Program-made: the position numbers and the translations under genes
Notes under the pieces: model-generated
Told to the model about the DNA's origin: nothing
The model's input: only the letters and a program-made list of their open reading frames with translations
The model's database searches: none
Assembly (NCBI GenBank): GCA_947624305.1
Contig: CANQKC010000009.1
Location: 1 to 64,000 of the forward strand
Direction of reading: 5' to 3'
DNA from: an uncultured Monoglobus sp.
GTDB taxonomy: Bacteria > Bacillota > Clostridia > Monoglobales > Monoglobaceae
Length of the DNA: 64,000 bases
Part shown: positions 1 to 64,000 of the stretch, piece after piece
How positions within the stretch are numbered: position 1 is the stretch's first letter
Layout of the letters: the number at the start of each line of letters is the position of its first letter

Positions 1-112
1 CTTATGGATTTAAGTATACACTATTTCTTCCATTTTTTGTGTTACAGTTATGTTATTTTTTCATGCGTTTGACGTGCTTCAATCCGAGCAATATTCGATC
101 AAATTTTTATGC

Positions 113-158
113 AAAAGCGCGGGGGAATTATGCGTTTTCGCACAAATTCCGCCCGCGC
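113..158 (-). terminator. Terminator-like hairpin after amt
   Basis: A long imperfect palindrome has GC-rich outer arms (GCGCGGG at 117-123, CCCGCGC at 152-158) and an AATT-containing inner stem. On the minus strand it is followed by a short T-rich tract. It lies 31 bases beyond the amt stop codon. Bases 1-112 show no gene. Confidence 0.6.
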
Positions 159-188
159 AGTCTTTATTTCATATTTTTATTCTCCGCG

Positions 189-1934
189 TCAGCAGTTTTC
201 GCCGTCTTCGGTCATCGCGTCATAGCCGCTTTCGCCGGTGCGGACCTTAACCACGTTATCAACGCCGTAGATGAATATCTTTCCGTCGCCGATATGTCCG
301 GTGTAGAGGGCCTTGCTTGCGGCCTTCACAACGTCGTTGACCGGAACTCTGCAAACGACGATCTCGACCTTGATCTTAGGCAGCAGCGTCGCCTCGACCG
401 CGACTCCGCGGTAGAACTCGCTCTTGCCCTTCTGCATTCCGCAGCCCAGAACGTGGGACACGGTCATTCCGGTCACGCCGATGTTGTTCATCTCGCGCTT
501 TAAGGCCTCGAACTTCGACTCCTTGCAGACTACCGTCACCTTGGTTATCGGGTGGCCGTCGTCGTCCGTCGTCCTGCCGCCCGCGCTCGCCGGAACGTTT
601 ACGACCGGAACCGCGATAGGCGTGGGCGCCGCGGCTGCCTCGGTCTCCTCAACCGCGCCTTCGGCTATGGCAACTCTTGAGGGCATAAAGTCGGCGTAAG
701 CTGAGGACATGCCGTGCTCGTGAACGTCCAGACCCTCGATCTCCTCCTCGGCCGAAACTCTCAGGCCGATCGTCTTTTTGATTATCATAAACGCGATAAA
801 CATCGTTACCGCGGTCCAGCCGCAGATCGTGATTATGCCCAGAAGCTGCAGTCCGAGCTGTGAGAAGCCGCCGCCGTGGAACAGGCCGTTGACCTCGCAC
901 GCGGGAACGCTTGTTGAGGCGAACAGGCCTACCGCGATCGTGCCCCAAATGCCGTTTAAGAAGTGAACCGCCACCGCGCCGACAGGGTCGTCGATATGCA
1001 GAATGTTATCGAGGAACCACACGCCGAAAACAACCAGCAGTCCGGCTACCGCGCCGACAACTATCGAACCCCAGCCGTCGATCATGTCGCAGCCCGCGGT
1101 TATCGCGACCAGACCCGCCAGAGACGCGTTCAGACACATCGAAACATCGGGCTTGCCGTACTTGAGCCATGTGAATATCATGCAGACTACCGTGGCGACC
1201 GCGGGAGCGATCGTCGTGGCCATGAATATTGACGCGAGCTGATCGCCCGAAGTGGCAGCCGCGCCGTTAAATCCGTACCATCCGAACCAAAGGATGAAGC
1301 AGCCCAAAGCGCCGATAACAATATTATGACCCGGGAACGCGTGAACCTTGGTGTTGCCGTCCTTGTCCTTGGTGAACTTACCTATGCGGGCGCCAAGCAG
1401 AGCCGCACCGATAAGCGCGGACAGACCGCCGACCATATGTATAGCCGCCGAACCCGCGAAATCGTGGAAGCCGAGCTGAGCCAGCCAGCCGCCGCCCCAT
1501 ACCCAGTGGGCCTCTATCGGATATACGACGAGCGAGATGACCGCCGAGTATACGCAATAGGACGAGAACTTGGTTCTTTCGGCCATAGCGCCCGAAACTA
1601 TCGTAGCGGCTGTGGCGCAGAACACTAAGTTAAACACGAAGTTCGACCAGTCAACGTTGGCGTAGTCGGTAAAAATTCCCATAGTGGGCATGCCCATAAA
1701 TCCGCCGAACGTGTCCTCGCCCAGCATCAGTCCGAAACCGAGAATGATGAACATAACCGTGCCTATGCAGAAGTCCATCAGGTTCTTCATAATAATGTTG
1801 CCGGAGTTCTTGGCTCTCGTGAAGCCGGCCTCTACCATAGCGAAGCCCGCCTGCATAAAGAACACCAGCGCCGCTCCTATCAGAAACCAGATGCCGAACA
1901 TCTCGGAAGTCGCCATTTCAATAATGTTTTCCAT
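189..1934 (-). CDS. amt: Ammonium transporter with C-terminal PII domain
   Basis: The protein has 581 residues. Residues 1 to about 405 form a polytopic Amt/Mep/Rh channel that moves ammonium across the cytoplasmic membrane. The two pore-histidine contexts are visible (DFAGSAAIH and AVHFLNGIWGT). A linker rich in Ala, Pro and Val (about 410-462) leads to a complete PII/GlnK signalling domain (about 463-581). Its T-loop keeps the family QKG...EFYRG pattern, including the tyrosine. PII trimers normally plug Amt trimers reversibly; here the regulator is covalently tethered (inference from the fusion). The start has AAGGAGG eight bases upstream. It lies downstream of glnN with a terminator between them. 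No separate glnK is seen nearby. Confidence 0.95.
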   Translation of the reverse strand: MENIIEMATSEMFGIWFLIGAALVFFMQAGFAMVEAGFTRAKNSGNIIMKNLMDFCIGTVMFIILGFGLMLGEDTFGGFMGMPTMGIFTDYANVDWSNFVFNLVFCATAATIVSGAMAERTKFSSYCVYSAVISLVVYPIEAHWVWGGGWLAQLGFHDFAGSAAIHMVGGLSALIGAALLGARIGKFTKDKDGNTKVHAFPGHNIVIGALGCFILWFGWYGFNGAAATSGDQLASIFMATTIAPAVATVVCMIFTWLKYGKPDVSMCLNASLAGLVAITAGCDMIDGWGSIVVGAVAGLLVVFGVWFLDNILHIDDPVGAVAVHFLNGIWGTIAVGLFASTSVPACEVNGLFHGGGFSQLGLQLLGIITICGWTAVTMFIAFMIIKKTIGLRVSAEEEIEGLDVHEHGMSSAYADFMPSRVAIAEGAVEETEAAAAPTPIAVPVVNVPASAGGRTTDDDGHPITKVTVVCKESKFEALKREMNNIGVTGMTVSHVLGCGMQKGKSEFYRGVAVEATLLPKIKVEIVVCRVPVNDVVKAASKALYTGHIGDGKIFIYGVDNVVKVRTGESGYDAMTEDGENC

Positions 1935-1970
1935 AACTTATTCCTCCTTGAAAGCATATAAAATAAATAA

Positions 1971-2003
1971 AAAGGGGTCTGAAAATAACTTTCAGACCCC
2001 TTT
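1971..2003 (-). terminator. Terminator between glnN and amt
   Basis: A perfect 14-bp stem (AAAGGGGTCTGAAA and its complement) with a five-base loop is followed on the minus strand by TTATTTATTTT. It sits after glnN and only about 20 bases before the amt ribosome binding site. It could therefore end glnN transcripts or act as a read-through control on amt. The other strand also has a T-rich tail. Confidence 0.8.
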
Positions 2004-2066
2004 GTCTTTTTTGAAAATTGAATTTGTTTGGTAATATATATTATGTTTTGTAAATCGATTTTGTGA

Positions 2067-4160
<2,094 letters not shown>

Positions 4161-4200
4161 TTACAAAACATCCTTTCTATTTTCAAAATTATCTTTTTTT

Positions 4201-4289
4201 CTAAAACAAAACAGGCGCCGCGAGAATAATCCCACAGCGCCTTTGCTGACCTTACTGTGGATTATACTCCCTAAATTCGCGTTTGTCAA
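4201..4289 (-). promoter_or_regulatory. glnN promoter and attenuator-like leader
   Basis: On the minus strand a perfect sigma-A promoter, TTGACA (4284-4289), 17 bases, TATAAT (4261-4266), predicts a start near 4254. The transcript then contains CAGC-AAAGGC-GCTG (4235-4248), a hairpin with a six-base loop that has A at position 1 and G at position 4. Its 3' half overlaps a terminator-like stem (AGGCGC/GCGCCT, 4213-4242) followed by TGTTTTGTTTT. An overlapping hairpin and terminator is the design expected for attenuation. ANTAR-type control is a possibility only, because the second hexaloop of the published ANTAR target is not clear. Confidence 0.6.
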
Positions 4290-4370
4290 CATGTTTTGAA
4301 GCTTCGCGGGCAATTTTATATGACTTGCCGAAACTGACAATATTTTAACAAATTATTTTGTTAAAAATAA

Positions 4371-4722
4371 CGTAGGGACTAGGGAATAGGGTCTAGGGAC
4401 TAGGGACGGGCGGATAATATCCGCCATTGTGCCTTCCCCTTGAGGGGATAATCAGCAAGCTTTGCTTGCGGGTTCAAAGCGACCTTTCAAAATCGCTTGC
4501 GATTTTGACCAAGCGCTTCCTTAATGGTGGGTTTTTGCCCGAACGGGCAAAAAGCCGGATGAGGTGTAGGCGTAGCGATTAGACACCTCATCAGTCAGGC
4601 TGCGCCTGACAGCTTCCCCTCAAGGGGAAGCCTTTGGACGGCCTGCCTCGCCCCTTGGGGAGAGGTGCCCGCTTGCGGGCGGAGAGGGGAGGCCTAGTTC
4701 CTATTCCCTAGTCCCTAGTCAC
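4371..4722. repeat. Intergenic repeat mosaic 1
   Basis: A patchwork of short palindromic modules found again elsewhere in the window. It contains TAGGGACTAGGGAATAGG-type runs that are inverted at the two ends, a GGCGGATAATATCCGCC palindrome (4410-4426), a GCTTGCGGGTTCAAAGCGACC module and a CTTCCCCTCAAGGGGAAG palindrome. The inverted end modules resemble terminal inverted repeats, but no transposase is present. The right end runs into the last codons of the S4-domain gene. Confidence 0.75.
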
Positions 4723-4956
4723 TACCTCGTACATCCCCGCGGCCTCGTCCTTGCGGACGTTGTCCTTGACCGACAGCACGCGTATCTTGAGCGGCTTTTC
4801 GCCGAACATGATCTGTATCTCGTCGCCTTCCTTCACGTCGTACGACGCCTTGACGACCCTGCCGCCGACCGACACGCGTCCGCCGTCGCAGGCCTCGTTC
4901 GCAACCGTCCGCCGCTTGATTATGCGCGACACCTTTAAAAATTTATCAAGTCTCAT
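4708..4956 (-). CDS. rqcP: S4-domain RNA-binding protein (RqcP/YabO type)
   Basis: This 82-residue protein is a single S4 domain. It starts MRLDKFLKVSRIIKRRTVA and has the usual VSVGGRVVKASYDVKEGD core. RqcP proteins bind 50S subunits carrying stalled peptidyl-tRNA and help RqcH add alanine tails. In Bacillus the gene follows yabM and mazG. Here it is on the same strand as mazG and the SpoVB-like gene but separated from them by two genes and repeats. It overlaps the upstream reading frame by 11 bases, implying coupling. The final codons (VVTRD, stop) lie inside a repeat module, so the native C-terminus may have been replaced. Confidence 0.88.
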   Translation of the reverse strand: MRLDKFLKVSRIIKRRTVANEACDGGRVSVGGRVVKASYDVKEGDEIQIMFGEKPLKIRVLSVKDNVRKDEAAGMYEVVTRD

Positions 4957-5878
4957 TTTGTTTTCCTTCTTTCAAATTAACAAACATATTGAACATATCG
5001 TTATACCAGCTTCCGTTTATGGGATTTGGTCGACTAATTATTTTGTGCTCGCCGTTTTTCATTGCCTCGATAACGATTGCTCTGCCGTCCACCAAAGTTG
5101 TTCCCTCATCATTTTCAAGCCTCCAAAAATTTTCGTTTTCAAAGCTGCGCACGATTTCATCGATCTGTTCTTTTGTAAGCTTATAGACCTTGGTTCCAAA
5201 CTCACCGGTTGTATGACTTTTAGTGCTGTATCTAAGTTCTCCTCCGTTGTCGGTAACGGTCACTCTGAATATCAAGTTTCCACCGCCGGCGATATTAGAA
5301 AGTCTATAAACCTCTGTTTCATTTCCCTCAAGCCTGCCTTCTCCCAACTCCTCAAAATCCTCCGAAAGACTTTTGTCCCAAAATTTACCAAACCCGTAAA
5401 TTATCATGTCTTCCGGGGCTGAATCGTCTCTCAGACGCTCATATGTTCCTCTGTATGAAAAACATCCTGTTTTCATCCCATCAACATTCTTTTCATCTAT
5501 AAACTTAAGTAGGTCAACGTACTGCGGATAACCATGCGCTCCATAGCCGTCGTAACTGTAAAGCTCACAAACTTCCACGTCAACGGAATTATACTCTGTC
5601 AGCTTCTTCTTAATTTTTTCAACATCAGAGGTTCCTCGCAAAAATATTTTCCATAGCGGAATTTCGAAACCCGTCCGTTCAATCAGCGCGAAACGCATTC
5701 CCTCTTTCGTGGGTTCTTTATCCTTGTTCCATACATATACCGTGCATGCATACGCACCGTCTTTCACCGAAAAAAACGACTCATCTGCTTTTTTACCTAC
5801 ATCACATACAGCGTATCCGGCTACACAGCTTGCGGCAACAATTACAACAAGAATAATTATTATCATAAATTTTTTCAC
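4946..5878 (-). CDS. Hypothetical exported or lipoprotein-like protein
   Basis: A 310-residue protein not assigned to a family. The N-terminus has a short basic start, a run of about 16 hydrophobic residues and AASC, which could be a weak lipobox or just a membrane anchor. The rest is hydrophilic and predicted extracytoplasmic, with acidic and aromatic-rich segments and no motif I recognise. Its 3' end overlaps the rqcP start by 11 bases. It sits with the methyltransferase gene between mazG and rqcP, a position where Bacillus has neither, so it is probably a lineage-specific insertion. Confidence 0.7.
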   Translation of the reverse strand: MKKFMIIIILVVIVAASCVAGYAVCDVGKKADESFFSVKDGAYACTVYVWNKDKEPTKEGMRFALIERTGFEIPLWKIFLRGTSDVEKIKKKLTEYNSVDVEVCELYSYDGYGAHGYPQYVDLLKFIDEKNVDGMKTGCFSYRGTYERLRDDSAPEDMIIYGFGKFWDKSLSEDFEELGEGRLEGNETEVYRLSNIAGGGNLIFRVTVTDNGGELRYSTKSHTTGEFGTKVYKLTKEQIDEIVRSFENENFWRLENDEGTTLVDGRAIVIEAMKNGEHKIISRPNPINGSWYNDMFNMFVNLKEGKQNET

Positions 5879-5931
5879 AGTTAATCACCTCATAAAAAAC
5901 TTATACAAATTATGTTGATTTGTTTGTTAGC

Positions 5932-6022
5932 CGCGGACGGATAATATCCGCCCCTACAAGCTTCACAAGCTTCGCGGCTTGTCCGCAGACTGAGAGGGGT
6001 CAACACATCCCCCGCCATTCCC
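5932..6022. repeat. Intergenic repeat mosaic 2
   Basis: A short copy of the family: the GGATAATATCCGCCCCTAC palindrome module (about 5940-5958), then AAGCTTCACAAGCTTCG and GACTGAGAGGGGTCAACAC. It fills the gap between the hypothetical gene and the methyltransferase gene. Confidence 0.7.
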
Positions 6023-6036
6023 TTTCTGGTTCAAGT

Positions 6037-6804
6037 CTACTTTTCGGCAATGAAGAAAAATCTGCGGAATTTAAATATATACTCTCCGTTTTCCTGCTTT
6101 GTGTAAACCTTGGCGGCGCGATCGGTTATTTTCGCTTCAAGCTTTTTCGCGCTTTCGGCATCCAAAGCATTAAGATACGGACGCAGATTTGTTCCTTTTA
6201 TCCATTCGACCATTGCCTCCACAGAGGGCATACGATGATAATACACTGTTTCCCATATGTCAAAATCATTCGTGCATGAGGCGAGTATGTTAAAATATTC
6301 CTCCGGCGGCAGGGTGGCGATAGTTCTGATCTCCTTGCCGGCAAATCCCCAGCGCGGCTCGGACAAAACATCGTTTTCAACCACAAACAGCGGCTCTTTA
6401 TAATTCATCGGTATTTGAACAGCCAGCACACCGCCGTTGTTCAGTTTATCAAGCAGCGAGGGGATCAGCGTCCTGTGGCCGGGCACCCATTGAAGGCAGG
6501 CGTTGGAGAATATGACATCATATTTTTCCAAATTTTCCAAATCCGCCGTAATATCGCATAATCTGAATTCTATGTCCGCGCATGACGTTCTTGCTTTTTC
6601 TATCATCTCCGGCGAGCTGTCTATTCCGACAACACGCGCTTCGGGAAATGTTTTTTTAAGCACGGACGTGCTGTTTCCCGGGCCGCAGCCAATGTCAAGA
6701 ACAGTGCGCGGATCTTTATCGGCAATTCTTTTTGCTAAATCAACAGCGGGTTGTGTGCGCTGCTGTTTGAATTTTAAGTATTGGTCCGAACTCCATTGTG
6801 TCAT
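6037..6804 (-). CDS. tam: Class I SAM methyltransferase, Tam-like
   Basis: About 255 residues, starting at MTQWSSDQYLKF. Motif I of the SAM-binding Rossmann fold is clear (VLDIGCGPGNSTSVL), followed by GIDSSPEMIEKA and the motif-IV region YDVIFSNACLQWVPGH. This pattern and length match trans-aconitate 2-methyltransferase, a soluble enzyme that methylates trans-aconitate. A related small-molecule methyltransferase cannot be excluded. A longer frame extends upstream to 6894, but the chosen start follows an AAAGGCGGGA site. It is flanked on both sides by repeat mosaics. Confidence 0.82.
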   Translation of the reverse strand: MTQWSSDQYLKFKQQRTQPAVDLAKRIADKDPRTVLDIGCGPGNSTSVLKKTFPEARVVGIDSSPEMIEKARTSCADIEFRLCDITADLENLEKYDVIFSNACLQWVPGHRTLIPSLLDKLNNGGVLAVQIPMNYKEPLFVVENDVLSEPRWGFAGKEIRTIATLPPEEYFNILASCTNDFDIWETVYYHRMPSVEAMVEWIKGTNLRPYLNALDAESAKKLEAKITDRAAKVYTKQENGEYIFKFRRFFFIAEK

Positions 6805-6894
6805 ACAAATTCCCGCCTTTTCTGTTTCTTGATTTGATAAGCATTGTTCGTGTACTCCCTCAGCGTCGGCTGAGATGGCATAATTTCCCCACAT

Positions 6895-7316
6895 TGGTTC
6901 GCCTCCCTCTCCGTCGCCTTCGGCGCCACCTCTCCCTCCCCGGAGGGCGAGGCTGACGGGCGGATAATATCCGCCCCTACGGAGTTTTGCATACTGTCAT
7001 TCTATTCGCTGTTCGCTAATCGCTAATCACTATGTTCCCACCTCCGTATTTTCACCCTTGGCGAAAATCCACCTCCTCCCGGGAGGAGGCATTAATCAGG
7101 CGCCCCTCAAAGAGAAGCCTTCGGGCGGCCTGCCTCGCCCCTTGGGGATAGGTGCCCGCTTGCGGGCGGAGAGGGGTCAACGTAGGAACCGGGGACTGGG
7201 ACGGGCGGATAATATCCGCCCCTACAAGCTTTACCTGCTTCGTAGGGGACGGCGCCCCGACGTCCCGGCTCGCCCCTTGGGGAGAGCTGTCTGCGAAGCA
7301 GACTGAGAGGGGTCAA
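6895..7316. repeat. Intergenic repeat mosaic 3
   Basis: Roughly 420 bases without a credible gene. It holds two copies of the GGGCGGATAATATCCGCCCCTAC palindrome (near 6958 and 7203), two CGCCCCTTGGGGA modules (about 7137 and 7272), a TTCGCTAATCGCTAATCACTA run (about 7012-7032), and inverted copies of the GAGAGGGGTCAAC tail. The frames through it encode low-complexity Arg/Pro/Gly peptides and are rejected. Confidence 0.78.
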
Positions 7317-7327
7317 CACGGCCTCAA

Positions 7328-7981
7328 CTATTTCCTCTCAAACCTTTCAAATTCGTCTATAAACTTATTCGTGTATTCCCGAAGCGCGAGCTCGGGGTCG
7401 GCGCCGGCTTTGCGGGCGCGGCGCACAAGCTCGAACAGCGCAGCGCCGAGATCGTCCTCGGCGGTTTCGCCGATCTCGGGCGAATATCCCGCTTTTTCGG
7501 CCTTTTTCTGAATTTTCTCGGCACGCATCAGCGCGGGCAGATATTCGGACACGCCCCTAAGCTCGTCCGCTATGCTTTGCTGGTGCCGGTCGCCGCGCTT
7601 TATCGCGTCCCAGTTTTTAAGCACCTCGCCGCTGCCCGACACGCTTACATCGCCGAACACGTGCGGGTGGCGGTGGATCAGCTTGCGACATATCGCGTCG
7701 GTCACGTCGTCTATGTCGTACTCGTCCGCCTCTTTGCCTATCACCGCGTGGAACACCACCTGCAGCATCAAGTCGCCGCTCTCGTCGGCGATTTTCGCGG
7801 GCTTTCCGCCGTCGATCGCCTCGATCAGCTCATAGCCCTCCTCGATCAGGTTGCGCTTTATGCTCTCGTGGGTCTGCTCGCGGTCCCAAGGGCAGCCCCC
7901 GGGCGCCCGCAGCAGCTCGACCACGCGAACCAGATCGTCAAAATTGTATTTTTCGTTCTCGTTTTTAAAATTAAAATCCAT
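7328..7981 (-). CDS. mazG: Nucleoside triphosphate pyrophosphohydrolase MazG
   Basis: A 217-residue all-alpha NTP pyrophosphatase. The signature LRAPGGCPWDREQTHESIKRNLIEEGYEL is present in full, with the metal-binding EExxE/ExxD pattern (EEGYELIEA, DESGDLMLQVVFHA). It hydrolyses non-canonical or excess NTPs to NMP and pyrophosphate in the cytoplasm. The length fits the single-domain Firmicutes form without the YabN methylase half. The gene begins 11 bases after the SpoVB-like flippase stop, so the two are probably one operon, as in the Bacillus yabM-yabN-yabO order. Confidence 0.93.
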   Translation of the reverse strand: MDFNFKNENEKYNFDDLVRVVELLRAPGGCPWDREQTHESIKRNLIEEGYELIEAIDGGKPAKIADESGDLMLQVVFHAVIGKEADEYDIDDVTDAICRKLIHRHPHVFGDVSVSGSGEVLKNWDAIKRGDRHQQSIADELRGVSEYLPALMRAEKIQKKAEKAGYSPEIGETAEDDLGAALFELVRRARKAGADPELALREYTNKFIDEFERFERK

Positions 7982-7992
7982 AATTACTCCTT

Positions 7993-9750
7993 CTATTTTA
8001 TCAGCTTAAACCGCGCGAGCAGGTCGGCGATTTTCTCGCCCTTGGGCAGATTCAGCAGATCCTCGCGCTTAACGGCGCGGACAACGAATATCATGATAAG
8101 ATAAACCACGCCGCATATTGCTATCTCAAACAGCGTCATGAGCTTTGACGAGGGCAGAGCTCCCGCGACAAAAAATCCGACCACGCCCATGACCAAAGCG
8201 GCGGCAAGCGGCTTTACTACGGTATCGACGGGTTTGAACTTCATCTCGGAGAGACGCATGATCTGCGCCGTGTTGATCACCGCGATTATCAGATAGCACA
8301 GGAACGTGCCCATCGGCGCGCCCTCAATTCCGAGCACCGGTATCATAAAGTAGTTGAATATCACCTTGGCCGCGCCGCCGATCAGCATATTGATGACCGG
8401 ATAGTAGACCTTGCCGTATGCCTGAAGCATGGCATTTGTGACCTGGACCACCGAAACCGGGATGATCGCGATCGACAGGATCGCCAGAACGTTAGCCGCG
8501 TTGTCAGTGCTGAAAAGCAGGTTGAGCACTCCGCCCGACAGAGCGGACATTCCTATCGCGCAGGGCGCGCCGAACAGCAGCGCCAGACGGATCGCGCTCT
8601 CGGTTATGTTTCTGGCCTGTATTTTATTTCCCTTTGCCAATGAACCCGAGATCGCGGGAACAACGCTGGTTCCAAGCGCGACCACCAGAGTCAGCGGCAG
8701 GTTGAACATGGTCAGCGCCTTGCCGGTGTACATTCCGTACAGCGACGTGGCCTTCTGGACGTTGATCTGCGCCGCGTTCCAGCCCTCCTGCGCCACTTTC
8801 TGCATAAACTCCGAGCTGCCCTCGAACATAAAGGCGTAGCGGTCAAACACGGACGGATTGACCACCAGGCGGCGGCTGATCGTTGACATATCTATAAGTG
8901 TTGTGAGGCTTGAAACCGACGCTCCTATGGTTATCGGGATCGCGATAAGCACAAGCTCTTTGAGAATTCTCTTTTTGGGTCTCAGTTTTTGAGCCGCCGC
9001 CACTGACGGCGCGATCTTTTCGGCGCGGCGTTTGGCGGCCACTGAGGCGAATATGTAGATGCAGATAAGCAGAGTCGCCGACAGGAACGTTCCTGCCGTC
9101 ACTCCCATGATAGCGCCCGCCGAGGCGTAAACGGTTCTCAGGTGTGCCGAGCTGATGACTCTGCCCGCGAAGTCCACCAAATTCGGCATGTCGGGGTTCA
9201 CCGCCATGTTCATAAAGAAGCCCGCGGCCAACAGGCCGATAACCAGCTTTCCGGTCGACTCGATCACCTCGGAAAACGCGGTGGGGTACATGTTCTGCCT
9301 GCCCTGAAAATATCCGCGCAGGGCCGAGGCCATGGACACGAAGAATATCGCGGGCGAGATCGCCTTGATGCCGAGCTCCGCGTCAGGCATGCCGACCGCT
9401 CTCGCGAACGGGCCCGCGAACGTGAACAGTATAAGGCTGCCGACTATTCCGGTGACGAACAGCAGCGAGAACGCGGTCTGAAAGACGCGCTTCGCGTCGC
9501 GCTCATCCTCGCGCGCCAGACTCTCGGAAACCATTTTTGATATAGCAACCGGAAATCCCGCGGTCGCCACGATAAACATGAAAGTATAGATCTGATAGCC
9601 GCCGTTAAACAAGCCCATGCCGTCGTCGTTGATAAGATTGGTCATGGGTATCTTGAAGAAGGCGCCTATAATTTTAACGATTAAACTCGCTATGCCCAGT
9701 ATCAGCGCGCCTTTTACAAAGCTGCCGCCCGAACTTTTTTTCCTGCTCAA
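7993..9750 (-). CDS. SpoVB/MurJ-like polysaccharide flippase
   Basis: A 585-residue multi-pass membrane protein of the MATE/MOP superfamily with about 14 predicted hydrophobic segments. It begins with a basic stretch followed by SFVKGALILGIASLIVKIIGAFF, typical of the SpoVB/YabM/MurJ-like branch. Such proteins export lipid-linked cell-wall or polysaccharide precursors. Its position upstream of mazG matches Bacillus yabM, and assignment to spore cortex synthesis versus vegetative wall synthesis cannot be made from sequence. There is no RBS conflict. The upstream gap carries a small independent transcription unit. Confidence 0.88.
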   Translation of the reverse strand: MSRKKSSGGSFVKGALILGIASLIVKIIGAFFKIPMTNLINDDGMGLFNGGYQIYTFMFIVATAGFPVAISKMVSESLAREDERDAKRVFQTAFSLLFVTGIVGSLILFTFAGPFARAVGMPDAELGIKAISPAIFFVSMASALRGYFQGRQNMYPTAFSEVIESTGKLVIGLLAAGFFMNMAVNPDMPNLVDFAGRVISSAHLRTVYASAGAIMGVTAGTFLSATLLICIYIFASVAAKRRAEKIAPSVAAAQKLRPKKRILKELVLIAIPITIGASVSSLTTLIDMSTISRRLVVNPSVFDRYAFMFEGSSEFMQKVAQEGWNAAQINVQKATSLYGMYTGKALTMFNLPLTLVVALGTSVVPAISGSLAKGNKIQARNITESAIRLALLFGAPCAIGMSALSGGVLNLLFSTDNAANVLAILSIAIIPVSVVQVTNAMLQAYGKVYYPVINMLIGGAAKVIFNYFMIPVLGIEGAPMGTFLCYLIIAVINTAQIMRLSEMKFKPVDTVVKPLAAALVMGVVGFFVAGALPSSKLMTLFEIAICGVVYLIMIFVVRAVKREDLLNLPKGEKIADLLARFKLIK

Positions 9751-9890
9751 ATGTTTCAGCTCCTTGTTTGCATTAAGTGTTATTTTATAATTATATTATA
9801 ACGCGCCGAAAATTACAATATATATTTTGAAATTTAAGTTTTTTGAAACAAAACTGTTTTTATTTTCGCAAAATCGGTTGAAAAAGCCAT

Positions 9891-10033
9891 AAAAAACCGC
9901 TTTGATTTCTCAAAGCGGCTGTTGTTTTAAACCGTCTTTGGTCGGAGCGTCACTCCCGGCATCTCTTTTGCCCGTTGCAATCGCACGCGGCGCATGAGGA
10001 CGCACTTTTCACCTCAAAGACATGTCTTATTGT
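9891..10033 (-). ncRNA. Short structured transcription unit (candidate sRNA or sORF mRNA)
   Basis: A self-contained minus-strand unit: a promoter with the start near 10033, several small hairpins (for example CATGC-GCC-GCGTG, TTGC-AACGG-GCAA and GGAG-TGAC-GCTCC), and a strong terminator (GCCGCTTTGA stem and TTTTTT, 9891-9920). The length is about 145 nt. It contains a 31-codon reading frame with an SD-like sequence, so it may be coding, structural or both. Confidence 0.5.
9910..10005 (-). CDS. Possible 31-residue small protein
   Basis: GTG start at 10005 preceded by GAGGTGA, stop TGA at 9910-9912 inside the terminator stem. The predicted peptide is basic and rich in Ala, Pro and Gly, without a hydrophobic segment; it starts MRPHAPRAIATGKRDAG. 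I do not recognise a family. The fit between promoter, SD, frame and terminator is the only support, and the RNA could instead be non-coding. Confidence 0.35.
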   Translation of the reverse strand: MRPHAPRAIATGKRDAGSDAPTKDGLKQQPL

Positions 10034-10039
10034 ATTCTA

Positions 10040-10068
10040 ATTATATCACATTTATTTTTGTTTGTAAA
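10040..10068 (-). promoter_or_regulatory. Promoter of the short transcription unit
   Basis: Minus strand TTTACA (10063-10068), 17-base spacer, TATAAT (10040-10045). It lies across the 3' end of the PBECR-like gene, so the small unit has its own start rather than depending on read-through. Confidence 0.7.
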
Positions 10069-10429
10069 GTATTTTTTTGTTTTTGAGTGTCTTTTTCCAC
10101 GTTTGTTCGCCGATTTTCCAAAATGATATTATTGAATTTCTGTACTCTGCCGGATCATTTTCTATTTTTATCCTTAACACAAGCTTGAATTTTTCGCCGT
10201 TTTCTTGTATCTCTTTTAAAACTACTCCGGTATTTGGTTTATTTGCTTTAATAATATAATCCGGAGCAGTAATAATGCATGATAAATAAGAATAATATCT
10301 CTCGTAATCATCGGGGTGGCGCTCTTTTATATGCTCAATACGCTCGTCCGTAATGATAACCTCATCGGTGGTTATATCTTCGGCAATGCATTTATATATT
10401 TCCCTGTTGATTTTTCCTACAAGTTTCAC
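10052..10429 (-). CDS. PBECR-like (barnase-EndoU-colicin-RelE fold) nuclease domain protein
   Basis: A 125-residue protein beginning MKLVGKINREIYKCI and containing ITDERIEHIKERHPDDYERY, then DYIIKANKPNTGVVLKEI and a conserved core ending in SFWKIGEQTW. This matches the pattern I associate with the PBECR2 family (phage-barnase-EndoU-ColicinE5/D-RelE-like nuclease fold), proposed RNases found in phage and polymorphic toxins. Here it is a stand-alone cytoplasmic protein with no obvious immunity gene beside it. Its own promoter is at 10462-10489. Family identity is recalled, not searched, and activity is unproven. Confidence 0.65.
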   Translation of the reverse strand: MKLVGKINREIYKCIAEDITTDEVIITDERIEHIKERHPDDYERYYSYLSCIITAPDYIIKANKPNTGVVLKEIQENGEKFKLVLRIKIENDPAEYRNSIISFWKIGEQTWKKTLKNKKILYKQK

Positions 10430-10461
10430 TTAATTTCCCGCCGTTTCAATCTTTTTCTTTT

Positions 10462-10489
10462 ATTATATCGTTCCGAATGAATTTGTCAA
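10462..10489 (-). promoter_or_regulatory. Promoter of the PBECR-like gene
   Basis: Minus strand TTGACA (10484-10489), 16 bases, TATAAT (10462-10467), about 35 bases before the start codon. Confidence 0.7.
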
Positions 10490-10554
10490 TCTTATAAACG
10501 GCGTCTTTGAATTTGTTTCGGAGAATTATGTCGAAAAAAACGGAAAAGTTTTTG

Positions 10555-10583
10555 TTTACATAATACCTCTGCTGTGATATAAT
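10555..10583 (+). promoter_or_regulatory. Promoter of AbrB/zinc-ribbon leader 1
   Basis: TTTACA (10555-10560), 17 bases, TATAAT (10578-10583) with a TGTGA extension before the -10. The predicted start (about 10590) coincides with the first base of the long hairpin. Confidence 0.8.
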
Positions 10584-10587
10584 CAAA

Positions 10588-10751
10588 GTTGCCAAACTAT
10601 TACAATATCTATCAATATGTATGCTTTTTGTTTCGACAAAAATGCATGCTCATATCTGGCGTACATTGCGATAGATAGGTTGATAGTTTGGCGACTAAAT
10701 CCGAGCATAGCGTTTTTGGGCGCGTTGCTCGGCTTCGCGCCTTTTTGTTTT
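10588..10751 (+). ncRNA. Structured attenuator-like leader 1
   Basis: Two 33-base arms (10588-10620 and 10663-10695) form an imperfect long stem sharing GCCAAACTAT and TATCTATC blocks, with an inner hairpin (about 10620-10647) between them. Then CCGAGCA (10701-10707) can pair with TGCTCGG (10726-10732). TGCTCGG lies in the loop of a terminator stem GGCGCG/CGCGCC (10719-10724, 10736-10741), which is followed by TTTTTGTTTT. A second closing pair, AAATCCG with CGGATTT, brackets the terminator. The two pairings are mutually obstructive, as expected for an attenuator. The same layout recurs at 41333-41495. Confidence 0.65.
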
Positions 10752-10787
10752 GCGCGGATTTATCAAATATTTTTTGGAGGTATTATT

Positions 10788-11027
10788 ATGACAGTTAAAA
10801 TCGACTCAGCCGGCAGAGTAGTTATCCCGAAGCTATACCGGCAAAAATTTAATTTAAAGCCGAACACGGAGGCCAACATGCTGCCCCTGCCGGACGACAT
10901 CGGCGTTTCGCTGTTCCGCCTGGTTCCGCGCTGCGCCAACTGCGGCGAGGAAAAAGGACTTGAAAAATTTGAGAACATATCGCTCTGCGAAAATTGCAGA
11001 CGGGTCCTAAAATACGCGCTGAAATAA
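10788..11027 (+). CDS. AbrB-like regulator with C-terminal zinc ribbon (copy 1)
   Basis: Seventy-nine residues. The N-terminal half is a SpoVT/AbrB swapped-hairpin DNA-binding domain (VKIDSAGRVVIPKLYRQKF). The C-terminal half has two CxxC knuckles (CANCGEE and CENCRR), forming a probable zinc ribbon. Such proteins are DNA-binding dimers; the target is unknown. TTTTTGGAGG precedes the ATG, and a longer upstream frame would run through the structured leader and is rejected. A paralogue with the same domain order and leader design is at 41513-41758. Autoregulation is a plausible inference. Confidence 0.85.
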   Translation: MTVKIDSAGRVVIPKLYRQKFNLKPNTEANMLPLPDDIGVSLFRLVPRCANCGEEKGLEKFENISLCENCRRVLKYALK

Positions 11028-11045
11028 AACCGGAAACCCGCGCGG

Positions 11046-11597
11046 TCATCGCGCCGTATCCCTATTTCGCGCTATGCGTTTTGTTACATAATACACCGCG
11101 GCGGCGATTATTGCCGCCGCGACCGCTCCGCCCAGAATATCGGTCGGGAAGTGGACATAAAGGTATATCCGCGAAAACGCGATAAAACACGCCAGGATCA
11201 GCGCGGCAATATCAACGTATTTCACGCGGTACATCAGCAGCAGGAACGCCGCGGTAAACGATGACAGCGCGTGGCCCGAGGGGAACGAATAACCCGAGGG
11301 CGGCGGAATAATCAGTCTGACGCCGGGGTTTTGGACAAAAGGCCTCGGGCGGCAGACTATGTTTTTTATGCCGAGCGTGCTTATCACAAATCCCAGCAGC
11401 AGTCCGGCGATCACCGCGATGCCGCAGACGCGGTATTTTTTAAAGCAGCACAAAACAAGACCCAGGACGATCCAGATCATTCCGCCGTTTCCGAGCATCG
11501 TGAAAAGCTTCATCAACCCGTCCGCAAAGCCGCAGCGCAAATTGTTTTGAATAAAATCAAGCGCCGCAAAATCCGCGCTTGTTATAATTCCCGTCAC
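11046..11597 (-). CDS. PAP2-family membrane phosphatase
   Basis: About 183 residues from a GTG at 11597 that has AAGGAGG upstream; the frame extends to 11630 without an SD. The three phosphatase motifs are in order: KNIVCRPRP, SFPSGHAL and SRIYLYVHFPTD. The catalytic histidines lie in the second and third. Five or six membrane segments surround them. Family members dephosphorylate undecaprenyl diphosphate or other lipid phosphates on the outer membrane face. Substrate cannot be told from sequence. It is convergent with the AbrB/zinc-ribbon gene. Confidence 0.9.
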   Translation of the reverse strand: MTGIITSADFAALDFIQNNLRCGFADGLMKLFTMLGNGGMIWIVLGLVLCCFKKYRVCGIAVIAGLLLGFVISTLGIKNIVCRPRPFVQNPGVRLIIPPPSGYSFPSGHALSSFTAAFLLLMYRVKYVDIAALILACFIAFSRIYLYVHFPTDILGGAVAAAIIAAAVYYVTKRIARNRDTAR

Positions 11598-11667
11598 CGC
11601 CTCCGCCTCCTTGTTTATATATATTATCACATTATTTTTATATTTACAAATATTTAAGTCAAAAGTA

Positions 11668-11723
11668 TTGATTTTTTTCTTATAATCGGATATAATATTT
11701 GTAAGAAATTCTGAAATTCAGAA
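11668..11723 (+). promoter_or_regulatory. Toxin-antitoxin promoter and operator
   Basis: TTGATT (11668-11673), 17 bases, TATAAT (11691-11696). Just downstream is a perfect palindrome TTCTGAA-A-TTCAGAA (11709-11723) overlapping the expected transcription start. It is well placed as the operator for autoregulation by the MazE-like antitoxin. Confidence 0.7.
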
Positions 11724-11741
11724 ACGCGAAAGGGTGATTAC

Positions 11742-11999
11742 ATGCTGGCAGAAATACGAGGACGCTCACAGGTCACAATTCCCGCCGATATTATAAAAAA
11801 GCTCGGCATCAGCGAGGGCGATAAATTTGACATTACCGAAAAAGACGGCGGCATATTCTTATGTCCGGTCGTTGTGTATCCCAAAAATAAAATCGCCAAA
11901 ATAGCCAAGCTTGTTAAAGACGCCGAGCAAGAGACCTCGAAACAAACCGCTTTTGAAAGCGTTGAGGAAATGTTCGCGGATATGGGGATCGACTCTTAA
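11742..11999 (+). CDS. AbrB/MazE-type antitoxin
   Basis: Eighty-five residues. It has an N-terminal SpoVT/AbrB fold (AEIRGRSQVTIPADIIKKLGISEGDKF) that would bind the operator palindrome, and a hydrophilic acidic C-terminal tail (SVEEMFADMG) of the kind that wraps a toxin. The start has AAAGGGTGA upstream. The stop is one base before the toxin ATG, so translation is coupled. An AbrB-fold antitoxin paired with a RelE-fold toxin is a known type II combination. Confidence 0.85.
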   Translation: MLAEIRGRSQVTIPADIIKKLGISEGDKFDITEKDGGIFLCPVVVYPKNKIAKIAKLVKDAEQETSKQTAFESVEEMFADMGIDS

Positions 12000-12000
12000 A

Positions 12001-12264
12001 ATGTATAAGCTGAAATACACCAAGACCTTTGAAAAACATCTGAAAAGCTTATCGCGCGCTGAACAGACCGCGGTGGCGAATAAGCTCAAATTATTAATTA
12101 AAGATCCGTTTTATCCGTCTCTGCGGACCAAAAAAGTCCGGGGTTTTGATGATGTGTTTGAAATGAGCGTTAATATGAACATCAGGATTTTATGGCGGTA
12201 TGAAAACGGCGTTATTATTCTGTTATTGGAAGTCGGACATCACAAAGACATTCTCGGAGTATAA
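12001..12264 (+). CDS. RelE/ParE-superfamily toxin
   Basis: Eighty-seven residues with the RelE/ParE pattern: YTKTFEKHLKSLSRAEQTAV, a central LRTKKVRGFDDVFEMSVN and a final strand pair IRILWRYENGVIILLLEVGHH. Members either cut mRNA on the ribosome or poison gyrase; the sequence does not settle which. It starts one base after the antitoxin stop, and an in-frame extension into the antitoxin gene is rejected. It is followed directly by a strong terminator. Confidence 0.85.
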   Translation: MYKLKYTKTFEKHLKSLSRAEQTAVANKLKLLIKDPFYPSLRTKKVRGFDDVFEMSVNMNIRILWRYENGVIILLLEVGHHKDILGV

Positions 12265-12296
12265 AAAAGCTTGAAACGAAAGTTTCAAGCTTTTTT
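12263..12296. terminator. Terminator after the toxin gene
   Basis: An AAAAAAGCTTGAAAC stem with a GAAA loop and TTTTTT tail. It is symmetric, so it can act on both strands, and its last T is the final base of the convergent tRNA-Tyr CCA end. Confidence 0.9.
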
Positions 12297-12380
12297 GGTG
12301 GAGGGAGATGGATTCGAACCATCGAAGTCGTTGACAACAGATTTACAGTCTGCCCCCTTTGGCCACTCGGGAACCCCTCC
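12296..12380 (-). tRNA. tRNA-Tyr (GUA)
   Basis: An 85-base cloverleaf with a 7-bp acceptor stem (GGAGGGG/TCCCTCC), anticodon loop CTGTAAA (anticodon GTA), a long class II variable arm and the GGTTCGAATCC T-loop. The 3' CCA is encoded. Confidence 0.95.
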
Positions 12381-12424
12381 GATTAAATTGTCCGCCGCCC
12401 CGCTTCCGCGCTGACGACTTGACT

Positions 12425-12453
12425 ATAATACCACAATCAATCGGGCTTGTCAA
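12425..12453 (-). promoter_or_regulatory. tRNA-Tyr promoter
   Basis: Minus strand TTGACA (12448-12453), 17 bases, TATTAT (12425-12430). Confidence 0.7.
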
Positions 12454-12542
12454 GACTTTTTTGAAAAAATTTTATTTTATTTCTTGCTAAAGCCGCCGCC
12501 TTGTGGTAATATAATCTTAACATATTTTTTGGAGGTAAAACA

Positions 12543-12980
12543 ATGAGCAACGAAATGAATATAAAAGAAATAATGAACACCATACCGCATCGCTATCCGT
12601 TTTTGCTTGTGGACAGAATTATCGAGTTTGAGGAAGGCAAGCGCGCGGTCGGACTTAAAAACGTCACGATGAACGAGCCGTTCTTTCAGGGCCACTTTCC
12701 CGGCAACCCGATAATGCCGGGTGTGCTTATCTGCGAGGCGCTGGCGCAGGTCGGTGCCGTGGTTATTCTCAGCAAACCCGAGTTTAAAGACAAGCTGGCG
12801 GTGTTCACGGGGATAAACAACTTCAAATTCAAGCATCAGGTGGTGCCGGGCGAGACGCTGCGCCTTGAGGTTGAGCTGACAAAATTCCGCTCAGTTATGG
12901 GCAAAGCCGACGTGTGCGCCTATGTTGGCGACGATGTCGCCGCCAAAGGCGAAATCTCCTTCGCCCTGATCGAAAAATAA
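12543..12980 (+). CDS. fabZ: 3-hydroxyacyl-ACP dehydratase FabZ
   Basis: A 145-residue hot-dog-fold dehydratase of type II fatty acid synthesis. The catalytic histidine is in [11 protein letters not shown] and the glutamate in [19 protein letters not shown] near the start is also family-typical. TTTTGGAGG lies nine bases upstream. It is a single-gene unit here, apart from other fab genes, and is closed by a strong terminator. Confidence 0.97.
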
Positions 12981-13000
12981 ATTTTTTCGGCGTTAAAATA

Positions 13001-13037
13001 GCCGGACGGGATTTTTCCCGTCCGGCGGTTTTTGTTT
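13001..13037. terminator. Terminator between fabZ and the ABC ATPase gene
   Basis: A GCCGGACGGGA stem with a T-rich loop and its complement, followed by TTTTTGTTTTT on the plus strand. The two genes converge here, so it may serve both. Confidence 0.9.
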
Positions 13038-14147
13038 TTAGTGAGTGATGATATTCTCGGTGTCCTTGTCGAAGATGTGGATCTTGTTGGGGTCCATAGC
13101 AACCGGAATATGATCGCCGTGCTTTGTCTTCGAGCGGGGGTTAACTCTCGCGGTGAAGTCTGTGCCGGCTACCTTGAAGTACAGATATGTCTCGGCGCCC
13201 ATCATCTCAACCAGGTCGATGTTAACGTCAACGCTGCAACCGGGAACGCTTGAAATAAACGCCTCGTCATCATACATATCCTCGGGTCTGATACCCATAA
13301 CAACTTCCTTGCCGTTGTACTTCTTAAGCTCGGGTGTAACCTTGCCCTCGGGCAGCTTGATCTTGAACTGACCGCTCTTGAGATATGTACCGTCGCTCGC
13401 GCTGTCAACCGTAACGTTCAGGAAGTTCATCTGCGGTGAGCCGATAAATCCGGCAACGAACATGTTGCAGGGATAGTTATAAAGGTTTGTCGGGGAGTCA
13501 ACCTGCTGAATGATACCGTCCTTCATAACAACGATTCTGGTACCCATCGTCATAGCCTCGGTCTGGTCATGCGTAACGTAGATAAACGTTGTCATGAGCT
13601 TCTTGTGCAGCTTGCCGATCTCGGTTCTCATCTGAACTCTCAGCTTAGCATCCAGGTTGGAGAGAGGCTCATCCATAAGGAATACCTTAGGAGTACGAAC
13701 GATAGCGCGGCCCAGCGCAACACGCTGTCTCTGACCGCCGGACAGAGCCTTCGGCTTTCTGTCGAGCAGATGCTCAATACCCAAAATCTGAGCTGCCTCA
13801 ATAACCTTTTTCTTGATCTCGTCCTTAGGAACCTTTCTGAGCTTCAGGCCGAATGCCATGTTCTCAAACACCGACATATGAGGATAGAGAGCGTAGTTTT
13901 GGAAAACCATCGCGATATCTCTGTCCTTCGGAACAACGTCGTTCATCAGCTTGTCGCCGATGTAGAGCTCGCCCTCGGAAATTTCCTCGAGACCCGCGAT
14001 CATTCTCAGAGTTGTTGACTTACCGCAGCCGGAAGGGCCAACGAAAATAACGAACTCTTTGTCGGCGATCTCAAGATTGAAATCCTTAACCGCCGTAAAA
14101 CCGCCCGGGTATGTCTTGTAAATACCTCTTAAACTTAAACTTGCCAT
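13038..14147 (-). CDS. msmK: MsmK/UgpC-type sugar ABC transporter ATPase
   Basis: A 369-residue ATPase starting MASLSLRGIYKTYPGG. It has Walker A GPSGCGKST, a Q-loop VFQNYALYPHM, signature LSGGQRQRVALGRAI, Walker B VFLMDEPLSNLDAKLR and the H-loop VTHDQTEAM, then a C-terminal regulatory OB/MOI domain (about 235-369). Members energise several carbohydrate importers. No permease or binding-protein gene is adjacent, which suits a shared ATPase of the MsmK kind. AGGAGGTC lies before the chosen ATG; the longer frame to 14189 lacks an SD. Confidence 0.93.
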   Translation of the reverse strand: MASLSLRGIYKTYPGGFTAVKDFNLEIADKEFVIFVGPSGCGKSTTLRMIAGLEEISEGELYIGDKLMNDVVPKDRDIAMVFQNYALYPHMSVFENMAFGLKLRKVPKDEIKKKVIEAAQILGIEHLLDRKPKALSGGQRQRVALGRAIVRTPKVFLMDEPLSNLDAKLRVQMRTEIGKLHKKLMTTFIYVTHDQTEAMTMGTRIVVMKDGIIQQVDSPTNLYNYPCNMFVAGFIGSPQMNFLNVTVDSASDGTYLKSGQFKIKLPEGKVTPELKKYNGKEVVMGIRPEDMYDDEAFISSVPGCSVDVNIDLVEMMGAETYLYFKVAGTDFTARVNPRSKTKHGDHIPVAMDPNKIHIFDKDTENIITH

Positions 14148-14338
14148 ACTAAATGACCTCCTATTTTTATTTATACTATAAAGTTTCACTTTAAATACAA
14201 ATATATTCTAACATACTTATCAAAAGAAAAAAAGAGATTAATTAACCAAAATTAAAAAAAAGATTTTAGGCAATTTGCATAGCAAAATTTGGCTCTTTTT
14301 AAAATTTCGGTAATACTGCACAAAATTTAAGCTTAGTC

Positions 14339-14367
14339 TTGATATATTTTGCCTTTGATAGTATAAT
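14339..14367 (+). promoter_or_regulatory. argC-argB promoter
   Basis: TTGATA (14339-14344), 17 bases, TATAAT (14362-14367), about 50 bases before argC. No ARG box was confidently identified. Confidence 0.7.
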
Positions 14368-14419
14368 AGCCTTGTAAAATGGCGAATTAACTGAAATTTA
14401 AAACGGAGTTGATACATCA

Positions 14420-15460
14420 ATGATAAAAGTCGGAATTTTGGGCGCCACCGGATATGCCGGAATTGAGACGGTGCGCCTCATAGTTTCTCACCCCGGCGCC
14501 GAGCTTACGCGGGTCGTTTCCCAGAGCTTTGTCGGCCAAAAAATCTCGGAGGTTTATCCCAACCTTAAGGGTATATGCGATATTGAGTGCAGTGCCCTTG
14601 ACGTTGACGACATAGCCAAAAACTGTGACGTGGTTTTCACCGCGCTGCCGCACGGCGCTTCAAAAACGGTCATCCCGGCCCTATTTGAAAAGGGACTTAA
14701 GATAATTGACCTGAGCGGAGACTTCAGATATAACGACCCCAAGGTCTATGAAAAATGGTACGGAGAGCCGCACTCGGCCCCGGAAATCCTCAAAGAGTCG
14801 GTCTACGGCCTGTGCGAGCTGCACAGAGACGAGATAAAAAAGCACCGTCTTATCGGGAACCCGGGCTGTTATACCACATGCTCCATATTGGCTCTGGCGC
14901 CTCTTGTGGCGTCAAAATCGGTCGACAACACAAGCCTTATCGCAGACGCCAAGTCCGGCGTGACCGGCGCGGGACGAAGCGCGGTCCTGCCCAACCTTTA
15001 CTGCGAGGTCAACGAGTCGCTTAAGGCCTATAAAGTCGCGACCCACCGCCACACCTCGGAGATCGAGCAGGAGCTTTCTCTGCTGGCGGGCGAGGATATC
15101 ATGCTGTCGTTCACTCCCCACCTGGTACCCATGCAGAGGGGGATTCTGGCGACCTGCTACGCGGACCTCAAAAAGCCCATGACCACCGAGGAGGCGGTCG
15201 GGCTCTACAAGGAATATTACAAGGGCGAGGAATTCGTCCGCGTTTATGACGCGGGCACCCTGCCCGAGATCAAGCATGTCGCGGGCTCGAACTACGCAGC
15301 GATAGGCCTTGTTGTTGACGAGCGCTTACACCGCGCGGTGGTTGTCTCATGCATTGACAACCTTGTAAAAGGCGCCGCGGGACAGGCAGTCCAGAATATG
15401 AATTTAATATGCGGTCTCGACGAGGGCGAAGGCCTTCGCGCCGCGGGAATGTATCTGTAA
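14420..15460 (+). CDS. argC: N-acetyl-gamma-glutamyl-phosphate reductase
   Basis: A 346-residue NADPH-dependent enzyme of arginine synthesis. It has the Rossmann start [17 protein letters not shown], the catalytic cysteine motif GNPGCYTT, and the conserved [11 protein letters not shown] and [12 protein letters not shown] blocks. Family length is about 345. It is followed 17 bases later by argB, giving two consecutive steps in one operon. argJ and argD are not in the window. Confidence 0.97.
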
Positions 15461-15477
15461 AAGAAAGGGAAATCAAA

Positions 15478-16359
15478 ATGGCGAAAATGGAGGATTTGAT
15501 CAGCAGAGCCGAGATCCTTATCGAGGCTTTGCCGTATATGCAGAAATTCGAGGGCGCGAAGATCGTTGTGAAATACGGCGGAAACGCCATGATAAACGAG
15601 GATCTCAAGAACTCGGTCATGGATGACATTATATTGCTCAAGTACATAGGCTTAAAGCCTATCGTGGTCCACGGCGGCGGGCCCGACATATCGGCGGCCC
15701 TCGAAAAATCGGGGATCGAAAGCCGTTTTATCAACGGTCTCCGCTACACCGATAAGGCCACAATGGATATAGCCCAGCAGGTGCTTATCGGCAAAACCAA
15801 CAAGGAGATCGTGTCGCTGCTTAACACAAAGGGCGGCAGAGCCGTTGGAATAAGCGGAATTGACGCGAGCTTTATCGAGTGCAAAAGGCAGACCACGGTC
15901 GAAAACGGCGAGGTCAAGGAGCTTGGATATGTGGGTGACATAGTCCATGTCAAGAACTGTATTCTCGATCTGCTTTCGTCCGACCAGTATATCCCCGTTA
16001 TCGCGCCGATCGGCACCGACGAGCGCGGCAACAGCTACAACATCAACGCCGACACGGTCGCCTCCGCGGTCGCCAAGGCGGTACAGGCCGAAAAGCTGGT
16101 GCTGCTCACCGACGTCGAGGGTCTTAAGGACGACGACGGCAATATCATATACGAGGCCCACACCAAGGAGATCGACCAGATGATAGGCACCGGAGTCATA
16201 AGCGGCGGAATGATCCCCAAGGTCCTCGGCTGCTGCGACGCGATCGACGCAGGCGTTTCGGGAGTGCACATCATAGACGGACGTATCCCTCACTGCCTGC
16301 TGCTTGAGATATTCACAAAATCCGGCATAGGCACTCTTATCAAAGGAGATAAATACTAA
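15478..16359 (+). CDS. argB: Acetylglutamate kinase
   Basis: A 293-residue amino-acid-kinase-fold enzyme that phosphorylates N-acetylglutamate. It shows [16 protein letters not shown], the substrate loop [10 protein letters not shown], and C-terminal [14 protein letters not shown]. An N-terminal helix ([24 protein letters not shown]) of the type found in arginine-inhibited forms is present, so feedback inhibition is plausible. The ATG is preceded by AAAGAAAGGGAAA. The upstream frame overlapping argC is rejected. Confidence 0.97.
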
Positions 16360-16392
16360 CGTAGTGACTGGGGAATAGGAACTAGGGACTAG
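16360..16392. repeat. Short repeat module after argB
   Basis: CGTAGTGACTGGGGAATAGG and GGGACTAG form one copy of the (C)GTAGTGAYTAG-type module seen at 4371, 24526, 28725, 53707, 53930 and 56755. It abuts the argB stop. Confidence 0.7.
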
Positions 16393-16427
16393 AACAAACG
16401 CGGAGCCGTTCGGCTCCGCGTTTGTTT
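16393..16427 (+). terminator. argCB terminator
   Basis: AACAAACGCGGAGCCG stem, TTCGG-containing loop and complementary arm ending TTTGTTTGG. The stem is 14 bp or more. Confidence 0.9.
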
Positions 16428-16457
16428 GGTTCAAAACCGGTAATGTTTCATGCTCGT

Positions 16458-16715
16458 TTACATATGGCGGGAAACATATTTTCCTATTTTATCTATGGCG
16501 CGCTTCTCGTCGTCGCCCTCAGTAATAAACTTTATTGTGTCTCCGGCTTTTATGCCATAGCTGAGCAGTATAAACAGCTTGCCGATATCCGTGACATAGT
16601 CGCGGCTCTCGACGTATGTGCGGCATTTATGCTCTCCCGCCAATCTTATTATGTCCATCGCCGGTTTTGCGGCCAAATCATACTTGTTTGTGACAGTGTA
16701 CGAAAATTCTCTCAT
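16458..16715 (-). CDS. HPr-like protein lacking the phosphorylated histidine
   Basis: Eighty-five residues aligning by eye with HPr/Crh over the full length: MREFSYTVTNKYDLAAKPA in place of the usual TNKTGLHARPA, then LFILLSYGIKAGDTI in place of IMGVLSLGAKQGTEI. The His15 position is alanine and the Ser46 region (family NAKSIMGV) is DIGKLF. Neither PTS phosphotransfer nor HPr-kinase phosphorylation would therefore be possible in the usual way. AGGAGGGG lies upstream of the ATG. It may bind a partner as a phosphorylation-blind HPr mimic; the role is unknown. Confidence 0.75.
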   Translation of the reverse strand: MREFSYTVTNKYDLAAKPAMDIIRLAGEHKCRTYVESRDYVTDIGKLFILLSYGIKAGDTIKFITEGDDEKRAIDKIGKYVSRHM

Positions 16716-16962
16716 AAAAATCCCCTCCTATTATCACAATTAATATGACCTGAACGGGCGGAAACGCTTGACGCGCCGGACGGCGCGTACTGCTTCCCGC
16801 ATATATATTAAACTACATTTTCGCGAAAATGTCAATCTTAATTATATCCAATAAAACCGCGGCTCAAACCGATTTTTTAGCAGTATTTTTCAGACATTTG
16901 CCCTGTTTGAGGGGATTTGTGACGATTGTGTTACAAAGCTGTTAAAATACGCCGCAAGGCAT

Positions 16963-16989
16963 AAAAAAGCGCAGCCGAACGGCTGCGCC
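16963..16989 (-). terminator. HU gene terminator
   Basis: On the minus strand a GGCGCAGCCG/CGGCTGCGC stem is followed by TTTTTTATG. It lies 16 bases after the HU stop codon. The stretch 16716-16962 upstream of it shows no gene. Confidence 0.9.
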
Positions 16990-17004
16990 AACAAATCGCT
17001 TTGT

Positions 17005-17283
17005 TTATTTATTGTTTACCAGGTCCTTGAGAGCGCGGCCCGCCTTGAAAGCGGGAACCTTAGCCGCGGGAATATCCATGGGCTCTCCCGTGAGGGGGTT
17101 CTTGCCCGATCTCGCTGCTCTCTCTCTTACTTCGAAGCTGCCAAAGCCGATAAGCTGAACCTTATCGCCCTTCTTCAAAGATTCCTGAACTGTTTCGATA
17201 AAAGCGGCCAATGCTGCCTCGGAATCCTTTTTTGTTAATCCTGACTTCTCAGAAATAGCTGAAAGTAACTCTTGCTTATTCAT
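17005..17283 (-). CDS. hup: DNA-binding protein HU
   Basis: A 92-residue HU/IHF-family protein that bends DNA non-specifically in the nucleoid. It starts [20 protein letters not shown], has [14 protein letters not shown] leading into the arm [22 protein letters not shown], and ends in a short helix. The proline at the arm tip used for intercalation is in the usual place. AGGAGG lies upstream. It is single-gene and has a strong terminator. Confidence 0.97.
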
Positions 17284-17819
17284 TTTTTGTCCTCCTGAAT
17301 TTATATTATAATTTTAATTTATTTTTCTTATTCAAACAAGACGAATGAAAACAACAACACAAGCAGAGCCGAGGCATCTCGCTAAGATACATTTTCTGCT
17401 TATATTGCTAATATGTAATATTATGTCCAAACATCCATTATAATGATATATTAGCATTTTACTACAACGGACGACAAAATGCTACAATTATTTTTAGATT
17501 TGTAATATTTTTGTATTATTTAACAAAATTTCCGTCATTTTATATTTAAATTTATTTAAAATACAATATGATTTTGCCGATTATTTCGCTCCGCTAAACT
17601 TATTGTAAATATACACAAAATATTGCCGCCGCGCCGCAATAATATTTTATTGCGGATTTTTAATAATTCCTTGATATTTTCCTTAAGTTATGTTACAATT
17701 TTACATTAATCAATATAATTTTTAAAGTCCGTTATTCTAATTATTATCCGCGCGGAGTCTGATTATACGCGTATTATTACCGTATACGGCGCGGTTTAAA
17801 ACGAAAAGGAGGAATTTTT
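17284..17819 (+). promoter_or_regulatory. HU-guaB intergenic region: guaB promoter and leader hairpin
   Basis: A 536-base AT-rich gap without a gene. On the plus strand it contains TTGATA (17671-17676), 17 bases, TACAAT (17694-17699), a promoter for guaB. The predicted leader (about 115 bases) folds into a two-part hairpin. The outer stem is CCGCGC/GCGCGG (17748-17753, 17789-17794) and the inner stem TATACG/CGTATA, ending just before the AAAGGAGG site. A separate CCGCAATAA hairpin is at about 17632-17655. I could not match the leader to a purine riboswitch. HU presumably has a promoter in the left half, but no clear one stands out. Confidence 0.55.
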
Positions 17820-19325
17820 ATGGCGTACTACTACAAAGAACCATCCCACACATTCAGCGAATATCTGCTCGTTCCCGGATATTCCGACTCAAATTGTATA
17901 CCCGCGAACGTCTCGCTCCGAACTCCTTTGGTGAAATACAGAAAGGGCGAGGAGGAGCCCGCTCTCTCAATGAACACCCCTTTGGTTTCCGCTATCATGC
18001 AGTCCGTGTCGGGCGTTGACATGGCGATAGGCCTCGCGAAGGAGGGCGGAATTTCCTTTATCTACGGCTCTCAGCCGATCGAGAAGCAGGCGAAAATGAT
18101 AAGAAAGGTCAAGGCCTACAAGGCGGGTTTTGTTGAGTCTGACTCAAACATCGCTCCGGACAAGACCATGGCGGACGTGGTCGCCCTTAAAGAGGAAAGA
18201 GGTCACGACACCATCGCAGTCACCGAGGACGGAACCAAAAACGGCAGACTGGTTGGCATAGTTACCGGCAGGGATTACAGAGTTACCCGCATGTCGCCCG
18301 ACGAGAAGGTCGAAAACTTCATGACGCCTCTTGAAAAGCTTATCACGGCCCCCGAGGGCACGTCGCTTAAAAAGGCAAACGACATTCTGTGGGATCACAA
18401 GCTGAACTCGCTCCCGATCGTGAATGACAGCGGCAGGCTTGTCGCGTTCGTGTTCCGCAAGGACTATGAGCAGCACAAGGAAAACCCCCACGAGCTGCTT
18501 GACTCGCACAAGCGCTATATTGTGGGCGCGGGTATCAACACCCGCGACTATGAGGAACGCGTCCCGGCCCTGGTCGAGGCGGGCGCCGACGTGCTGTGCA
18601 TTGACTCCAGCGAGGGCTACACCGAGTGGCAGAAACTGACTATCGACTATATCAGAAAGACCTACGGCGACAGCGTCAAGGTCGGCGCGGGCAACGTGGT
18701 TGACCGCGACGGTTTCAGATTTCTGGCCGAAGCGGGAGCCGACTTCGTGAAGGTCGGCATCGGCGGCGGCAGTATCTGCATAACCCGCGAGACCAAGGGA
18801 ATAGGCCGCGGACAGGCAACCGCGGTAATTGAGGTCGCCGAGGCGCGCGATGAGTATTTCAAAGAGACCGGGATTTACGTTCCGATCTGCTCGGACGGCG
18901 GCATCGTGCTTGACCACCACATCACGCTGGCCCTGGCCATGGGCTGCGACTTCTGCATGCTGGGCAGATACTTCGCCAGATTTGACGAAAGCCCGACAAA
19001 CAAGGTCATGGTAAACGGCAGCTATATGAAGGAGTACTGGGGCGAGGGCAGCGCGAGAGCGAGGAACTGGCAGCGCTACGATCTCGGCGGCGACAAGAAG
19101 CTTTCGTTCGTCGAGGGCGTTGACTGCTATGTGCCGTACGCCGGCTCGCTTCACGACAATATGACGACCACCCTGAGCAAGGTCCGCTCCACCATGTGCA
19201 ACTGCGGCGCGCTCAGCATTCCCGAGTTCCAGAGCAAGGCCAAGCTGACCCTCGTGAGCAGCGTTTCGATCATCGAAGGCGGCGCGCATGACGTTGTTGT
19301 CAAAGACAACGTGAACCACGAGTAA
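17820..19325 (+). CDS. guaB: IMP dehydrogenase
   Basis: A 501-residue enzyme oxidising IMP to XMP, the committed step of GMP synthesis. It is a TIM barrel with two inserted CBS domains (about residues 95-215; [18 protein letters not shown] and [15 protein letters not shown]). The catalytic cysteine loop reads [10 protein letters not shown] (Cys about 319) where the common form is GPGSICTTR. The flap contains RARNWQRY, and the C-terminal block is [17 protein letters not shown]. This resembles the longer clostridial form. AAAGGAGG precedes the start. The HAD gene follows after two bases. Confidence 0.94.
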
Positions 19326-19327
19326 GC

Positions 19328-19975
19328 ATGAAATACAAATACATATTTTTTGATTTGGACGGCACTCTGACCGACTCAAAGGAGGGCATAATAAACTCGA
19401 TCAAATATGCCCTGACAAGCCTTAATGAGCCGATCCCGGACGATAAAACCCTGCAAAGGTTCCTCGGCCCGCCGCTTGTGTACTCGTTCGGCGAGTTCTG
19501 CGGCATGAGCGCGGAAAAGGCCGCGCTCGCAGTTGAGAAATACCGCGAGAGATTTTCCGTGACCGGAATTTTTGAGAACCGCGTCTATGACGGGATCGAC
19601 GGCCTGCTGCGGGAGTTGGTGAACGGCGGCCGCGTTCCGGTCCTCGCGACCTCAAAGCCGAGAGTATACGCCGAGCGGATAATGACAAAATTCGGCCTTC
19701 GGCCGTATTTCAAGCTGCTTTGCGGCTCCGAGCTTGACGGCACGCGCAACGCCAAGAGCGAGGTGATCGAGTACGCGATCGAAAAATCCGGCTGCCCGAG
19801 GGATAAAATAATAATGGTGGGCGACCGCGAACAGGACATATCGGGCGCAAAAAAATGCGGCATAGCCTCATGCGGGGTGCGCTACGGCTACGCGTCCGCC
19901 GGCGAGCTCGAAGCCGCCGGCCCCGATTATATCGCCGACACCCCCGACGAACTTTTGACGATACTTATGAAATAA
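19328..19975 (+). CDS. HAD-superfamily phosphatase (phosphoglycolate phosphatase-like)
   Basis: A 215-residue HAD hydrolase: motif I FFDLDGTLTDSKEGI, motif II threonine in ATSKP, motif III lysine region, motif IV MVGDREQDISGAK. The helical cap inserted after motif I places it with the PGP/Gph subfamily. The natural substrate cannot be fixed. The start is two bases after guaB, so it is translationally coupled; a nucleotide-related housekeeping role is possible but unproven. Confidence 0.9.
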   Translation: MKYKYIFFDLDGTLTDSKEGIINSIKYALTSLNEPIPDDKTLQRFLGPPLVYSFGEFCGMSAEKAALAVEKYRERFSVTGIFENRVYDGIDGLLRELVNGGRVPVLATSKPRVYAERIMTKFGLRPYFKLLCGSELDGTRNAKSEVIEYAIEKSGCPRDKIIMVGDREQDISGAKKCGIASCGVRYGYASAGELEAAGPDYIADTPDELLTILMK

Positions 19976-19994
19976 AAACGCTATTAACAAGCTT

Positions 19995-20029
19995 AAACCG
20001 GGCCATATTGAAAGGCCCGGTTTATTTTT
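19995..20029 (+). terminator. guaB-HAD terminator
   Basis: AAACCGGGCC stem, a ten-base loop that includes ATATTG, complement GGCCCGGTTT and TATTTTTG. Confidence 0.9.
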
Positions 20030-20044
20030 GTTTATAAAACAACT

Positions 20045-20305
20045 TTATAATTCATATTTCTCTCTCAATTCTTTTAAGGATTTCTCACCGCTCACGGTTT
20101 TTCCGTCCTTGATTGATCTTTCCCCTTGCTCGATTTTATAATATATACTGTTCATGTACGAAAGCCTTTCAAATGTCTCGATACTCATTATAACCATATC
20201 TCCGTATCCGTTTTTTGTCACAAATACAGGTTCATTTGTACTGTGACATTTTTCGGAAATCGCGGCTGTATTTTTTAAATCTCTTATCGGAATAATTCGC
20301 GGCAT
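20045..20305 (-). CDS. Phd/YefM-family antitoxin without an adjacent toxin
   Basis: Eighty-six residues beginning MPRIIPIRDLKNTAAISEKC and containing EPVFVTKNGYGDMVIMS, the Phd/YefM DNA-binding fold. The C-terminal half is charged and helical. These proteins usually pair with RelE or Doc toxins. No toxin frame follows within the gap down to the guaB-HAD terminator or upstream, so this is an orphan or a remnant. The RBS is AAAGGAGAG. Confidence 0.85.
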   Translation of the reverse strand: MPRIIPIRDLKNTAAISEKCHSTNEPVFVTKNGYGDMVIMSIETFERLSYMNSIYYKIEQGERSIKDGKTVSGEKSLKELREKYEL

Positions 20306-20331
20306 GTTTTCACTCTCCTTTTTATGTCTTA

Positions 20332-20360
20332 ATTATAACACAATGATACCATAAAGTCAA
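20332..20360 (-). promoter_or_regulatory. Promoter of the Phd-like gene
   Basis: Minus strand TTGACT (20355-20360), 17 bases, TATAAT (20332-20337). The spacer contains ATGGTATCAT, a possible half-site or operator. Confidence 0.65.
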
Positions 20361-20511
20361 CAAAGTGTTATTAAAATTTTATTTTTGTTTAGAAAAAGTT
20401 TAGAATTTAATGTTATTTTAAATTCGGGAGATGTTACCAAATCTTGTTATATCCGGCGATGATCTTCCGATTAATTCGATAAACCGCTGACAGCACATAC
20501 ATACTATAGTT

Positions 20512-20739
20512 TTAAGCCTCTTCTGTTTTTGGATACGGTTTTGTTTCATTTGTCCTTCCAACAAGATAGTCTATGCTCGTTTTGTAATAATCAGCTAAAA
20601 AATCAAGAACCATAATCGGAACATTTAGATTGCCTAATTCATAATCCGAGTATGTTGTTTGATGGACGTTTAACATTTTTGCAACAGTTTTTTGACTTAA
20701 ATCATTATCTTCTCTTAAATCGCGTAAACGCAGTCTCAC
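20512..20739 (-). CDS. XRE-family small repressor (copy 1)
   Basis: About 75 residues of helix-turn-helix Cro/C1 type: LRDLREDNDLSQKTVAKMLNVHQTTYSDYELGNLNVP. GTG at 20739 is preferred because GAGGTGATAATT precedes it; an in-frame GTG at 20748 would add three residues. The C-terminal end (ETKPYPKTEEA) parallels that of copy 2 (EIKPYKRINSN), so the two are tandem duplicates. Confidence 0.85.
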   Translation of the reverse strand: MRLRLRDLREDNDLSQKTVAKMLNVHQTTYSDYELGNLNVPIMVLDFLADYYKTSIDYLVGRTNETKPYPKTEEA

Positions 20740-20789
20740 AATTATCACCTCACGGAAATTTTAGCATAAGTGAATATGCCTTGAATTCA

Positions 20790-21020
20790 TTAATTTGAAT
20801 TTATTCTCTTGTATGGTTTGATTTCATTTGTCAAGCCCAATATAAAATCGGTTGATGTTCCGTAAAATTTTGATAATTTTATCAAGTACTCAAGAGGGAT
20901 ATTCTGATAACCTCTTTCATAGCGTGAATAAACCGTTTGTTGTATTCCCAGCATTTCAGCAATTTCACTCTGTTTCATATCCTTATCCTCGCGCAAATCA
21001 CGCAGCCGCCGAAAATACAT
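20790..21020 (-). CDS. XRE-family small repressor (copy 2)
   Basis: Seventy-six residues: LRDLREDKDMKQSEIAEMLGIQQTVYSRYERGYQNIP is a complete HTH. The ATG at 21020 has GGGGTGATG immediately upstream; the longer frame to 21068 lacks an SD. It is divergent from the SLOG-like gene and shares a control region with a perfect operator-like palindrome (21031-21054). It is therefore the best candidate regulator of both directions. Confidence 0.87.
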   Translation of the reverse strand: MYFRRLRDLREDKDMKQSEIAEMLGIQQTVYSRYERGYQNIPLEYLIKLSKFYGTSTDFILGLTNEIKPYKRINSN

Positions 21021-21030
21021 ATCATCACCC

Positions 21031-21080
21031 CAATAGTATCTATATGTACTATTGACAATAACATACATAACGTGTATAAT
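21031..21080. promoter_or_regulatory. Divergent operator and consensus promoter
   Basis: A perfect inverted repeat CAATAGTA (21031-21038), 8-base spacer, TACTATTG (21047-21054). It overlaps the -35 box of a fully consensus plus-strand promoter, TTGACA (21052-21057), 17 bases, TATAAT (21075-21080). Binding of the XRE protein here would block the SLOG-like gene and sit 10 bases upstream of its own start. Confidence 0.75.
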
Positions 21081-21119
21081 TATTCACATAGAACTTATAA
21101 GTACTGTAGGGGTGATTTT

Positions 21120-21608
21120 ATGCGCGAAAAAGCTTGCGGATTTTGCGGACACAGATTTTTTTCAAATACCGACGGATTTGTCGCGCAAAAAACTCGTGAA
21201 ACCATAATCGAACTGATCGAAAACGAGGGTGTGACTACCTTTTACAGCGGCCATTCCAAGGGCTATGACAGAGTTTGCGGGAAAATCGTGCGGTCGCTGA
21301 AAGGACGCTACAAACAAATCAAGCTTTGCTGGACAGTGCCGTTTTACATGCCCTCTCTTGATACAAAGCGCGAATATTATAAAGGGCTTTTTGACGAGAT
21401 CATTCAACCCGATTTTGGAAATCTGTCCTCAAGAAGAGCAATTTTAGCGCGAAATTTTTGGATCGTGGACCATTCGGACTTTTTAATCTGCCATGACAGC
21501 ACTTCTCCCGACGAAACAATTAAAATGAAAGAATATGCGGTCGAAAAATCCGATATCCGCGTTATTGAGATTCCGACTGTCAAAAAAATTATTTATCAAT
21601 ATTATTAA
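21120..21608 (+). CDS. SLOG/DUF1273-like protein
   Basis: A 162-residue protein beginning MREKACGFCGHRFFSNTD, followed by TTFYSGHSKGYDRVCGKIV and ILARNFWIVDHSDFLICHD. GHRFF and the FxSGxxxGxD nucleotide-binding loop are hallmarks of the YpsA/DUF1273 branch of the SLOG superfamily. Members are thought to bind nucleotide-like ligands and occur near conflict systems. AGGGGTGA precedes the ATG, and an upstream extension overlapping the repressor region is rejected. Its function is unknown. Confidence 0.78.
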   Translation: MREKACGFCGHRFFSNTDGFVAQKTRETIIELIENEGVTTFYSGHSKGYDRVCGKIVRSLKGRYKQIKLCWTVPFYMPSLDTKREYYKGLFDEIIQPDFGNLSSRRAILARNFWIVDHSDFLICHDSTSPDETIKMKEYAVEKSDIRVIEIPTVKKIIYQYY

Positions 21609-21777
21609 TTATAATTCCCCCGCCTTTTCCGAAAAGCTGATATTTTTTAAAACATCATGTTAAATTTTTATTAAAAATTTGATTATCATGTTAAATATTC
21701 TGAAAAAATCAAAAAACTTTTGATAAAAACTTGATTTTTTTAAAAAATATGATATAATTAATAAAAAAGGATGTGAT

Positions 21778-23202
21778 ATGATGTCTGAAGAAGCTTTAAT
21801 TTCTTTGATAAATTATGTTTCCGAAATAAAAAGCGAAACAAATAATATTGAATGTAAATCAGCGGCGGTCGATTGCCCGAAAAAGCTGCATGACACACTG
21901 TCCTCGTTTTCAAATCAAAGCGGCGGCGGAACAATAATTTTCGGCATTAACGAAAAAAACGGCTTTTTGCCCGATGGGGTCTATAACGCCGCGGATCTTC
22001 AAAAAAAGGTCAGTGCTCAGTGCAAAGAAATGCAGCCGCATGTCAGAGCCTTATTTACCGTCTGCAATTACAACGGAAAAATAATAGTAAGCGCCGAGAT
22101 ACCCGAAATAGATATAAGCGAAAAGCCCTGCTATTATAAAGGCCGCGGGAAAATGACCGGGTCATACATTCGCGTAGGCGACAGCGACGAGCATATGACC
22201 GATTATGAAATATACAGCTATGAAGCGTTCAGAAACAAATATCAGGACGACATTCGTATAATTAAAAACGCCGATATGGATGATATTGACGTCAGCGCGG
22301 TCAACGATTATTTAAACCGGATACGCGCAAAGAAAAACAGATTGTCCACAATGGAAAACAAAGAAATACTCAGAATATCCGGCATAGAGAAAAACAACGA
22401 GCTTACTTTGGCAGGAGTGATGATCTTTTCAAAATATCCCCAAATGTATTTTCCGCGCCTTTGTGTAACCGCGGCGGTCGTTCCCGGATACGAGATCGGA
22501 AGCGTTGACTCCGACAACACGCGTTTCATCAATAATCAAAGGTTCAGCGGAACAATACCTCAAATGCTTGAGGACACCATGTTTTTCATCAGCCACAGCA
22601 TCGCGACGCGCACCAAAATTGATCCCGGAACCGGAAAAAGACAGGACATAACCGAATATCCTCTTGAAGCCGTCAGAGAAATAGTCTTAAACGCGCTTGT
22701 TCATCGGGATTACAGCGTTCACACGGAAGGAATGCCCATTCAGGTCATAATATATAAAAACCGTATGGAGGTTATAAATCCGGGCGGCCTTTACGGAAGA
22801 ATAAAAATCGATCAGCTCGGCTCGGTCCAGCCCGACACCAGAAATCCGATAATTTCAACTTTGCTTGAGGATATGGGAATTACGGAAAACAGATATTCCG
22901 GAATTCCCACGATCAGACGCGTCATGCGCGAGGCCAAACTGCCCGAACCCGTATTCGAGGATATACGCGGCAGTTTCAAGGTAACGCTCTTTAACGGCCT
23001 CAACACAAAATCCGCGGGCAGTCTGACGGAATTTTGCGAAACACCCAAAACCAGAAAAGAAATCATGGAATTTATCGGTGCCAAAAACAATTATTACTCC
23101 TTTACAAAAAAGGTGAAGCCCTTTATTGACTCGGGACAACTCGCTCTGACGATCCCGGACAAACCGAAAAGCAAAAACCAGAAGTATGTCACCGTTAAAT
23201 AA
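21778..23202 (+). CDS. AlbA_2 / GHKL-type ATP-binding transcriptional regulator-like protein
   Basis: A 474-residue protein. Residues about 15-140 form an AlbA_2 (Schlafen AAA_4) domain (ETNNIECKSAAVD, SGGGTIIFGINEKNG, GSYIRVGDSDEHM). A C-terminal ATP-binding module follows (EIVLNALVHRDYSVH, YKNRMEVINPGGLYG, RYSGIPTIRRVM), the layout often annotated as RecG-like or divergent AAA-4. The tail resembles a winged helix. The start is one of two consecutive ATGs after GGATGTGAT. These proteins are frequent in accessory islands; DNA or RNA binding is inferred from the family. Confidence 0.82.
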   Translation: MMSEEALISLINYVSEIKSETNNIECKSAAVDCPKKLHDTLSSFSNQSGGGTIIFGINEKNGFLPDGVYNAADLQKKVSAQCKEMQPHVRALFTVCNYNGKIIVSAEIPEIDISEKPCYYKGRGKMTGSYIRVGDSDEHMTDYEIYSYEAFRNKYQDDIRIIKNADMDDIDVSAVNDYLNRIRAKKNRLSTMENKEILRISGIEKNNELTLAGVMIFSKYPQMYFPRLCVTAAVVPGYEIGSVDSDNTRFINNQRFSGTIPQMLEDTMFFISHSIATRTKIDPGTGKRQDITEYPLEAVREIVLNALVHRDYSVHTEGMPIQVIIYKNRMEVINPGGLYGRIKIDQLGSVQPDTRNPIISTLLEDMGITENRYSGIPTIRRVMREAKLPEPVFEDIRGSFKVTLFNGLNTKSAGSLTEFCETPKTRKEIMEFIGAKNNYYSFTKKVKPFIDSGQLALTIPDKPKSKNQKYVTVK

Positions 23203-23261
23203 ACAGTCCCTTTTCCGAAAAGCTTATCGAAATTTGTAAAAAGGTTTATTGGCCTATTTTA

Positions 23262-23290
23262 TTGACATTTAGGTATTTTTAATATAAAAT
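23262..23290 (+). promoter_or_regulatory. mreB promoter
   Basis: TTGACA (23262-23267), 17 bases, TAAAAT (23285-23290), about 50 bases before the start codon. Confidence 0.75.
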
Positions 23291-23338
23291 AATCATAATG
23301 TAACTAATTTGTAATATTTGGAAAGGGTGTGCGAGGGA

Positions 23339-24340
23339 ATGCTCGGACAGGACATTGGAATAGATTTGGGAACATCCACCGTTTTGGTGTATGTCAAAGG
23401 CAAAGGCATCGTTGACAGGGAGCCGTCGGTGGTCGCGGCCCAGACCCCGGGCGGAAAGGTTATCGCGATCGGCGCCGAGGCGCAAAAAATGCTCGGCAGG
23501 ACGCCGGGCAGCATTAAGGCGGTAAAACCGCTTAAGGAAGGGGTCATATGCGACTATTCGGTGGCAGAAAAGATGCTCAGGCACTTTATTAACAAGGCGG
23601 TGGGAAACAGCGTTATCGGCGCATTTATCAAGCCGAGGATCTACGTCAGTGTTCCGAGCAACATAACCGAGGTCGAGGAAAGAGCGGTCATTGACGCGGG
23701 CCTTCAGGCGGGCGCGGGCAAGGTCCAGCTCATTGAGGAGCCGCTCGCGGCGGCTTTGGGCGTCGGGATCGACATTGACGAGGCGCACGGCAACGTTGTT
23801 GTCGATATCGGCGGCGGAACCTGCGACATCGCGGTGATCTCGCTCGGCGGCACGGTCATCAGCGACTCTATCAAAATTGCGGGCGACAGCTTTGACGACG
23901 CAATAATCAGATACATCCGAAAAAAATACAACGTGCTCATCGGCGAGCGCACGGCGGAGCAGCTTAAAATAAAAATCGGCTGCGTTTACCGCAGGGACAA
24001 GCTTTTGGCCATGGAGGCGCGTGGCCGCAGCCTCGTGACCGGCCTGCCGAAAACGGTCCAGGTCTCAAGCGACGAGATTTTGGAGGCCTTAAAAGAGCCC
24101 GCCGGCTCGGTAGTGGACGCGATACGCACCCTGCTTGAAAAAACGCCGCCGGAGCTCATCGGCGACATATGCAAAAATGGAATTATACTTACCGGCGGCT
24201 GCTCGCAGATATACGGCATAACCAACCTGATACGCCGCGAGCTCGACATGAAGTCGCGCGTGGCCGACACCCCCGAGACATGCGTCGTGACCGGCCTCGG
24301 CAAAGCCATCGGCCACCCCGAACTGTTCAAGCGGAAATAA
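23339..24340 (+). CDS. mreB: MreB/Mbl actin-like cell-shape protein
   Basis: A 333-residue actin-fold protein: phosphate-1 loop IGIDLGTSTVLVYVKGKGIV, phosphate-2 VVVDIGGGTCDIAVISLGG, adenosine motif ILTGGCSQIYGI. MreB filaments guide lateral wall synthesis on the inner membrane face. The ATG is used; an in-frame TTG at 23318 is also open. mreC, mreD and rodA are not adjacent, so this looks like an Mbl/MreBH-type solitary paralogue. A terminator follows. Confidence 0.93.
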   Translation: MLGQDIGIDLGTSTVLVYVKGKGIVDREPSVVAAQTPGGKVIAIGAEAQKMLGRTPGSIKAVKPLKEGVICDYSVAEKMLRHFINKAVGNSVIGAFIKPRIYVSVPSNITEVEERAVIDAGLQAGAGKVQLIEEPLAAALGVGIDIDEAHGNVVVDIGGGTCDIAVISLGGTVISDSIKIAGDSFDDAIIRYIRKKYNVLIGERTAEQLKIKIGCVYRRDKLLAMEARGRSLVTGLPKTVQVSSDEILEALKEPAGSVVDAIRTLLEKTPPELIGDICKNGIILTGGCSQIYGITNLIRRELDMKSRVADTPETCVVTGLGKAIGHPELFKRK

Positions 24341-24344
24341 ATAC

Positions 24345-24376
24345 AAAAAGGCCGGCTCGGGTGAGACGGTCTTTTT
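24345..24376 (+). terminator. mreB terminator
   Basis: AAAAAGGCCG stem, 12-base loop and CGGTCTTTTT, with one G-U pair. Confidence 0.75.
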
Positions 24377-24381
24377 GATGT

Positions 24382-24524
24382 GATTTTTCGGATCAGCGCG
24401 GGCAAATAAAATCCGAACTCGGTTTGTGTTTTGGTTGGTCGTTGATTAGATATTAACACAACTCAATCATGGTTGAGTTACCGATACGGAGAAGGGATTC
24501 ACACCCGCGCTGATCGGAAAAATC
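24382..24524. other. Folded palindromic element (possible ncRNA or MITE-like)
   Basis: Outer arms of 21 bases (24382-24402 and 24504-24524) match with one difference. Nested inside are AATCC/GGATT, TCGGT/ACCGA, TTGTGTT/AACACAA and a CTCAA-TCATGG-TTGAG hairpin, giving a three-way junction on paper. There is no coding frame, no reverse transcriptase and no promoter-like sequence I am sure of. It sits between mreB and a repeat mosaic. Strand of function is unknown. Confidence 0.6.
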
Positions 24525-24525
24525 A

Positions 24526-25222
24526 ACGTAGTGATTAGTGATTAGCGAATAGTGAATAGGAGACACCTCATCAGTCAGACTTCGTCTGACAGCTTCCCCT
24601 TAAGGGGAAGCCTCGGGCCGCAAAGCCTTCCCCTTGAGGGGAAGGTGGGTTTTTGCCCGAATGGGCAAAAAGTCGGATGAGGTGTTGCCGGGCGGCAGGT
24701 TGCCGCCCCTACATGGTTTCATCACACCGTAGGGGCGGATATTATCCGCCCGCTATGCCTCGCCCTCTGGGGAGAGGTGGCTGCGGCCGGAGACGCGAAG
24801 CGGGTTCGTGGCACAACCGTATTCCGTTTCATCGGATAAACGTGGCCACAAATCATTAACGTGAGCGGACATGGCCGAAGGCGACGGAGAGGGGTCAACG
24901 CAGCGACTAGAGATTAGGAACTAGATACTAGCAATACACCCGGCTATTTACGTCGTAGGGCCGGATGCCCACATCCGGCCGGCGGGACTGTGTTCCCCTC
25001 TCAGTCTTTCCGCCTTATGGCGGAAATCCAGCTCTAATGAAGCGCTTGGTCAAAATCGCAAGCAATTTTGAAAGATCGCTTTGAACCCGCAAGCAAAGCT
25101 TGCTGATTATCCCCCAAGGGGAGCCTTTCGGGCGGCCGGGGTCGTCCGCCCCTACGACTTTTTCACACTATGTTCGTAGGGGACGACGCCCTCGACGTCC
25201 CGCGGAACAGGCCCGCTTGGGC
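24526..25222. repeat. Intergenic repeat mosaic 4
   Basis: About 700 bases of repeat modules and no credible gene: CGTAGTGATTAGTGATTAGC (24527), CTTCCCCTTAAGGGGAAG and its near-copy (24593, 24626), GTAGGGGCGGATATTATCCG (24731), the AACGTGAGCGGACATG module (about 24858), the reverse of the GCTTGCGGGTTCAAAGCGA module (about 25070-25105), and CGTAGGGGACGACGCCCTCG near the end. Confidence 0.78.
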
Positions 25223-25243
25223 CTGTTCCCAAAACTCACTAAA

Positions 25244-25420
25244 TTAGTTTCCGTAAATCTGGCTCCAGCTTTTGCTGTCAAGCTTCACATAATCGGTAGA
25301 GCCGTCTATTTTTGTTTTCAGGCTTTTTGTGGGCTCGCCGCTTGCCGTCATTATATCTTCGGCACATTCAAACACCGTTATCTCGGCTTTCGGCGCTTTA
25401 TATTCATTTACACTTTTCAT
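25244..25420 (-). CDS. Small protein of the AEDIxTxSG type
   Basis: Fifty-eight residues from the ATG at 25420 (AAAGGAGACAG upstream): MKSVNEYKAPKAEITVFECA followed by EDIMTASGEP. I recall small clostridial proteins with the same Y-x-x-P-x-x-E/F-x-x-EDI-x-T-x-S pattern, often near secreted proteins, but cannot name a function. It starts 35 bases after the large secreted protein and is probably cotranscribed. It lacks a signal peptide. Confidence 0.6.
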   Translation of the reverse strand: MKSVNEYKAPKAEITVFECAEDIMTASGEPTKSLKTKIDGSTDYVKLDSKSWSQIYGN

Positions 25421-25455
25421 AATAAATCTGTCTCCTTTCAAATTTTTCACCGGCT

Positions 25456-28020
25456 TTACTCCGCAGCTTTGGGAGCATCCGCTTCCTTTATCCAGTTTTC
25501 GAGCGTGTCCGTAACACTTCCGCTTTTGACTGTTCCGTATATTGTTCCTGCTCCGTTTATGGTAACAAACGGCATTGCGTAGATGGCTGTGTCAAAATTA
25601 CTGTATTCTATATTGGTAACATCTCCGTAATATCCACCGCTGCTAATTGGTTCAGTTGATGACAAGTAATCTCTGCCTGCCACTATCTGTCCTTCACTGT
25701 TTACAAAGTAGAAACCATAGCTTGTAACGCCTTCGGCGTTTTCATACTGCTGCAAAAATCTGATAACGCCGGTCTTAACTCCGTCAGGCGCGTCACCGGG
25801 TGTGTAATAGCCGCAATCCGAATCTGTTGTGCCAAAGCCCGAGTTGGTCGTAATTTTCATATTCGCAAAATACGGACTTCCGCTTCTTTGTACCAAACGA
25901 ACCTTGTTTATCGCGGTATCGCTGTCGGCGTTTGTTCCTATGCTCTTCGTGTGAGCTGTGCCCTTACTGTCAGTAAGCGTCACGGTTATAAATCCGTCTG
26001 TTCCCTGCTTTGCGTAGTTCGCAATAACCTGAAGATGCGCCCAGCCGCCTTCAAATTCAACAGCGCCGTCACCACTGTATTTGATCCAACTTGTACCGTT
26101 ATATCCGGGGCCGATATTAATAGTTCCTCCGGCGATATTAAGTATTTCGGCAATTAAACCTTTATCGCCTTGATTGGGCTGCGTTGACGTTGCCGACTCT
26201 CCCTCAAGATTAATTCTGAGCAAATTACCGGAATAACTTGTGTCGATATAAATATCGGTGTCAAAGGCAACCACGCCGCTCGATACCGGCTCTTCAAGCT
26301 CGGTATAGATATTTTTGGAATTAATAAGCACAGCGTTATCTTTTCCCTCATAGTTACTCTCTGTCGCATAACCGAGCGCGCCGCCGCTTACGCCGGGCTT
26401 CCAATCGGAATAACTCGGCATTGAGTTTTTGTGGTATTCATGTGATTCAATCTCTATTTTATTAACATAAGATAAGGTGCTGTCTGCTACCGCTGTGATC
26501 GTGGCGGGCTCAAGTCCGTCATATGTATAAGTCGTGACGTTGGGAACTCCGTTTATTGTTAATGTGCCGTTATTCCATGTGGAGAAAGTAACAATACTCT
26601 GGGGGAGGACAGGGATCTCAAACGTAGTACCCCCGGTCACCTGCGCCCATTTATTTGTTGATTCGATTGTGTTGAATTTTCCACTTGTAGTGTCAACATT
26701 TATCCAAACGCTTTCATCCTCATTGGCATATATCTTTGTGTTTCCGTCTCCTTGAAGACTGATATAATCGTTAAATGTTACATCTTTTATAGGCTCCAAA
26801 TCCCATGTGATTTTTTTCGTGCTGTTTCCGCTGCCGTTCATGTATTGAATTATATTCTCTTCAGTCATTTTCGCGCCATTGCCCTTGATTTGTGTCGCGC
26901 TTGCCTTAACGGTTACATTGTCACTTTCATCGTTTATGGTAATGGAACCTTGATCAACGCCCCCGTTAGTGTAATATTGAGAAATAACTTCAGATGTCAC
27001 AGTATAAGTATCATATTTTAACTGTACTTCTTTCGGGCTTTTATATGTATCTGAAATTTTATTACCGTCAACGCCGCCTTTGTCATATGTTACGGTAACT
27101 ACATTTTCAGGATTCTCTCCGGTGAAAGTTACTTTGCTTATGCCGGGATCCGCGTTGACCTTTACCACCTTAAACGGATCGGTAATCGTGAGTTCACACT
27201 CGTTGCTCTCATATTCTGTGTATGACGCTTTGATTTTCGCAGTTTTGCCTGTTTGGCCGGTTGCCTGAACAGTCGCAGTTTTGCCGGTAGACGTTGTCAG
27301 TTTTGCCACACTTTCATCGGAGGGATCAATTGTCCACTTGATTTGATCTTGGTCGGTTATATTAAATGTCTCTGCGGTGAGTGTGGCAGATGTACCGGGA
27401 GCAATGCCGATAGTTTCGGGAATGATGATGATCGGAATTACTTCATATTTTATTTCGTAAATATATACATCGGTTGCTGTCGAACGAGATGAGATGTATA
27501 TTGTTGTAGGTTTTTCGGTACTTCCGTTTACTATTACCGAATATTCCTTAAGATCTGTTGATAGGGGAATATCATGATTAGAGCCGTCATTAATTCGCAT
27601 GTTTCTACCAGTAGTTGCAGCCTTGGCTTTAACCGTTATTTTACCGGGAGCGGCAGCTTTGAAAATAAGACAAGACTTACCGGTATCGCCGTTATAGCCT
27701 TCATATCTATATGAATAACCGCTTTCATCTGAAATTTCTTTGATTTTTGACACTTGATCAGCATTACCGGCATTACCGCCCGGACAATAAATCAGTCCGT
27801 TGTCAAATTCAGTCACATCAGCTTCTGTACCACCATTTTTAATTGTACCGGAATCAGTCAAATCGTAATCATCTTTTGTAAATGTAAATGTTGTGGTTTG
27901 ACCATAAGTTTTTGCCTTATTATCGCCGGTAACCGCGCTTGCGGTCAGTGGTACCGCGACTAACATTGTTACTGTTACTGCCACTGCCAGCAACAGCGAT
28001 AAAATTCTTCTTTTTCTCAT
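25456..28020 (-). CDS. Large secreted protein with Big_2-like domain
   Basis: An 854-residue exported protein. A Sec signal peptide (MRKRRILSLLLAVAVTVTML, ending near ASA at about 29) is followed by beta-rich modules. About residues 195-285 resemble a bacterial Ig-like Big_2 domain (GIAPGTSATLTAETFNITD...GKTAKIKASY). Other parts resemble carbohydrate-binding or jelly-roll repeats. There is no SLH domain, LPXTG motif or catalytic motif that I recognise. Asn, Thr and Gly are abundant, as in surface proteins. It probably acts outside the cell, perhaps on polysaccharide; this is inference. It is followed by the 58-residue small protein. Confidence 0.8.
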   Translation of the reverse strand: MRKRRILSLLLAVAVTVTMLVAVPLTASAVTGDNKAKTYGQTTTFTFTKDDYDLTDSGTIKNGGTEADVTEFDNGLIYCPGGNAGNADQVSKIKEISDESGYSYRYEGYNGDTGKSCLIFKAAAPGKITVKAKAATTGRNMRINDGSNHDIPLSTDLKEYSVIVNGSTEKPTTIYISSRSTATDVYIYEIKYEVIPIIIIPETIGIAPGTSATLTAETFNITDQDQIKWTIDPSDESVAKLTTSTGKTATVQATGQTGKTAKIKASYTEYESNECELTITDPFKVVKVNADPGISKVTFTGENPENVVTVTYDKGGVDGNKISDTYKSPKEVQLKYDTYTVTSEVISQYYTNGGVDQGSITINDESDNVTVKASATQIKGNGAKMTEENIIQYMNGSGNSTKKITWDLEPIKDVTFNDYISLQGDGNTKIYANEDESVWINVDTTSGKFNTIESTNKWAQVTGGTTFEIPVLPQSIVTFSTWNNGTLTINGVPNVTTYTYDGLEPATITAVADSTLSYVNKIEIESHEYHKNSMPSYSDWKPGVSGGALGYATESNYEGKDNAVLINSKNIYTELEEPVSSGVVAFDTDIYIDTSYSGNLLRINLEGESATSTQPNQGDKGLIAEILNIAGGTINIGPGYNGTSWIKYSGDGAVEFEGGWAHLQVIANYAKQGTDGFITVTLTDSKGTAHTKSIGTNADSDTAINKVRLVQRSGSPYFANMKITTNSGFGTTDSDCGYYTPGDAPDGVKTGVIRFLQQYENAEGVTSYGFYFVNSEGQIVAGRDYLSSTEPISSGGYYGDVTNIEYSNFDTAIYAMPFVTINGAGTIYGTVKSGSVTDTLENWIKEADAPKAAE

Positions 28021-28073
28021 TGTAATTCCCTTTCTTTCTTTTAGATTTTTTATATTATTTTATTTTTTTCGTG

Positions 28074-28757
28074 GTGTGTGTTACCCCTCTCAGTCAGGCT
28101 TTGCCTGACAGCTCTCCCCAAGGGGCGAGCCAGGACGTCGGGGGCTACATGTCCGCAAATGTTAATGATTTGTGGCCCCGTTTATTAGTGGAAACGGAAT
28201 ACTGTGGTGCATCGAACCCGCTCCGCGGCTCCGGCCGCAGCCGTCCCCTACGGCATGCATGGAAAACCTAATTGCAAATTGCCACATTTTACGGCTCCCT
28301 CCGGGAGGGAGCTGTCGCCGAAGGCGACTGAGGGAGATTGGCGAGCTTACTCCCTCCACCGCTGTCGCGGTCCCCCTCCCTCAAAGAGGGAGGCGTTTTT
28401 TGCCTCTCCCCAAGGGGCGAGGCGGGACGTCCGTGGGCCGTCCTCTACGGCATGTTATGGAAAACCTAATTGCAAATTGCCTCAATTTACGGCTCCCTCC
28501 GGGAGGGAGCTGTCGCCGAAGGCGACTGAGGGAGATTGGCGAGCTTACTCCCTCCACCGCTATCGCTACATGTCCGCAAATGTTAATGATTTGTGGCCCC
28601 GTTTATTCGTGGAAACGGAATACCATGGTGCAACGCACCCGCTCCGCGGCTCCGGCCCCAGTCCCCCTCCCTCAAAGAGGGAGGCGTTTTTCGGGCGGAT
28701 AATATCCGCCCCTACATGGTGAGGGCCTATTCGCTAATCACTAATAACTAATTACTA
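28074..28757. repeat. Intergenic repeat mosaic 5 with a tandem duplication
   Basis: The stretch includes a two-fold duplication. The unit at about 28146-28240 (ACATGTCCGCAAATGTTAAT start) recurs at about 28567-28661. The unit at about 28251-28367 (GGAAAACCTAATTGCAAATT start) recurs at about 28450-28566. Each pair differs at few positions. CTCCCTCCGGGAGGGAG palindromes are present in both copies. It ends with GGGCGGATAATATCCGCCCC (28694) and a TTCGCTAATCACTAATAACT run. No gene is supported. Confidence 0.82.
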
Positions 28758-28761
28758 CGTT

Positions 28762-28800
28762 AAAACGGCATAGGGACGCAGTTGTCCCTATGCCGTTTTT
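28762..28800. terminator. Bidirectional terminator-like hairpin
   Basis: ACGGCATAGGGAC stem, GCAGTT loop, exact complement, AAAA on one side and TTTTT on the other. No gene ends beside it on either strand. The following 28801-29102 (about 300 bases) has a nine-base C run (28870) and one TTATCCACA sequence but no gene. Confidence 0.75.
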
Positions 28801-29102
28801 CTCTTATTTTTGGGCGCGGTCAGGCCGCGGACCGGGTTATCCACATTTTCGGGTATAATAAAATGCGTACCCCCCCCCGGCGGTTGCCGGAGAAAGGCAC
28901 ATTTTGTGTATAATTTTCGTAATTTTGCCGATATGTCATTTTGAATACCTTCTCTGCTTCAAAATAACCTATCCCGCCATGATAGAGATAAGAATTTTGA
29001 CACGATAACTAATCAACATTTTCAACCACTGATATTTTAACATAACAAAAAATATTTGTCAACAGTTTTTATAAAAATATTTATAAAATTAAAAATTTTT
29101 TA

Positions 29103-29621
29103 TTAAATATTCCTTATTTCAATTTTTGCGCCGGGTGTCAGCAGGTTTAAAATCCTTAACATAACATCCTCAGGGACCGACACGCAGCCGCGCGTATGCG
29201 GCTTTCGTGCGCAGTGCAGAAATATCCCGGAGCCCGCGCCGGGAATGTTCTTCTTGTTATATCCGATAACCGCGCCGTATTTATATTCGGGAAATTCCGA
29301 CATTTTTTCCGCCGAGCGGAAGTCGGGATCGATATTTTCGATATCAACGATTTGATTATAGAATTCCGACCGCGGGTCATCAACGAGATATGTATGGTCA
29401 TTAATTTTTATATAGGGCAGGGAAAATCCCGGATCGCCCGAAAAACCGAAAGCCGCGGTTATTTCAAACTCTCCCGCAGGGGTCGCGCCGTCGCCCTCTC
29501 GCTTGTTTCTTGTTATTCCGCTTTTTCCGACAAAGCACGGAGATTTAAGCACCGTTTTTCCTTTATTTAAAACAACGAGCTCATGCGGGCCGTTTCCCGA
29601 AACGATTACTTTTTGCGTCAT
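29103..29621 (-). CDS. L,D-transpeptidase family protein (YkuD fold)
   Basis: A 172-residue protein with the YkuD catalytic signature ending in IFLHCARKPHTRGCVSVP (histidine and cysteine nucleophile). The upstream region has GDGATPAGEFEI, typical of the ErfK/YbiS/YhnG type. These enzymes make 3-3 peptidoglycan cross-links or attach proteins. No signal peptide or anchor is seen, which is odd for a periplasm- or wall-side enzyme. GGTGGTG precedes the ATG. Confidence 0.85.
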   Translation of the reverse strand: MTQKVIVSGNGPHELVVLNKGKTVLKSPCFVGKSGITRNKREGDGATPAGEFEITAAFGFSGDPGFSLPYIKINDHTYLVDDPRSEFYNQIVDIENIDPDFRSAEKMSEFPEYKYGAVIGYNKKNIPGAGSGIFLHCARKPHTRGCVSVPEDVMLRILNLLTPGAKIEIRNI

Positions 29622-29685
29622 AACACCACCTGTTTATCATATGTTCAAAAACATGTATTGACCCCGGCGTTTTCAAAATTCTCAC

Positions 29686-29714
29686 TTGAATATATAAAAC
29701 TGTTGTGTTAAAAT
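29686..29714 (+). promoter_or_regulatory. ispG-polC promoter
   Basis: TTGAAT (29686-29691), 17 bases, TAAAAT (29709-29714), about 33 bases before ispG. Confidence 0.65.
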
Positions 29715-29747
29715 TAACTCATACGCATATTTGGGAGTGTTGAAATT

Positions 29748-30791
29748 ATGACAAAAAAAATAAAAATAGGAAATACAGAGATCGGCGGCGGAGCGTCGGT
29801 CAAGATACAGTCGATGACAAACGTTCTGACCCGCGACGCGGAAAAAGTGATCGCGCAGATAAACGAGCTTGAGGCCGCGGGATGCGACATTGTGCGCTTT
29901 TCGGTGCCCGACAGGGAGAGCGCCGAGAACATCGGCATTATAAAGAGCCGCACAAATATCCCGCTGGTGGCGGACATACACTTTGATTACCGCCTGGCGC
30001 TTATGTGCATTGAGCGCGGCATCGACAAGGTGAGGATAAACCCCGGCAACATCGGCGGCGAGGACAACGCCGCAGCCGTTGCGAAGGCCGCGCGGGCGAA
30101 AAATATTCCGATACGCGTCGGGGTCAACGGCGGCTCGCTTGAAAAGGGCCTGCTCGAAAAATGCGGCGGCGACCTGCCCCGCGCTATGGTCGAAAGCGCG
30201 AAGCGCCATGTTGAGATCTTAAACAAGTTTGATTTTGACGATATTGTTCTGTCGCTCAAGGCGTCTGACGTCCGCACAACCGTTCGGGCGTACCGGCTGG
30301 CGAGCGAAACATTTGACTATCCGCTGCATCTCGGCGTGACCGAGGCCGGAACCGCGAAGCAAGGCATAGTGAAATCGTCGATAGGAATAGGCTCGCTGCT
30401 GCTTGACGGGATAGGCGACACCGTTCGGGTGTCTCTGACGGACGATCCGGTCGAGGAGGTCAGGGCGGCGCGGCTCATTCTGCGCTCGCTCGACATGGGC
30501 GACAATTATGTTGAGGTCGTCTCGTGCCCCACCTGCGCCAGAACAAAAATTGATCTTATTCTCATCGCGAACGCGGTCAACGAGGCCGTCAGCGGGATAA
30601 GGAAAAAGCTCAAGGTGGCCGTTATGGGCTGCGTTGTCAACGGGCCGGGCGAGGCCTCGGGCGCGGACATCGGGATCGCGGGCGGCGACGGCTGCGCCGT
30701 GCTGTTCAAACACGGCGAGATAATCAAAAAGGTGAGCGAAAGCGAGATCGTTTCCTGCCTTGTTGACGAGATCAAAAAAATGACTGAGTAA
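29748..30791 (+). CDS. ispG: 4-hydroxy-3-methylbut-2-enyl diphosphate synthase
   Basis: A 347-residue iron-sulphur enzyme of the MEP isoprenoid pathway (GcpE). It begins with the TIM-barrel half (GGGASVKIQSMTNV, ADIHFDYRLAL, RINPGNIG). The C-terminal half carries the cluster cysteines (VSCPTCARTKID and MGCVVNGPGEA) and the conserved GIAGGDG. Its length fits the short bacterial form. It is five bases from the polC frame and probably cotranscribed. Confidence 0.97.
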   Translation: MTKKIKIGNTEIGGGASVKIQSMTNVLTRDAEKVIAQINELEAAGCDIVRFSVPDRESAENIGIIKSRTNIPLVADIHFDYRLALMCIERGIDKVRINPGNIGGEDNAAAVAKAARAKNIPIRVGVNGGSLEKGLLEKCGGDLPRAMVESAKRHVEILNKFDFDDIVLSLKASDVRTTVRAYRLASETFDYPLHLGVTEAGTAKQGIVKSSIGIGSLLLDGIGDTVRVSLTDDPVEEVRAARLILRSLDMGDNYVEVVSCPTCARTKIDLILIANAVNEAVSGIRKKLKVAVMGCVVNGPGEASGADIGIAGGDGCAVLFKHGEIIKKVSESEIVSCLVDEIKKMTE

Positions 30792-30805
30792 AAGGAATGA
30801 TAAAT

Positions 30806-33800
30806 ATGACGCCAAAAGTTCTTGAAATATTTGACAGAGTAACCGTGACCGAAAAATACGCCTCGGCGCTTGATTTGTTCGAGGTCGAAACCTGCAGCGT
30901 GGATATGCGCGCCGACAGGATCGACCTTTATCTCAACGGCGGAAAGGCCGAGGATTTTCTGCCCGCCGCGGACACCCGCGCCTTTATTGAAATGACCAAA
31001 AATCTCTACGGGATAAGAGCGTTTGACATTCTGGTAAAATATCCCGGGGTCGGATTTTCGGACGAATATTTTGACTATCTCATGGACGCATACCTTTCCG
31101 TTCACGACTCGGGCAGGGCGTTTTTGAGCGGCGCCGAGGCCGCCTATGAAAACGGCGTTCTGACCGTCAGCGGCCTTACGGGAAACGCGGAAATTCTGAA
31201 AAATATAGGGTTTGAAAGCTTTATGCGCCGCCATATGTCATACGCCTTTGGAACCAACGTCCGCGTAGACATGGTATTTTCAGACACGGACCGCGAGGAA
31301 TATCTCAGGCGGCAGGAGGAGCTTGAAAAAAATCTTGAGGCAGCGGCGGCGAGGACCGCGCCAAAACCCGCTAAAAAGCCGCGGGCGGCGAAGCAGTTCG
31401 GAAGATACATAGACGAGGAACCCATGCCGATCATCAACCTGACCGAGGACATCGGAACATGCGTTGTTCAAGGCGAAATAATCGAGTGCGAGACCCGCGA
31501 GATCGCGCGCGGAAATCGAAAAAACCTGTCGATAAGATTTTCGATCGGGGACGACGAGTGGGCCGTGACGTGCAGCGCCTACGGCGGCGAGGAAAAGCTG
31601 AAGACTCTCAGAAGCATGCTTTCGGAAGGGGCAATGCTTAAAGTTAAGGGAAATTATAAATTTGACGACTTTTTGAAAACCAATATCATTGACGTGACAG
31701 CGGCTCTGGCTGTTGATCCCGTTCCCGTGAGGAAGGACAACTATCCGAAAAAACGCGTTGAGCTGCACCTTCACACAAAAATGAGCGCGATGGACGCTAT
31801 GACGTCTATCGGCGATCTTGTTGACAGAGCCGCGTACTGGGGCCACCCCGCGATCGCCATAACCGACCACGGAGTCGTGCAGGGATTTCCCGACGCCGCG
31901 ACCGCGGCGGCAGCGCACAAAGGTCTTAAAATGATCTACGGCATGGAAGGGTACCTCATTGACGATATTAACTCAAAGCAGCTAAATAAAATCCGTGAAA
32001 TAAAAAATGGCACATATGTTGTATTTGACCTTGAAACGACCGGCCTCAAAGCCGAAACCGAGGCCATTACCGAGATCGGCGCCGTCAAGATCAAAGACGG
32101 GCTCATAGTTGACAGCTTTTCGCAGCTTGTTAATCCCGAAAAGAACATATCAGCGGAGATTACGAATATCACGGGGATAACCAATGAAATGGTTGAAAAT
32201 ATGCCGACCATCGCCGAGGTTCTGCCGAAATTCCGCAGGTTCTGCGATGGCGCCGTTATGGTGGCGCACAACACCTCGTTTGACATGAGTTTTATATACG
32301 CGGCGGCGAAGCGGCTCAATATGTATTTTCCGAACAAAACCGCCGACACTCTTAAAATGTCGCGCAAATTGTGGCCAGATGAGGAAGTTCACAAACTTGA
32401 CGTTGTGTGCGGCCGCCTCGGTGTTGAGCTTAACAACCACCACAGAGCTCTGGCCGACGCCGAAGCCGCGGCGCGCTGCTTCATAAAAATGATGGAGATG
32501 ACCGAATGGAAGCAGGCGGCGGAGCTTGAAAAAGAGATAACGGTTATCGAAAAAGACGACCCGAAAATAAAAGAAAGAAAATATCACATAATCCTGCTGG
32601 CGCGGAACTATGTAGGGCTTAAAAATTTATACAAGCTTATTTCCGCGTCCAACCTCGATTATTTCTACCGCCGTCCGGGAATACCCAAAAGTCTGCTCCA
32701 CAAGCACCGCGAGGGAATAATTATCGGCTCGGCCTGCGAACAGGGCGAGCTTTACCGCGGAATAATCAAGGGTCTTTCGGACGATGAGCTCAGAGAGATC
32801 GCGAAATTCTACGATTATCTCGAAATTCAGCCGCTCGGCAACAACGCCTTTATGCTCAGAAACAACCAGGTCAAGGATATGGACGAGCTGATCGGAATAA
32901 ACAAAAAGATCGTGGAGCTGGGCGACAGCGTGGGCAGAAAAACCGTCGCGACCTGCGACGTGCATTTTATGGACCCGAAGGACGAGATGTACCGCAGGGT
33001 TCTGCAGGGCGCGCAGGGATACGAGGACGCGGAAACTCAAGCTCCGCTTTTCTTCCGCACGACCGACGAGATGATGGAGGAGTTCAGCTATCTCGGCGAC
33101 CGCTGTGAGGAGATCGTTATTGACAACACGATTGAGATCGCGGATATGATCGAGGACATCAAACCCGTGAAATCGGGCTCGTATCCGCCGGAAATTCCCA
33201 ACAGCGAGCGCGATCTGGTTGAAATGTGCCGCAAAAAGGCCCATGAGGTCTATGGCGACATTCTGCCCGAGATCGTTGAGAAGCGCATGGAAAAGGAGCT
33301 TGACTGCATAGTTAAATACGGATATTCGGTTATGTATATGATCGCCCATAAACTGGTAAAAAAATCCAACGAGGCGGGCTATCTTGTCGGCAGCCGCGGA
33401 AGCGTCGGCTCATCATTCGCGGCGTTTTTGTCGGACATAACCGAGGTAAACGCGCTCTGCCCGCACTATATCTGCCCCGAGTGCAAATACAGCGAATTTT
33501 TTGAGCACGGCGAATATCAGGTCGGAATGGATATGCCCGACAAGATCTGCCCGAAATGCGGCGCGCCTCTAAAAAAGGACGGACTCAATATTCCGTTTGA
33601 GACCTTCCTCGGATTTAAGGGCGACAAGGTCCCGGATATCGACCTCAACTTCTCGGGCGAATATCAGGCGACCGCTCATAAATATGTGGGCGAGCTGTTC
33701 GGCGAGGAATATGTTTTCAAGGCGGGCACGATCGGCACAATAGCCGACAAGACCGCCATAGCTCTCGCGCGGAAATATTACGAGCAGAAGGACATAAACG

Positions 33801-35062
33801 CGCCCGAACCCGAGCTGAAGCGTATCTCAAAGGGAATGGTCGACGTTAAGCGGACCACCGGCCAGCACCCGGGCGGAATTATAGTCTGCCCGAAAACTAT
33901 GGACATACATGATTTCACGCCGGTCCAACACCCGGCGGACAAAAAAGACTCGGACATTATCACCACCCATTTTGACTTTCATTCGATACACGACAACCTG
34001 CTCAAGCTTGATATTCTCGGCCACGACGACCCTTCGACGATCAGAATGCTCGAGGACCTGACCGGGATCGACGCACTGAAGATACCGCTTGACGACCCCG
34101 AGACGATGAGTATATTCAGCGGCACCGAGGCGATCGGAGTCACGCCCGAGCAAATCGACAGCAAGGTCGGCACCTTCGGCGTTCCGGAGTTCGGCACGAA
34201 TTTCGTGCGCGGCATGCTGGTCGACACAATGCCGAAAACCTTTGTTGAGCTGCTGATAATATCGGGCCTGTCGCACGGCACCGACGTGTGGCTCAACAAC
34301 GCGCAGGACCTTATCAAAAACAAAACCGCCAGTCTTTCCGAAGTCATCGGACTAAGAGACGACATTATGGTATATCTCATTCAAAAGGGCTTAAAGCCCG
34401 ACATGGCTTTCCAAATAATGGAATTTGTCAGAAAAGGCAGAGCCGCGAAAGAGGGAATGCCCGAGAATTTTGAAAAAGCCATGCGCGAGAACAACGTTCC
34501 CGAATGGTACATAAACTCCTGCAAAAAAATCAAATATATGTTCCCGAAGGCGCACGCGGCGGCCTATGTTATGATGGCGTTCAGAATAGCGTATTTTAAA
34601 GTCCACTATCCGACCGAATTTTACATGGCCTATTTCACCGTGAGGGCGGACTTGTTTGACGCCTCGATAATGGCCGTCGGAAAAGACAGAGTTGTTCAGG
34701 AAATGCGCAAGATACGCGCGAAAGGCCCCTCCGCCACCGCGAACGAGAAAAATCTGTTCACGATCCTTGAAGTCTGCCTTGAGATGTATGAGCGCGGGAT
34801 AAGTTTCGCGCCCGTAAATATTTATGAGAGCCACGCCTTTAAGTTCGGGCTCAAGGATAATAAAATCCTGCCGCCGCTCAACGCGTTCCCGGGAGTCGGA
34901 ACCGGCGCGGCGCAGGCGGTTTACGAGGCGGCCCGCGGCGGAGAATTCATGTCAAAGGACGACCTGAAGCAGCGCTCGGGCGTGACAAAAACCGTGATCG
35001 ACATTCTGGCGGACAACGGAGTTCTGGGCGATATGCCCGACAGCTCGCAGATCTCGTTCTGA
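30806..35062 (+). CDS. polC: DNA polymerase III alpha subunit, PolC type
   Basis: A 1418-residue replicative polymerase of low-GC Gram-positives. Order: an N-terminal domain, an OB fold, a PHP domain (VELHLHTKMSAMDAMTSI, about 318) split by a DEDDh proofreading exonuclease (YVVFDLETTGL, about 401), polymerase palm and fingers with GSRGSVGSS, a four-cysteine zinc site (about 884-920, CPHYICPECK and CPKCG), and the active-site PDIDLNFSG (about 942). The start at 30806 is preferred because AAAGGA lies nine bases upstream; an ATG three codons earlier has no room for an SD. The stop is three bases from convergent comF, with no clear terminator between. Confidence 0.97.
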   Translation: MTPKVLEIFDRVTVTEKYASALDLFEVETCSVDMRADRIDLYLNGGKAEDFLPAADTRAFIEMTKNLYGIRAFDILVKYPGVGFSDEYFDYLMDAYLSVHDSGRAFLSGAEAAYENGVLTVSGLTGNAEILKNIGFESFMRRHMSYAFGTNVRVDMVFSDTDREEYLRRQEELEKNLEAAAARTAPKPAKKPRAAKQFGRYIDEEPMPIINLTEDIGTCVVQGEIIECETREIARGNRKNLSIRFSIGDDEWAVTCSAYGGEEKLKTLRSMLSEGAMLKVKGNYKFDDFLKTNIIDVTAALAVDPVPVRKDNYPKKRVELHLHTKMSAMDAMTSIGDLVDRAAYWGHPAIAITDHGVVQGFPDAATAAAAHKGLKMIYGMEGYLIDDINSKQLNKIREIKNGTYVVFDLETTGLKAETEAITEIGAVKIKDGLIVDSFSQLVNPEKNISAEITNITGITNEMVENMPTIAEVLPKFRRFCDGAVMVAHNTSFDMSFIYAAAKRLNMYFPNKTADTLKMSRKLWPDEEVHKLDVVCGRLGVELNNHHRALADAEAAARCFIKMMEMTEWKQAAELEKEITVIEKDDPKIKERKYHIILLARNYVGLKNLYKLISASNLDYFYRRPGIPKSLLHKHREGIIIGSACEQGELYRGIIKGLSDDELREIAKFYDYLEIQPLGNNAFMLRNNQVKDMDELIGINKKIVELGDSVGRKTVATCDVHFMDPKDEMYRRVLQGAQGYEDAETQAPLFFRTTDEMMEEFSYLGDRCEEIVIDNTIEIADMIEDIKPVKSGSYPPEIPNSERDLVEMCRKKAHEVYGDILPEIVEKRMEKELDCIVKYGYSVMYMIAHKLVKKSNEAGYLVGSRGSVGSSFAAFLSDITEVNALCPHYICPECKYSEFFEHGEYQVGMDMPDKICPKCGAPLKKDGLNIPFETFLGFKGDKVPDIDLNFSGEYQATAHKYVGELFGEEYVFKAGTIGTIADKTAIALARKYYEQKDINAPEPELKRISKGMVDVKRTTGQHPGGIIVCPKTMDIHDFTPVQHPADKKDSDIITTHFDFHSIHDNLLKLDILGHDDPSTIRMLEDLTGIDALKIPLDDPETMSIFSGTEAIGVTPEQIDSKVGTFGVPEFGTNFVRGMLVDTMPKTFVELLIISGLSHGTDVWLNNAQDLIKNKTASLSEVIGLRDDIMVYLIQKGLKPDMAFQIMEFVRKGRAAKEGMPENFEKAMRENNVPEWYINSCKKIKYMFPKAHAAAYVMMAFRIAYFKVHYPTEFYMAYFTVRADLFDASIMAVGKDRVVQEMRKIRAKGPSATANEKNLFTILEVCLEMYERGISFAPVNIYESHAFKFGLKDNKILPPLNAFPGVGTGAAQAVYEAARGGEFMSKDDLKQRSGVTKTVIDILADNGVLGDMPDSSQISF

Positions 35063-35065
35063 TTT

Positions 35066-35806
35066 TTAAGAATTTTCAAAATCCGTTTCCGCGACCGAGG
35101 CGCCATACACATGAGCGGCGCCTTTTTCCTTCAGCGCCCGCGCGCATTCGTTAAACGTTGAGCCGGTGGTTTTCACGTCGTCGATAACGAGTATATTCTT
35201 TTTATTGATAAATCTCGGATCAATTCTCACTTCAAACGCGCCGAAAAGATTTTCGCGGCGCATATCGCCGCTGAGAGACGTCTGCTTTGTTGTTTCTCTC
35301 ACGCGGCACAAAATATTTTTCCTGTACGGAATTTCAAGCCTTTTTGAGATTTCCGCCGCCAATATATCACACTGGTCAAACCCCGGATTTCTCATTCTTT
35401 CCTTTCTCGGAGGCACCGCGGCGATCAGATCGATTTTTTTAAGCTTTCCGGACACCGACGCGGTGATCATTCCGGCGAACGTTTTATAATATCCCGAGGC
35501 GAAGCCCCTTTTAAAATTCAAAATTCCGCCCTTTGTATTCTCATCATACACGCACGCCGATATTATGCGGTCATAATTCATTGAGCCGCCGCTTTTTCTC
35601 AAATCAAAACATTCGCCGCAAATATTTTTATCTTGATCGATCGGCGTTCCGCAAATCGAGCAGCAGCGTTCATTCACGCAAAAGCGTATTTTATCCATAC
35701 ATTCCGCGCATATGTAAACGCATGTTTCGGAACGCGGCATAACCTTTCCGCAAAACGCGCATTTTTCGGGATAAATAATATATAATATTTTGTCAATAAA
35801 GCTCAT
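35066..35806 (-). CDS. comF: ComF-family phosphoribosyltransferase-like protein
   Basis: About 246 residues. Four paired-cysteine knuckles (CAFCGK, CAECMD, CSICGTP, CGECFD) occupy the first 85 residues. A phosphoribosyltransferase domain follows with a PRPP loop VIDDVKTTGST and PPRKERMRNPGFDQ. ComF takes part in inward transport of single-stranded DNA in natural competence. No other com genes are in view. The ATG at 35806 follows GGCGGTGAAACGG; a longer frame to 35830 is possible. Confidence 0.93.
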   Translation of the reverse strand: MSFIDKILYIIYPEKCAFCGKVMPRSETCVYICAECMDKIRFCVNERCCSICGTPIDQDKNICGECFDLRKSGGSMNYDRIISACVYDENTKGGILNFKRGFASGYYKTFAGMITASVSGKLKKIDLIAAVPPRKERMRNPGFDQCDILAAEISKRLEIPYRKNILCRVRETTKQTSLSGDMRRENLFGAFEVRIDPRFINKKNILVIDDVKTTGSTFNECARALKEKGAAHVYGASVAETDFENS

Positions 35807-35874
35807 AATTTCCGTTTCACCGCCGATCATAAATTTTGTAAAATTATATCACAAAATTTTATAAATTTCAACGC

Positions 35875-35902
35875 GAAAAAAGAGCCGCGCAAAAGCGCGG
35901 CC
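35875..35902 (-). terminator. Ribosomal operon terminator
   Basis: GGCCGCGC/GCGCGGCT stem with a TTTT loop and TTTTTT tail on the minus strand, 20 bases after rplL. Confidence 0.92.
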
Positions 35903-35921
35903 CGATTTCATACAAACCGAA

Positions 35922-36293
35922 CTATTTGAGCTCAACCTGAGCGCCAACCTCTTCGAGCTTGGTCTTGATTTCTTCGGCCTCTTCCTTGGAAACGCCTTCC
36001 TTAACGGCCTTGGGAGCGCCGTCAACGAGAGCCTTCGCGTCAGCCAGACCAAGGCTTGTGATCTCGCGAACAACCTTTATAACCTTAATCTTCTGAGCGC
36101 CCGCGCCTGTCAGAACAACATCAAACTCAGTCTGCTCCGCAGCACCGCCGCCGGCCTCGCCCGCAGCGCCCGCAACCATAACGGGAGCAGCGGCGCTTAC
36201 GCCGAACTCATCTTCCAATGCCTTAACCAAATCATTAACTTCAACCAATGTTAACTCTTTAATTTCATCAAGAATTTTTGTTATATCAGCCAT
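35922..36293 (-). CDS. rplL: Ribosomal protein L7/L12
   Basis: A 123-residue stalk protein that recruits translation GTPases. It has an N-terminal dimerisation helix pair ([20 protein letters not shown]), an Ala/Gly-rich hinge and a C-terminal domain ([27 protein letters not shown]). ATG at 36293 follows TGGAGG. The L10 and L12 genes are adjacent as usual. Downstream, where rpoB normally comes, there is a terminator and then comF. Confidence 0.97.
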
Positions 36294-36344
36294 CTTTTTA
36301 TCCTCCATTTTTAAAAATTTTAAAGATTACTTTTCAAATATTAA

Positions 36345-36989
36345 TTACTCGGCAGCGGGCGCTTCAGCCGCCTCTTCTGCCGGCGCCTCGGCGGGCGCTT
36401 CTTCAGCCTTGGGCTCTTCGGCTGCCTCGGCCGCCTTTGCCTCCTCCGCGGGAGCATCCTCCGCAGGCGCATCATCCGAACCGCCGTGGCCGGGGGTCGC
36501 CTCTTCGTCCACTATTGCCTGAAGTGTGCGGGCAAGAGCTCCGATAGGCGAAAGCAGAGATCCCAGCATTTTGGAGATGAGAACCTCTTTCGAGGGAATT
36601 GAAGCGTATTTCTTTACCTCGTCGATCGAGATAACCGCGCCGTCAACAAAACCTGCTTTTACTTCAAGCTTTTCATGATCCTTCGCAAAATCGCAAAGAA
36701 CCTTCGCGGGTGAAACAACGTCCTCACTGCTGGTCGCGATAGCCGTGGGGCCCTCTAAAACGCTGTCAAGTCCCTCAAGACCCGCCTCTTTGACCGCAAA
36801 GTGAATAATGCTGTTTTTAATAACGGTATACTGAACATTGGCCTCGCGAAGCTTGCGGCGAAGCTCTGTGTCCTGCTCAACGGTGAGGCCTCTGTAATCG
36901 GCCAGAACACCTGCCTGAGCGTTATTGAGTCTGTCCGCCAGCTCTTTAACCATTGCTTTTTTGCTTTCCAATACTTTTGCGCTTGGCAT
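36345..36989 (-). CDS. rplJ: Ribosomal protein L10 with a long acidic Ala/Glu/Pro tail
   Basis: About 214 residues, where L10 is usually about 165-175. The core (MPSAKVLESKKAMVKELADR, LRREANVQYTVIKNSI region, IGALARTLQAI) is normal. From about residue 168 the chain becomes a roughly 45-residue tail of Ala, Glu and Pro repeats with two Asp. L10 binds L11-region rRNA and carries L12 dimers on its C-terminal helix; the tail lies beyond that helix. The ATG follows AAGGAGGA. A typical L10 autoregulatory leader lies upstream. Confidence 0.95.
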   Translation of the reverse strand: MPSAKVLESKKAMVKELADRLNNAQAGVLADYRGLTVEQDTELRRKLREANVQYTVIKNSIIHFAVKEAGLEGLDSVLEGPTAIATSSEDVVSPAKVLCDFAKDHEKLEVKAGFVDGAVISIDEVKKYASIPSKEVLISKMLGSLLSPIGALARTLQAIVDEEATPGHGGSDDAPAEDAPAEEAKAAEAAEEPKAEEAPAEAPAEEAAEAPAAE

Positions 36990-37009
36990 TAATTTATTCC
37001 TCCTTCCGT

Positions 37010-37140
37010 AAAAAATCCCTCGCAAACATACGAGGGATATAATTACGCGATAAAATTAATGTAATATATCATCCTCGGCAGGAATTATGGCGTTTACGCC
37101 CCAATTTATGCGGCTGCCCCCTGCTGTCTGCGGAATAATC
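37010..37140 (-). ncRNA. L10 autoregulatory leader with attenuator
   Basis: Between rplA and rplJ the minus strand has the L10-leader pattern: CAGACAGCAGGGGGCAGCCGC, a short GGCGTAAACGCC hairpin, then AATTCCTGCCGAGG that closes the stem. Further on, ATCCCTCG-TATGTTTG-CGAGGGAT is followed by TTTTTT (37010-37038), an intrinsic terminator just before the rplJ SD. L10(L12)4 is known to bind such leaders and repress. Confidence 0.88.
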
Positions 37141-37184
37141 TTAACAAATATTTATTTTAACACAAAAAACAATATTTGTCAATA

Positions 37185-37880
37185 CTAAGCTTCTAATTTA
37201 TTGCCGGCAATTTTGATGCCGGGGCCCATCGTTGAGGCGATGGTTACGGATCTCAAATACATACCCTTTGCTGCGGCGGGCTTAGCCTTGATGATTGCGC
37301 TCATAAGAACCTTGAAGTTCTCGTTAAGCTTCTCGGGGCCGAACGAAACCTTGCCGATCGGGCAGTGAATAATGTTGGCCTTGTCAAGTCTGTATTCGAT
37401 TTTTCCGGCTTTAGCCTCTTCAACCGCCTTAGCGACATCCGGAGTAACCGTGCCGGCCTTGGGGTTAGGCATAAGACCCTTAGGACCGAGTATTCTTCCT
37501 ATTCTGCCGACAACGCCCATCATGTCGGGGCTCGCTATCGCAACGTCAAAGTCGAACCAGTTCTCGGTCTGGATTTTCTGTGCCATATCCTCGGCGCCCA
37601 CATAATCGGCGCCCGCGGCTTTTGCCGCCTCCGCCTTATCGTCACGGGCAAATACCAGAACCTTAACGTTCTTACCCGTTCCGTTGGGGAGAACAACGGC
37701 GCCTCTTACCTGCTGATCGGCGTGTCTTGAGTCAACGCCGAGCTTCGCGTGGAGTTCAACCGTCTCGTCAAACTTCGCGGAAGCGGCCTTGCAGACAAGC
37801 TGAAGCGCTTCGTCGGGATCATAAAGCTTTCCTCTCTCAACGAGTTTTGAAGCTTCCTGATACTTTTTACCTTTCTTCAT
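37185..37880 (-). CDS. rplA: Ribosomal protein L1
   Basis: A 231-residue L1-stalk protein with [14 protein letters not shown], the conserved [19 protein letters not shown] and the [18 protein letters not shown] signature. It binds 23S rRNA and moves E-site tRNA, and can repress its own mRNA in some bacteria. It lies 67 bases after rplK in one operon. Confidence 0.97.
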
Positions 37881-37947
37881 AAATTAATCCTCCTTCGTGG
37901 TTACACAGAATTTAAAATTCCTCCCACTTTTCTTGAATTCCTGAAAC

Positions 37948-38373
37948 TTACTCCTCTACCGTGATGCCCATCGAGCGGGCTGTTCCGGCGATCATAGACA
38001 TTGCCGCCTCCAAAGACGCCGCGTTCAGATCCTGCATCTTCTTCTCGGCTATCTCCTGCAGAGCGGCCTTTGTTATCTGAGCCACCTTGGTCTTGTTCGG
38101 AACTCCCGAACCCTTCTCAATGCCGCAGGCCTTTTTGATAAGAACCGGAGCCGGCGGAGTTTTGGTTATAAACGAGAACGATCTGTCCTGATATACCGTA
38201 ATAACAACGGGTATAATGGTTCCCATATCAGCTCTTGTTTTTTCGTTAAACTGCTTTGTGAACTCCATAATATTCACGCCGTGCTGACCGAGAGCAGGTC
38301 CTACAGGGGGAGCCGGAGTGGCCTGACCCGCGGGAATTTGCAGCTTAATATAACCTGTGATTTTCTGTGCCAT
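37948..38373 (-). CDS. rplK: Ribosomal protein L11
   Basis: A 141-residue GTPase-centre protein. It begins [20 protein letters not shown] with [17 protein letters not shown], and ends with the RNA-binding domain ([21 protein letters not shown]). ATG at 38373 follows GAGGAGGTG; an upstream extension is rejected. Confidence 0.98.
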
Positions 38374-38483
38374 GTGAATACACCTCCTCGTACACATTAG
38401 TGGTATTATCGGGCTTACGCCCTCCCACAAACCCGTTTAAAACGAGTTATATATAAACGGAATAATCCGTGTGGGTAACAAAT

Positions 38484-39008
38484 TTATGCAATTGATTCGA
38501 TCTGATTAAACTCAAGATCAACATCGGTATCTCTTCCGAACATCGAGACCTTGACCTTAACCTTTTCCTTTTCAAAGTTAATGTCGGTTATAACTCCCAA
38601 AAATCCCTCGAGAGCGCCGTACTTAACTCTGATGCTGTCGCCGACCTCAAAATCTATCTTAACCGTCTTTTTCTCAAGACCCATTTTCTCTATTTCCTCA
38701 TCGGTAAGAGCGACGGGCTTTGAGCCGGGACCGACAAATCCCGTAACTCCGCGGCAGTTGCGCACGACATACCAGCTCTGATCGTTCATTATCATCTTGA
38801 CCATAACATAGCTCGGAAATATTTTGCGCTCGGAAATTTTCTTTTTGTTATCCTTGATCTCGATTACCTCTTCCATAGGCACCTTTACATCCTGGATAAC
38901 ATCTTCCATTCCGCGGTTCTCAACTGTTTTCAATATGTCGTCCATAACCTTATTCTCATATCCGGAATATGTGTGGGCGACATACCACTTAGCTTTGTTG
39001 TCTGCCAT
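38484..39008 (-). CDS. nusG: Transcription termination/antitermination factor NusG
   Basis: A 174-residue protein with an NGN domain (WYVAHTYSGYENKVMDDI, VRNCRGVTGFVGPGSKPVAL) and a C-terminal KOW domain (VGDSIRVKYGALEGFLGVI). It binds RNA polymerase and, in Firmicutes, promotes sequence-specific pausing. It is 13 bases after secE. Confidence 0.97.
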   Translation of the reverse strand: MADNKAKWYVAHTYSGYENKVMDDILKTVENRGMEDVIQDVKVPMEEVIEIKDNKKKISERKIFPSYVMVKMIMNDQSWYVVRNCRGVTGFVGPGSKPVALTDEEIEKMGLEKKTVKIDFEVGDSIRVKYGALEGFLGVITDINFEKEKVKVKVSMFGRDTDVDLEFNQIESIA

Positions 39009-39021
39009 AAAAAATCACCTT

Positions 39022-39231
39022 TTATCTGTTAATAATAAATGACATAGCCCATGTAAACAGAGCGTCCAAAATCCAGATAACTATGCCGACAATAAAAACA
39101 TAGAGCATAACAACAAGAGTGTTCTGTCTGATTTTCTTGAATGTGGGCCAAACGACCTTTTTCATTTCAGACTTTACTTCTCTGACATATTTTGTTATTC
39201 TCTGAAAAAAGCTCGGTTTTGTTTTTTCCAT
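39022..39231 (-). CDS. secE: Preprotein translocase subunit SecE
   Basis: Sixty-nine residues: an amphipathic helix KYVREVKSEMKKVVWPTFKK with the conserved VVWP, then one membrane segment (LVVMLYVFIVGIVIWILDAL). It clamps SecY in the membrane. It is located between rpmG and nusG, as in most bacteria. Confidence 0.96.
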   Translation of the reverse strand: MEKTKPSFFQRITKYVREVKSEMKKVVWPTFKKIRQNTLVVMLYVFIVGIVIWILDALFTWAMSFIINR

Positions 39232-39253
39232 TTTTTACACCTCAATTATCTAA

Positions 39254-39403
39254 CTATCTCGTTTCCTTGTGAACAGTGTGCTTTCTGCAGAACCTGCAAT
39301 ATTTTTTCATCTCAAGTCTGTCGGGGCAGTTCTGCTTGTTCTTCGTAGTGTCATAGTTTCTCTGTTTGCATTCCGTGCAAGCCAGCGTAATCTTTGTTTG
39401 CAT
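39254..39403 (-). CDS. rpmG: Ribosomal protein L33
   Basis: Forty-nine residues: [20 protein letters not shown] at the start, [20 protein letters not shown] in the second half. Four cysteines in CxxC pairs make this a zinc-binding (C+) form. GAGGTGAG lies before the ATG. It is the first gene of the rpmG-secE-nusG-rplKAJL run. Confidence 0.96.
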
Positions 39404-39456
39404 AATCTCACCTCAAATTCATAACACAAATAAAAGCCCCAAAAGAGGCAATACCT

Positions 39457-39485
39457 ATACTAACATATTTAATTCAAGTTGTCAA
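39457..39485 (-). promoter_or_regulatory. Promoter of the rpmG-secE-nusG operon
   Basis: Minus strand TTGACA (39480-39485), 17 bases, TAGTAT (39457-39462), with the start expected about 45 bases before rpmG. Confidence 0.75.
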
Positions 39486-39591
39486 CATTTTTTTGAAAAT
39501 TTTTTGAAATATTTTGGCATAAAAAACTTGTCCTCTATATATAGTATCATATATATAATAAAAAACACTATATATTATTAAGAGGTACGAG

Positions 39592-40635
39592 ATGGATTAT
39601 TTAAAAATTATATTTATTTATATTGGTCTGATCATCGGCGCGGGCTTCGCGTCGGGAAGAGAGATTTGCGAATATTTCAATTTCTGCTCAAACACAGACT
39701 ATACCGGAATAATTATAGCCTCCCTCCTCTTCTCTTTCGTTTGCTATATAATACTAAAAAAATCGGCAAAATATGAAATTTACAATATTTCGGACTACAT
39801 AAAACACACCTTTTCATATTCAAAAATACTCCAAAAATTTTTCATGTGCCTGATATTCGCCGATCTCGCGGCGGGTCTTACGGTTATGCTCTCATCCGGA
39901 GGGGAAATATTAAGCGGTTTTTTAAACTCGCCGAAAATTGTCTGCTCCGCCGTGACCGCAGCTCTCTGCGCCGTTGTTTTTATTTTTGACATCAAAGGAA
40001 TAGCCGCAGTCAATATAATACTGGTTCCGGTCATAATTATAACGATAACCGTTATATGCGTGTTTTCAATACTCTCAAAAATATATTCCCCGGCGTTTAA
40101 TCCCATATATTTTTTAACAGGCTTTGACCGGAACATGATATTTTTGTCGATATGCTATGTCAGCTATAACACTCTGACGGCCGCCGCGGTGCTGTCGCCT
40201 CTCGCAAAAACGATAAAAAGCAGAAAAATAATTTTAAGAAGCTCGCTGGCCGCCGGAATTATCACAGGCCTTCTCATATTTATCGTATGGCTCGCAATAG
40301 GTCTCAATTTTAAAACGCTCTGGTACGAAAGCTTCCCGATGAAAAAGCTCGCCGAAATGATAGACTCAAATCTCGGCAGCATATACTCGCTCTGTCTTTT
40401 ATTTTCAATATTCACCACGGCGGTGTCCGAGGGCTACGGAATACTCTCATATTTCAGCCACGACACTGTATTAAAGCGCGCGATTTTGTCAATAATCATA
40501 TTCGGGCTCACTCTTCCTCTGTCGGTCATTGATTTTTCTTACTTAGTCAAAAATCTTTATTTTGTAATGGGATCGCTCGGAATGTTATGGATGATAGTTA
40601 TATTAGCCGATTATTTAAAGGATATTAAAAGTTAG
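39592..40635 (+). CDS. YkvI-family membrane protein
   Basis: A 347-residue protein with about 10 membrane segments. The N-terminus FIYIGLIIGAGFASGREICEYF matches the family's GxGFASGxE signature near the first helix, related to the LeuT-fold APC superfamily. A transport role is assumed, with substrate unknown. The gene is AT-rich compared with its upstream neighbours. AGAGGTACG precedes the ATG. Bases 40636-40860 downstream show no gene. Confidence 0.82.
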   Translation: MDYLKIIFIYIGLIIGAGFASGREICEYFNFCSNTDYTGIIIASLLFSFVCYIILKKSAKYEIYNISDYIKHTFSYSKILQKFFMCLIFADLAAGLTVMLSSGGEILSGFLNSPKIVCSAVTAALCAVVFIFDIKGIAAVNIILVPVIIITITVICVFSILSKIYSPAFNPIYFLTGFDRNMIFLSICYVSYNTLTAAAVLSPLAKTIKSRKIILRSSLAAGIITGLLIFIVWLAIGLNFKTLWYESFPMKKLAEMIDSNLGSIYSLCLLFSIFTTAVSEGYGILSYFSHDTVLKRAILSIIIFGLTLPLSVIDFSYLVKNLYFVMGSLGMLWMIVILADYLKDIKS

Positions 40636-40869
40636 GAACATTATCAATATTTATAAACTGTGGAAAATATGTGCGGAAAATTTTATGAACCGCCCGTATG
40701 TAAATAATGTGAAATGTTAAAAATAAAAATTAATATATTTTCACACCGAGATTTTCAAAGCAAAAACCTTGCTCATCATATATTATAAACATTTTCCACC
40801 GCAGCATCAGCAACAACCGCAATAAAATAAATAATATATATATTATTATATATAAAATCTCTCCCAAGC

Positions 40870-40989
40870 TTGACAAGGGAGAGATAAGATGCTATAATAA
40901 GATTAGCAAGAGGCACCGCTTATGCGGCACAGCCTGATTATTTTAGTTATATATAACCGTCTCAGACCGGAAAATTAGAGGCGGTTATA
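40870..40989 (+). ncRNA. Antisense-type RNA with consensus promoter (candidate type I antitoxin)
   Basis: TTGACA (40870-40875), 17 bases, TATAAT (40893-40898) is a perfect sigma-A promoter. The RNA would start near 40905, carry a CCGC-TTAT-GCGG hairpin and reach a stem TATAACCGTCTC/GAGGCGGTTATA (40952-40963, 40978-40989). That stem also contains the stop codon of a micro-ORF read from the other strand. No coding frame is apparent in the RNA. Confidence 0.55.
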
Positions 40990-41065
40990 TTACTTTATAA
41001 GGAAAAACTGCAAACAGTATAATTATTAAAAATACTATTAAAAGAACTTTTAATACATATCTCAC
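40985..41065 (-). CDS. 26-residue hydrophobic peptide (candidate type I toxin)
   Basis: GTG at 41065 has a full AAGGAGG (41073-41080) eight bases upstream. The peptide starts MRYVLKVLLIVFLIIILF and ends in FPYKVI; 18 of 26 residues are aliphatic or aromatic, so it is a single membrane helix with a basic start. Size and composition resemble Ibs/Fst-like toxins, but no homology is claimed. Upstream in the likely transcript is an ATG-TAG minimal frame (about 41105-41110) preceded by a strong SD held in a GGAG/CTCC hairpin. A plausible promoter is TTGAAA-N17-TAATAT around 41196-41224. Confidence 0.5.
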   Translation of the reverse strand: MRYVLKVLLIVFLIIILFAVFPYKVI

Positions 41066-41300
41066 AAGCAATACCTCCTTTCGTTTATGAATTTCTTCAA
41101 AAAACTACATTGGAGAATCACCTCCCCTCTTTAAAAGATGGGGGCTGTGCCGCCTTGCTTCGCCAATGTTAAAATTATCAAACATCTTTATTTATATTAT
41201 CATAGAATTACATTTTTTTCAAATTAAGTTTATATTACATAAATTAAATTCTCATTTTTTATATTTAAATATAAAGTTGAAATTTGTCGAAAAAATTTTA

Positions 41301-41329
41301 TTTACAAATTTTGAGGTTTATGTTATATT
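41301..41329 (+). promoter_or_regulatory. Promoter of AbrB/zinc-ribbon leader 2
   Basis: TTTACA (41301-41306), 17 bases, TATATT (41324-41329). The hairpin begins at the expected start, as in copy 1. Confidence 0.75.
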
Positions 41330-41332
41330 AGA

Positions 41333-41495
41333 GTTGCAACTTTTTTTAAATAATACTCAATCATCATTAGTATACCGTTTTGAAAAAACGTGTATGCTTT
41401 GGTTTTTTATACTAATGGTAGTTGGGTAAAAAAAAAAGAGTTGCGTTATGCCAAGGCTGCGTTTTTATGCGTCGGCTTTGGCCGGCGCATTTTTT
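41333..41495 (+). ncRNA. Structured attenuator-like leader 2
   Basis: The long imperfect stem has arms at about 41336-41374 and 41408-41444; the most exact block is CATTAGTATA paired with TATACTAATG. An inner CGTTTT-GA-AAAACG hairpin lies between the arms. GCCAAGGC (41450-41457) can pair with GCTTTGGC inside the terminator ATGCGTCGGC-TTTG-GCCGGCGCAT (41467-41490) and its T6 tail. Primary sequence differs from leader 1, but the order and pairing scheme are the same. Confidence 0.65.
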
Positions 41496-41512
41496 ATACA
41501 GGAGGTGTTTTT

Positions 41513-41758
41513 ATGAAGTACATATGCAGAATGAATTCGGACGGAAGAATGGTCATACCAAAGGAAATATGCAGGGAATTTAATATTGAAAAAGGAAATA
41601 AAATAGAAATTGTAACCGTTGATGATTGTGAGCAGATAATTTTGAAAAAGCTTAATCCGTCATGCGTTATTTGCGGGGCGGAAAAAAATCTTATAAAAGT
41701 TAAAGAAAAATTTATTTGCGAGAGCTGCGCGGAAATCAGCGCAAAAAAACAGGATTGA
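41513..41758 (+). CDS. AbrB-like regulator with C-terminal zinc ribbon (copy 2)
   Basis: Eighty-one residues: a swapped-hairpin domain (CRMNSDGRMVIPKEICREFN, EKGNKIEIVTVDD) and then a two-knuckle zinc ribbon (CVICGAEKNLI and CESCAE). It is the paralogue of the protein at 10788-11027, with the same domain order and similar length. ACAGGAGG lies upstream. An extension into the leader is rejected. Confidence 0.85.
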   Translation: MKYICRMNSDGRMVIPKEICREFNIEKGNKIEIVTVDDCEQIILKKLNPSCVICGAEKNLIKVKEKFICESCAEISAKKQD

Positions 41759-41778
41759 TTTTTCAATCCTGTTTTTTG
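41747..41778. terminator. Terminator after AbrB copy 2
   Basis: AACAGGATTGA stem, T-rich loop, TCAATCCTGTT and TTTTT. It also borders the convergent tRNA-Ala end. Confidence 0.85.
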
Positions 41779-41852
41779 GTGGAGCATAGGGGATTCGAAC
41801 CCCTGACCCCAACACTGCCAGTGTTGTGCGCTCCCAGCTGCGCTAATGCCCC
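41777..41852 (-). tRNA. tRNA-Ala (GGC)
   Basis: A 76-base cloverleaf: acceptor GGGGCAT/ATGCTCC, anticodon loop CTGGCAG (GGC), T-loop GGTTCGAATCC, CCA encoded. Confidence 0.95.
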
Positions 41853-41867
41853 GGATAATAAAAAATG

Positions 41868-41944
<77 letters not shown>

Positions 41945-41952
41945 ATATATAA

Positions 41953-42041
41953 TGGTGCCGGAGACCGGAATCGAACCGGTACGGGAAATTAATCCCACGG
42001 GATTTTAAGTCCCGGGCGTCTGCCAGTTCCGCCACTCCGGC
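41953..42041 (-). tRNA. tRNA-Leu (UAA)
   Basis: An 89-base class II tRNA with a long variable arm, anticodon loop CTTAAAA (TAA), acceptor GCCGGAG/CTCCGGC, CCA encoded. It is first in a Leu-fMet-Ala cluster. Confidence 0.95.
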
Positions 42042-42065
42042 TTAATTTACCAACACAGCTTAACT

Positions 42066-42094
42066 ATTATAACACTGAGTATATGCCTTGTCAA
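42066..42094 (-). promoter_or_regulatory. Promoter of the tRNA cluster
   Basis: Minus strand TTGACA (42089-42094), 17 bases, TATAAT (42066-42071), both boxes perfect, as expected for stable RNA. Confidence 0.85.
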
Positions 42095-42128
42095 GTATTT
42101 TTTAAAAATTTTTTGGCCTTCCGCGCTA

Positions 42129-42157
42129 TTGTATCTTTATTAATTTTATGATATAAT
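42129..42157 (+). promoter_or_regulatory. rsmA-rdgB promoter
   Basis: TTGTAT (42129-42134), 17 bases, TATAAT (42152-42157). Confidence 0.65.
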
Positions 42158-42189
42158 CATTTAAATTATTACTGTATTGAGGTAAAACT

Positions 42190-43047
42190 ATGACTCTTTC
42201 AAATAAATCCGAGCTTATGAATATTCTCGGCGGATTTGATTTTAAATTTTCAAAAACGCTAGGTCAGAATTTTTTGATTGACAAGAATATTCTTGATAAA
42301 ATAATTGAAAAATCGAATATAAATGAAAATACGAATGTTTTGGAGATCGGCCCCGGCGCGGGAACGCTGACGCGCGAGCTCTGCCTTCGGGCGAAAAAGG
42401 TTATGGCCGTTGAAATTGACAGCTCGCTCGTGCCGGTTCTGAATTATGTTTTAAATGATTTTCAGAATTTTACACTTATTAATGATGATATATTGAAAAT
42501 TAATTTAAAGGATATGATAAAAGAAAATTTCGGTGATGAAAAATTTACGGTCGCCGCCAATCTTCCTTATTATATAACGACGCCGATCATCATGAATTTT
42601 TTTGAAAATGATTTTAATATAGACTCGATGATATTGATGGTCCAAAAAGAGGTGGCGGATCGGATCGCGGCAGAGCCCGGAACCAAGGATTACGGCGCGC
42701 TGACCGTCGGAACCGGATTTTACGCGAGATCCGAAATAATATGCTCTGCTCCGCCTCACTGCTTTTTCCCGCAGCCGAAGGTTTCTTCCGTTGTGATAAA
42801 GCTTGAAAAATATGAAAAGTCTCCTTATTCGGTAAACGATCGGGAAATGTTTTTTAAGGTCGTAAAATCAATATTTTCGCAGCGCAGAAAGACTCTTGTC
42901 AATTCATTGTCGGGAAGTCCGTTTATAAGCTGCGACAAAAATAAAATAATTGAGATACTTGTTCAAATGGGGCTTGATGAAAAAATCAGGGGCGAAAAGC
43001 TTGATATAAGTCAGCTCGCGGAGCTTTCAAACAGATTATTTGATTAG
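42190..43047 (+). CDS. rsmA: 16S rRNA dimethyladenosine transferase
   Basis: A 285-residue KsgA-family SAM methyltransferase that dimethylates two adenines near the 3' end of 16S rRNA. It has TLGQNFLIDKNI, motif I VLEIGPGAGTLTREL, and the catalytic motif IV NLPYYITTPIIM, followed by the family's C-terminal helical part (IFSQRRKTLVNSL). GAGGTAAAA lies upstream. rdgB follows after 10 bases. Confidence 0.97.
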   Translation: MTLSNKSELMNILGGFDFKFSKTLGQNFLIDKNILDKIIEKSNINENTNVLEIGPGAGTLTRELCLRAKKVMAVEIDSSLVPVLNYVLNDFQNFTLINDDILKINLKDMIKENFGDEKFTVAANLPYYITTPIIMNFFENDFNIDSMILMVQKEVADRIAAEPGTKDYGALTVGTGFYARSEIICSAPPHCFFPQPKVSSVVIKLEKYEKSPYSVNDREMFFKVVKSIFSQRRKTLVNSLSGSPFISCDKNKIIEILVQMGLDEKIRGEKLDISQLAELSNRLFD

Positions 43048-43057
43048 GAGGATATAT

Positions 43058-43651
43058 ATGAAAACATATGTGCTGGCAAGTCAGAACAAGCATAAGGCAA
43101 AGGAAATCAAACAAATTCTGGGTGATGATTTTAATATTATAACAATGGACGAGGCCGGGCTTGATAATTTCAAAATTATTGAGGACGGAAAAACATTTGA
43201 GGAAAATGCAGCGAAAAAAGCCTCGCAGGTTTTTCAAAAACTCAAAATTCCGACAATAGCGGACGACAGCGGACTGTGCGTTGATTTTCTCGGCGGCCGC
43301 CCGGGAATATATACAGCGAGATTTGCCGGAGAAAACGCCACTGATGAAATGAATATCAATAAGCTTTTAAATGAGCTTGATGGAGCCCAAATTAAAGATC
43401 GCGGCGCGGAATTTGTCTGCGCGGTCGCTCTCATTGAAAATTCGGCGGAAAATATAAAAATTTTCAAAGGAACATGCCGCGGATATATTATTGAGGAAAA
43501 GCGCGGAAATAACGGATTTGGTTATGATCCTGTATTCTATTATCCGGAGTACGGCGCGACTCTCGCCGAGCTCGGGGATGATATTAAAAATCAAATAAGC
43601 CACAGATATAAGGCTCTTAAAGCGTTTTCGGATTATCTTAAAATGTCGTAA
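43058..43651 (+). CDS. rdgB: XTP/dITP diphosphatase
   Basis: A 197-residue HAM1/RdgB house-cleaning enzyme: LASQNKHKAKEIK, FEENAAKKA, DDSGLCVDFLGGRPGIYTAR, FGYDPVFYYPEYG, SHRYKAL. It removes non-canonical purine nucleotides. The ATG at 43058 has AGGAGG upstream; an ATG-containing extension overlapping rsmA is rejected. The stop is two bases from a parS-like site. Confidence 0.97.
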   Translation: MKTYVLASQNKHKAKEIKQILGDDFNIITMDEAGLDNFKIIEDGKTFEENAAKKASQVFQKLKIPTIADDSGLCVDFLGGRPGIYTARFAGENATDEMNINKLLNELDGAQIKDRGAEFVCAVALIENSAENIKIFKGTCRGYIIEEKRGNNGFGYDPVFYYPEYGATLAELGDDIKNQISHRYKALKAFSDYLKMS

Positions 43652-43653
43652 AA

Positions 43654-43669
43654 TGTTTCATATGAAACA
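43654..43669. promoter_or_regulatory. parS-like site 1
   Basis: TGTTTCATATGAAACA is a perfect palindrome that matches the ParB target TGTTTCACGTGAAACA at 14 of 16 bases; only the central CG is TA. It lies upstream of parA. Confidence 0.6.
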
Positions 43670-43705
43670 TTTTATTAAATGTAATTAAATTTTAAGCTAA
43701 AACTA

Positions 43706-43733
43706 TTGAAAACGGTTAAATTTGTGTTATAAT
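43706..43733 (+). promoter_or_regulatory. parA-parB promoter
   Basis: TTGAAA (43706-43711), 16 bases, TATAAT (43728-43733), about 30 bases before parA and 37 bases after parS-like site 1. Confidence 0.7.
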
Positions 43734-43763
43734 AGTATTATTCAAAAAAGGACGGTACATATT

Positions 43764-44528
43764 ATGGGAAAAATTATAGCTGTCGCCAATCAAAAGGGTG
43801 GAGTCGGCAAAACAACAACATCTATTAATTTGAGCGCCTGTCTTGGGCTTAAAAAGAAAAAAGTGCTGCTGATCGACACCGATCCGCAGTCGAACGCGAC
43901 AAGCGGACTGGGCGTTGAAAATAAAAATATTGAATTTTCAAGCTATGATGTTATTGTGGACGGCGTTGATATAAAAAAGGCGATAATAAAAACCGATTAT
44001 GAAAATCTTTATATTTGCGCGGGAAGTCTTGATCTGGCCGGAGCAGATATTGAACTCAGCGGTAAGGAAAATCGTGAATATATGCTCAAAAAGCAAATTG
44101 AACCCGTTCGGGATGAATTTGATTTTATAATTATCGACTGTCCGCCGTCGCTCGGTTTGATAACATTAAATGCCTTTGCCGCGTGCGACAGCGTTATCAT
44201 GCCTATCCAGTGCGAATATTACGCGCTTGAGGGTTTGTCTCAGCTCACAAAAACTATTAAAACCGTCAAAAAAACGATTAATAAAAGACTTATGATAGAG
44301 GGCGTTTTACTTACAATGTTTGACAGGCGCACAAATTTATCGGTGCAGGTCGTTGAGGAAGTCAGAAAATATTTTTCCTCGACCGTCTTTAAAACGGTTA
44401 TACCGAGAAATGTCCGTCTTTCCGAGGCTCCAAGCTTCGGAATGCCCGTTATCGTGTATGATAAAAATTCCGCGGGAGCCGAAAGTTATACAAAGCTCGC
44501 CGCTGAAATCATAAGAAAAAATAAATAA
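43764..44528 (+). CDS. parA: Chromosome partitioning ATPase ParA (Soj)
   Basis: A 254-residue ATPase with deviant Walker A KGGVGKTTTSINL, A' LIDTDPQSNATSGLG and Walker B FIIIDCPPSLGL. Small size without an HTH extension is typical of chromosomal Soj. It segregates origins with ParB and may regulate DnaA in Firmicutes. It starts at MGKIIAVANQ after AAAAGGACGG. parB follows after 36 bases that contain a second parS-like site. Confidence 0.96.
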   Translation: MGKIIAVANQKGGVGKTTTSINLSACLGLKKKKVLLIDTDPQSNATSGLGVENKNIEFSSYDVIVDGVDIKKAIIKTDYENLYICAGSLDLAGADIELSGKENREYMLKKQIEPVRDEFDFIIIDCPPSLGLITLNAFAACDSVIMPIQCEYYALEGLSQLTKTIKTVKKTINKRLMIEGVLLTMFDRRTNLSVQVVEEVRKYFSSTVFKTVIPRNVRLSEAPSFGMPVIVYDKNSAGAESYTKLAAEIIRKNK

Positions 44529-44544
44529 TGTTTTATGTGAAACA
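44529..44544. promoter_or_regulatory. parS-like site 2
   Basis: TGTTTTATGTGAAACA matches the parS consensus at 14 of 16 bases. It starts at the first base after the parA stop codon. Confidence 0.5.
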
Positions 44545-44564
44545 ATTAATAAGGATGTGAAAAT

Positions 44565-45464
44565 ATGGCATCAAAAACAAAAAAGACTATGGGAAAAGGA
44601 ATAGGAGCTCTTTTTGATATAGATGATGAAGCCGAAAATTTTGACGTTTTTAAGGATTTTAATGAGGAATATTCCGAAGGGGATATTAAAAATATAAAAA
44701 TCAGGGATATTGAACCAAACAAAAAGCAGCCCCGAAAGAATTTTGATAAGGAAAAACTCGAAATTTTAAGCGAGTCGATAAAAAATCACGGATTGGTTCA
44801 GCCAATTTTGGTAAGAAAAAATTCCACGGGAACATATATGATAATCGCCGGAGAGCGGCGCTGGAGAGCGGCGAAAATGGCCGGTATCAAAGAAATTCCG
44901 TGCATAGTCAAGGATTTTGACGAGGCAGAAATAATGGAAATAGCGCTGATTGAAAATCTTCAGCGAGAAAATTTAAATCCGATGGAAGAGGCGGAAGGAT
45001 ACAAAAATCTTATGGACGCCTTTGATCTAACGCAGGAAGAGGTGGCGGAGCGCGTCGGCAAGAGCCGCAGCGCGGTCGCAAATTCTTTGCGCCTCAATAA
45101 CTTATGCGACGCGGTCAAAAAAATGGTGATCGACGGAAAACTCAGCCAGGGCCACGCCCGCGCAATTTTGAGCGTTTCCGAGCCGGATAAACAGACCGAG
45201 ATCGCAAATATGGTTATTGAAAAAGGACTTAACGTCCGCCAGATCGAAAAATATGTTTCGGAGCTTGGAAAAACAAAATCCAAAAAGACCCCGAAAAAGG
45301 TTTCGGGAATGATGAAAAAATATTTTGACGAGGTTGAAACGTCTCTCGGTTCGCGTTTCGGAACAAAGGTTAAAATAACCGAGGGCGCCAGCAAGGGAAA
45401 AATTGAAATAGAATATTATTCGCGCGAGGATTTAGAGAGAATATTATTTGAATTAAAAAAATAA
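44565..45464 (+). CDS. parB: Chromosome partitioning protein ParB (Spo0J)
   Basis: A 299-residue CTP-dependent clamp. The CTPase region includes GERRWRAAKMAGI (box II). The central HTH (LTQEEVAERVGKSRSAVANSLRL) reads parS. A C-terminal dimerisation domain ends the protein. The length and order with parA, a small protein and serS match an origin-proximal clostridial arrangement. Confidence 0.96.
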   Translation: MASKTKKTMGKGIGALFDIDDEAENFDVFKDFNEEYSEGDIKNIKIRDIEPNKKQPRKNFDKEKLEILSESIKNHGLVQPILVRKNSTGTYMIIAGERRWRAAKMAGIKEIPCIVKDFDEAEIMEIALIENLQRENLNPMEEAEGYKNLMDAFDLTQEEVAERVGKSRSAVANSLRLNNLCDAVKKMVIDGKLSQGHARAILSVSEPDKQTEIANMVIEKGLNVRQIEKYVSELGKTKSKKTPKKVSGMMKKYFDEVETSLGSRFGTKVKITEGASKGKIEIEYYSREDLERILFELKK

Positions 45465-45638
45465 TATTATACGAAATATAGTATTTTAAATAAAAAACAA
45501 CGCCTTTAAAATGCCGTCTGTTTTGTAAAAAATGAGTAATTGCTATGATAGTATATTATAAATTTAAATAATTGATTTCAGACGCTGTTTTGAGGCTCAG
45601 AGAGCAAAAGTAAATTTTTTTAAAAAGAGGGTGAGAAT

Positions 45639-46088
45639 TTGAGTGGTGAAAAAAACAAAGGTTCCGAGAAAAAACAGAAAAATATATTTAATTACGCCAT
45701 AATAATGATTATAAGTGTAATTATTATTATAATTTTCGCTGCGATGGCCGATAACCGTGAAAATGAGATCGACAACAGGATAAGCGAGACCGAAAAAACC
45801 AATCAGACAAATCAGGAAGAAATCGTGCGCCTGACAAATGAAAACGCGGCCTTAAGCAAGCAGGTTGAGGAAAATCAAAAAATCATAGATAATTACACAA
45901 GCGTTTCACAGCAGCTTATCAGTCTTTCGGAAATCTGGAATTTGTATAATGACGGCAATATTGATGAAGCAAAGGCAAAAGCGGCCCTTATCGATCCGTC
46001 AACGCTTGATGAAAATAATGCGGGATATTATAACGCCTTATGCGCGGTTTTGAATATTGATCCCGCCGATAATAAAACCGAAAATTAA
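45639..46088 (+). CDS. Small membrane-anchored coiled-coil protein
   Basis: A 149-residue protein with TTG start (AAGAGGGTGAG upstream). Residues about 17-35 are a single membrane helix (YAIIMIISVIIIIIFAAM). About residues 40-80 form a coiled coil rich in Glu and Asn. The C-terminal 65 residues resemble a short tetratricopeptide-like pair (SLSEIWNLYNDGNIDEAKAK). I do not recognise a family. It lies between parB and serS, where some Clostridia carry another small membrane protein. Bases 45465-45638 before it hold no gene. Confidence 0.7.
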   Translation: MSGEKNKGSEKKQKNIFNYAIIMIISVIIIIIFAAMADNRENEIDNRISETEKTNQTNQEEIVRLTNENAALSKQVEENQKIIDNYTSVSQQLISLSEIWNLYNDGNIDEAKAKAALIDPSTLDENNAGYYNALCAVLNIDPADNKTEN

Positions 46089-46109
46089 ATTTAATTCAGG
46101 AGGATAAAA

Positions 46110-47381
46110 ATGTTAGACATAAAAATTATCAGAAATGAAACAGACAGAGTAAAGGAAGCACTCAAAAACAGAAATTCAAAGGATATTGATATTGACGGTC
46201 TCTTGGAACTTGATAACGAACGCCGCGCGCTTTTGTTTAACGTGGAACAAAAGAAGGCGCAGCAGAACACCGTTTCAAAACAAATCCCCGTTTATAAAAA
46301 AGAGGGAAAGGACACCGCCGAAATTTTTAAACAGATGCGCGAGCTGTCCGACAGCATAAAAGAGGATGATGAAAAGGTTCGCAAAATTGACGAAAAAATC
46401 AGAAAAATTATGCTCACGATCCCGAATATTCCCGATTCGAGCGTTCCGATCGGCGAGAGCGACGCGCAAAATGTCGAAGTGCGCAGATTTTCGGAGCCGC
46501 GCGAGTTTGACTTTGAGCCGAAGGCGCATTGGGATCTGGGAAAAGACTTGGGAATACTCGATCCCGAGACCGCCGCAAAGATTACGGGCGCGAGATTTCA
46601 TGTTTATAAGGGAATGGGCGCGAAGCTTGAGCGCGCCATTGTCAATTATTTTCTTGACACTCACGGAAATAACGGTTACAGCGAGGTTTTCACGCCGTTT
46701 ATGGTGCACAGAAATAGTATGATAGGAACCGGCCAGCTCCCGAAATTTGAGGAGGACGCTTTTAAGGTTATGGACAGCGAGTATTTTCTGGTTCCGACCG
46801 CCGAGGTTCCGGTAACAAATATGTACAGAGATGAGATTTTGGACGGAAACGATCTGCCGCTTAAATACTGCGCGTACACGGCCTGCTTCAGAGCCGAGGC
46901 GGGCAGCGCGGGAAGAGACACAAGAGGCTTGATCCGCCAGCATCAGTTCAATAAAGTTGAGCTTGTTAAGTTTTCAAAGCCCGAAAACTCGTTTGACGAG
47001 CTTGAAGAGATGACCAACGAGGCGGAGCGCGTGCTCCAAGGACTCGGACTGCCTTACAGAGTTGTGTGTCTGTCGACCGGAGATATGGGATTTTCTTCGG
47101 CGAAAACCTATGATATAGAGGTGTGGATGCCCAGCTACGGCAGATATGTCGAGATCTCGTCGTGTTCCAACTGCATGGATTTTCAGGCGAGACGCGCGAA
47201 TATTAAATTTAAAAATTCACAGAAGGAAAAAGCGCAGTTTGTGCACACTTTAAACGGCAGCGGAGTGGCTGTCGGAAGAACCACCGCGGCGATACTTGAA
47301 AATTACCAGAACGCCGACGGCACAGTGACGATCCCCGAGGCCCTGGTTCCGTACATGGGCGGAGAGACCGTGATAAAATAA
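46110..47381 (+). CDS. serS: Seryl-tRNA synthetase
   Basis: A 423-residue class II synthetase. The N-terminal coiled-coil arm (about 30-105) reaches the long arm of tRNA-Ser. Motif 2 is [20 protein letters not shown] and motif 3 [17 protein letters not shown]. The length is normal. TCAGGAGG lies upstream, and no T-box leader is visible in the 21-base gap. Confidence 0.97.
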
Positions 47382-47390
47382 AACAGCGTA

Positions 47391-47427
47391 AAAATTTAAG
47401 ACTGCTTTTGGCAGTCTTAAATTTTTA
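47391..47427. terminator. Terminator between serS and queH
   Basis: AAAATTTAAGACTGC stem, TTTTG loop, complement and ATTTTTATTTTTT. The genes converge, and the stem is symmetric enough to serve both. Confidence 0.85.
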
Positions 47428-48021
47428 TTTTTTTGAATAAACGCAGCCGCAATAGTTTTGGCGGTACAGATCATATTTTCTGGAAAGCTCGATCGACCGC
47501 TTAAATCCCTCTTTTTTCTTGAAATCCGAGGGCAGAAATTTCACTCCGTATTTTTCGGCGAGCTCGTTTCCAATCTCGTTTATCTTTTCCGCGTTTTTGA
47601 GCGGGCTTATCGAAAGCGTGGTGCAGAACCAATCAAAGCCAAGATCCTTCGCGGCTTCGGCGGCCTTTTCAAGGCGGAGCCGATAGCAGCCGAAACATCT
47701 TTCGCCGCCCTCGGGAACGTCTTCAAGCCCCTTTGAAATCTCGAAAAATTTTTCGGGATCATAGCCGCGGTCAATGATGTCGATCGGATATTTTGTATTA
47801 AGCTCGGAAATGAGCCTGATCTGCTCCGATTTTCGTTTGTTATATTCATTTTTGTCCGAAATATTCGGGTTGTAGTACAGTACCGTTATTTTAAAATAAT
47901 CGCTCAGATAACTCAAAACATAGCTGCTGCACGGCGCGCAGCAGCTATGAAGCATTAATTTTTGTCCGTCGGTTTCGCTAAGTATTTTTTCAAGCTGTTT
48001 TTGATAATTGATCTTGTTCAA
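47425..48021 (-). CDS. queH: Epoxyqueuosine reductase QueH
   Basis: A 198-residue non-cobalamin epoxyqueuosine reductase (formerly DUF208), the last step of queuosine synthesis in tRNA. The cysteine motifs are HSCCAPCSSYV near the N-terminus, GGERCFGCYRLRLE in the middle and YRQNYCGCVYS at the C-terminus, which hold the iron-sulphur and metal sites. Other que genes are not in the window. Confidence 0.94.
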   Translation of the reverse strand: MNKINYQKQLEKILSETDGQKLMLHSCCAPCSSYVLSYLSDYFKITVLYYNPNISDKNEYNKRKSEQIRLISELNTKYPIDIIDRGYDPEKFFEISKGLEDVPEGGERCFGCYRLRLEKAAEAAKDLGFDWFCTTLSISPLKNAEKINEIGNELAEKYGVKFLPSDFKKKEGFKRSIELSRKYDLYRQNYCGCVYSKK

Positions 48022-48072
48022 TTTTTTACTCCGTATATATATCCGTATATATAATAAAATATTTATCTCATT

Positions 48073-48327
48073 TTAATAGTTAACGACCTGCTTATAAAAG
48101 CTGTTGGCGTCGCTTGCGCTCATTTCATTGTTGTCAACCAAAGTTTTCAGCTTTGACATGATATTGCTCTTGAAAAAAGCGTTAAACTCGTCATATTTCC
48201 CGTAATAATCAGCAACCTCCGCCGGGTTAATTCCGTTCATAAGCATTCGTTCGATCTCAGTTTCTTCCGCGCCGGTTATCTTTGACAGCAGCAGTGTTAT
48301 ATTGCCGCTTTCAATATTACACAGCAT
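48073..48327 (-). CDS. Small hypothetical protein
   Basis: Eighty-four residues, starting MLCNIESGNITLLLSKITGA after GAGGTGA. It appears helical with no hydrophobic span and no cysteine pairs. I do not recognise a family. It stands alone between queH and tRNA-Arg; a run of helix-forming segments such as EIERMLMNGINPAEVADYYG suggests a small adaptor or regulator fold, but this is only appearance. Confidence 0.6.
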   Translation of the reverse strand: MLCNIESGNITLLLSKITGAEETEIERMLMNGINPAEVADYYGKYDEFNAFFKSNIMSKLKTLVDNNEMSASDANSFYKQVVNY

Positions 48328-48496
48328 AAAAATCACCTCTTTTCATTATTATTTATATTACTGGTTATTTCAAATAAAAAGATCTCTCCTTTTACTTTAT
48401 TATAATATCACTCTATTGTGAATAATTAATGAACAAAAGGTTAATTTAAAATAAAATATTGTGAAATTTATAAAAAAGAAATTTGACATTATTCGC

Positions 48497-48525
48497 TTGA
48501 TTTAAGGTTAAAAAGGTGGTATAAT
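48497..48525 (+). promoter_or_regulatory. tRNA-Arg promoter
   Basis: TTGATT (48497-48502), 17 bases, TATAAT (48520-48525), 19 bases before the tRNA. Confidence 0.7.
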
Positions 48526-48543
48526 AATTGAGTTCGTAAGTTT

Positions 48544-48620
48544 GCGCCTGTAGCTCAGCTGGATAGAGTGAACGGCTACGAACCGTTAGGTCGGGGGTTC
48601 GAATCCCTCCAGGCGCGCCA
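48544..48620 (+). tRNA. tRNA-Arg (ACG)
   Basis: A 77-base cloverleaf: acceptor GCGCCTG/CAGGCGC, anticodon loop CTACGAA (ACG, read as ICG), T-loop GGTTCGAATCC, CCA encoded. Confidence 0.96.
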
Positions 48621-48645
48621 GTGCCGCGGAACGCGGCAGTTTTCG

Positions 48646-48674
48646 GAACCGCTTTATTAAGGCGGTTCTTTTTG
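48646..48674 (+). terminator. tRNA-Arg terminator
   Basis: GAACCGC...GGCGGTTC stem continued by TTTA/TAA pairs and followed by TTTTTGATTTTT. Confidence 0.85.
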
Positions 48675-48745
48675 ATTTTTGCAGATTTTCGGGGTTATAT
48701 TGCGTAAAAAGCAGTTTTAAATGCGTGAATGGTAGGTTAATTATA

Positions 48746-48861
48746 TTGAAAACGATGATAATTTATGATAAAATAATTTCAGAATATTTATCATGGCGAA
48801 TTATGCGGAATAATTATTTGAAAGTTATGCCAAATGTCGGCAAAAAGAGCTTTTGCCGACA
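48746..48861 (+). promoter_or_regulatory. Two-component operon promoter and leader hairpin
   Basis: TTGAAA (48746-48751), 17 bases, TAAAAT (48769-48774). The leader carries an exact 11-bp hairpin, TGTCGGCAAAA (48835-48845) with TTTTGCCGACA (48851-48861), only a few bases before the GGGAGG site of the response regulator. It has no T-tract, so it is more likely a processing or translation control element than a terminator. Confidence 0.6.
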
Positions 48862-48880
48862 ATCACGGGAGGTATATTTT

Positions 48881-49591
48881 ATGCGGATCGCGGTTTGTGA
48901 TGATGATTTGAGGGAAATGGAACAATTCGAGGAAGCGCTTAAAAATTGGGATCCGACGCGTAGTGTTGAAAAATATTTTAACGGGAATTCTCTGCTTGAG
49001 GCGGCAAAGGAGAAGCCTCAGTTTGACATTGTGTTTTTGGACATATATCTGCCCGGCGAGAGCGGAATTGATATCGCCGAGAAGATACGCGGGATCTCTC
49101 CCGAGACGGGTATCGTGTTCGTGACCGTCAGCCGCGAACATGCCGTTGACGCTTTTTCTCTTTATGCCGTGCATTATCTGGTCAAGCCCGTAACCACAGA
49201 GGATATAATTGAATCGTTCAGGCGTTTGACAAATCTGCGCGACAAAAAAAGGGAACGCATCACGCTAAAGTCGGGAACCGAGAGATACACGGTGTTTTTG
49301 GATCAGATATATCTTTTTGAAAGCGACAATCACTCGGTCAATATTTCGCTTAACGACGGGCGCCGCCTCAAGGTTCGCATGTCGTTCAGCGAGCTTGAAA
49401 AAAAGATGAACAAAAACTTTTTGAAAATAAACCGCGGAATAGTCGTTAATATGGATTATATCACGCAAATGGGAATAGATACCTGCGTTTTGCAGAACGG
49501 AATAAGACTTCCGATAACAATACGCCAAAGCACGTCGATCCGCGCTGTGTATGATAACTATGTGTTTGATAAACTTTCTAAAGGGTTTTAA
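48881..49591 (+). CDS. LytTR response regulator (AgrA-like)
   Basis: A 236-residue regulator. The receiver domain spans residues 1-120 (acidic pocket AVCDDD, phosphoacceptor aspartate in IVFLDIYLPG, lysine in VKPVTTED). A LytTR DNA-binding domain covers about 135-236 (ERITLKSGTERYTVFLDQIYLFES, FLKINRGIVVNMDYI). ATG at 48881 has GGGAGG upstream; a longer frame from 48725 is rejected. The sensor gene follows after 12 bases. Confidence 0.93.
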   Translation: MRIAVCDDDLREMEQFEEALKNWDPTRSVEKYFNGNSLLEAAKEKPQFDIVFLDIYLPGESGIDIAEKIRGISPETGIVFVTVSREHAVDAFSLYAVHYLVKPVTTEDIIESFRRLTNLRDKKRERITLKSGTERYTVFLDQIYLFESDNHSVNISLNDGRRLKVRMSFSELEKKMNKNFLKINRGIVVNMDYITQMGIDTCVLQNGIRLPITIRQSTSIRAVYDNYVFDKLSKGF

Positions 49592-49603
49592 GGAGGCCTT
49601 GTC

Positions 49604-50986
49604 ATGACGGCTTTTATACAGAATTCTATAGGGTTTTTTATACAGTTTTTTCCCTGTGCCCTGATGATTTTTCTGCCTTTTTCACGGGAGGATTATCGCT
49701 TTCGCCCCGTGCCGATATTTGTTTGCTTAACCCTCGCGTCTGCGGCTTTCTCGCTGGCGCTCCCGTTTTTGCTCCATAATGCCGTCGGAGGAAACACCGC
49801 ATTTGTTTCAAACATCTTTATGTTTTCGGCAATATTGCTCACGCTGGCCGCTTATATATGGCTGGTGCGGGAGTCTTTGACTAAAAAAATCATGGTTTTT
49901 ATCGTTGTGTTGTTTTACGCGGCGCTGCAGTATTATATCGTAAACTCGGTGCTCGTCTTTTTATCGGGCGTTTTGCATATATACTCTGAGCATGCGGAAT
50001 GGTCGCTTTACTCTTCGTACGGACTTATGCTTTATGTATTAACCACGGCGCTTCTGCTGCCTATAATGTTGACTTTTGTGATGCGTATGCTGCGCGAATA
50101 TATCAACAAATTAGACACTCGAAACATGAATCGTGAATTTTTTATACTTGCTTTATCAACTGCCATTTTTTTTGTTATGATAATCTGTGTGGATTTTTCG
50201 TATTATTATTTTGAATATAAACAGTATTTGGTAATACTTACGCTTTTTCTGGTCCTGCTGCTGTATCAGATATTAGTTTACTGGCTGATTTTCCGAGAGT
50301 CGGTTCGCATTGAGAACGACAACGAGCATCGGCGCGCAATGGAGATCAAACAGCTACAGTATGAAAAAATCGTCGGGGATATGGAAAACACACGGCGCAT
50401 GCAGCACGATATGAGGCACCATTATAATTCTTTGAATGACATGCTTGAGCGCGGAAAGCTGGATGAAATGAAAAATTATCTTTCAAATCTGATAGACACA
50501 ACAATCAAGCGCGACAGCGAGATATATTGCAAAAATATGACGGTAAACGGCCTTCTGCAATATTATATCGGCCTCGCGAGAGATGAGGGCATAGAGTGTG
50601 ATGTTCGTGCCAAGTGCGGCGATCTTAATATAGAGCCCGCGGATCTGACCGTGCTGTTCGCCAATTCTCTCGAAAACGCGATCAGGGCCTGCAAAAAATG
50701 CCCCGAAAAACGACGCATAAGCATAAAGATAGGCACGGTGCAGGGCTCGCTTGCGATAGAAATATCCAACTCCTGCGTCGGCGTTCGTCTCAACCGCCGC
50801 TTTCAGAATGAGGACGGCTTCTCGCCCGCCGAGGCATTTTTGAGCGACCGCGCAAATGTCGGACACGGTCTGAAAAGCATAGCGTATACCGCTCAAAAAT
50901 ACGGCGGAAGCGCCAAATTCAGGTTTAACGCCGAAAAAGAGATTTTCACGACACGCATCCGTATCAATATCAACGGGAAAATCTGA
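49604..50986 (+). CDS. AgrC-like sensor histidine kinase
   Basis: A 460-residue kinase. About six membrane helices occupy residues 1-230. A linker helix leads to the phosphoacceptor box RMQHDMRHHYNSL. A GHKL ATPase domain follows with the N-box ADLTVLFANSLENAIRACKK and a GHGLKSIAYTAQKYGG G-box. This layout is HPK10, used by peptide-quorum systems. No agrB, agrD or other peptide gene is adjacent, so the ligand is unknown. A surface-protein cluster begins 125 bases downstream. Confidence 0.92.
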   Translation: MTAFIQNSIGFFIQFFPCALMIFLPFSREDYRFRPVPIFVCLTLASAAFSLALPFLLHNAVGGNTAFVSNIFMFSAILLTLAAYIWLVRESLTKKIMVFIVVLFYAALQYYIVNSVLVFLSGVLHIYSEHAEWSLYSSYGLMLYVLTTALLLPIMLTFVMRMLREYINKLDTRNMNREFFILALSTAIFFVMIICVDFSYYYFEYKQYLVILTLFLVLLLYQILVYWLIFRESVRIENDNEHRRAMEIKQLQYEKIVGDMENTRRMQHDMRHHYNSLNDMLERGKLDEMKNYLSNLIDTTIKRDSEIYCKNMTVNGLLQYYIGLARDEGIECDVRAKCGDLNIEPADLTVLFANSLENAIRACKKCPEKRRISIKIGTVQGSLAIEISNSCVGVRLNRRFQNEDGFSPAEAFLSDRANVGHGLKSIAYTAQKYGGSAKFRFNAEKEIFTTRIRININGKI

Positions 50987-51016
50987 ATTTGCGGACCTGC
51001 CTTATTAATAAAAACT

Positions 51017-51045
51017 TTGATAAATCGCTGTTTTATATATATAAT
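51017..51045 (+). promoter_or_regulatory. Promoter of the surface cluster
   Basis: TTGATA (51017-51022), 17 bases, TATAAT (51040-51045), 66 bases before the first SLH-M13 gene. No LytTR direct repeat was identified beside it. Confidence 0.65.
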
Positions 51046-51111
51046 TTTAAAATAACATTTGAAAAATAATTAATATATAATAAATACATAATTTGAAAGG
51101 AGATATCAACT

Positions 51112-53448
51112 GTGAAAAGAAGAATTATCTCATTGATCCTGACGGCGGCGTTGATCCTCACCGTAATGCCCGCGGCGGTGTTCGCGGACGGAGCCGATGA
51201 TTACGCCACACGCGGCGAGGTATGCGGCATGCTGCTCTCTGCCGCCGACGACTACAACCCCGGCGTCCAAAAGACCGATATTTTAAAAGGCTATGAGGAC
51301 GGCCTGCTCCACGAGGACTGGAGTGTGACAAGAGCCGAGGCGCTTGTTATGCTGAAGCGCGCGTTTGGCGAGATCCCCGAGATCGAGGGCGCCAACGCGT
51401 ACATCGCCTTCCCCGCCGAGACGTTCACCGACATTCCCGACTGGGCCGAGACCGAACTCTCGGACGTGTTTGACGCAGGAATAGTCGCAGGCAAAGCCGA
51501 GGGCATATTCGCGCCCGACGACAACGTGACGACAGACGAGATGGAGCTGTTTATCGAGCGCATGTACCGCGTGTTCGGCACAAATCTCAAGGACAACTAT
51601 TATCAGACCGTTAATCATGACGCGCTTGACAGCGCCGTTATCCCTGACGGAGAAATCAGCATGGGCACCATGTCCGGCCTTGAGGTGCAGGATCAGATCA
51701 AGGACATCGTAAAGGGCGTCGCCGCGTCAGATCCCGACAAAAACTCAAAAGAGGGCAAGATCAAGACTCTCTACGACAACTACATGAACAAAGAGGCGAG
51801 AAACGCGCAGGGCTATGAGCCGATAAAGCCGTATCTTGACGAGATAGACGCGATGAAAAGCGTTTCGGATCTTGTCAACTGCGAGGAAGCGATGGAAATT
51901 TTCGCGAGATTTGAGATCGGATATGATGACAAGGACTCAACTCATTACGCTGATTTTTTCTCTACTCCGACAATAAACACAAAGGAAATGTATGAGGGAA
52001 AGGACGAAAATCAAAAAGCGGCTTCTCTGAAATACGCGGCGTCTCTCTTAAAACTGATCGGCTACAGCGAGGCCGAAGCCGAAGCCGCGGCCGACAGAGT
52101 GTTTGATATAGAGAAACAGGTCGCCGAGGCGAGTCTTTCGCTTACCGATACCTATGATATAAACAAAACATACAACATATACTCGCTTGATGAGATATCC
52201 GCTCTGTTTAAAAACATTGATATAAACAAGGTGTTTGAAAACAGCGGCCTTAAGAATAAGAACAGATTTATTGTTTATGACGTCGGCGCGATGGAAAAGA
52301 TGGCCGAGCTGCTTGATGATAAGAACCTTGAAGCGATCAAGGATTGCGCGAAGATCAATATTCTTAAAAGCTACGACTCATATCTGAGCGATGACTTTGA
52401 TAACGCGTATAAGACGTTTGTTTCCGAGGTTTACGGAATTCAGGGAGAGAGCGACGACGAGACCGAGGCGGTGGACTGCGTCGACGGCTATCTTTCGGAT
52501 TATCTCGGCGAGCTGTATACCGATAAGTATATGGACGAGAAAACAAAGACCGACGTTACTCAAATTATCAAAGACATGATAGACATCTACCGCGAGAGAA
52601 TACAAAAGCTTGACTGGTTGAGCGACGCGACGAAGCAGAAGGCGATAAAGAAGCTCGACACCATGGGAATAAAGGTCGGCGGTCCCGATAAGATCCCCGA
52701 AACGACCTTAGACAGCACAGAGCTTAAAAGCTACGCCGACGGCGGCAGCCTCGTTGAAAACATTATGGCGATCAATGACGCCGCCGAGAAAGACGATCTT
52801 AAGAAAGAGGGCGGAGAGGTTGACCACACCGAGTGGATAATGTCGCCCCAGACCGTGAACGCCTGCTACAATCCCAGCTTTAACGATATTACCATCACCG
52901 CCGCGATATTGCAGGTGCCGCACACTTATAGCTCAAGCGCCTCATATGAGGAAAATCTGGGCGGAATAGGAATTGCTATCGGCCACGAGCTCAGCCACGC
53001 GTTTGACAAAAGCGGTTCTCAGTACGACGAGAACGGAAACGCGGTGAACTGGTGGACCGACGAGGACGCCGCGGCGTTTGAGGAGCGCTGCAAAGCGGTT
53101 ATCGGCTTCTATGACGGACAGGAGTCCGCGCCCGGCATCACCACAAACGGAGAGCTGACTCTTACCGAAAACACCGCCGACATGGGCGGCCTTTCGGTGG
53201 CGACGGAGCTGGCGTCAAAAATCGAGAATTTTGATTACAAAAAGATGTTCGAGACATGGGCGCAGCTGTGGCTGAATGTTTCCTACCGCGGGTATCTTGA
53301 ACAGCTGGCCGTGTCAGACGTGCACAGCGCGGCCGAGGTTCGCGTGAACAGACTGTTTGAGACCAGCGACAAGTTCTTCGAGGCCTACGGCATCACCGAA
53401 AACGACGGCATGTGGGTACCCCCCGAAGACAGAGTGTCCATTTGGTAA
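51112..53448 (+). CDS. SLH-domain M13 (neprilysin-like) metallopeptidase 1
   Basis: A 778-residue exported protein. Signal peptide (MKRRIISLILTAALILTVMP, ending near VFA), then two SLH-like repeats (about 31-165) that should tether it to wall polymers, then an M13 peptidase. The peptidase carries NACYNPSFND, the zinc site HELSH (625-629), ENTAD (686-690, third zinc ligand and partner Asp) and the family's C-terminal tryptophan. M13 enzymes cleave small peptides. GTG start after AAAGGAGA. The SLH-plus-M13 fusion is repeated twice downstream. Confidence 0.92.
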   Translation: MKRRIISLILTAALILTVMPAAVFADGADDYATRGEVCGMLLSAADDYNPGVQKTDILKGYEDGLLHEDWSVTRAEALVMLKRAFGEIPEIEGANAYIAFPAETFTDIPDWAETELSDVFDAGIVAGKAEGIFAPDDNVTTDEMELFIERMYRVFGTNLKDNYYQTVNHDALDSAVIPDGEISMGTMSGLEVQDQIKDIVKGVAASDPDKNSKEGKIKTLYDNYMNKEARNAQGYEPIKPYLDEIDAMKSVSDLVNCEEAMEIFARFEIGYDDKDSTHYADFFSTPTINTKEMYEGKDENQKAASLKYAASLLKLIGYSEAEAEAAADRVFDIEKQVAEASLSLTDTYDINKTYNIYSLDEISALFKNIDINKVFENSGLKNKNRFIVYDVGAMEKMAELLDDKNLEAIKDCAKINILKSYDSYLSDDFDNAYKTFVSEVYGIQGESDDETEAVDCVDGYLSDYLGELYTDKYMDEKTKTDVTQIIKDMIDIYRERIQKLDWLSDATKQKAIKKLDTMGIKVGGPDKIPETTLDSTELKSYADGGSLVENIMAINDAAEKDDLKKEGGEVDHTEWIMSPQTVNACYNPSFNDITITAAILQVPHTYSSSASYEENLGGIGIAIGHELSHAFDKSGSQYDENGNAVNWWTDEDAAAFEERCKAVIGFYDGQESAPGITTNGELTLTENTADMGGLSVATELASKIENFDYKKMFETWAQLWLNVSYRGYLEQLAVSDVHSAAEVRVNRLFETSDKFFEAYGITENDGMWVPPEDRVSIW

Positions 53449-53454
53449 AATAAA

Positions 53455-53985
53455 CGGATTTGCCTGTGATGGTGGGCCATTAGGTGTAGGGCGGCATGCC
53501 CACATGCCGCCACGGCCGGATGTGGGCATCCGGCCCTACGACCATAGTGAGCAAAACACCGTAGGGGCGGATATCATCCGCCCGTGGGACGTCGAGGGCG
53601 CCGTCCCCTACAACACAACGCGTAAAACACCGTAGGGGCGGATATCATCCGCCCGCCGCCCGCCTCGCCCCTTGGGGAGAGGTGGATTTCCGCCAACGGC
53701 GGAAAGACGGAGAGGGGTTAACATAGAGACTAGTGATTAGTAACTAGGGACTAGGAACCCCTCTCAGTCGCCTTCGGCGACAGCTCTCCCCAAGGGGCGA
53801 GCCTAATATAAACCATGAGATATTCCTAGTCTCTACGCTGACAGCTCTCCCCAAGGGGCGAGCCTGTGTGACATTGATGGCTCATACAGCCTAACACCGT
53901 AGGGGCGGATACCATCCGCCCGCTCTATTCACTATTTGCTAATTACTAATCACTACGTTCGTAGGGGCAGATATCATCCGCCCGA
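53455..53985. repeat. Intergenic repeat mosaic 6
   Basis: About 530 bases with GTAGGGCGGCATGCCCACAT and its inverted partner GGATGTGGGCATCC (53491-53540). There are four GTAGGGGCGGATATCATCCG-like palindromes (53562, 53632, 53900, 53960), two CCCCAAGGGGCGAGCC modules (53789, 53847) and TAGTGATTAG-type runs. The first 90 bases are nearly the same as the start of mosaic 7. No gene. Confidence 0.8.
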
Positions 53986-54006
53986 TAAAAAAGGAGGAAA
54001 ATTATT

Positions 54007-56337
54007 ATGAAGAAAAAGATTTTATCACTTATTTTAACCGCGGCGATGCTGATCGGCGCGATGCCCGCCGCGATGGTATTCGCGGCGGACGACTACGCAA
54101 CCCGCGGCGAGGTCTGCGACATGCTGCTCACCGCCGCCGACGACTACAACCCCGGCGTGCAAAAAACCGACATATTAAAAGGCTACGAGGACGGTCTGCT
54201 CCACGAGGACTGGAGCGTGACAAGAGCCGAGGCGCTCGTTATGCTGAAGCGCGCGTTCGGCGAGATCCCCGAGATCAAAGGCTTTAACAAGTACGTAGCA
54301 TTCCCCGCCGAGACATTTACAGATATTCCCGACTGGGCCGAGACCGAGCTCTCCGACGTGTTCGCCTCGGGCATAGTGGCGGGTAAATCCGAGGGCATAT
54401 TCGCGCCCGACGACAACGTTACGGCAGACGAGATGAAGCTGTTCATTCAGCGCATGTACCGCGTGTTCGGCACAAACCTTAAGGACGATTTTTACCAGAC
54501 CGTTAACCACGACGCTCTCGAGAACACCGTGATCCCCGAGGGACAGTCGTTTACCGGAACGATCAGAAATGACACGACCGATATTCAGCTCAGAGACCTT
54601 ATCAAGGAGATCTCCGCGTCAAATCCCGACAAAAACTCAAAAGAGGGTAAGATCAAGACGCTCTACGACAACTACATGAACAAAGAGGCGAGAAACGCGC
54701 AGGGCTACGAGCCGTTAAAGCCGTATCTTGACGAGATAGACGCGATGAAGAGCGTCTCCGACCTTATAGACACGAAGGCTATAGGATTTTTTGTGCAGTT
54801 CGGCGCATCTATAGACCCGATGGATTCAGCGCATTACGCGAATTATTTTGCCACCGCCTCAATACACACAAAGGATATGTACGAGGGCAGGGCGGAAGCG
54901 CAGAAAGCGGCGTATATTGAGTACATGAAAGATCTGGCCGAGCTTATCGGTTACAGCGAGGCCGACGCCGAGGCAGCGGCTGAGTCGGGCTTTGAGCTTG
55001 AAGCTCAGATAGCCGAGGCGAGCCTTTCTCTCGCGGAGCAGCTGGACATTAATAATACATATAATGTGTACACCCTTGATCAGCTGTGCGACTTGTTCAA
55101 AAATATGGACATAAACAAGCTGTTTGAAAACAGCGGATTAAAAAACAAAGACAAGTTTATCGTAAACGATGCGGGCGCGATGGAAAAGATGGCCGAGCTG
55201 CTTGACGACAAAAACCTCGACCTCATAAAGGATTATTCAAAAATTACGCTTGCTGAAAGCTTTGCCGAATATATGAGCGATGATTTTAAACAGGCAACTA
55301 ACAAATATAATTCGGCAATGAACGGTACCGAGGGAACGCTCAGCGATGAGATCGAGGCGACAAGCTGTGTGAACGACATGCTCGAGCAGTATCTCGGCGA
55401 GGTATACGCCGAAAAATATGTTGACGAGAAAACAAAGGCCGACATAACCAAAATGATAACCGATATGATCGACATCTATCGCGAGAGGATACAAAAGCTC
55501 GACTGGATGAGCGACACGACGAAACAAAAGGCGTTAAAGAAGCTCGATACCATGGGTATAAAGGTCGGAGCTCCCGATTCTTATGATGAGATCACGCTCG
55601 ACAGCAAAGAGCTCAGGAGCTACGCGGACGGCGGCTCGCTGGTGGAAAATATGATGACGATAAGGGACGCGACAATCGCCGACATGATCGCCAAGGAGGG
55701 CACCGAGGTCGACCATACGCAGTGGACTGCGTCTCCGCAGACGGTAAACGCTTTCTATAATCCCTCATTTAACGACATCACAATATGCGCGGGATTTATT
55801 CTGACGCCGGGCATCTACAGCCCCGACGCGGCATATGAGACAAATCTCGGCGCTCTGGGTATTGTTATAGGCCACGAGCTCAGCCACGCCTTTGACAAAA
55901 ACGGCTCGCAGTATGACGAGAACGGAAACGCGGTGAACTGGTGGACGGATGAGGACGCCGCGGCGTTTGCGGAGCGCTGCCAATCGGTTATCGACTTCTA
56001 TGACGGCCAGGAGACCGCTCCCGGACTCGCTATGAACGGCGAGCAGACGCTTACCGAAAACACCGCCGATCTGGGCGGACTTTCAGTTGCGACCGAGCTT
56101 GCCTCAAAGACCGAGAATTTTGATTACAAGAAATTCTATGAGAGCTGGGCCAACGTATGGATGAGCACCTACTACCGCTCGGCGCTCCAAAATCACATGA
56201 ATAGCGACACGCACAGCCCCGACAACGTGCGCGTGAACAGACTGTTCCAGTCCAGTGACAAGTTCATGGAAGTCTACGGCATAACCGAAAACGACGGAAT
56301 GTGGGTTGCCCCCGAGGACAGAGTTTCGATCTGGTAA
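54007..56337 (+). CDS. SLH-domain M13 metallopeptidase 2
   Basis: A 776-residue paralogue of the gene at 51112: signal peptide to about 26, SLH-like region to about 165 and M13 domain with NAFYNPSFND, HELSH (623-627) and ENTAD. The first 165 residues after the signal peptide are almost identical in all three copies. The centre (about 175-480) has diverged, including the region that would line the substrate chamber. AAAGGAGG lies upstream, directly next to a repeat palindrome. Confidence 0.92.
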   Translation: MKKKILSLILTAAMLIGAMPAAMVFAADDYATRGEVCDMLLTAADDYNPGVQKTDILKGYEDGLLHEDWSVTRAEALVMLKRAFGEIPEIKGFNKYVAFPAETFTDIPDWAETELSDVFASGIVAGKSEGIFAPDDNVTADEMKLFIQRMYRVFGTNLKDDFYQTVNHDALENTVIPEGQSFTGTIRNDTTDIQLRDLIKEISASNPDKNSKEGKIKTLYDNYMNKEARNAQGYEPLKPYLDEIDAMKSVSDLIDTKAIGFFVQFGASIDPMDSAHYANYFATASIHTKDMYEGRAEAQKAAYIEYMKDLAELIGYSEADAEAAAESGFELEAQIAEASLSLAEQLDINNTYNVYTLDQLCDLFKNMDINKLFENSGLKNKDKFIVNDAGAMEKMAELLDDKNLDLIKDYSKITLAESFAEYMSDDFKQATNKYNSAMNGTEGTLSDEIEATSCVNDMLEQYLGEVYAEKYVDEKTKADITKMITDMIDIYRERIQKLDWMSDTTKQKALKKLDTMGIKVGAPDSYDEITLDSKELRSYADGGSLVENMMTIRDATIADMIAKEGTEVDHTQWTASPQTVNAFYNPSFNDITICAGFILTPGIYSPDAAYETNLGALGIVIGHELSHAFDKNGSQYDENGNAVNWWTDEDAAAFAERCQSVIDFYDGQETAPGLAMNGEQTLTENTADLGGLSVATELASKTENFDYKKFYESWANVWMSTYYRSALQNHMNSDTHSPDNVRVNRLFQSSDKFMEVYGITENDGMWVAPEDRVSIW

Positions 56338-56340
56338 GAT

Positions 56341-56806
56341 TAACGGATTTGTTTGCAATGGTGGACCATTCGGTGTAGGGCGGCATGTCCACATGCCGCC
56401 ACGGCCGGATGTGGGTATCCGGCCCTACAACATAACGCGTAAAACGCCGTAGGGGCGGACGACCCCGGCCGCCCGTTTGCCTCGCCCCTTGGGGATAATC
56501 AGCAAGCTTGCTTGCGGGTTCAAAGCGACCTTTGAAAACCGCTTGCGATTTTCACCAAGCGTTTCATTGGAGGTGGATTTCCGCCAACGGCGGAAAGACG
56601 GAGAGGGGTCAACATAGAGACTAGTGATTAGTAACTAGGGACTAGGAACCCCTCTCAGTCGCCTTCGGCGACAGCTCTCCCCAAGGGGGCGAGCCTGACA
56701 TAAATCGCGGGGATATTCGAAATGATTTTTGCCAAGTTATCTCCGCGTAGTCACTATTCGCTAATCGCTAATCACTACGTTTGTAGGGGCGGATATTATC
56801 CGCCCG
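56341..56806. repeat. Intergenic repeat mosaic 7
   Basis: It begins with a near-copy of mosaic 6 (GTAGGGCGGCATGTCCACAT, then GGATGTGGGTATCC). It continues with the GCTTGCTTGCGGGTTCAAAG module (about 56505) shared with 4450 and 25085, and AGACTAGTGATTAGTAACTA (56618) shared with 53727. It ends with GTAGGGGCGGATATTATCCG about 10 bases before the AAAGGAGG of the SLH gene. No gene. Confidence 0.8.
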
Positions 56807-56830
56807 CTCGAAAAGGAGGAAAATAACCAC

Positions 56831-59800
56831 ATGAAGAAAAAAATAATCGCGCTTATATCAATCGTTGCTATGCTTATCACCGTAATGCCCGAGGCACTTG
56901 TGTTCGCTGACAGCGCGGCGGAGGACGCCGCGAAAATCGACCATATCCTCTACTATGACAGCGCGACGAGCAAGCTTTACACGAAGATGGACTATGACAC
57001 AAAGGAGTTTTCCGAGCCGATAGACAGCTTCCCCGGAGCGATTTGCGAGGGAAACAAGCTGACGCTCACCTCGGATTTCCAATTTGTGACGACGGCCAAG
57101 GACGGCCTGTTCATAGACGGTAATACAACGCTATACGTTCCCGAGGGTGAAAGCCCGTCGATACTGAGCGCCGCCGACGGATTTACGGGCGACGATAATC
57201 TTTTCGAGTACACCGGAATATTCGCCGCCGACGGCAGCACGATCGACATAGACGGCAGCTTGACCGTGCAATCGGGCATGGGTACGAACGCGTCGAGCCG
57301 CGCAATTCTCTCGGACGGCGACCTTAAAATAACCGGAAAGGGAGAACTCACCGCAGTGAGCGGAGACACGGAGCGCGATGATACTAAGGAGCCCGTTAGA
57401 TGGGACTCACTCGGAATATATGTGTACGGGGATCTGGATATATCGGTTGCCAAAGCCCGTTTCAGCGGCGGCAGCGCGTATGGAGTGAGCTTTGGCATAG
57501 TGACCGATGAAGGCCGCAATCTGACCGTAAGCGGCGGAGCTTCCGTCACGGCGGAAAGCGGTGAGACCCGTGGAGAAGGTGAACCTTACGATGATTGTTA
57601 CAGCACCGCTTTAACGACGGGCAATCTTACGGTTAAGGACAATTCGAGCCTTACCGCCTCGGCGGCAGGCAGCATACAAAGCGACTCCTACGGACTCTGC
57701 ATACTGTGCGGCGATGTGCGCGGAGACGGCGTGATCTATAACGGCAGCATTACGCTTGAAAACAACAGCACGCTCAAATCAAGCGCCTCAGGTTCCGACC
57801 GCAGCTTCGGTATCTGGGGTTCAGCGGGTGTGACGGTACCCGTGAAAATGGACAAAACATGCGCGTTTACCGTCGAGGGAACGATGAAAGCGTCGCATTA
57901 CGCCGAGCTTTCGGGAGTTGTGGCTGTGTCGCAAGACGGTGAGGTGCTGGCGTATACAAAGGGAACTGACAAATTGACAAACAGCTATGTTGACAAGCAG
58001 GGAAATATCGCGAAGTACATCGAATTTAAAAACGCTGAGGACGTCTCCGAGGGTGACAAGATACTCTACTTCGACGGCGAAACGGGCAAGCTGTATTCAA
58101 AATACGACTTCCACACCGGCGAAATGTCCGATCCTGTCGAGGTGCCCGGCGCGATATGCGAGAAGAATAAGCTGACGCTCACCTCGGATTTCCGTTTTGT
58201 CACAGCGCACGAGGACGGACTGTATTTGAGCGTGGGCGCAACGCTTTACGTTCCCGAGGGCGAAACGCCGTATATCTATAGCGCCGCCGACGGATTTACC
58301 CGAACCGATACCAGCATTTGCGCGTCGGGAATAAACGTGCGCGGCGACCTGACGCTTGACATAGACGGCACTCTTACAGTAATCGCGGGCGACGGGGTAA
58401 ACATTGACAGTTTTGGCGTTGCCTGCGAAGGCAATCTGAAAATAACGGGAAAAGGCACCCTCAACGCCTTCGGAGGAAATACCTCGTATGACGAATCGGT
58501 ACAGGACGGTCAAACAAGCTCAGCCGGAATACTCGCCTATGAAAATATCGATATATCAAACGCGGAGGTCAACGCCTACGGCGGAGACGCGCGTGACGAC
58601 AGCCTGGGAATAGAGACATGGGAGAACGGTTCCCTGACAATAAGCGGTGGCTCAAGCGTTAAGGCGGAAGGCGGCTCATGCGCCGATACAGAATATACGT
58701 ATGCGGGTATCGGCTGTGATGTAGGCCAACTCGTCATAAAGGACAATTCAAGCCTGAGCGCCTTGTCGGTCAGAGATAATGGCGTGGTTCACGTAGGACT
58801 TCGTCTTAACGGTGAATTTACCGATGCTGACGGCACAATATACAAGAGCAGAATTAAGCTCGAAAACAACAGCACTCTCACAGTAAGGGCGGCAAACGCG
58901 ACAAATGATTACGCTATTTATCTGTTTGACGGGCCGTTTGAAGGCGCAATAAAAACAGAAATGGACGACACCTGCACCTTTACCTCAGAGGGAGATGTGG
59001 CGGGATTTGTCTATCTTGAAGGAGTAACGGCAACGTCCGAAGGCGAAGTTTTGACATTTGACAGTGACAAGTGGGGATGTTACGTCGATGCGGACGGAAA
59101 TGTCGCGGAGAAAATTACGTTTTTACCCGAGACAACGTCACATTCCGGCGGCAGCGGCTCGGTAGGCTTTGGCGGCAGCTCATTCAGCACGGGCGAAACG
59201 ACCCCGTCTCCCTCACAAACGCCGACTGAAACAGCGGCGCCGCAGCCTGAGGCTACGGACGCACCCGCAGCTGACGCGCCGATATCCGACGGAATGCCGT
59301 TTAATGATGTGAAGCCTTCCGACTGGTTCTATGACGCGGTGAATTCGGCGTACGGCAAAGGCCTTGTAAACGGCGTGAGCGACACCGAGTTCGGCCCCGA
59401 CATGACTATGACCCGCGGAATGCTTGTGACGATAATCGGACGCGCGGACGGATTCACGGAGTCGATTGGTGCTTTGCTGAGCGACGTTGATCCGAATGAA
59501 TACTGTGCCCCGTATGTGGCCTGGGCCGCCGCGAACGGCATAGTGACAGGCTTTGAGGACGGCACATTCAGGCCCGACGAAAATGTGACAAGAGAGCAGA
59601 CCGCGGCGATACTTTACAGATACGCGCAATATAAGGGCGGAGACGTGTCGCTCGGCGAGAGCGCGAACATGAGCTTCACCGATGCGGCGCAGATCAGCGA
59701 ATACGCGGTGCCCGCGATGCAGTGGGCGTGCGGAGCGGGAATCATAAACGGTTATCCCGACGGCACTCTGGCTCCGGCCGCCTCAATAACAAGAGCCGAA

Positions 59801-59836
59801 TTTGTGACAATGATAAGCAGGACCACTCTGCTGTAA
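56831..59836 (+). CDS. SLH protein with two large beta-repeat modules
   Basis: A 1001-residue exported protein. Signal peptide to about 26. Two homologous modules of roughly 370 residues (about 38-400 and 412-765) each start with ILYYDSATSKLYTK-like or ILYFDGETGKLYSK-like sequence. Each continues with repeated short strands of beta-helix character (ITGKGELTAVSG, DNSSLTAS). A Ser/Thr/Pro linker (about 770-815) leads to three C-terminal SLH repeats (DWFYDAVNSAYGKGLVNG, YVAWAAANGIVTGFEDGTF, MQWACGAGIINGYPDGTL). It is probably a wall-anchored adhesin or scaffold. It lies between M13 copies 2 and 3. Confidence 0.9.
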   Translation: MKKKIIALISIVAMLITVMPEALVFADSAAEDAAKIDHILYYDSATSKLYTKMDYDTKEFSEPIDSFPGAICEGNKLTLTSDFQFVTTAKDGLFIDGNTTLYVPEGESPSILSAADGFTGDDNLFEYTGIFAADGSTIDIDGSLTVQSGMGTNASSRAILSDGDLKITGKGELTAVSGDTERDDTKEPVRWDSLGIYVYGDLDISVAKARFSGGSAYGVSFGIVTDEGRNLTVSGGASVTAESGETRGEGEPYDDCYSTALTTGNLTVKDNSSLTASAAGSIQSDSYGLCILCGDVRGDGVIYNGSITLENNSTLKSSASGSDRSFGIWGSAGVTVPVKMDKTCAFTVEGTMKASHYAELSGVVAVSQDGEVLAYTKGTDKLTNSYVDKQGNIAKYIEFKNAEDVSEGDKILYFDGETGKLYSKYDFHTGEMSDPVEVPGAICEKNKLTLTSDFRFVTAHEDGLYLSVGATLYVPEGETPYIYSAADGFTRTDTSICASGINVRGDLTLDIDGTLTVIAGDGVNIDSFGVACEGNLKITGKGTLNAFGGNTSYDESVQDGQTSSAGILAYENIDISNAEVNAYGGDARDDSLGIETWENGSLTISGGSSVKAEGGSCADTEYTYAGIGCDVGQLVIKDNSSLSALSVRDNGVVHVGLRLNGEFTDADGTIYKSRIKLENNSTLTVRAANATNDYAIYLFDGPFEGAIKTEMDDTCTFTSEGDVAGFVYLEGVTATSEGEVLTFDSDKWGCYVDADGNVAEKITFLPETTSHSGGSGSVGFGGSSFSTGETTPSPSQTPTETAAPQPEATDAPAADAPISDGMPFNDVKPSDWFYDAVNSAYGKGLVNGVSDTEFGPDMTMTRGMLVTIIGRADGFTESIGALLSDVDPNEYCAPYVAWAAANGIVTGFEDGTFRPDENVTREQTAAILYRYAQYKGGDVSLGESANMSFTDAAQISEYAVPAMQWACGAGIINGYPDGTLAPAASITRAEFVTMISRTTLL

Positions 59837-59864
59837 ATAAATTTATTTCAGGAGGAACTTATCT

Positions 59865-62198
59865 ATGAAGAAAAAACTGATTGCGCTTATATTAAGCGCG
59901 GCAATGATTATCGGTACAATGCCCATTGTGGCGCCGGTATTCGCGGCGGACGACTATGCCACCCGCGGCGAGGTATGCGGCATGCTGCTCACCGCCGCGG
60001 ACGACTACAACCCCGGCGTGCAAAAGACCGACATATTAAAGGGCTATGAGGACGGCCTGCTCCACGAGGATTGGAGCGTGACAAGAGCCGAGGCGCTTGT
60101 TATGCTGAAAAGGGCTTTCGGCGAGATCCCCGAGATCAAAGGCGCAAACAAGTACATGGCCTTCCCCGCCGAGACGTTCACCGACATTCCCGACTGGGCT
60201 CAGACCGAGCTTGCGGACGTGTTCGCCGCGGGCATAGTTGCGGGTAAATCCGAGGGCATATTCGCGCCCGACGACAACGTGACCAAAGACGAGATGCAGC
60301 TGTTTATTCAGCGCATGTACCGCGTATTCGGCACAAACCTCAAGGACGACTATTATCAGACAATTAATCACGACGCGCTCGACAGCGCCGTGATCCCGGA
60401 TGGACAAAGCGTCACGGGCACCACACACGGCGATCAGGTCAGCGACCAGCTTAAAGCCGTTGTAAAGGAAGCGGATTCCTCAAACCCCGACAAAAGCTCA
60501 AAGGCGGGCAAGATCAAGACGATTTACGACAACTACATGAACAAAGAGGCCAGAAACGCGCAGGGCTATGAGCCTGTAAAGCCGTACCTCGACGAGATAG
60601 ACGCGGTAAAGACCGTCTCTGACTTTATCGGCACCGAAGCGATCGATACTTTCATCCGTTTTCGGAATGAGATCGATCAAAAGGACTCGAGCCAATATAT
60701 TAACACTTTCATCACTCCGTCGGTAAACACAAAGGATATGTATGAGGGAAAGGACGACAACCAAAAGCAGGCATATCTCAATTTTGCCGCGAAACTGTTC
60801 ACCCTTATAGGCTACGGCGAGGCAGACGCCAAAGCCGCGGCCGACACGGTATTTGATTTTGAGACTCAAATAGCCGAGGCAAGCCTTTCGCTTATCGATA
60901 CCTATGATATAAACAAAACATATAACATATACTCGCTTGATGAAATATCCGCGGAATTTAAAAACATTGACATTGAAAAGGTGTTTGAAGACAGCGGCTT
61001 TAAGCTCAAAGACAGATTTATGGTTTTCGATGTGGGCGCGATGAAAAAGACAGCCGAGCTGCTTGACGATAAAAATATCGACACCTTAAAGACTTACGCC
61101 AAATTCGCTCTGCTCGTCAATAACGTTCAATATCTGAGCGAGGATTTTGAAAACGCGGAAACCGAACTCAGTTCCGCGATCATGGGCACTCAGGGAACTC
61201 TTGATGAAGAGACGAAGGCCGTGAACTGCATAGACAGCCTTGTTCCTGACTATCTCGGCGAGCTGTACAGCGACAAATACGTTGACGAGAAAACCAAGAC
61301 CGACCTGACCGAAATGATAAAGGGCATGATCGGGATCTATCGCGAAAGACTTGAAAACAACGACTGGATGAGTGAAGCCACAAGGCAGAAGGCGATAAAA
61401 AAGCTTGACACCATGGGCATAAAGGTCGCCTGCCCCGACGAGTACCCCGAGGTCGCCCTTGACTCAAAGGAGCTTAAGACCTACGCCGAGGGCGGAAGTC
61501 TCGTTGAAAATATGATAACAATAAGCGAGGCGAATGAAGAAGACATGATAGCCAGAGAAGGCACAGTGGTAGACCACAGTCAGTGGGTAGCGACTCCGCA
61601 GACGATAAACGCTTTCTATGATCCTTCATTTAATGATGTGACCATTTGCGCGGGATTTTTGCAGATGCCCGGAGTATACAGCACCGACGCCCCCTATGAG
61701 AGAAACCTGGGCGCGATAGGCATGGTCGTCGGCCACGAGATCAGTCACGCGTTTGACAAAAACGGCTCGCAGTATGACGAGAACGGAAACGCAGTGAACT
61801 GGTGGACGGATGAGGACGCGACAGCCTTTGACAAGCTGTGCCAAAGCGTTATAGATTTCTATGACGGATATGAGGCGGCGCCGGGAATTGCTATGAACGG
61901 AGAGCTGACTCTTACCGAAAACACCGCCGACATGGGCGGATTGTCGGTTGTGGCTGAGCTTGCGTCAAGGACCGAAAATTTTGACTATAAGGAAATGTTT
62001 GAAAGCTATGCTCACCTTCAGCTTTCAGCGGCGTATCGCGGTTATTTGCAAATGTGCGCGACGAGCGACGTCCACAGCCTGCCGAGCGTCCGCGTGAACA
62101 GACTGTTTGAGACCTGCGACAAATTCTTCGAGACCTACGGCATTACTGAAAACGACGGAATGTGGGTTGCTCCCGAGGACAGAGTAGCTATTTGGTAA
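59865..62198 (+). CDS. SLH-domain M13 metallopeptidase 3
   Basis: A 777-residue third paralogue: signal peptide ending near VFA, SLH-like region and an M13 domain with NAFYDPSFNDV, HEISH (624-628) and ENTAD. It is closest to copy 1 in the central INKTYNIYSLDEIS segment and to copy 2 in NAFY. The zinc ligands are intact, so all three copies look active. AGGAGGAAC lies upstream, only 28 bases after the SLH protein stop, so these two are cotranscribed. A strong terminator ends the cluster. Confidence 0.92.
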   Translation: MKKKLIALILSAAMIIGTMPIVAPVFAADDYATRGEVCGMLLTAADDYNPGVQKTDILKGYEDGLLHEDWSVTRAEALVMLKRAFGEIPEIKGANKYMAFPAETFTDIPDWAQTELADVFAAGIVAGKSEGIFAPDDNVTKDEMQLFIQRMYRVFGTNLKDDYYQTINHDALDSAVIPDGQSVTGTTHGDQVSDQLKAVVKEADSSNPDKSSKAGKIKTIYDNYMNKEARNAQGYEPVKPYLDEIDAVKTVSDFIGTEAIDTFIRFRNEIDQKDSSQYINTFITPSVNTKDMYEGKDDNQKQAYLNFAAKLFTLIGYGEADAKAAADTVFDFETQIAEASLSLIDTYDINKTYNIYSLDEISAEFKNIDIEKVFEDSGFKLKDRFMVFDVGAMKKTAELLDDKNIDTLKTYAKFALLVNNVQYLSEDFENAETELSSAIMGTQGTLDEETKAVNCIDSLVPDYLGELYSDKYVDEKTKTDLTEMIKGMIGIYRERLENNDWMSEATRQKAIKKLDTMGIKVACPDEYPEVALDSKELKTYAEGGSLVENMITISEANEEDMIAREGTVVDHSQWVATPQTINAFYDPSFNDVTICAGFLQMPGVYSTDAPYERNLGAIGMVVGHEISHAFDKNGSQYDENGNAVNWWTDEDATAFDKLCQSVIDFYDGYEAAPGIAMNGELTLTENTADMGGLSVVAELASRTENFDYKEMFESYAHLQLSAAYRGYLQMCATSDVHSLPSVRVNRLFETCDKFFETYGITENDGMWVAPEDRVAIW

Positions 62199-62223
62199 AA
62201 TAAGTTAAAACAGATCAATATAA

Positions 62224-62257
62224 ACGAAGGATATATGCTTTCGCATATATCCTTCGT
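62224..62257. terminator. Terminator at the end of the surface cluster
   Basis: ACGAAGGATATATGC stem, TTTC loop and perfect complement. The following bases are TATGTTTCTTT on the plus strand. It also ends at the stop of the convergent NlpC/P60-like gene. Confidence 0.8.
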
Positions 62258-62931
62258 TATGTTTCTTTAAATAAAATTTCCAAAACTTTTTCCGCGGAGC
62301 GTCCGCGCAGGCAGTCCGGGTCGGACATGACCGCTTTGCTCCACCGGAACGTTTTGACGCCGTGCATGTATTCGGCGCCGCGGACGCAGAAGCCGAATTT
62401 TTCGCTCCATTCCGGCCAATATTTTTCCATGCAGCACTTCACTAACCGTGCCGCCGCGCTGTCCGTGCCGCGGGCCGAAGCTGCGCAGAGCTGCACTCCG
62501 GGCGGGCTCGAGTGCAGCAGGATCAGACTTCGGTCGGCGCACTGCCCAATCGCGATATAAACATGGCCGTTTCCCGACACAATATCCCCCGGCATAAAGC
62601 AGTAGGGATTTTTTATAACCGTGCCGAGCCCGAACCCGGCAAACAGCTCCGCTTGCTTGTCGGCAAGCGTGACATAATCTCCGCCGCCGAAATAATTGGT
62701 CATTACCCAGCCGACATAGCCGCTGCAGTCAAGGCCGCTCTCTTTTTTGAATTTGTGCTGTTTGAAATCATAATCCGCCCCGCTGTTTTTATAAAACCCG
62801 TACCATTTCGGGTTAAGGCCGATGCGGCCCAGATCGCCGCTTTCGTCCCAGCCTCCGCCCCAAACATACATAGTCCTGTGAGCGGGAATAAGCGCTGTTT
62901 TCAGAAAATCCGTCAAATTTTTTTGTTTCAA
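62257..62931 (-). CDS. NlpC/P60-like cysteine peptidase-fold protein
   Basis: About 224 residues. The catalytic cysteine sits in GLDCSGYVGWV and the histidine in GDIVSGNGHVYIAIG, as in NlpC/P60 peptidoglycan amidases. TYVWGGGW-like sequence precedes the cysteine as usual. No signal peptide or wall-binding repeat is present, which is odd for a wall hydrolase. TTG at 62931 with GGGAGTGA upstream is the likely start. An in-frame GTG at 62961 would place the start inside the rpiB terminator stem. Confidence 0.75.
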   Translation of the reverse strand: MKQKNLTDFLKTALIPAHRTMYVWGGGWDESGDLGRIGLNPKWYGFYKNSGADYDFKQHKFKKESGLDCSGYVGWVMTNYFGGGDYVTLADKQAELFAGFGLGTVIKNPYCFMPGDIVSGNGHVYIAIGQCADRSLILLHSSPPGVQLCAASARGTDSAAARLVKCCMEKYWPEWSEKFGFCVRGAEYMHGVKTFRWSKAVMSDPDCLRGRSAEKVLEILFKET

Positions 62932-62972
62932 AAAAATCACTCCCGATAGTGATATATTCACTGTCGGGAGTG
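62931..62972 (-). terminator. rpiB terminator overlapping the next gene's SD
   Basis: CACTCCCGACAGTG and CACTATCGGGAGTG arms on the minus strand, then ATTTTTTT. The 3' arm also supplies the GGGAGTGA used by the NlpC/P60-like start, so transcription end and translation start overlap. Confidence 0.75.
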
Positions 62973-62986
62973 TGTGTGCGTATTAT

Positions 62987-63430
62987 TTAATTTTGTCTGT
63001 CCTCAATGGCCATAATTTTGTCAACGCGTCTGCCATGGCGGCCGCCGAGGTGTTCCGCCTCAAGGTAAGCGCGGACGATCTCAAGAGCGAGGCCCGGGCC
63101 GGTGATCCTCTCTCCCAGACAGATTATGTGCGCGTCGTTGTGTTCCTTCGCCATTTTGGCCGAGAACACGTCGGTGACATGCGCGGCGCGGATGCCCTTC
63201 ACCTTGTTCGCCGCGATCGATACGCCTATTCCGGTGCCGCAAACCAGAATTCCCTTGTCGCACTCGCCCGAGACAACGCTGTTTGCAACCGTCTCGGCAA
63301 TGTCGGGATAATCCATGGGCACGCCGGGCTGAGTCCCGAAATCCTTGAACTCATAGCCGTTCTGCTTCAAAAACTCTTTTATTGCCTCTTTGAGGACAAC
63401 GCCGCCGTGGTCGCTGCCTATCGCGATCAT
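62987..63430 (-). CDS. rpiB: Ribose-5-phosphate isomerase B
   Basis: A 147-residue RpiB/LacA-fold isomerase: MIAIGSDHGGVVLKEAIKEF, CGTGIGVSIAANKVKGIRAA (active-site cysteine), and LGERITGPGLALEIV. It interconverts ribose-5-phosphate and ribulose-5-phosphate. ATG at 63430 has GGGAGG upstream; the longer frame to 63499 is rejected. Confidence 0.95.
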   Translation of the reverse strand: MIAIGSDHGGVVLKEAIKEFLKQNGYEFKDFGTQPGVPMDYPDIAETVANSVVSGECDKGILVCGTGIGVSIAANKVKGIRAAHVTDVFSAKMAKEHNDAHIICLGERITGPGLALEIVRAYLEAEHLGGRHGRRVDKIMAIEDRQN

Positions 63431-63515
63431 AATAAAAACCTCCCGATATATGATATATTTTTCCTGAAAAATATTATAGCACAAAAATCCCCTCCGCACA
63501 AGAGGGGATTTGCTT

Positions 63516-63920
63516 TTATCTTTTCAAAAAACGCTCGATATTCGCGTGAATTGCCGTCAGTTGCTTAACGAAGTCTATGGTCTCTTCATAGTCGTCGCGG
63601 CTCAGTTTAAGCTTTTTGGCGAGCGTGCGCATAAAAAGCCTCTCGCTCTCGTCATAAATGTTGTCCGACAGCATAAGACCGGCGATGTTCAGCATAATGA
63701 TCTTGGTATCCGCCGTCGTGCATATTTCCGCGAGCCTTATGCACACCTCGTCAAAAGGCTTTTCGGGCGCGTACCTCACCTCGGTTATGCCCATTTCGCC
63801 GCAGTACTGCTTGATAAGCTCCTTTTCCGTGCGGTCAAAATCCTCGTTCGTCATCGCCGCGTGTATGCACAGATCAAGAAACGGCTGCCGCTGATCATCG
63901 GTTAATCTGTTTAAATACAT
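63516..63920 (-). CDS. TerB-like helical protein
   Basis: About 134 residues from MYLNRLTDDQRQPFLDLCIH, with AAAGGAG upstream. It is all helical with the TerB pattern of acidic, metal-suggestive turns (AAMTNEDFDRTEKELIKQYC near the N-terminus, LSDNIYDESERLFMRTLAKK near the C-terminus). TerB-like domains occur in tellurite-resistance and membrane-stress systems, and also alone. Its role here is unknown. It precedes rpiB on the same strand, with 85 bases between. Confidence 0.65.
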   Translation of the reverse strand: MYLNRLTDDQRQPFLDLCIHAAMTNEDFDRTEKELIKQYCGEMGITEVRYAPEKPFDEVCIRLAEICTTADTKIIMLNIAGLMLSDNIYDESERLFMRTLAKKLKLSRDDYEETIDFVKQLTAIHANIERFLKR

Positions 63921-64000
63921 AATCTTTTTCTCCTTTCCCAAACGCCTGAGCGGCGCCTGAACACTCATTTTTACTCGTTATTATTAATTATAAAATAAAC

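Follow-up and report, generated by a model that had tools for sequence, protein, structure and literature searches.

A structured leader upstream of an AbrB/zinc-ribbon gene

The window analysed here is a 64,000-nucleotide stretch of DNA from an uncultured Monoglobus sp. (contig CANQKC010000009.1, positions 1 to 64,000). Its forward strand holds, at positions 10788 to 11027, a gene for a 79-amino-acid protein with an AbrB-type DNA-binding domain and a zinc ribbon, identified by profile matches and aligned homologues. Both domains had been proposed in an original prediction made from the sequence, and both were recovered. The product matched TIGR01439 with 32.4 bits (cut-off, 28.3) and scored 22.3 against Pfam MazE_antitoxin, under the cut-off of 24.7, and the four cysteines of the zinc ribbon were invariant in 11 of 11 aligned homologues.

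The gene is preceded by a ribosome-binding site (GGAGG, 10776 to 10780, +) and, further upstream on the same strand, by a promoter (10555 to 10583) composed of TTTACA (10555 to 10560), a 17-nt spacer, and TATAAT ending at 10583. The promoter agrees with the consensus at 11 of 12 positions and carries an extended -10 TG, as the prediction of a consensus promoter had implied, and its -10 spacing is shared by most related copies of the leader. The leader itself (10588 to 10763, +) was matched in the window by our covariance model R1, described below, with 110 bits and an E value of 6.2e-20. The region from 10588 to 10780 folds at -77.7, compared to -45.3 ± 3.9 for 200 shuffled sequences, none of which reached so low a value (z = -8.3), and the hairpin from 10588 to 10695 folded alone gives -42.5 kcal/mol. 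A hairpin with 33-base arms had been described here; its start at the predicted first transcribed base stands, but the arm figure proved loose. The fold comprises a 15-bp lower stem (10588 to 10602 with 10681 to 10695) whose helix covaries, an internal loop, an 8-bp upper stem (10606 to 10613 with 10670 to 10677) that is free in sequence and near-fixed in length across copies, and an apical hairpin with a conserved bulge (10619 to 10651).

Past this hairpin, the linker CCGAGCATAGCGTTTTT (10701 to 10717) is followed by an intrinsic terminator (10718 to 10746), a G+C-rich hairpin with a T-run that lies between promoter and gene, as expected of an attenuator, and whose helix covaries. Within the linker, CCGAGCA (10701 to 10707) can pair with TGCTCGG (10726 to 10732) inside the terminator, in line with the original prediction, making the linker a putative antiterminator strand; the antiterminator, at a predicted -19.1 kcal/mol, is comparable in stability to the terminator, at -15.2 kcal/mol. 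A third pairing had been overlooked: the linker can alternatively pair with CAAAAATGCATGCTC (10637 to 10651), the 3′ side of the apical hairpin. Since the same strand pairs with either the apical 3′ side or the terminator, the linker looks like a switch.

A second copy lies further along the forward strand of the window. It consists of a promoter (TTTACA ... TATATT, 41301 to 41329), a leader of a divergent subtype with a CCAAGG linker (41333 to 41513; 61.3 bits, E value of 2.6e-10), and a second AbrB/zinc-ribbon gene of 81 amino acids (41513 to 41758, +), recognized by protein profiles and sequence, on the first base of which the leader match ends.

Several other features surround the first copy. 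Just upstream of the leader locus and on the opposite strand, positions 9933 to 10022 match skipping-rope RNA (RF02924; 46.7 bits), and a gene adjoining the leader (10052 to 10429, minus strand) encodes a protein with a PBECR2 nuclease-like domain. Past the next gene, positions 11742 to 12264 of the forward strand hold a toxin-antitoxin-like pair of a MazE/AbrB-type antitoxin and a YafQ/ParE-like protein. The sequence TGTCGAAAAA (10520 to 10540), located 5′ of the promoter, recurs ahead of several AbrB leaders and resembles a Spo0A box.

Distribution of related copies

A pattern of the conserved apical and linker letters matched at least 120 stretches in genome contigs, nearly all of them clostridial; 83 of 120 pattern loci were parsed, with L161 to L197 outside the parsed set. 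In successive analyses, five loci (L101, L106, L111, L135, and L151) and then a sixth (L133) were removed by eye as false or doubtful. Of 78 elements, 58 were retained; we took 39 of them, added the window copy, L021, and L016, and built R1 from the resulting alignment of 42 leaders (A3).

R1 found 18 copies in the genome of the window. Within a sample of the order, 37 of 51 genomes matched (36 of the 38 family members and 1 of the 13 from other families), with a maximum of 35 copies in one relative, and within a sample of the class, scoring six candidates per genome, 96 of 391 genomes did. A phylum-wide sample yielded a match in the window's own genome alone (1 of 299), and R1 is therefore specific. 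Tandem copies were frequent (L205 at 1501 to 1895; L220 at 1501 to 2209, with three consecutive copies; L222; L249; L253; and L257).

Individual loci showed further features. L091 and L142 are good-looking copies in a metagenome-assembled genome (MAG) labelled Bacteroides sp., which is probably mis-binned or mislabelled. L211, in the window's genome, has a short open reading frame (ORF) about 140 nt past the element, presumably an IS200-type transposase. L153, in a clostridial MAG, contains a Fusobacteriales-1 RNA (RF02920) at 5141 to 5257 on the minus strand (96.8 bits).

Mobile elements were considered as a source. The strict pattern had 0 matches in viral contigs, and the window leader, used as the query in a distant search of phage records, returned short weak matches alone. 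Searched with a consensus-like copy, the phage records gave two unannotated "Bacteriophage sp." scaffolds, L268 and L269, with R1 scores of 149.6 and 127.2 bits. The genes of L268 look chromosomal, so neither scaffold was counted as a phage copy and a phage origin was set aside. A plasmid origin was dropped as well, the plasmid search having returned no match.

Scans against Rfam 15 (the window, the leader alone at E values up to 5, and 18 of the 120 pattern loci) gave no match to the element at gathering score, in agreement with the earlier reading that no T-box or known riboswitch signature is present. Likewise, nothing recognizable as the element appeared in the literature covered, including passages of the genome-wide RNA surveys PMC11109978 and PMC8632094; subscription papers and preprints fell mostly outside this coverage.

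Conserved architecture and covariation

To compare copies, we used alignment A4, which comprises 80 covariance model matches, including a weak one (L228:1807, 30.7 bits) that was removed for the counts of promoter spacing and stem length. In every copy, an extended -10 promoter leads into a long stem that starts at about +1 and carries an apical hairpin with a conserved bulge; linker, intrinsic terminator, and usually a gene follow in that order. In 63 of 77 copies, 3 to 4 nt separate the end of the -10 element from model position 1. The dimensions of the hairpin are similarly constant: the lower stem measures 14 nt in 76 of 77 copies and the 3′ side of the internal loop 5 nt in 75 of 77, and the upper stem spans 16 to 20 bp (interquartile range).

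An absence of covariation in homologues had been named by the original prediction as the finding that would speak against it. Covariation turned out to be strong. For the hairpin and the terminator together, 95.2% of the cells are paired and 447 double-change cells were counted compared to 104 in shuffles, a count biased towards this structure because A4 was fitted to it; the terminator helix taken singly is 99.0% paired. The linker:apical pairing, which is absent from the R1 model, is formed in 96.9% of the cells (best slid version, 64.5%), with 41 double-change cells compared to 10.3 in shuffles. Judged by this comparison of copies, the stem, the apical hairpin, the linker:apical pairing, and the terminator are well supported parts of the structure, and the fold is conserved with covariation, as would be expected of a riboswitch.

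The alternative antiterminator expected of an attenuator also appears conserved, being paired in 90.6% of the A4 cells compared to at most 62.4% in slid versions; its double changes (16 compared to 10.5 in shuffles) are barely above background, and the case for it is made by pairing frequency and the slid controls. At pair 83:160 of A3 we counted 26 GC, 13 AU, 3 GU, and 0 AC, although the search pattern permitted AC (p = 2e-8). The A5, GCTC, GAGC, and T5 letters were preset by that pattern, and their invariance in most of A3 is by construction. The predicted energies of the linker:apical pairing (-16.4), the antiterminator (-19 to -21), and the terminator (-15.2) are comparable and, as modelled, would be close enough to allow switching.

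Genes downstream of the element

Under strict rules, 82 of 128 elements could be assigned a downstream gene, leaving 46 without one. For this analysis eight loci were removed, namely, the earlier six plus L091 and L142, the copies of which look real and carry the Bacteroides label. By a simple rule, 54 of the 82 downstream genes have a signal-peptide-like start, compared to 64 of 309 other ORFs in the same loci (p = 3e-14). Seventy-one of 79 downstream proteins were aligned; their Pfam matches were to BspA-type leucine-rich repeats (LRR) (23), helix-turn-helix HTH_3 (4), MazE/AbrB (3), S-layer homology (2), CHAP (2), and dockerin (2) domains. In the window's genome, the genes after the copies encode AbrB/zinc-ribbon proteins (4 of 18), BspA-like proteins, RCC1-repeat proteins, and other secreted proteins. 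It seems that the element turns genes, mostly those for secreted and surface proteins, on or off by terminating transcription or letting it proceed.

One could also regard the element as a spreading promoter-leader cassette or repeat that has no switching role and whose terminator merely damps expression, which would suit the many copies per genome, the tandem copies, and the copies lacking a called gene. However, the mutually exclusive pairings of a single linker are kept, with covariation, across the class, and the adjacent genes are strongly biased towards secreted proteins; we consider a mere cassette quite unlikely.

The leader and the AbrB/zinc-ribbon genes

The AbrB/zinc-ribbon protein family was represented by 46 matches among those listed, in 11 of the 12 genus genomes searched, and upstream of these genes 38 parsed leaders share the anatomy described above, from the promoter and the long stem at about +1 through the apical hairpin and linker to the terminator. 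Autoregulation had been put forward as the simplest hypothesis: the AbrB/zinc-ribbon protein, or zinc acting through it, would bind its own leader and set read-through. Both window copies, and 4 of the 18 in the genome, do precede such genes, and the product could regulate its own leader. Yet the same RNA precedes many unrelated genes and is thus found generally, not just with AbrB/zinc-ribbon genes. Read by eye, the AbrB/zinc-ribbon loci beyond the genus (L058 to L064 and L066 to L077; L065 belongs to the genus) showed no such leader upstream, and at least one AbrB/zinc-ribbon gene in the window's genome (L005) also lacks it. Because these genes are a minority of those downstream, autoregulation is disfavoured as a general mechanism, and we hold it to be very improbable. 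The window leader is a genuine structured element that is not specific to the AbrB/zinc-ribbon gene.

Upper stems kept or exchanged as blocks at orthologous loci

Among the 18 copies in the window's genome, every one carries an upper stem of its own. The arms pair at a mean of -19.4 with their own partner, compared to -6.4 with the arms of other copies. At loci with matching flanks, the arms were either kept or swapped as a block, though the genes hardly differ. Among 22 orthologous pairs with a dS of at most 0.25 (a noisy value, being derived from about 80 codons), arm identity was at least 0.9 in 11, less than 0.8 in 10, and between these values in one; the 10 pairs with arms below 0.8 still had a mean identity of 0.95 in the promoter and 0.91 in the linker plus terminator. 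This split between kept and replaced arms speaks against gradual neutral drift, which was rejected.

The locus of the window copy illustrates the exchange. One hairpin type is shared by L001, L006, and L017 (0.90 to 0.97 identical) and a second, looser one by L007, L020, L025, L026, and L027 (0.67 to 1.0). The genes, by comparison, group L001, L006, and L007 (0.88 to 0.94) apart from the rest, and both hairpin types occur in both gene groups, a pattern explained by block exchange through recombination.

The upper stem might be an address, in that a complementary RNA would recognize the sequence of each copy and the paralogues would be controlled separately. Such a role would agree with the private upper stem of each of the 18 copies, with arms that match only within their own copy, and with block replacement at orthologous loci. 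Against this, the window hairpin, the one of the 18 that was searched, has no convincing partner in the genome (the best match, with an E value of 0.011, lies at the start of a 92-amino-acid ORF), and a purely structural stem would equally show free sequence and fixed length. We therefore think an address unlikely. It is quite improbable, too, that selection maintains the upper stems as a diverse set of identity tags, with a matching RNA addressing each copy or with the copies competing via the shared linker and bulge. If it did, a cell would express few of its many surface proteins at once, and there would be an RNA-based surface variation with hairpin alleles shared across species.

A model for attenuation by the linker

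Judging from the comparative data, we think it probable that the leader belongs to an unlisted class of cis-acting transcription attenuators that is widespread in Clostridia and uses the linker as its switch; the AbrB/zinc-ribbon gene would then probably be one regulated gene among many. RNA polymerase would start at the extended -10 promoter and produce a long stem with its base at about +1, tipped by the apical hairpin with an unpaired GCUC bulge. At any one time the linker would do only one of three things: dock on the apical side, pair with the 5′ arm of the terminator hairpin, or remain single stranded while the terminator forms. When it docks on the bulge and the apical 3′ side, as a pseudoknot nucleated at GCUC:GAGC, the terminator would be free to form and transcription would stop. 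When docking is blocked, the linker would instead capture the 5′ arm of the terminator, allowing transcription to continue into the gene. Covariation is silent on the default state; direction, folding order, and trigger are the parts of the model that we infer. Docking may be the off state that is adopted by default, given that RNA polymerase reaches the apical partner before it reaches the terminator. Docking in cis would need a bend at the internal loop, since a straight stem would keep the linker far from the apical loop. The signal, whether a small molecule, an ion, or an RNA-binding protein, would presumably act on the conserved apical bulge and loop, preventing or favouring docking.

In a variant with the same anatomy, the trigger would always be a protein: an RNA-binding protein or a specialized NusG-like factor would bind the stem or the apical loop and control antitermination. 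A protein binder would be in keeping with a regulon of secreted and surface proteins and with the conserved bulge and loop, and the tandem copies also point this way. The linker competition, however, works without a protein, and we regard protein control as a possible but less likely arrangement.

The element resembles riboswitches and terminator attenuators in being a 5′ leader whose folded domain contains conserved unpaired residues, with a linker that serves alternative helices, an intrinsic terminator, diverse downstream genes, and tandem copies. Unlike them, it has no Rfam match, its stem has a fixed position relative to the promoter, starting at about +1, and its genes encode mostly surface proteins rather than one metabolic pathway. 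It appears to be an unlisted variant of the terminator-attenuator kind and is a riboswitch candidate that we do not file as a riboswitch. In plasmid attenuators of the pT181/pIP501 kind, the pairing of a hairpin with a downstream strand decides termination, and such hairpins diversify. The hairpin of the element can also pair with a downstream strand, but its copies are chromosomal. T-box leaders in Clostridia likewise choose between terminator and antiterminator; in contrast to these, the element had no T-box match in the Rfam scans and occurs in multiple copies ahead of surface-protein genes.

A long stem that is constrained in length and not in sequence, and that is exchanged in blocks, would, if true, be a case needing explanation. 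Should the RNA class hold up in the form given here, an unlisted regulatory RNA would be present in about one quarter of the genomes sampled from the taxonomic class, at up to dozens of copies each and in front of genes for secreted and surface proteins, and it would become testable which signal controls the cell surface of these gut bacteria.

Follow-up and report, generated by a model that had tools for sequence, protein, structure and literature searches.

The window analysed here, a stretch of 64,000 nucleotides from an uncultured Monoglobus sp. (contig CANQKC010000009.1), encodes at positions 41513–41758 (+) an 81-residue protein with an AbrB (MazE fold) domain and a C-terminal zinc ribbon, as judged from domain matches and two C-x2-C pairs. 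The AbrB/MazE swapped-hairpin domain was recognized by both PF04014 (E = 2.7e-8, 34.1 bits; cut-off 24.7) and TIGR01439 (E = 5.5e-8, 32.4 bits; cut-off 28.3). Matches to zinc-ribbon profiles were weak, and the two C-x2-C pairs were invariant across ten paralogues. A paralogue of 79 residues is encoded in the same window at 10788–11027 (+); it matched TIGR01439 (E = 5.6e-8) and fell slightly under the cut-off of PF04014. The window also holds a possible toxin–antitoxin pair at 11742–12264 (+), consisting of a MazE/AbrB-type antidote (PF04014) followed by a small open reading frame that resembles RelE/ParE by eye.

Upstream of the 81-residue protein gene we delineated a structured leader at 41329–41495, which we refer to as copy 2; all of its parts lie on the plus strand. 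Its promoter, TTTACA-N17-TATATT with an extended −10 TG, occupies 41301–41329 (−35 TTTACA at 41301–41306, −10 TATATT at 41324–41329), and the long hairpin begins with helix P1 approximately at the transcription start site. P1 joins 41336–41347 to 41433–41444. P2 follows, with a 5′ strand at 41354–41374 and a 3′ strand at 41408–41428 that pair in two blocks (41354–41361 with 41421–41428, and 41363–41374 with 41408–41419). At the tip is the inner hairpin CGUUUU-GAA-AAAACG (41376–41390), the 3′ strand of which forms part of an element that we call L (AAAAACGUGUAUGCUUUGG, 41384–41402). L is complementary to a second element, A (CCAAGGCUGCG plus U5, 41451–41466), which lies between P1 and an intrinsic terminator (41467–41495; hairpin 41467–41490 plus U6). 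The loop and 5′ part of the terminator contain T (41475–41482), the other possible partner of A. A Shine–Dalgarno sequence, AGGAGG, follows at 41500–41505, so that the intrinsic terminator stands before the ribosome-binding site of the downstream gene, as in an attenuator. The fold of this leader was better than that of dinucleotide shuffles (z = −5.4), and none of 200 shuffles folded equally well. A first-pass annotation had described the region 41301–41758 as a promoter, a long hairpin, an inner hairpin, an 8-base element, a terminator with T6 and a Shine–Dalgarno sequence, and we found each of these parts in place.

The same annotation had proposed that a paralogous locus carries the same leader design. 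This second leader, copy 1, lies at 10584–10747 (+) ahead of the 79-residue protein gene and follows a TTTACA-N17-TATAAT promoter (10555–10583, +). It contains its own L (AAAAAUGCAUGCUC, 10638–10651, +), A (CCGAGCAUAGCGUUUUU, 10701–10717, +) and terminator (10718–10747, +), in which the T segment UGCUCGG (10726–10732) pairs with CCGAGCA (10701–10707). A first covariance model (R1), built from 23 AbrB leaders, matched copy 1 with 122.9 bits (E = 1.2e-20) and copy 2 with 106.5 bits (E = 2e-17); a second model (R2) gave 103.6 bits for copy 2 (E = 4.6e-15). Two known RNAs were matched by Rfam elsewhere in the window: a skipping-rope RNA at 9933–10022 (−), about 560 bp before copy 1 on the opposite strand, and an L10 ribosomal leader at 37001–37151 (−).

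Predicted pairing of A with L or T

Side-by-side comparison of 36 AbrB leaders, which form 12 families at 72% identity, showed that L, made up of the inner hairpin's 3′ strand and the bases or bulge that follow it (AAAAAYGCAYGCUC or ...GCUUUGG), is complementary to A with its U5, which reads GAGC..GCGUUUUU or CCAAGC.GCGUUUUU. The positions beside U5 change together, as G-C, A-U and G-U or as C-G and U-A. We compared the duplex energies of true pairs with those of permuted pairs, a test that ignores relatedness, although the L:T control shares that relatedness. Across the 12 families, L:A pairing averaged −15.9 kcal/mol compared with −11.7 kcal/mol for permuted pairs, and A:T pairing −14.0 compared with −10.1 kcal/mol, with 0 of 20,000 permutations as good in either case. 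The result was the same in 66 held-out elements that had not been used in forming the L:A hypothesis (L:A, −15.7 versus −12.9 permuted; A:T, −15.2 versus −12.8 permuted; 0 of 20,000 for both), whereas the control pairing L:T, for which none was expected, was null both in the AbrB-leader families and in the held-out set. A thus represents an antiterminator-capable upstream segment that is conserved by covariation in seed and held-out elements alike. The first-pass annotation had noted one of these two pairings, between the 8-base element GCCAAGGC (41450–41457) and GCUUUGGC in the terminator loop (41475–41482), and the A:T statistics bear it out; it had missed L as a further partner of the 8-base element and U5 as part of that pairing.

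The helices of the long hairpin were examined in an alignment of 89 unique elements (A4), in which 95.7% of cells were paired, compared with 81.4% after shuffling and 38–60% with partners slid; the alignment was fitted to P1 and not to L:A. P1 was paired in most of the 89 elements and showed two-sided, compensatory changes at all 13 of its pairs, and the L:A columns were 93.5% paired, with three two-sided pairs. The arms of P2 were cognate as well (−10.1 kcal/mol versus −4.5 kcal/mol permuted; 0 of 5,000), as were the 5′ strand of the inner hairpin and L (0 of 5,000). Two further contacts were considered and dropped. Pairing between the conserved 5′ internal loop and the bulge found no support in the cognate test. 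The other contact was a U-A-U triple helix formed by U5 with the inner stem; there, U5 would be antiparallel to the A strand, which is the arrangement of Watson–Crick pairing.

These results bear on two stronger statements in the first-pass annotation. It had called the pairings compensatory between the two copies; two copies are too few for that, and the statement holds instead on the 36 AbrB leaders and the 89 elements of the wider family. Homologous loci in close relatives likewise keep the pairings, with compensatory changes, which is the opposite of the outcome that the annotation had named as a refutation. It had also concluded that structure and not sequence is selected. The pairings are indeed kept through compensatory changes, but the wording is too strong, as sequence is conserved in the A/U-rich L strand, in A with U5 and in the 5′ internal loop. 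The conserved tip domain, made up of the 5′ loop UUUAAUAUU, the inner hairpin and the bulge UGCAUGCUCURUUUU, together with the covarying helices, constitutes a sensor-like domain upstream of the expression platform. Taken as sequence statistics, the data support the family itself, P1, P2, the inner hairpin, L:A, A:T, the terminator and the position before genes.

Distribution of the element

A search with the covariance model for further copies, which the annotation had suggested, returned 17 in the Monoglobus genome itself, the weakest at 58.9 bits and the next candidate at 23 bits, and matches in 41 of 60 relatives. Within the class Clostridia, the first model found matches in 75 of 291 genomes and the second in 78 of 381 good genomes and 47 of 220 genera, or about one-fifth of genomes; these many-genome searches score few candidates per genome, the E-values of the models are rough and most of the genomes are metagenome-assembled. 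In a phylum-wide control sample of 249, the Monoglobus genome was the only match, with none in the 248 others, most of those listed coming from other classes. Full counts ranged from 1 copy (G008) to 37 (G001), the ten remaining genomes of that search having 7–17; altogether, all but one of 13 fully counted genomes carried 7–37 copies. The original observation is confirmed, and its extent is much larger than the two loci from which it came.

Tandem pairs and triples of the element occur, and in one pair that we inspected, the second unit is preceded by a promoter of its own. Runs of three were seen at L155 (923–1652, −), at L217/L299 and at G313:C138:35008–35594; in the L155 triple, an AbrB/zinc-ribbon gene lies behind the last element.

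No Rfam 15 family reached its gathering score in either leader of the window or at 20 additional loci with the element, and when copy 2 and two other copies were scanned permissively against the same release, the only matches fell far short of gathering scores. This supports the proposal that both loci belong to one undescribed class of cis-regulatory RNA. We found no published description of the element in a literature search that left subscription papers, preprints and the supplements of PMC8040213 mostly aside. That last study, a microbiome RNA survey from a similar habitat, lists 3161 automatically predicted intergenic RNAs (Fremin and Bhatt 2021, PMC8040213). Its main text, with which we compared the element, contains no named class of this kind that we could find; the 3161 predictions could include the element, which may therefore coincide with an unnamed candidate of that survey.

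With up to 37 copies in a genome, one might ask whether the element is simply a mobile or repetitive intergenic sequence that carries a promoter and a terminator and has no regulatory role. One copy (G000:C25:26631–26801, L173) does lie just before an open reading frame that resembles an IS200 transposase by eye, and its L, A and T are nearly identical to those of the copy at C12:68843, which suggests occasional mobilization. We nevertheless regard a purely mobile element as very improbable: the copies diverge widely yet keep compensatory pairs, they keep one orientation relative to genes, and three signature patterns had no match in a collection of viral contigs, nor did the tested copy in a plasmid search. 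A profile search of viral contigs for the AbrB/zinc-ribbon protein found none. The pattern scans of viral contigs and the plasmid search thus gave no sign of a phage or plasmid origin, and we dropped it. Whole or partial elements were seen in two faecal 'Bacteriophage sp.' scaffolds marked UNVERIFIED, at L198 4110–4268 (MT837627.1) and L199 2170–2232 (MT835845.1); both scaffolds lack annotation and may be bacterial contigs.

Genes behind the element

Among 186 unique elements with enough sequence, 105 were followed by a Shine–Dalgarno sequence and an open reading frame of at least 40 codons starting 10–60 nt past the terminator (median 22 nt), compared with 0 of 186 in a mirror control. The other 81 had no open reading frame start at that distance; they may be free-standing RNAs or may exert their effect from further away. 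These 81 copies, together with the promoter and terminator that each unit owns, would fit a family of trans-acting small RNAs, in which the terminated RNA of about 165 nt is the product and L or A pairs with other transcripts or copies. We consider such a family improbable. It leaves the 105 elements before genes, set against none in the mirror control, unaccounted for, and A:T complementarity would be pointless without read-through. The 17 paralogues of the Monoglobus genome speak to the same question: among them alone, L:A and A:T were both cognate (0 of 20,000), so that L and A fit better within a copy than across copies, which fits pairing in cis.

In the Monoglobus genome, 4 of the 17 copies precede AbrB/zinc-ribbon genes; others precede genes for RCC1-repeat, BspA-LRR, SLH and other secreted proteins, and several have no close gene. 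That most of its copies are not upstream of AbrB genes had been missed by the first-pass annotation. Across all genomes, further targets included Cu-amine-oxidase-N surface proteins, an M23 peptidase and small cysteine-rich proteins. AbrB genes make up 23 of the 105 in the pooled list, a share raised by the seed set, and the 4 of 17 is the fairer figure. The target mix is one of regulators, surface proteins and small proteins, and we saw no common metabolic pathway among the downstream genes. Pfam found SLH domains in two of the scanned downstream proteins, with LRR, cysteine-rich, AbrB and other proteins dominating.

Two groups of downstream proteins recur. A small cysteine-rich family with GNxGKDCxGNG and CC..C motifs lies behind the element in several bacterial families (L165, L184, L191, L196, L208, L212, L263, L267, L271 and L284–L289); one member tested against Pfam had no match. 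Proteins with a CCFxGHRKV-like N-terminal motif, which look SLOG/DUF1273-like by eye, lie behind the element at L159, L254, L297 and possibly L168, and one of these also had no match when tested against Pfam.

AbrB/zinc-ribbon paralogues are frequent (a match in 55 of 60 genomes, some of them SpoVT), and the majority of the short paralogues in the genus are preceded by the same leader. It is missing from one paralogue type (L005-like) and from the AbrB/zinc-ribbon genes of G008, a genome in a single contig. In G006, the orthologue of the window gene (L007, G006:C10:1–95) lies at a contig start with different upstream sequence, and an element lies at the end of another contig of that genome (G006:C25:72–235); an insertion or an assembly break may have separated the two.

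The promoter has a 17-bp spacer in all 36 AbrB leaders and, together with an extended −10, in 109 of 120 elements overall. Both copies in the window also carry the box TGTCGAA, which we take to be a Spo0A box (0A box), at 41285–41291 (+; 16 bp upstream of the −35) for copy 2 and at 10529–10535 (+) for copy 1. Upstream of the −35, the box was present in 16 of 23 AbrB/zinc-ribbon copies, compared with 5 of the 97 remaining copies and with 1.9% of 110-bp background blocks, a count that relatedness inflates; before AbrB-type copies it stood mostly at −16 or −26 bp from the −35. In Bacillus, abrB is a target of Spo0A. By analogy, the AbrB-type genes behind the element may be Spo0A targets.

The recurrence of AbrB/zinc-ribbon genes as targets, 4 of the 17 in Monoglobus, and the fact that zinc ribbons can bind RNA would suit a leader controlled by protein, in which the switch is biased by an RNA-binding protein attached to the tip or to P2; an AbrB/zinc-ribbon paralogue acting in feedback could be that protein. 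We hold this to be unlikely, if less so than a trans-acting RNA: most targets are other genes, AbrB/zinc-ribbon genes also occur in genomes with no detected element, and G008, a single contig, has several of these genes and one element that does not adjoin them. AbrB-specific autoregulation as the main reading was dropped, as most copies precede other genes.

Proposed model for transcription attenuation

Our preferred explanation, which we consider probable, is that the element is a self-contained unit of promoter and leader and that it regulates the downstream gene through transcription attenuation, with A pairing either with L (OFF) or with T (ON). Transcription would start at the foot of the long hairpin, producing P1, an asymmetric loop and P2, with the U/A-rich inner hairpin and a 3′ bulge at the tip. 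A (GAGC..GCG plus U5) would then have two mutually exclusive partners, L and T. With A back-paired to L, the arms of the terminator would be free, the terminator would form and the gene would be OFF. If the inner hairpin retained L, or if a ligand or protein occupied it, A would be left to pair with T in the 5′ half and loop of the terminator, and the resulting antiterminator would keep the gene ON. We infer a functional competition between L:A and A:T, their assignment to OFF and ON in this sense and the existence of a signal. Judged by its sequence, the leader may work like a riboswitch or an attenuator, and we class it as a riboswitch candidate.

The model meets a geometric difficulty. L:A is a pseudoknot, with A at the foot of P1, few linker bases away, and L at the far tip, so that it can form only if the helix bends sharply where the asymmetric loop separates P1 from P2, or if P2 opens in part. 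L:A complementarity could also arise partly from the likeness of A to the 5′ strand of the inner hairpin, which pairs with L too. Energies set a second constraint. The terminator with A unpaired averaged −16.2 kcal/mol and the antiterminator alone −12.2 kcal/mol, and the terminator alone was the more stable of the two in 79 of 89 elements, so the ON state depends on kinetic trapping or assistance.

Since the copies within a genome are many and the genes they serve are unrelated, the conserved tip domain most likely reads one shared signal, be it a small molecule or a protein. As a metabolite riboswitch, the tip would bind a small molecule or second messenger directly and so set L:A against A:T. 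Conserved unpaired sequence beside conserved helices and the tandem copies fit this version. So does the large number of unrelated genes that the element precedes, with a bias towards surface and small proteins that one might expect of a second messenger. The lack of a metabolic pathway common to the downstream genes and of any likeness to a known class in Rfam tells against it, and we rate it as possible, at somewhat under an even chance.

Comparison with known RNA regulators

The attenuating leader proposed here resembles riboswitches and attenuating leaders in general in its 5′ position, its sensor-like structured domain, its exclusive antiterminator and terminator, the short distance to the Shine–Dalgarno sequence and its tandem copies. 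It differs from them in lying outside the Rfam families and having no known ligand, in a P1 that starts approximately at the transcription start, in a strand at its tip, L, that would compete with the terminator for A, and in its copy number in the fully counted genomes. T-box leaders (RF00230) share the long 5′ stem and the separate 3′ antiterminator and terminator, but the Rfam scans gave no T-box match and we noticed no aminoacyl-tRNA synthetase or amino-acid genes downstream. In Clostridia, c-di-GMP riboswitches (GEMM and c-di-GMP-II) control surface proteins from multiple copies. The element is likewise multi-copy and placed before surface-protein genes in Clostridia, but it has no match to these Rfam families. 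The SLH motif is a riboswitch candidate before surface-protein genes, partly in Clostridia, with about 60% of its copies before SLH-domain genes and with occurrences in Synergistaceae and Negativicutes (Stav et al. 2019, PMC6429828). Compared with this published description, the element differs in that SLH genes are a small minority of its targets.

As a tentative synthesis, to which we give rather less than even weight, the element would be a riboswitch class not described before, responding to one signal common to the whole cell, for example a second messenger, whether new or known. Through a three-way strand exchange of L, A and T, it would coordinate, in each gut-Clostridia genome, a dozen or more genes that encode surface proteins, small proteins and AbrB regulators. 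This exchange is a well-defined and testable model of how a 5′ hairpin could set a terminator. The element ties surface adhesin-like proteins, a small cysteine-rich family and AbrB-type regulators to one presumed signal, and it offers a direct handle for finding that signal. Present in about one-fifth of Clostridia genomes, often in a dozen or more copies, this leader RNA would rank among the more heavily used uncharacterized RNA regulators of gut bacteria.
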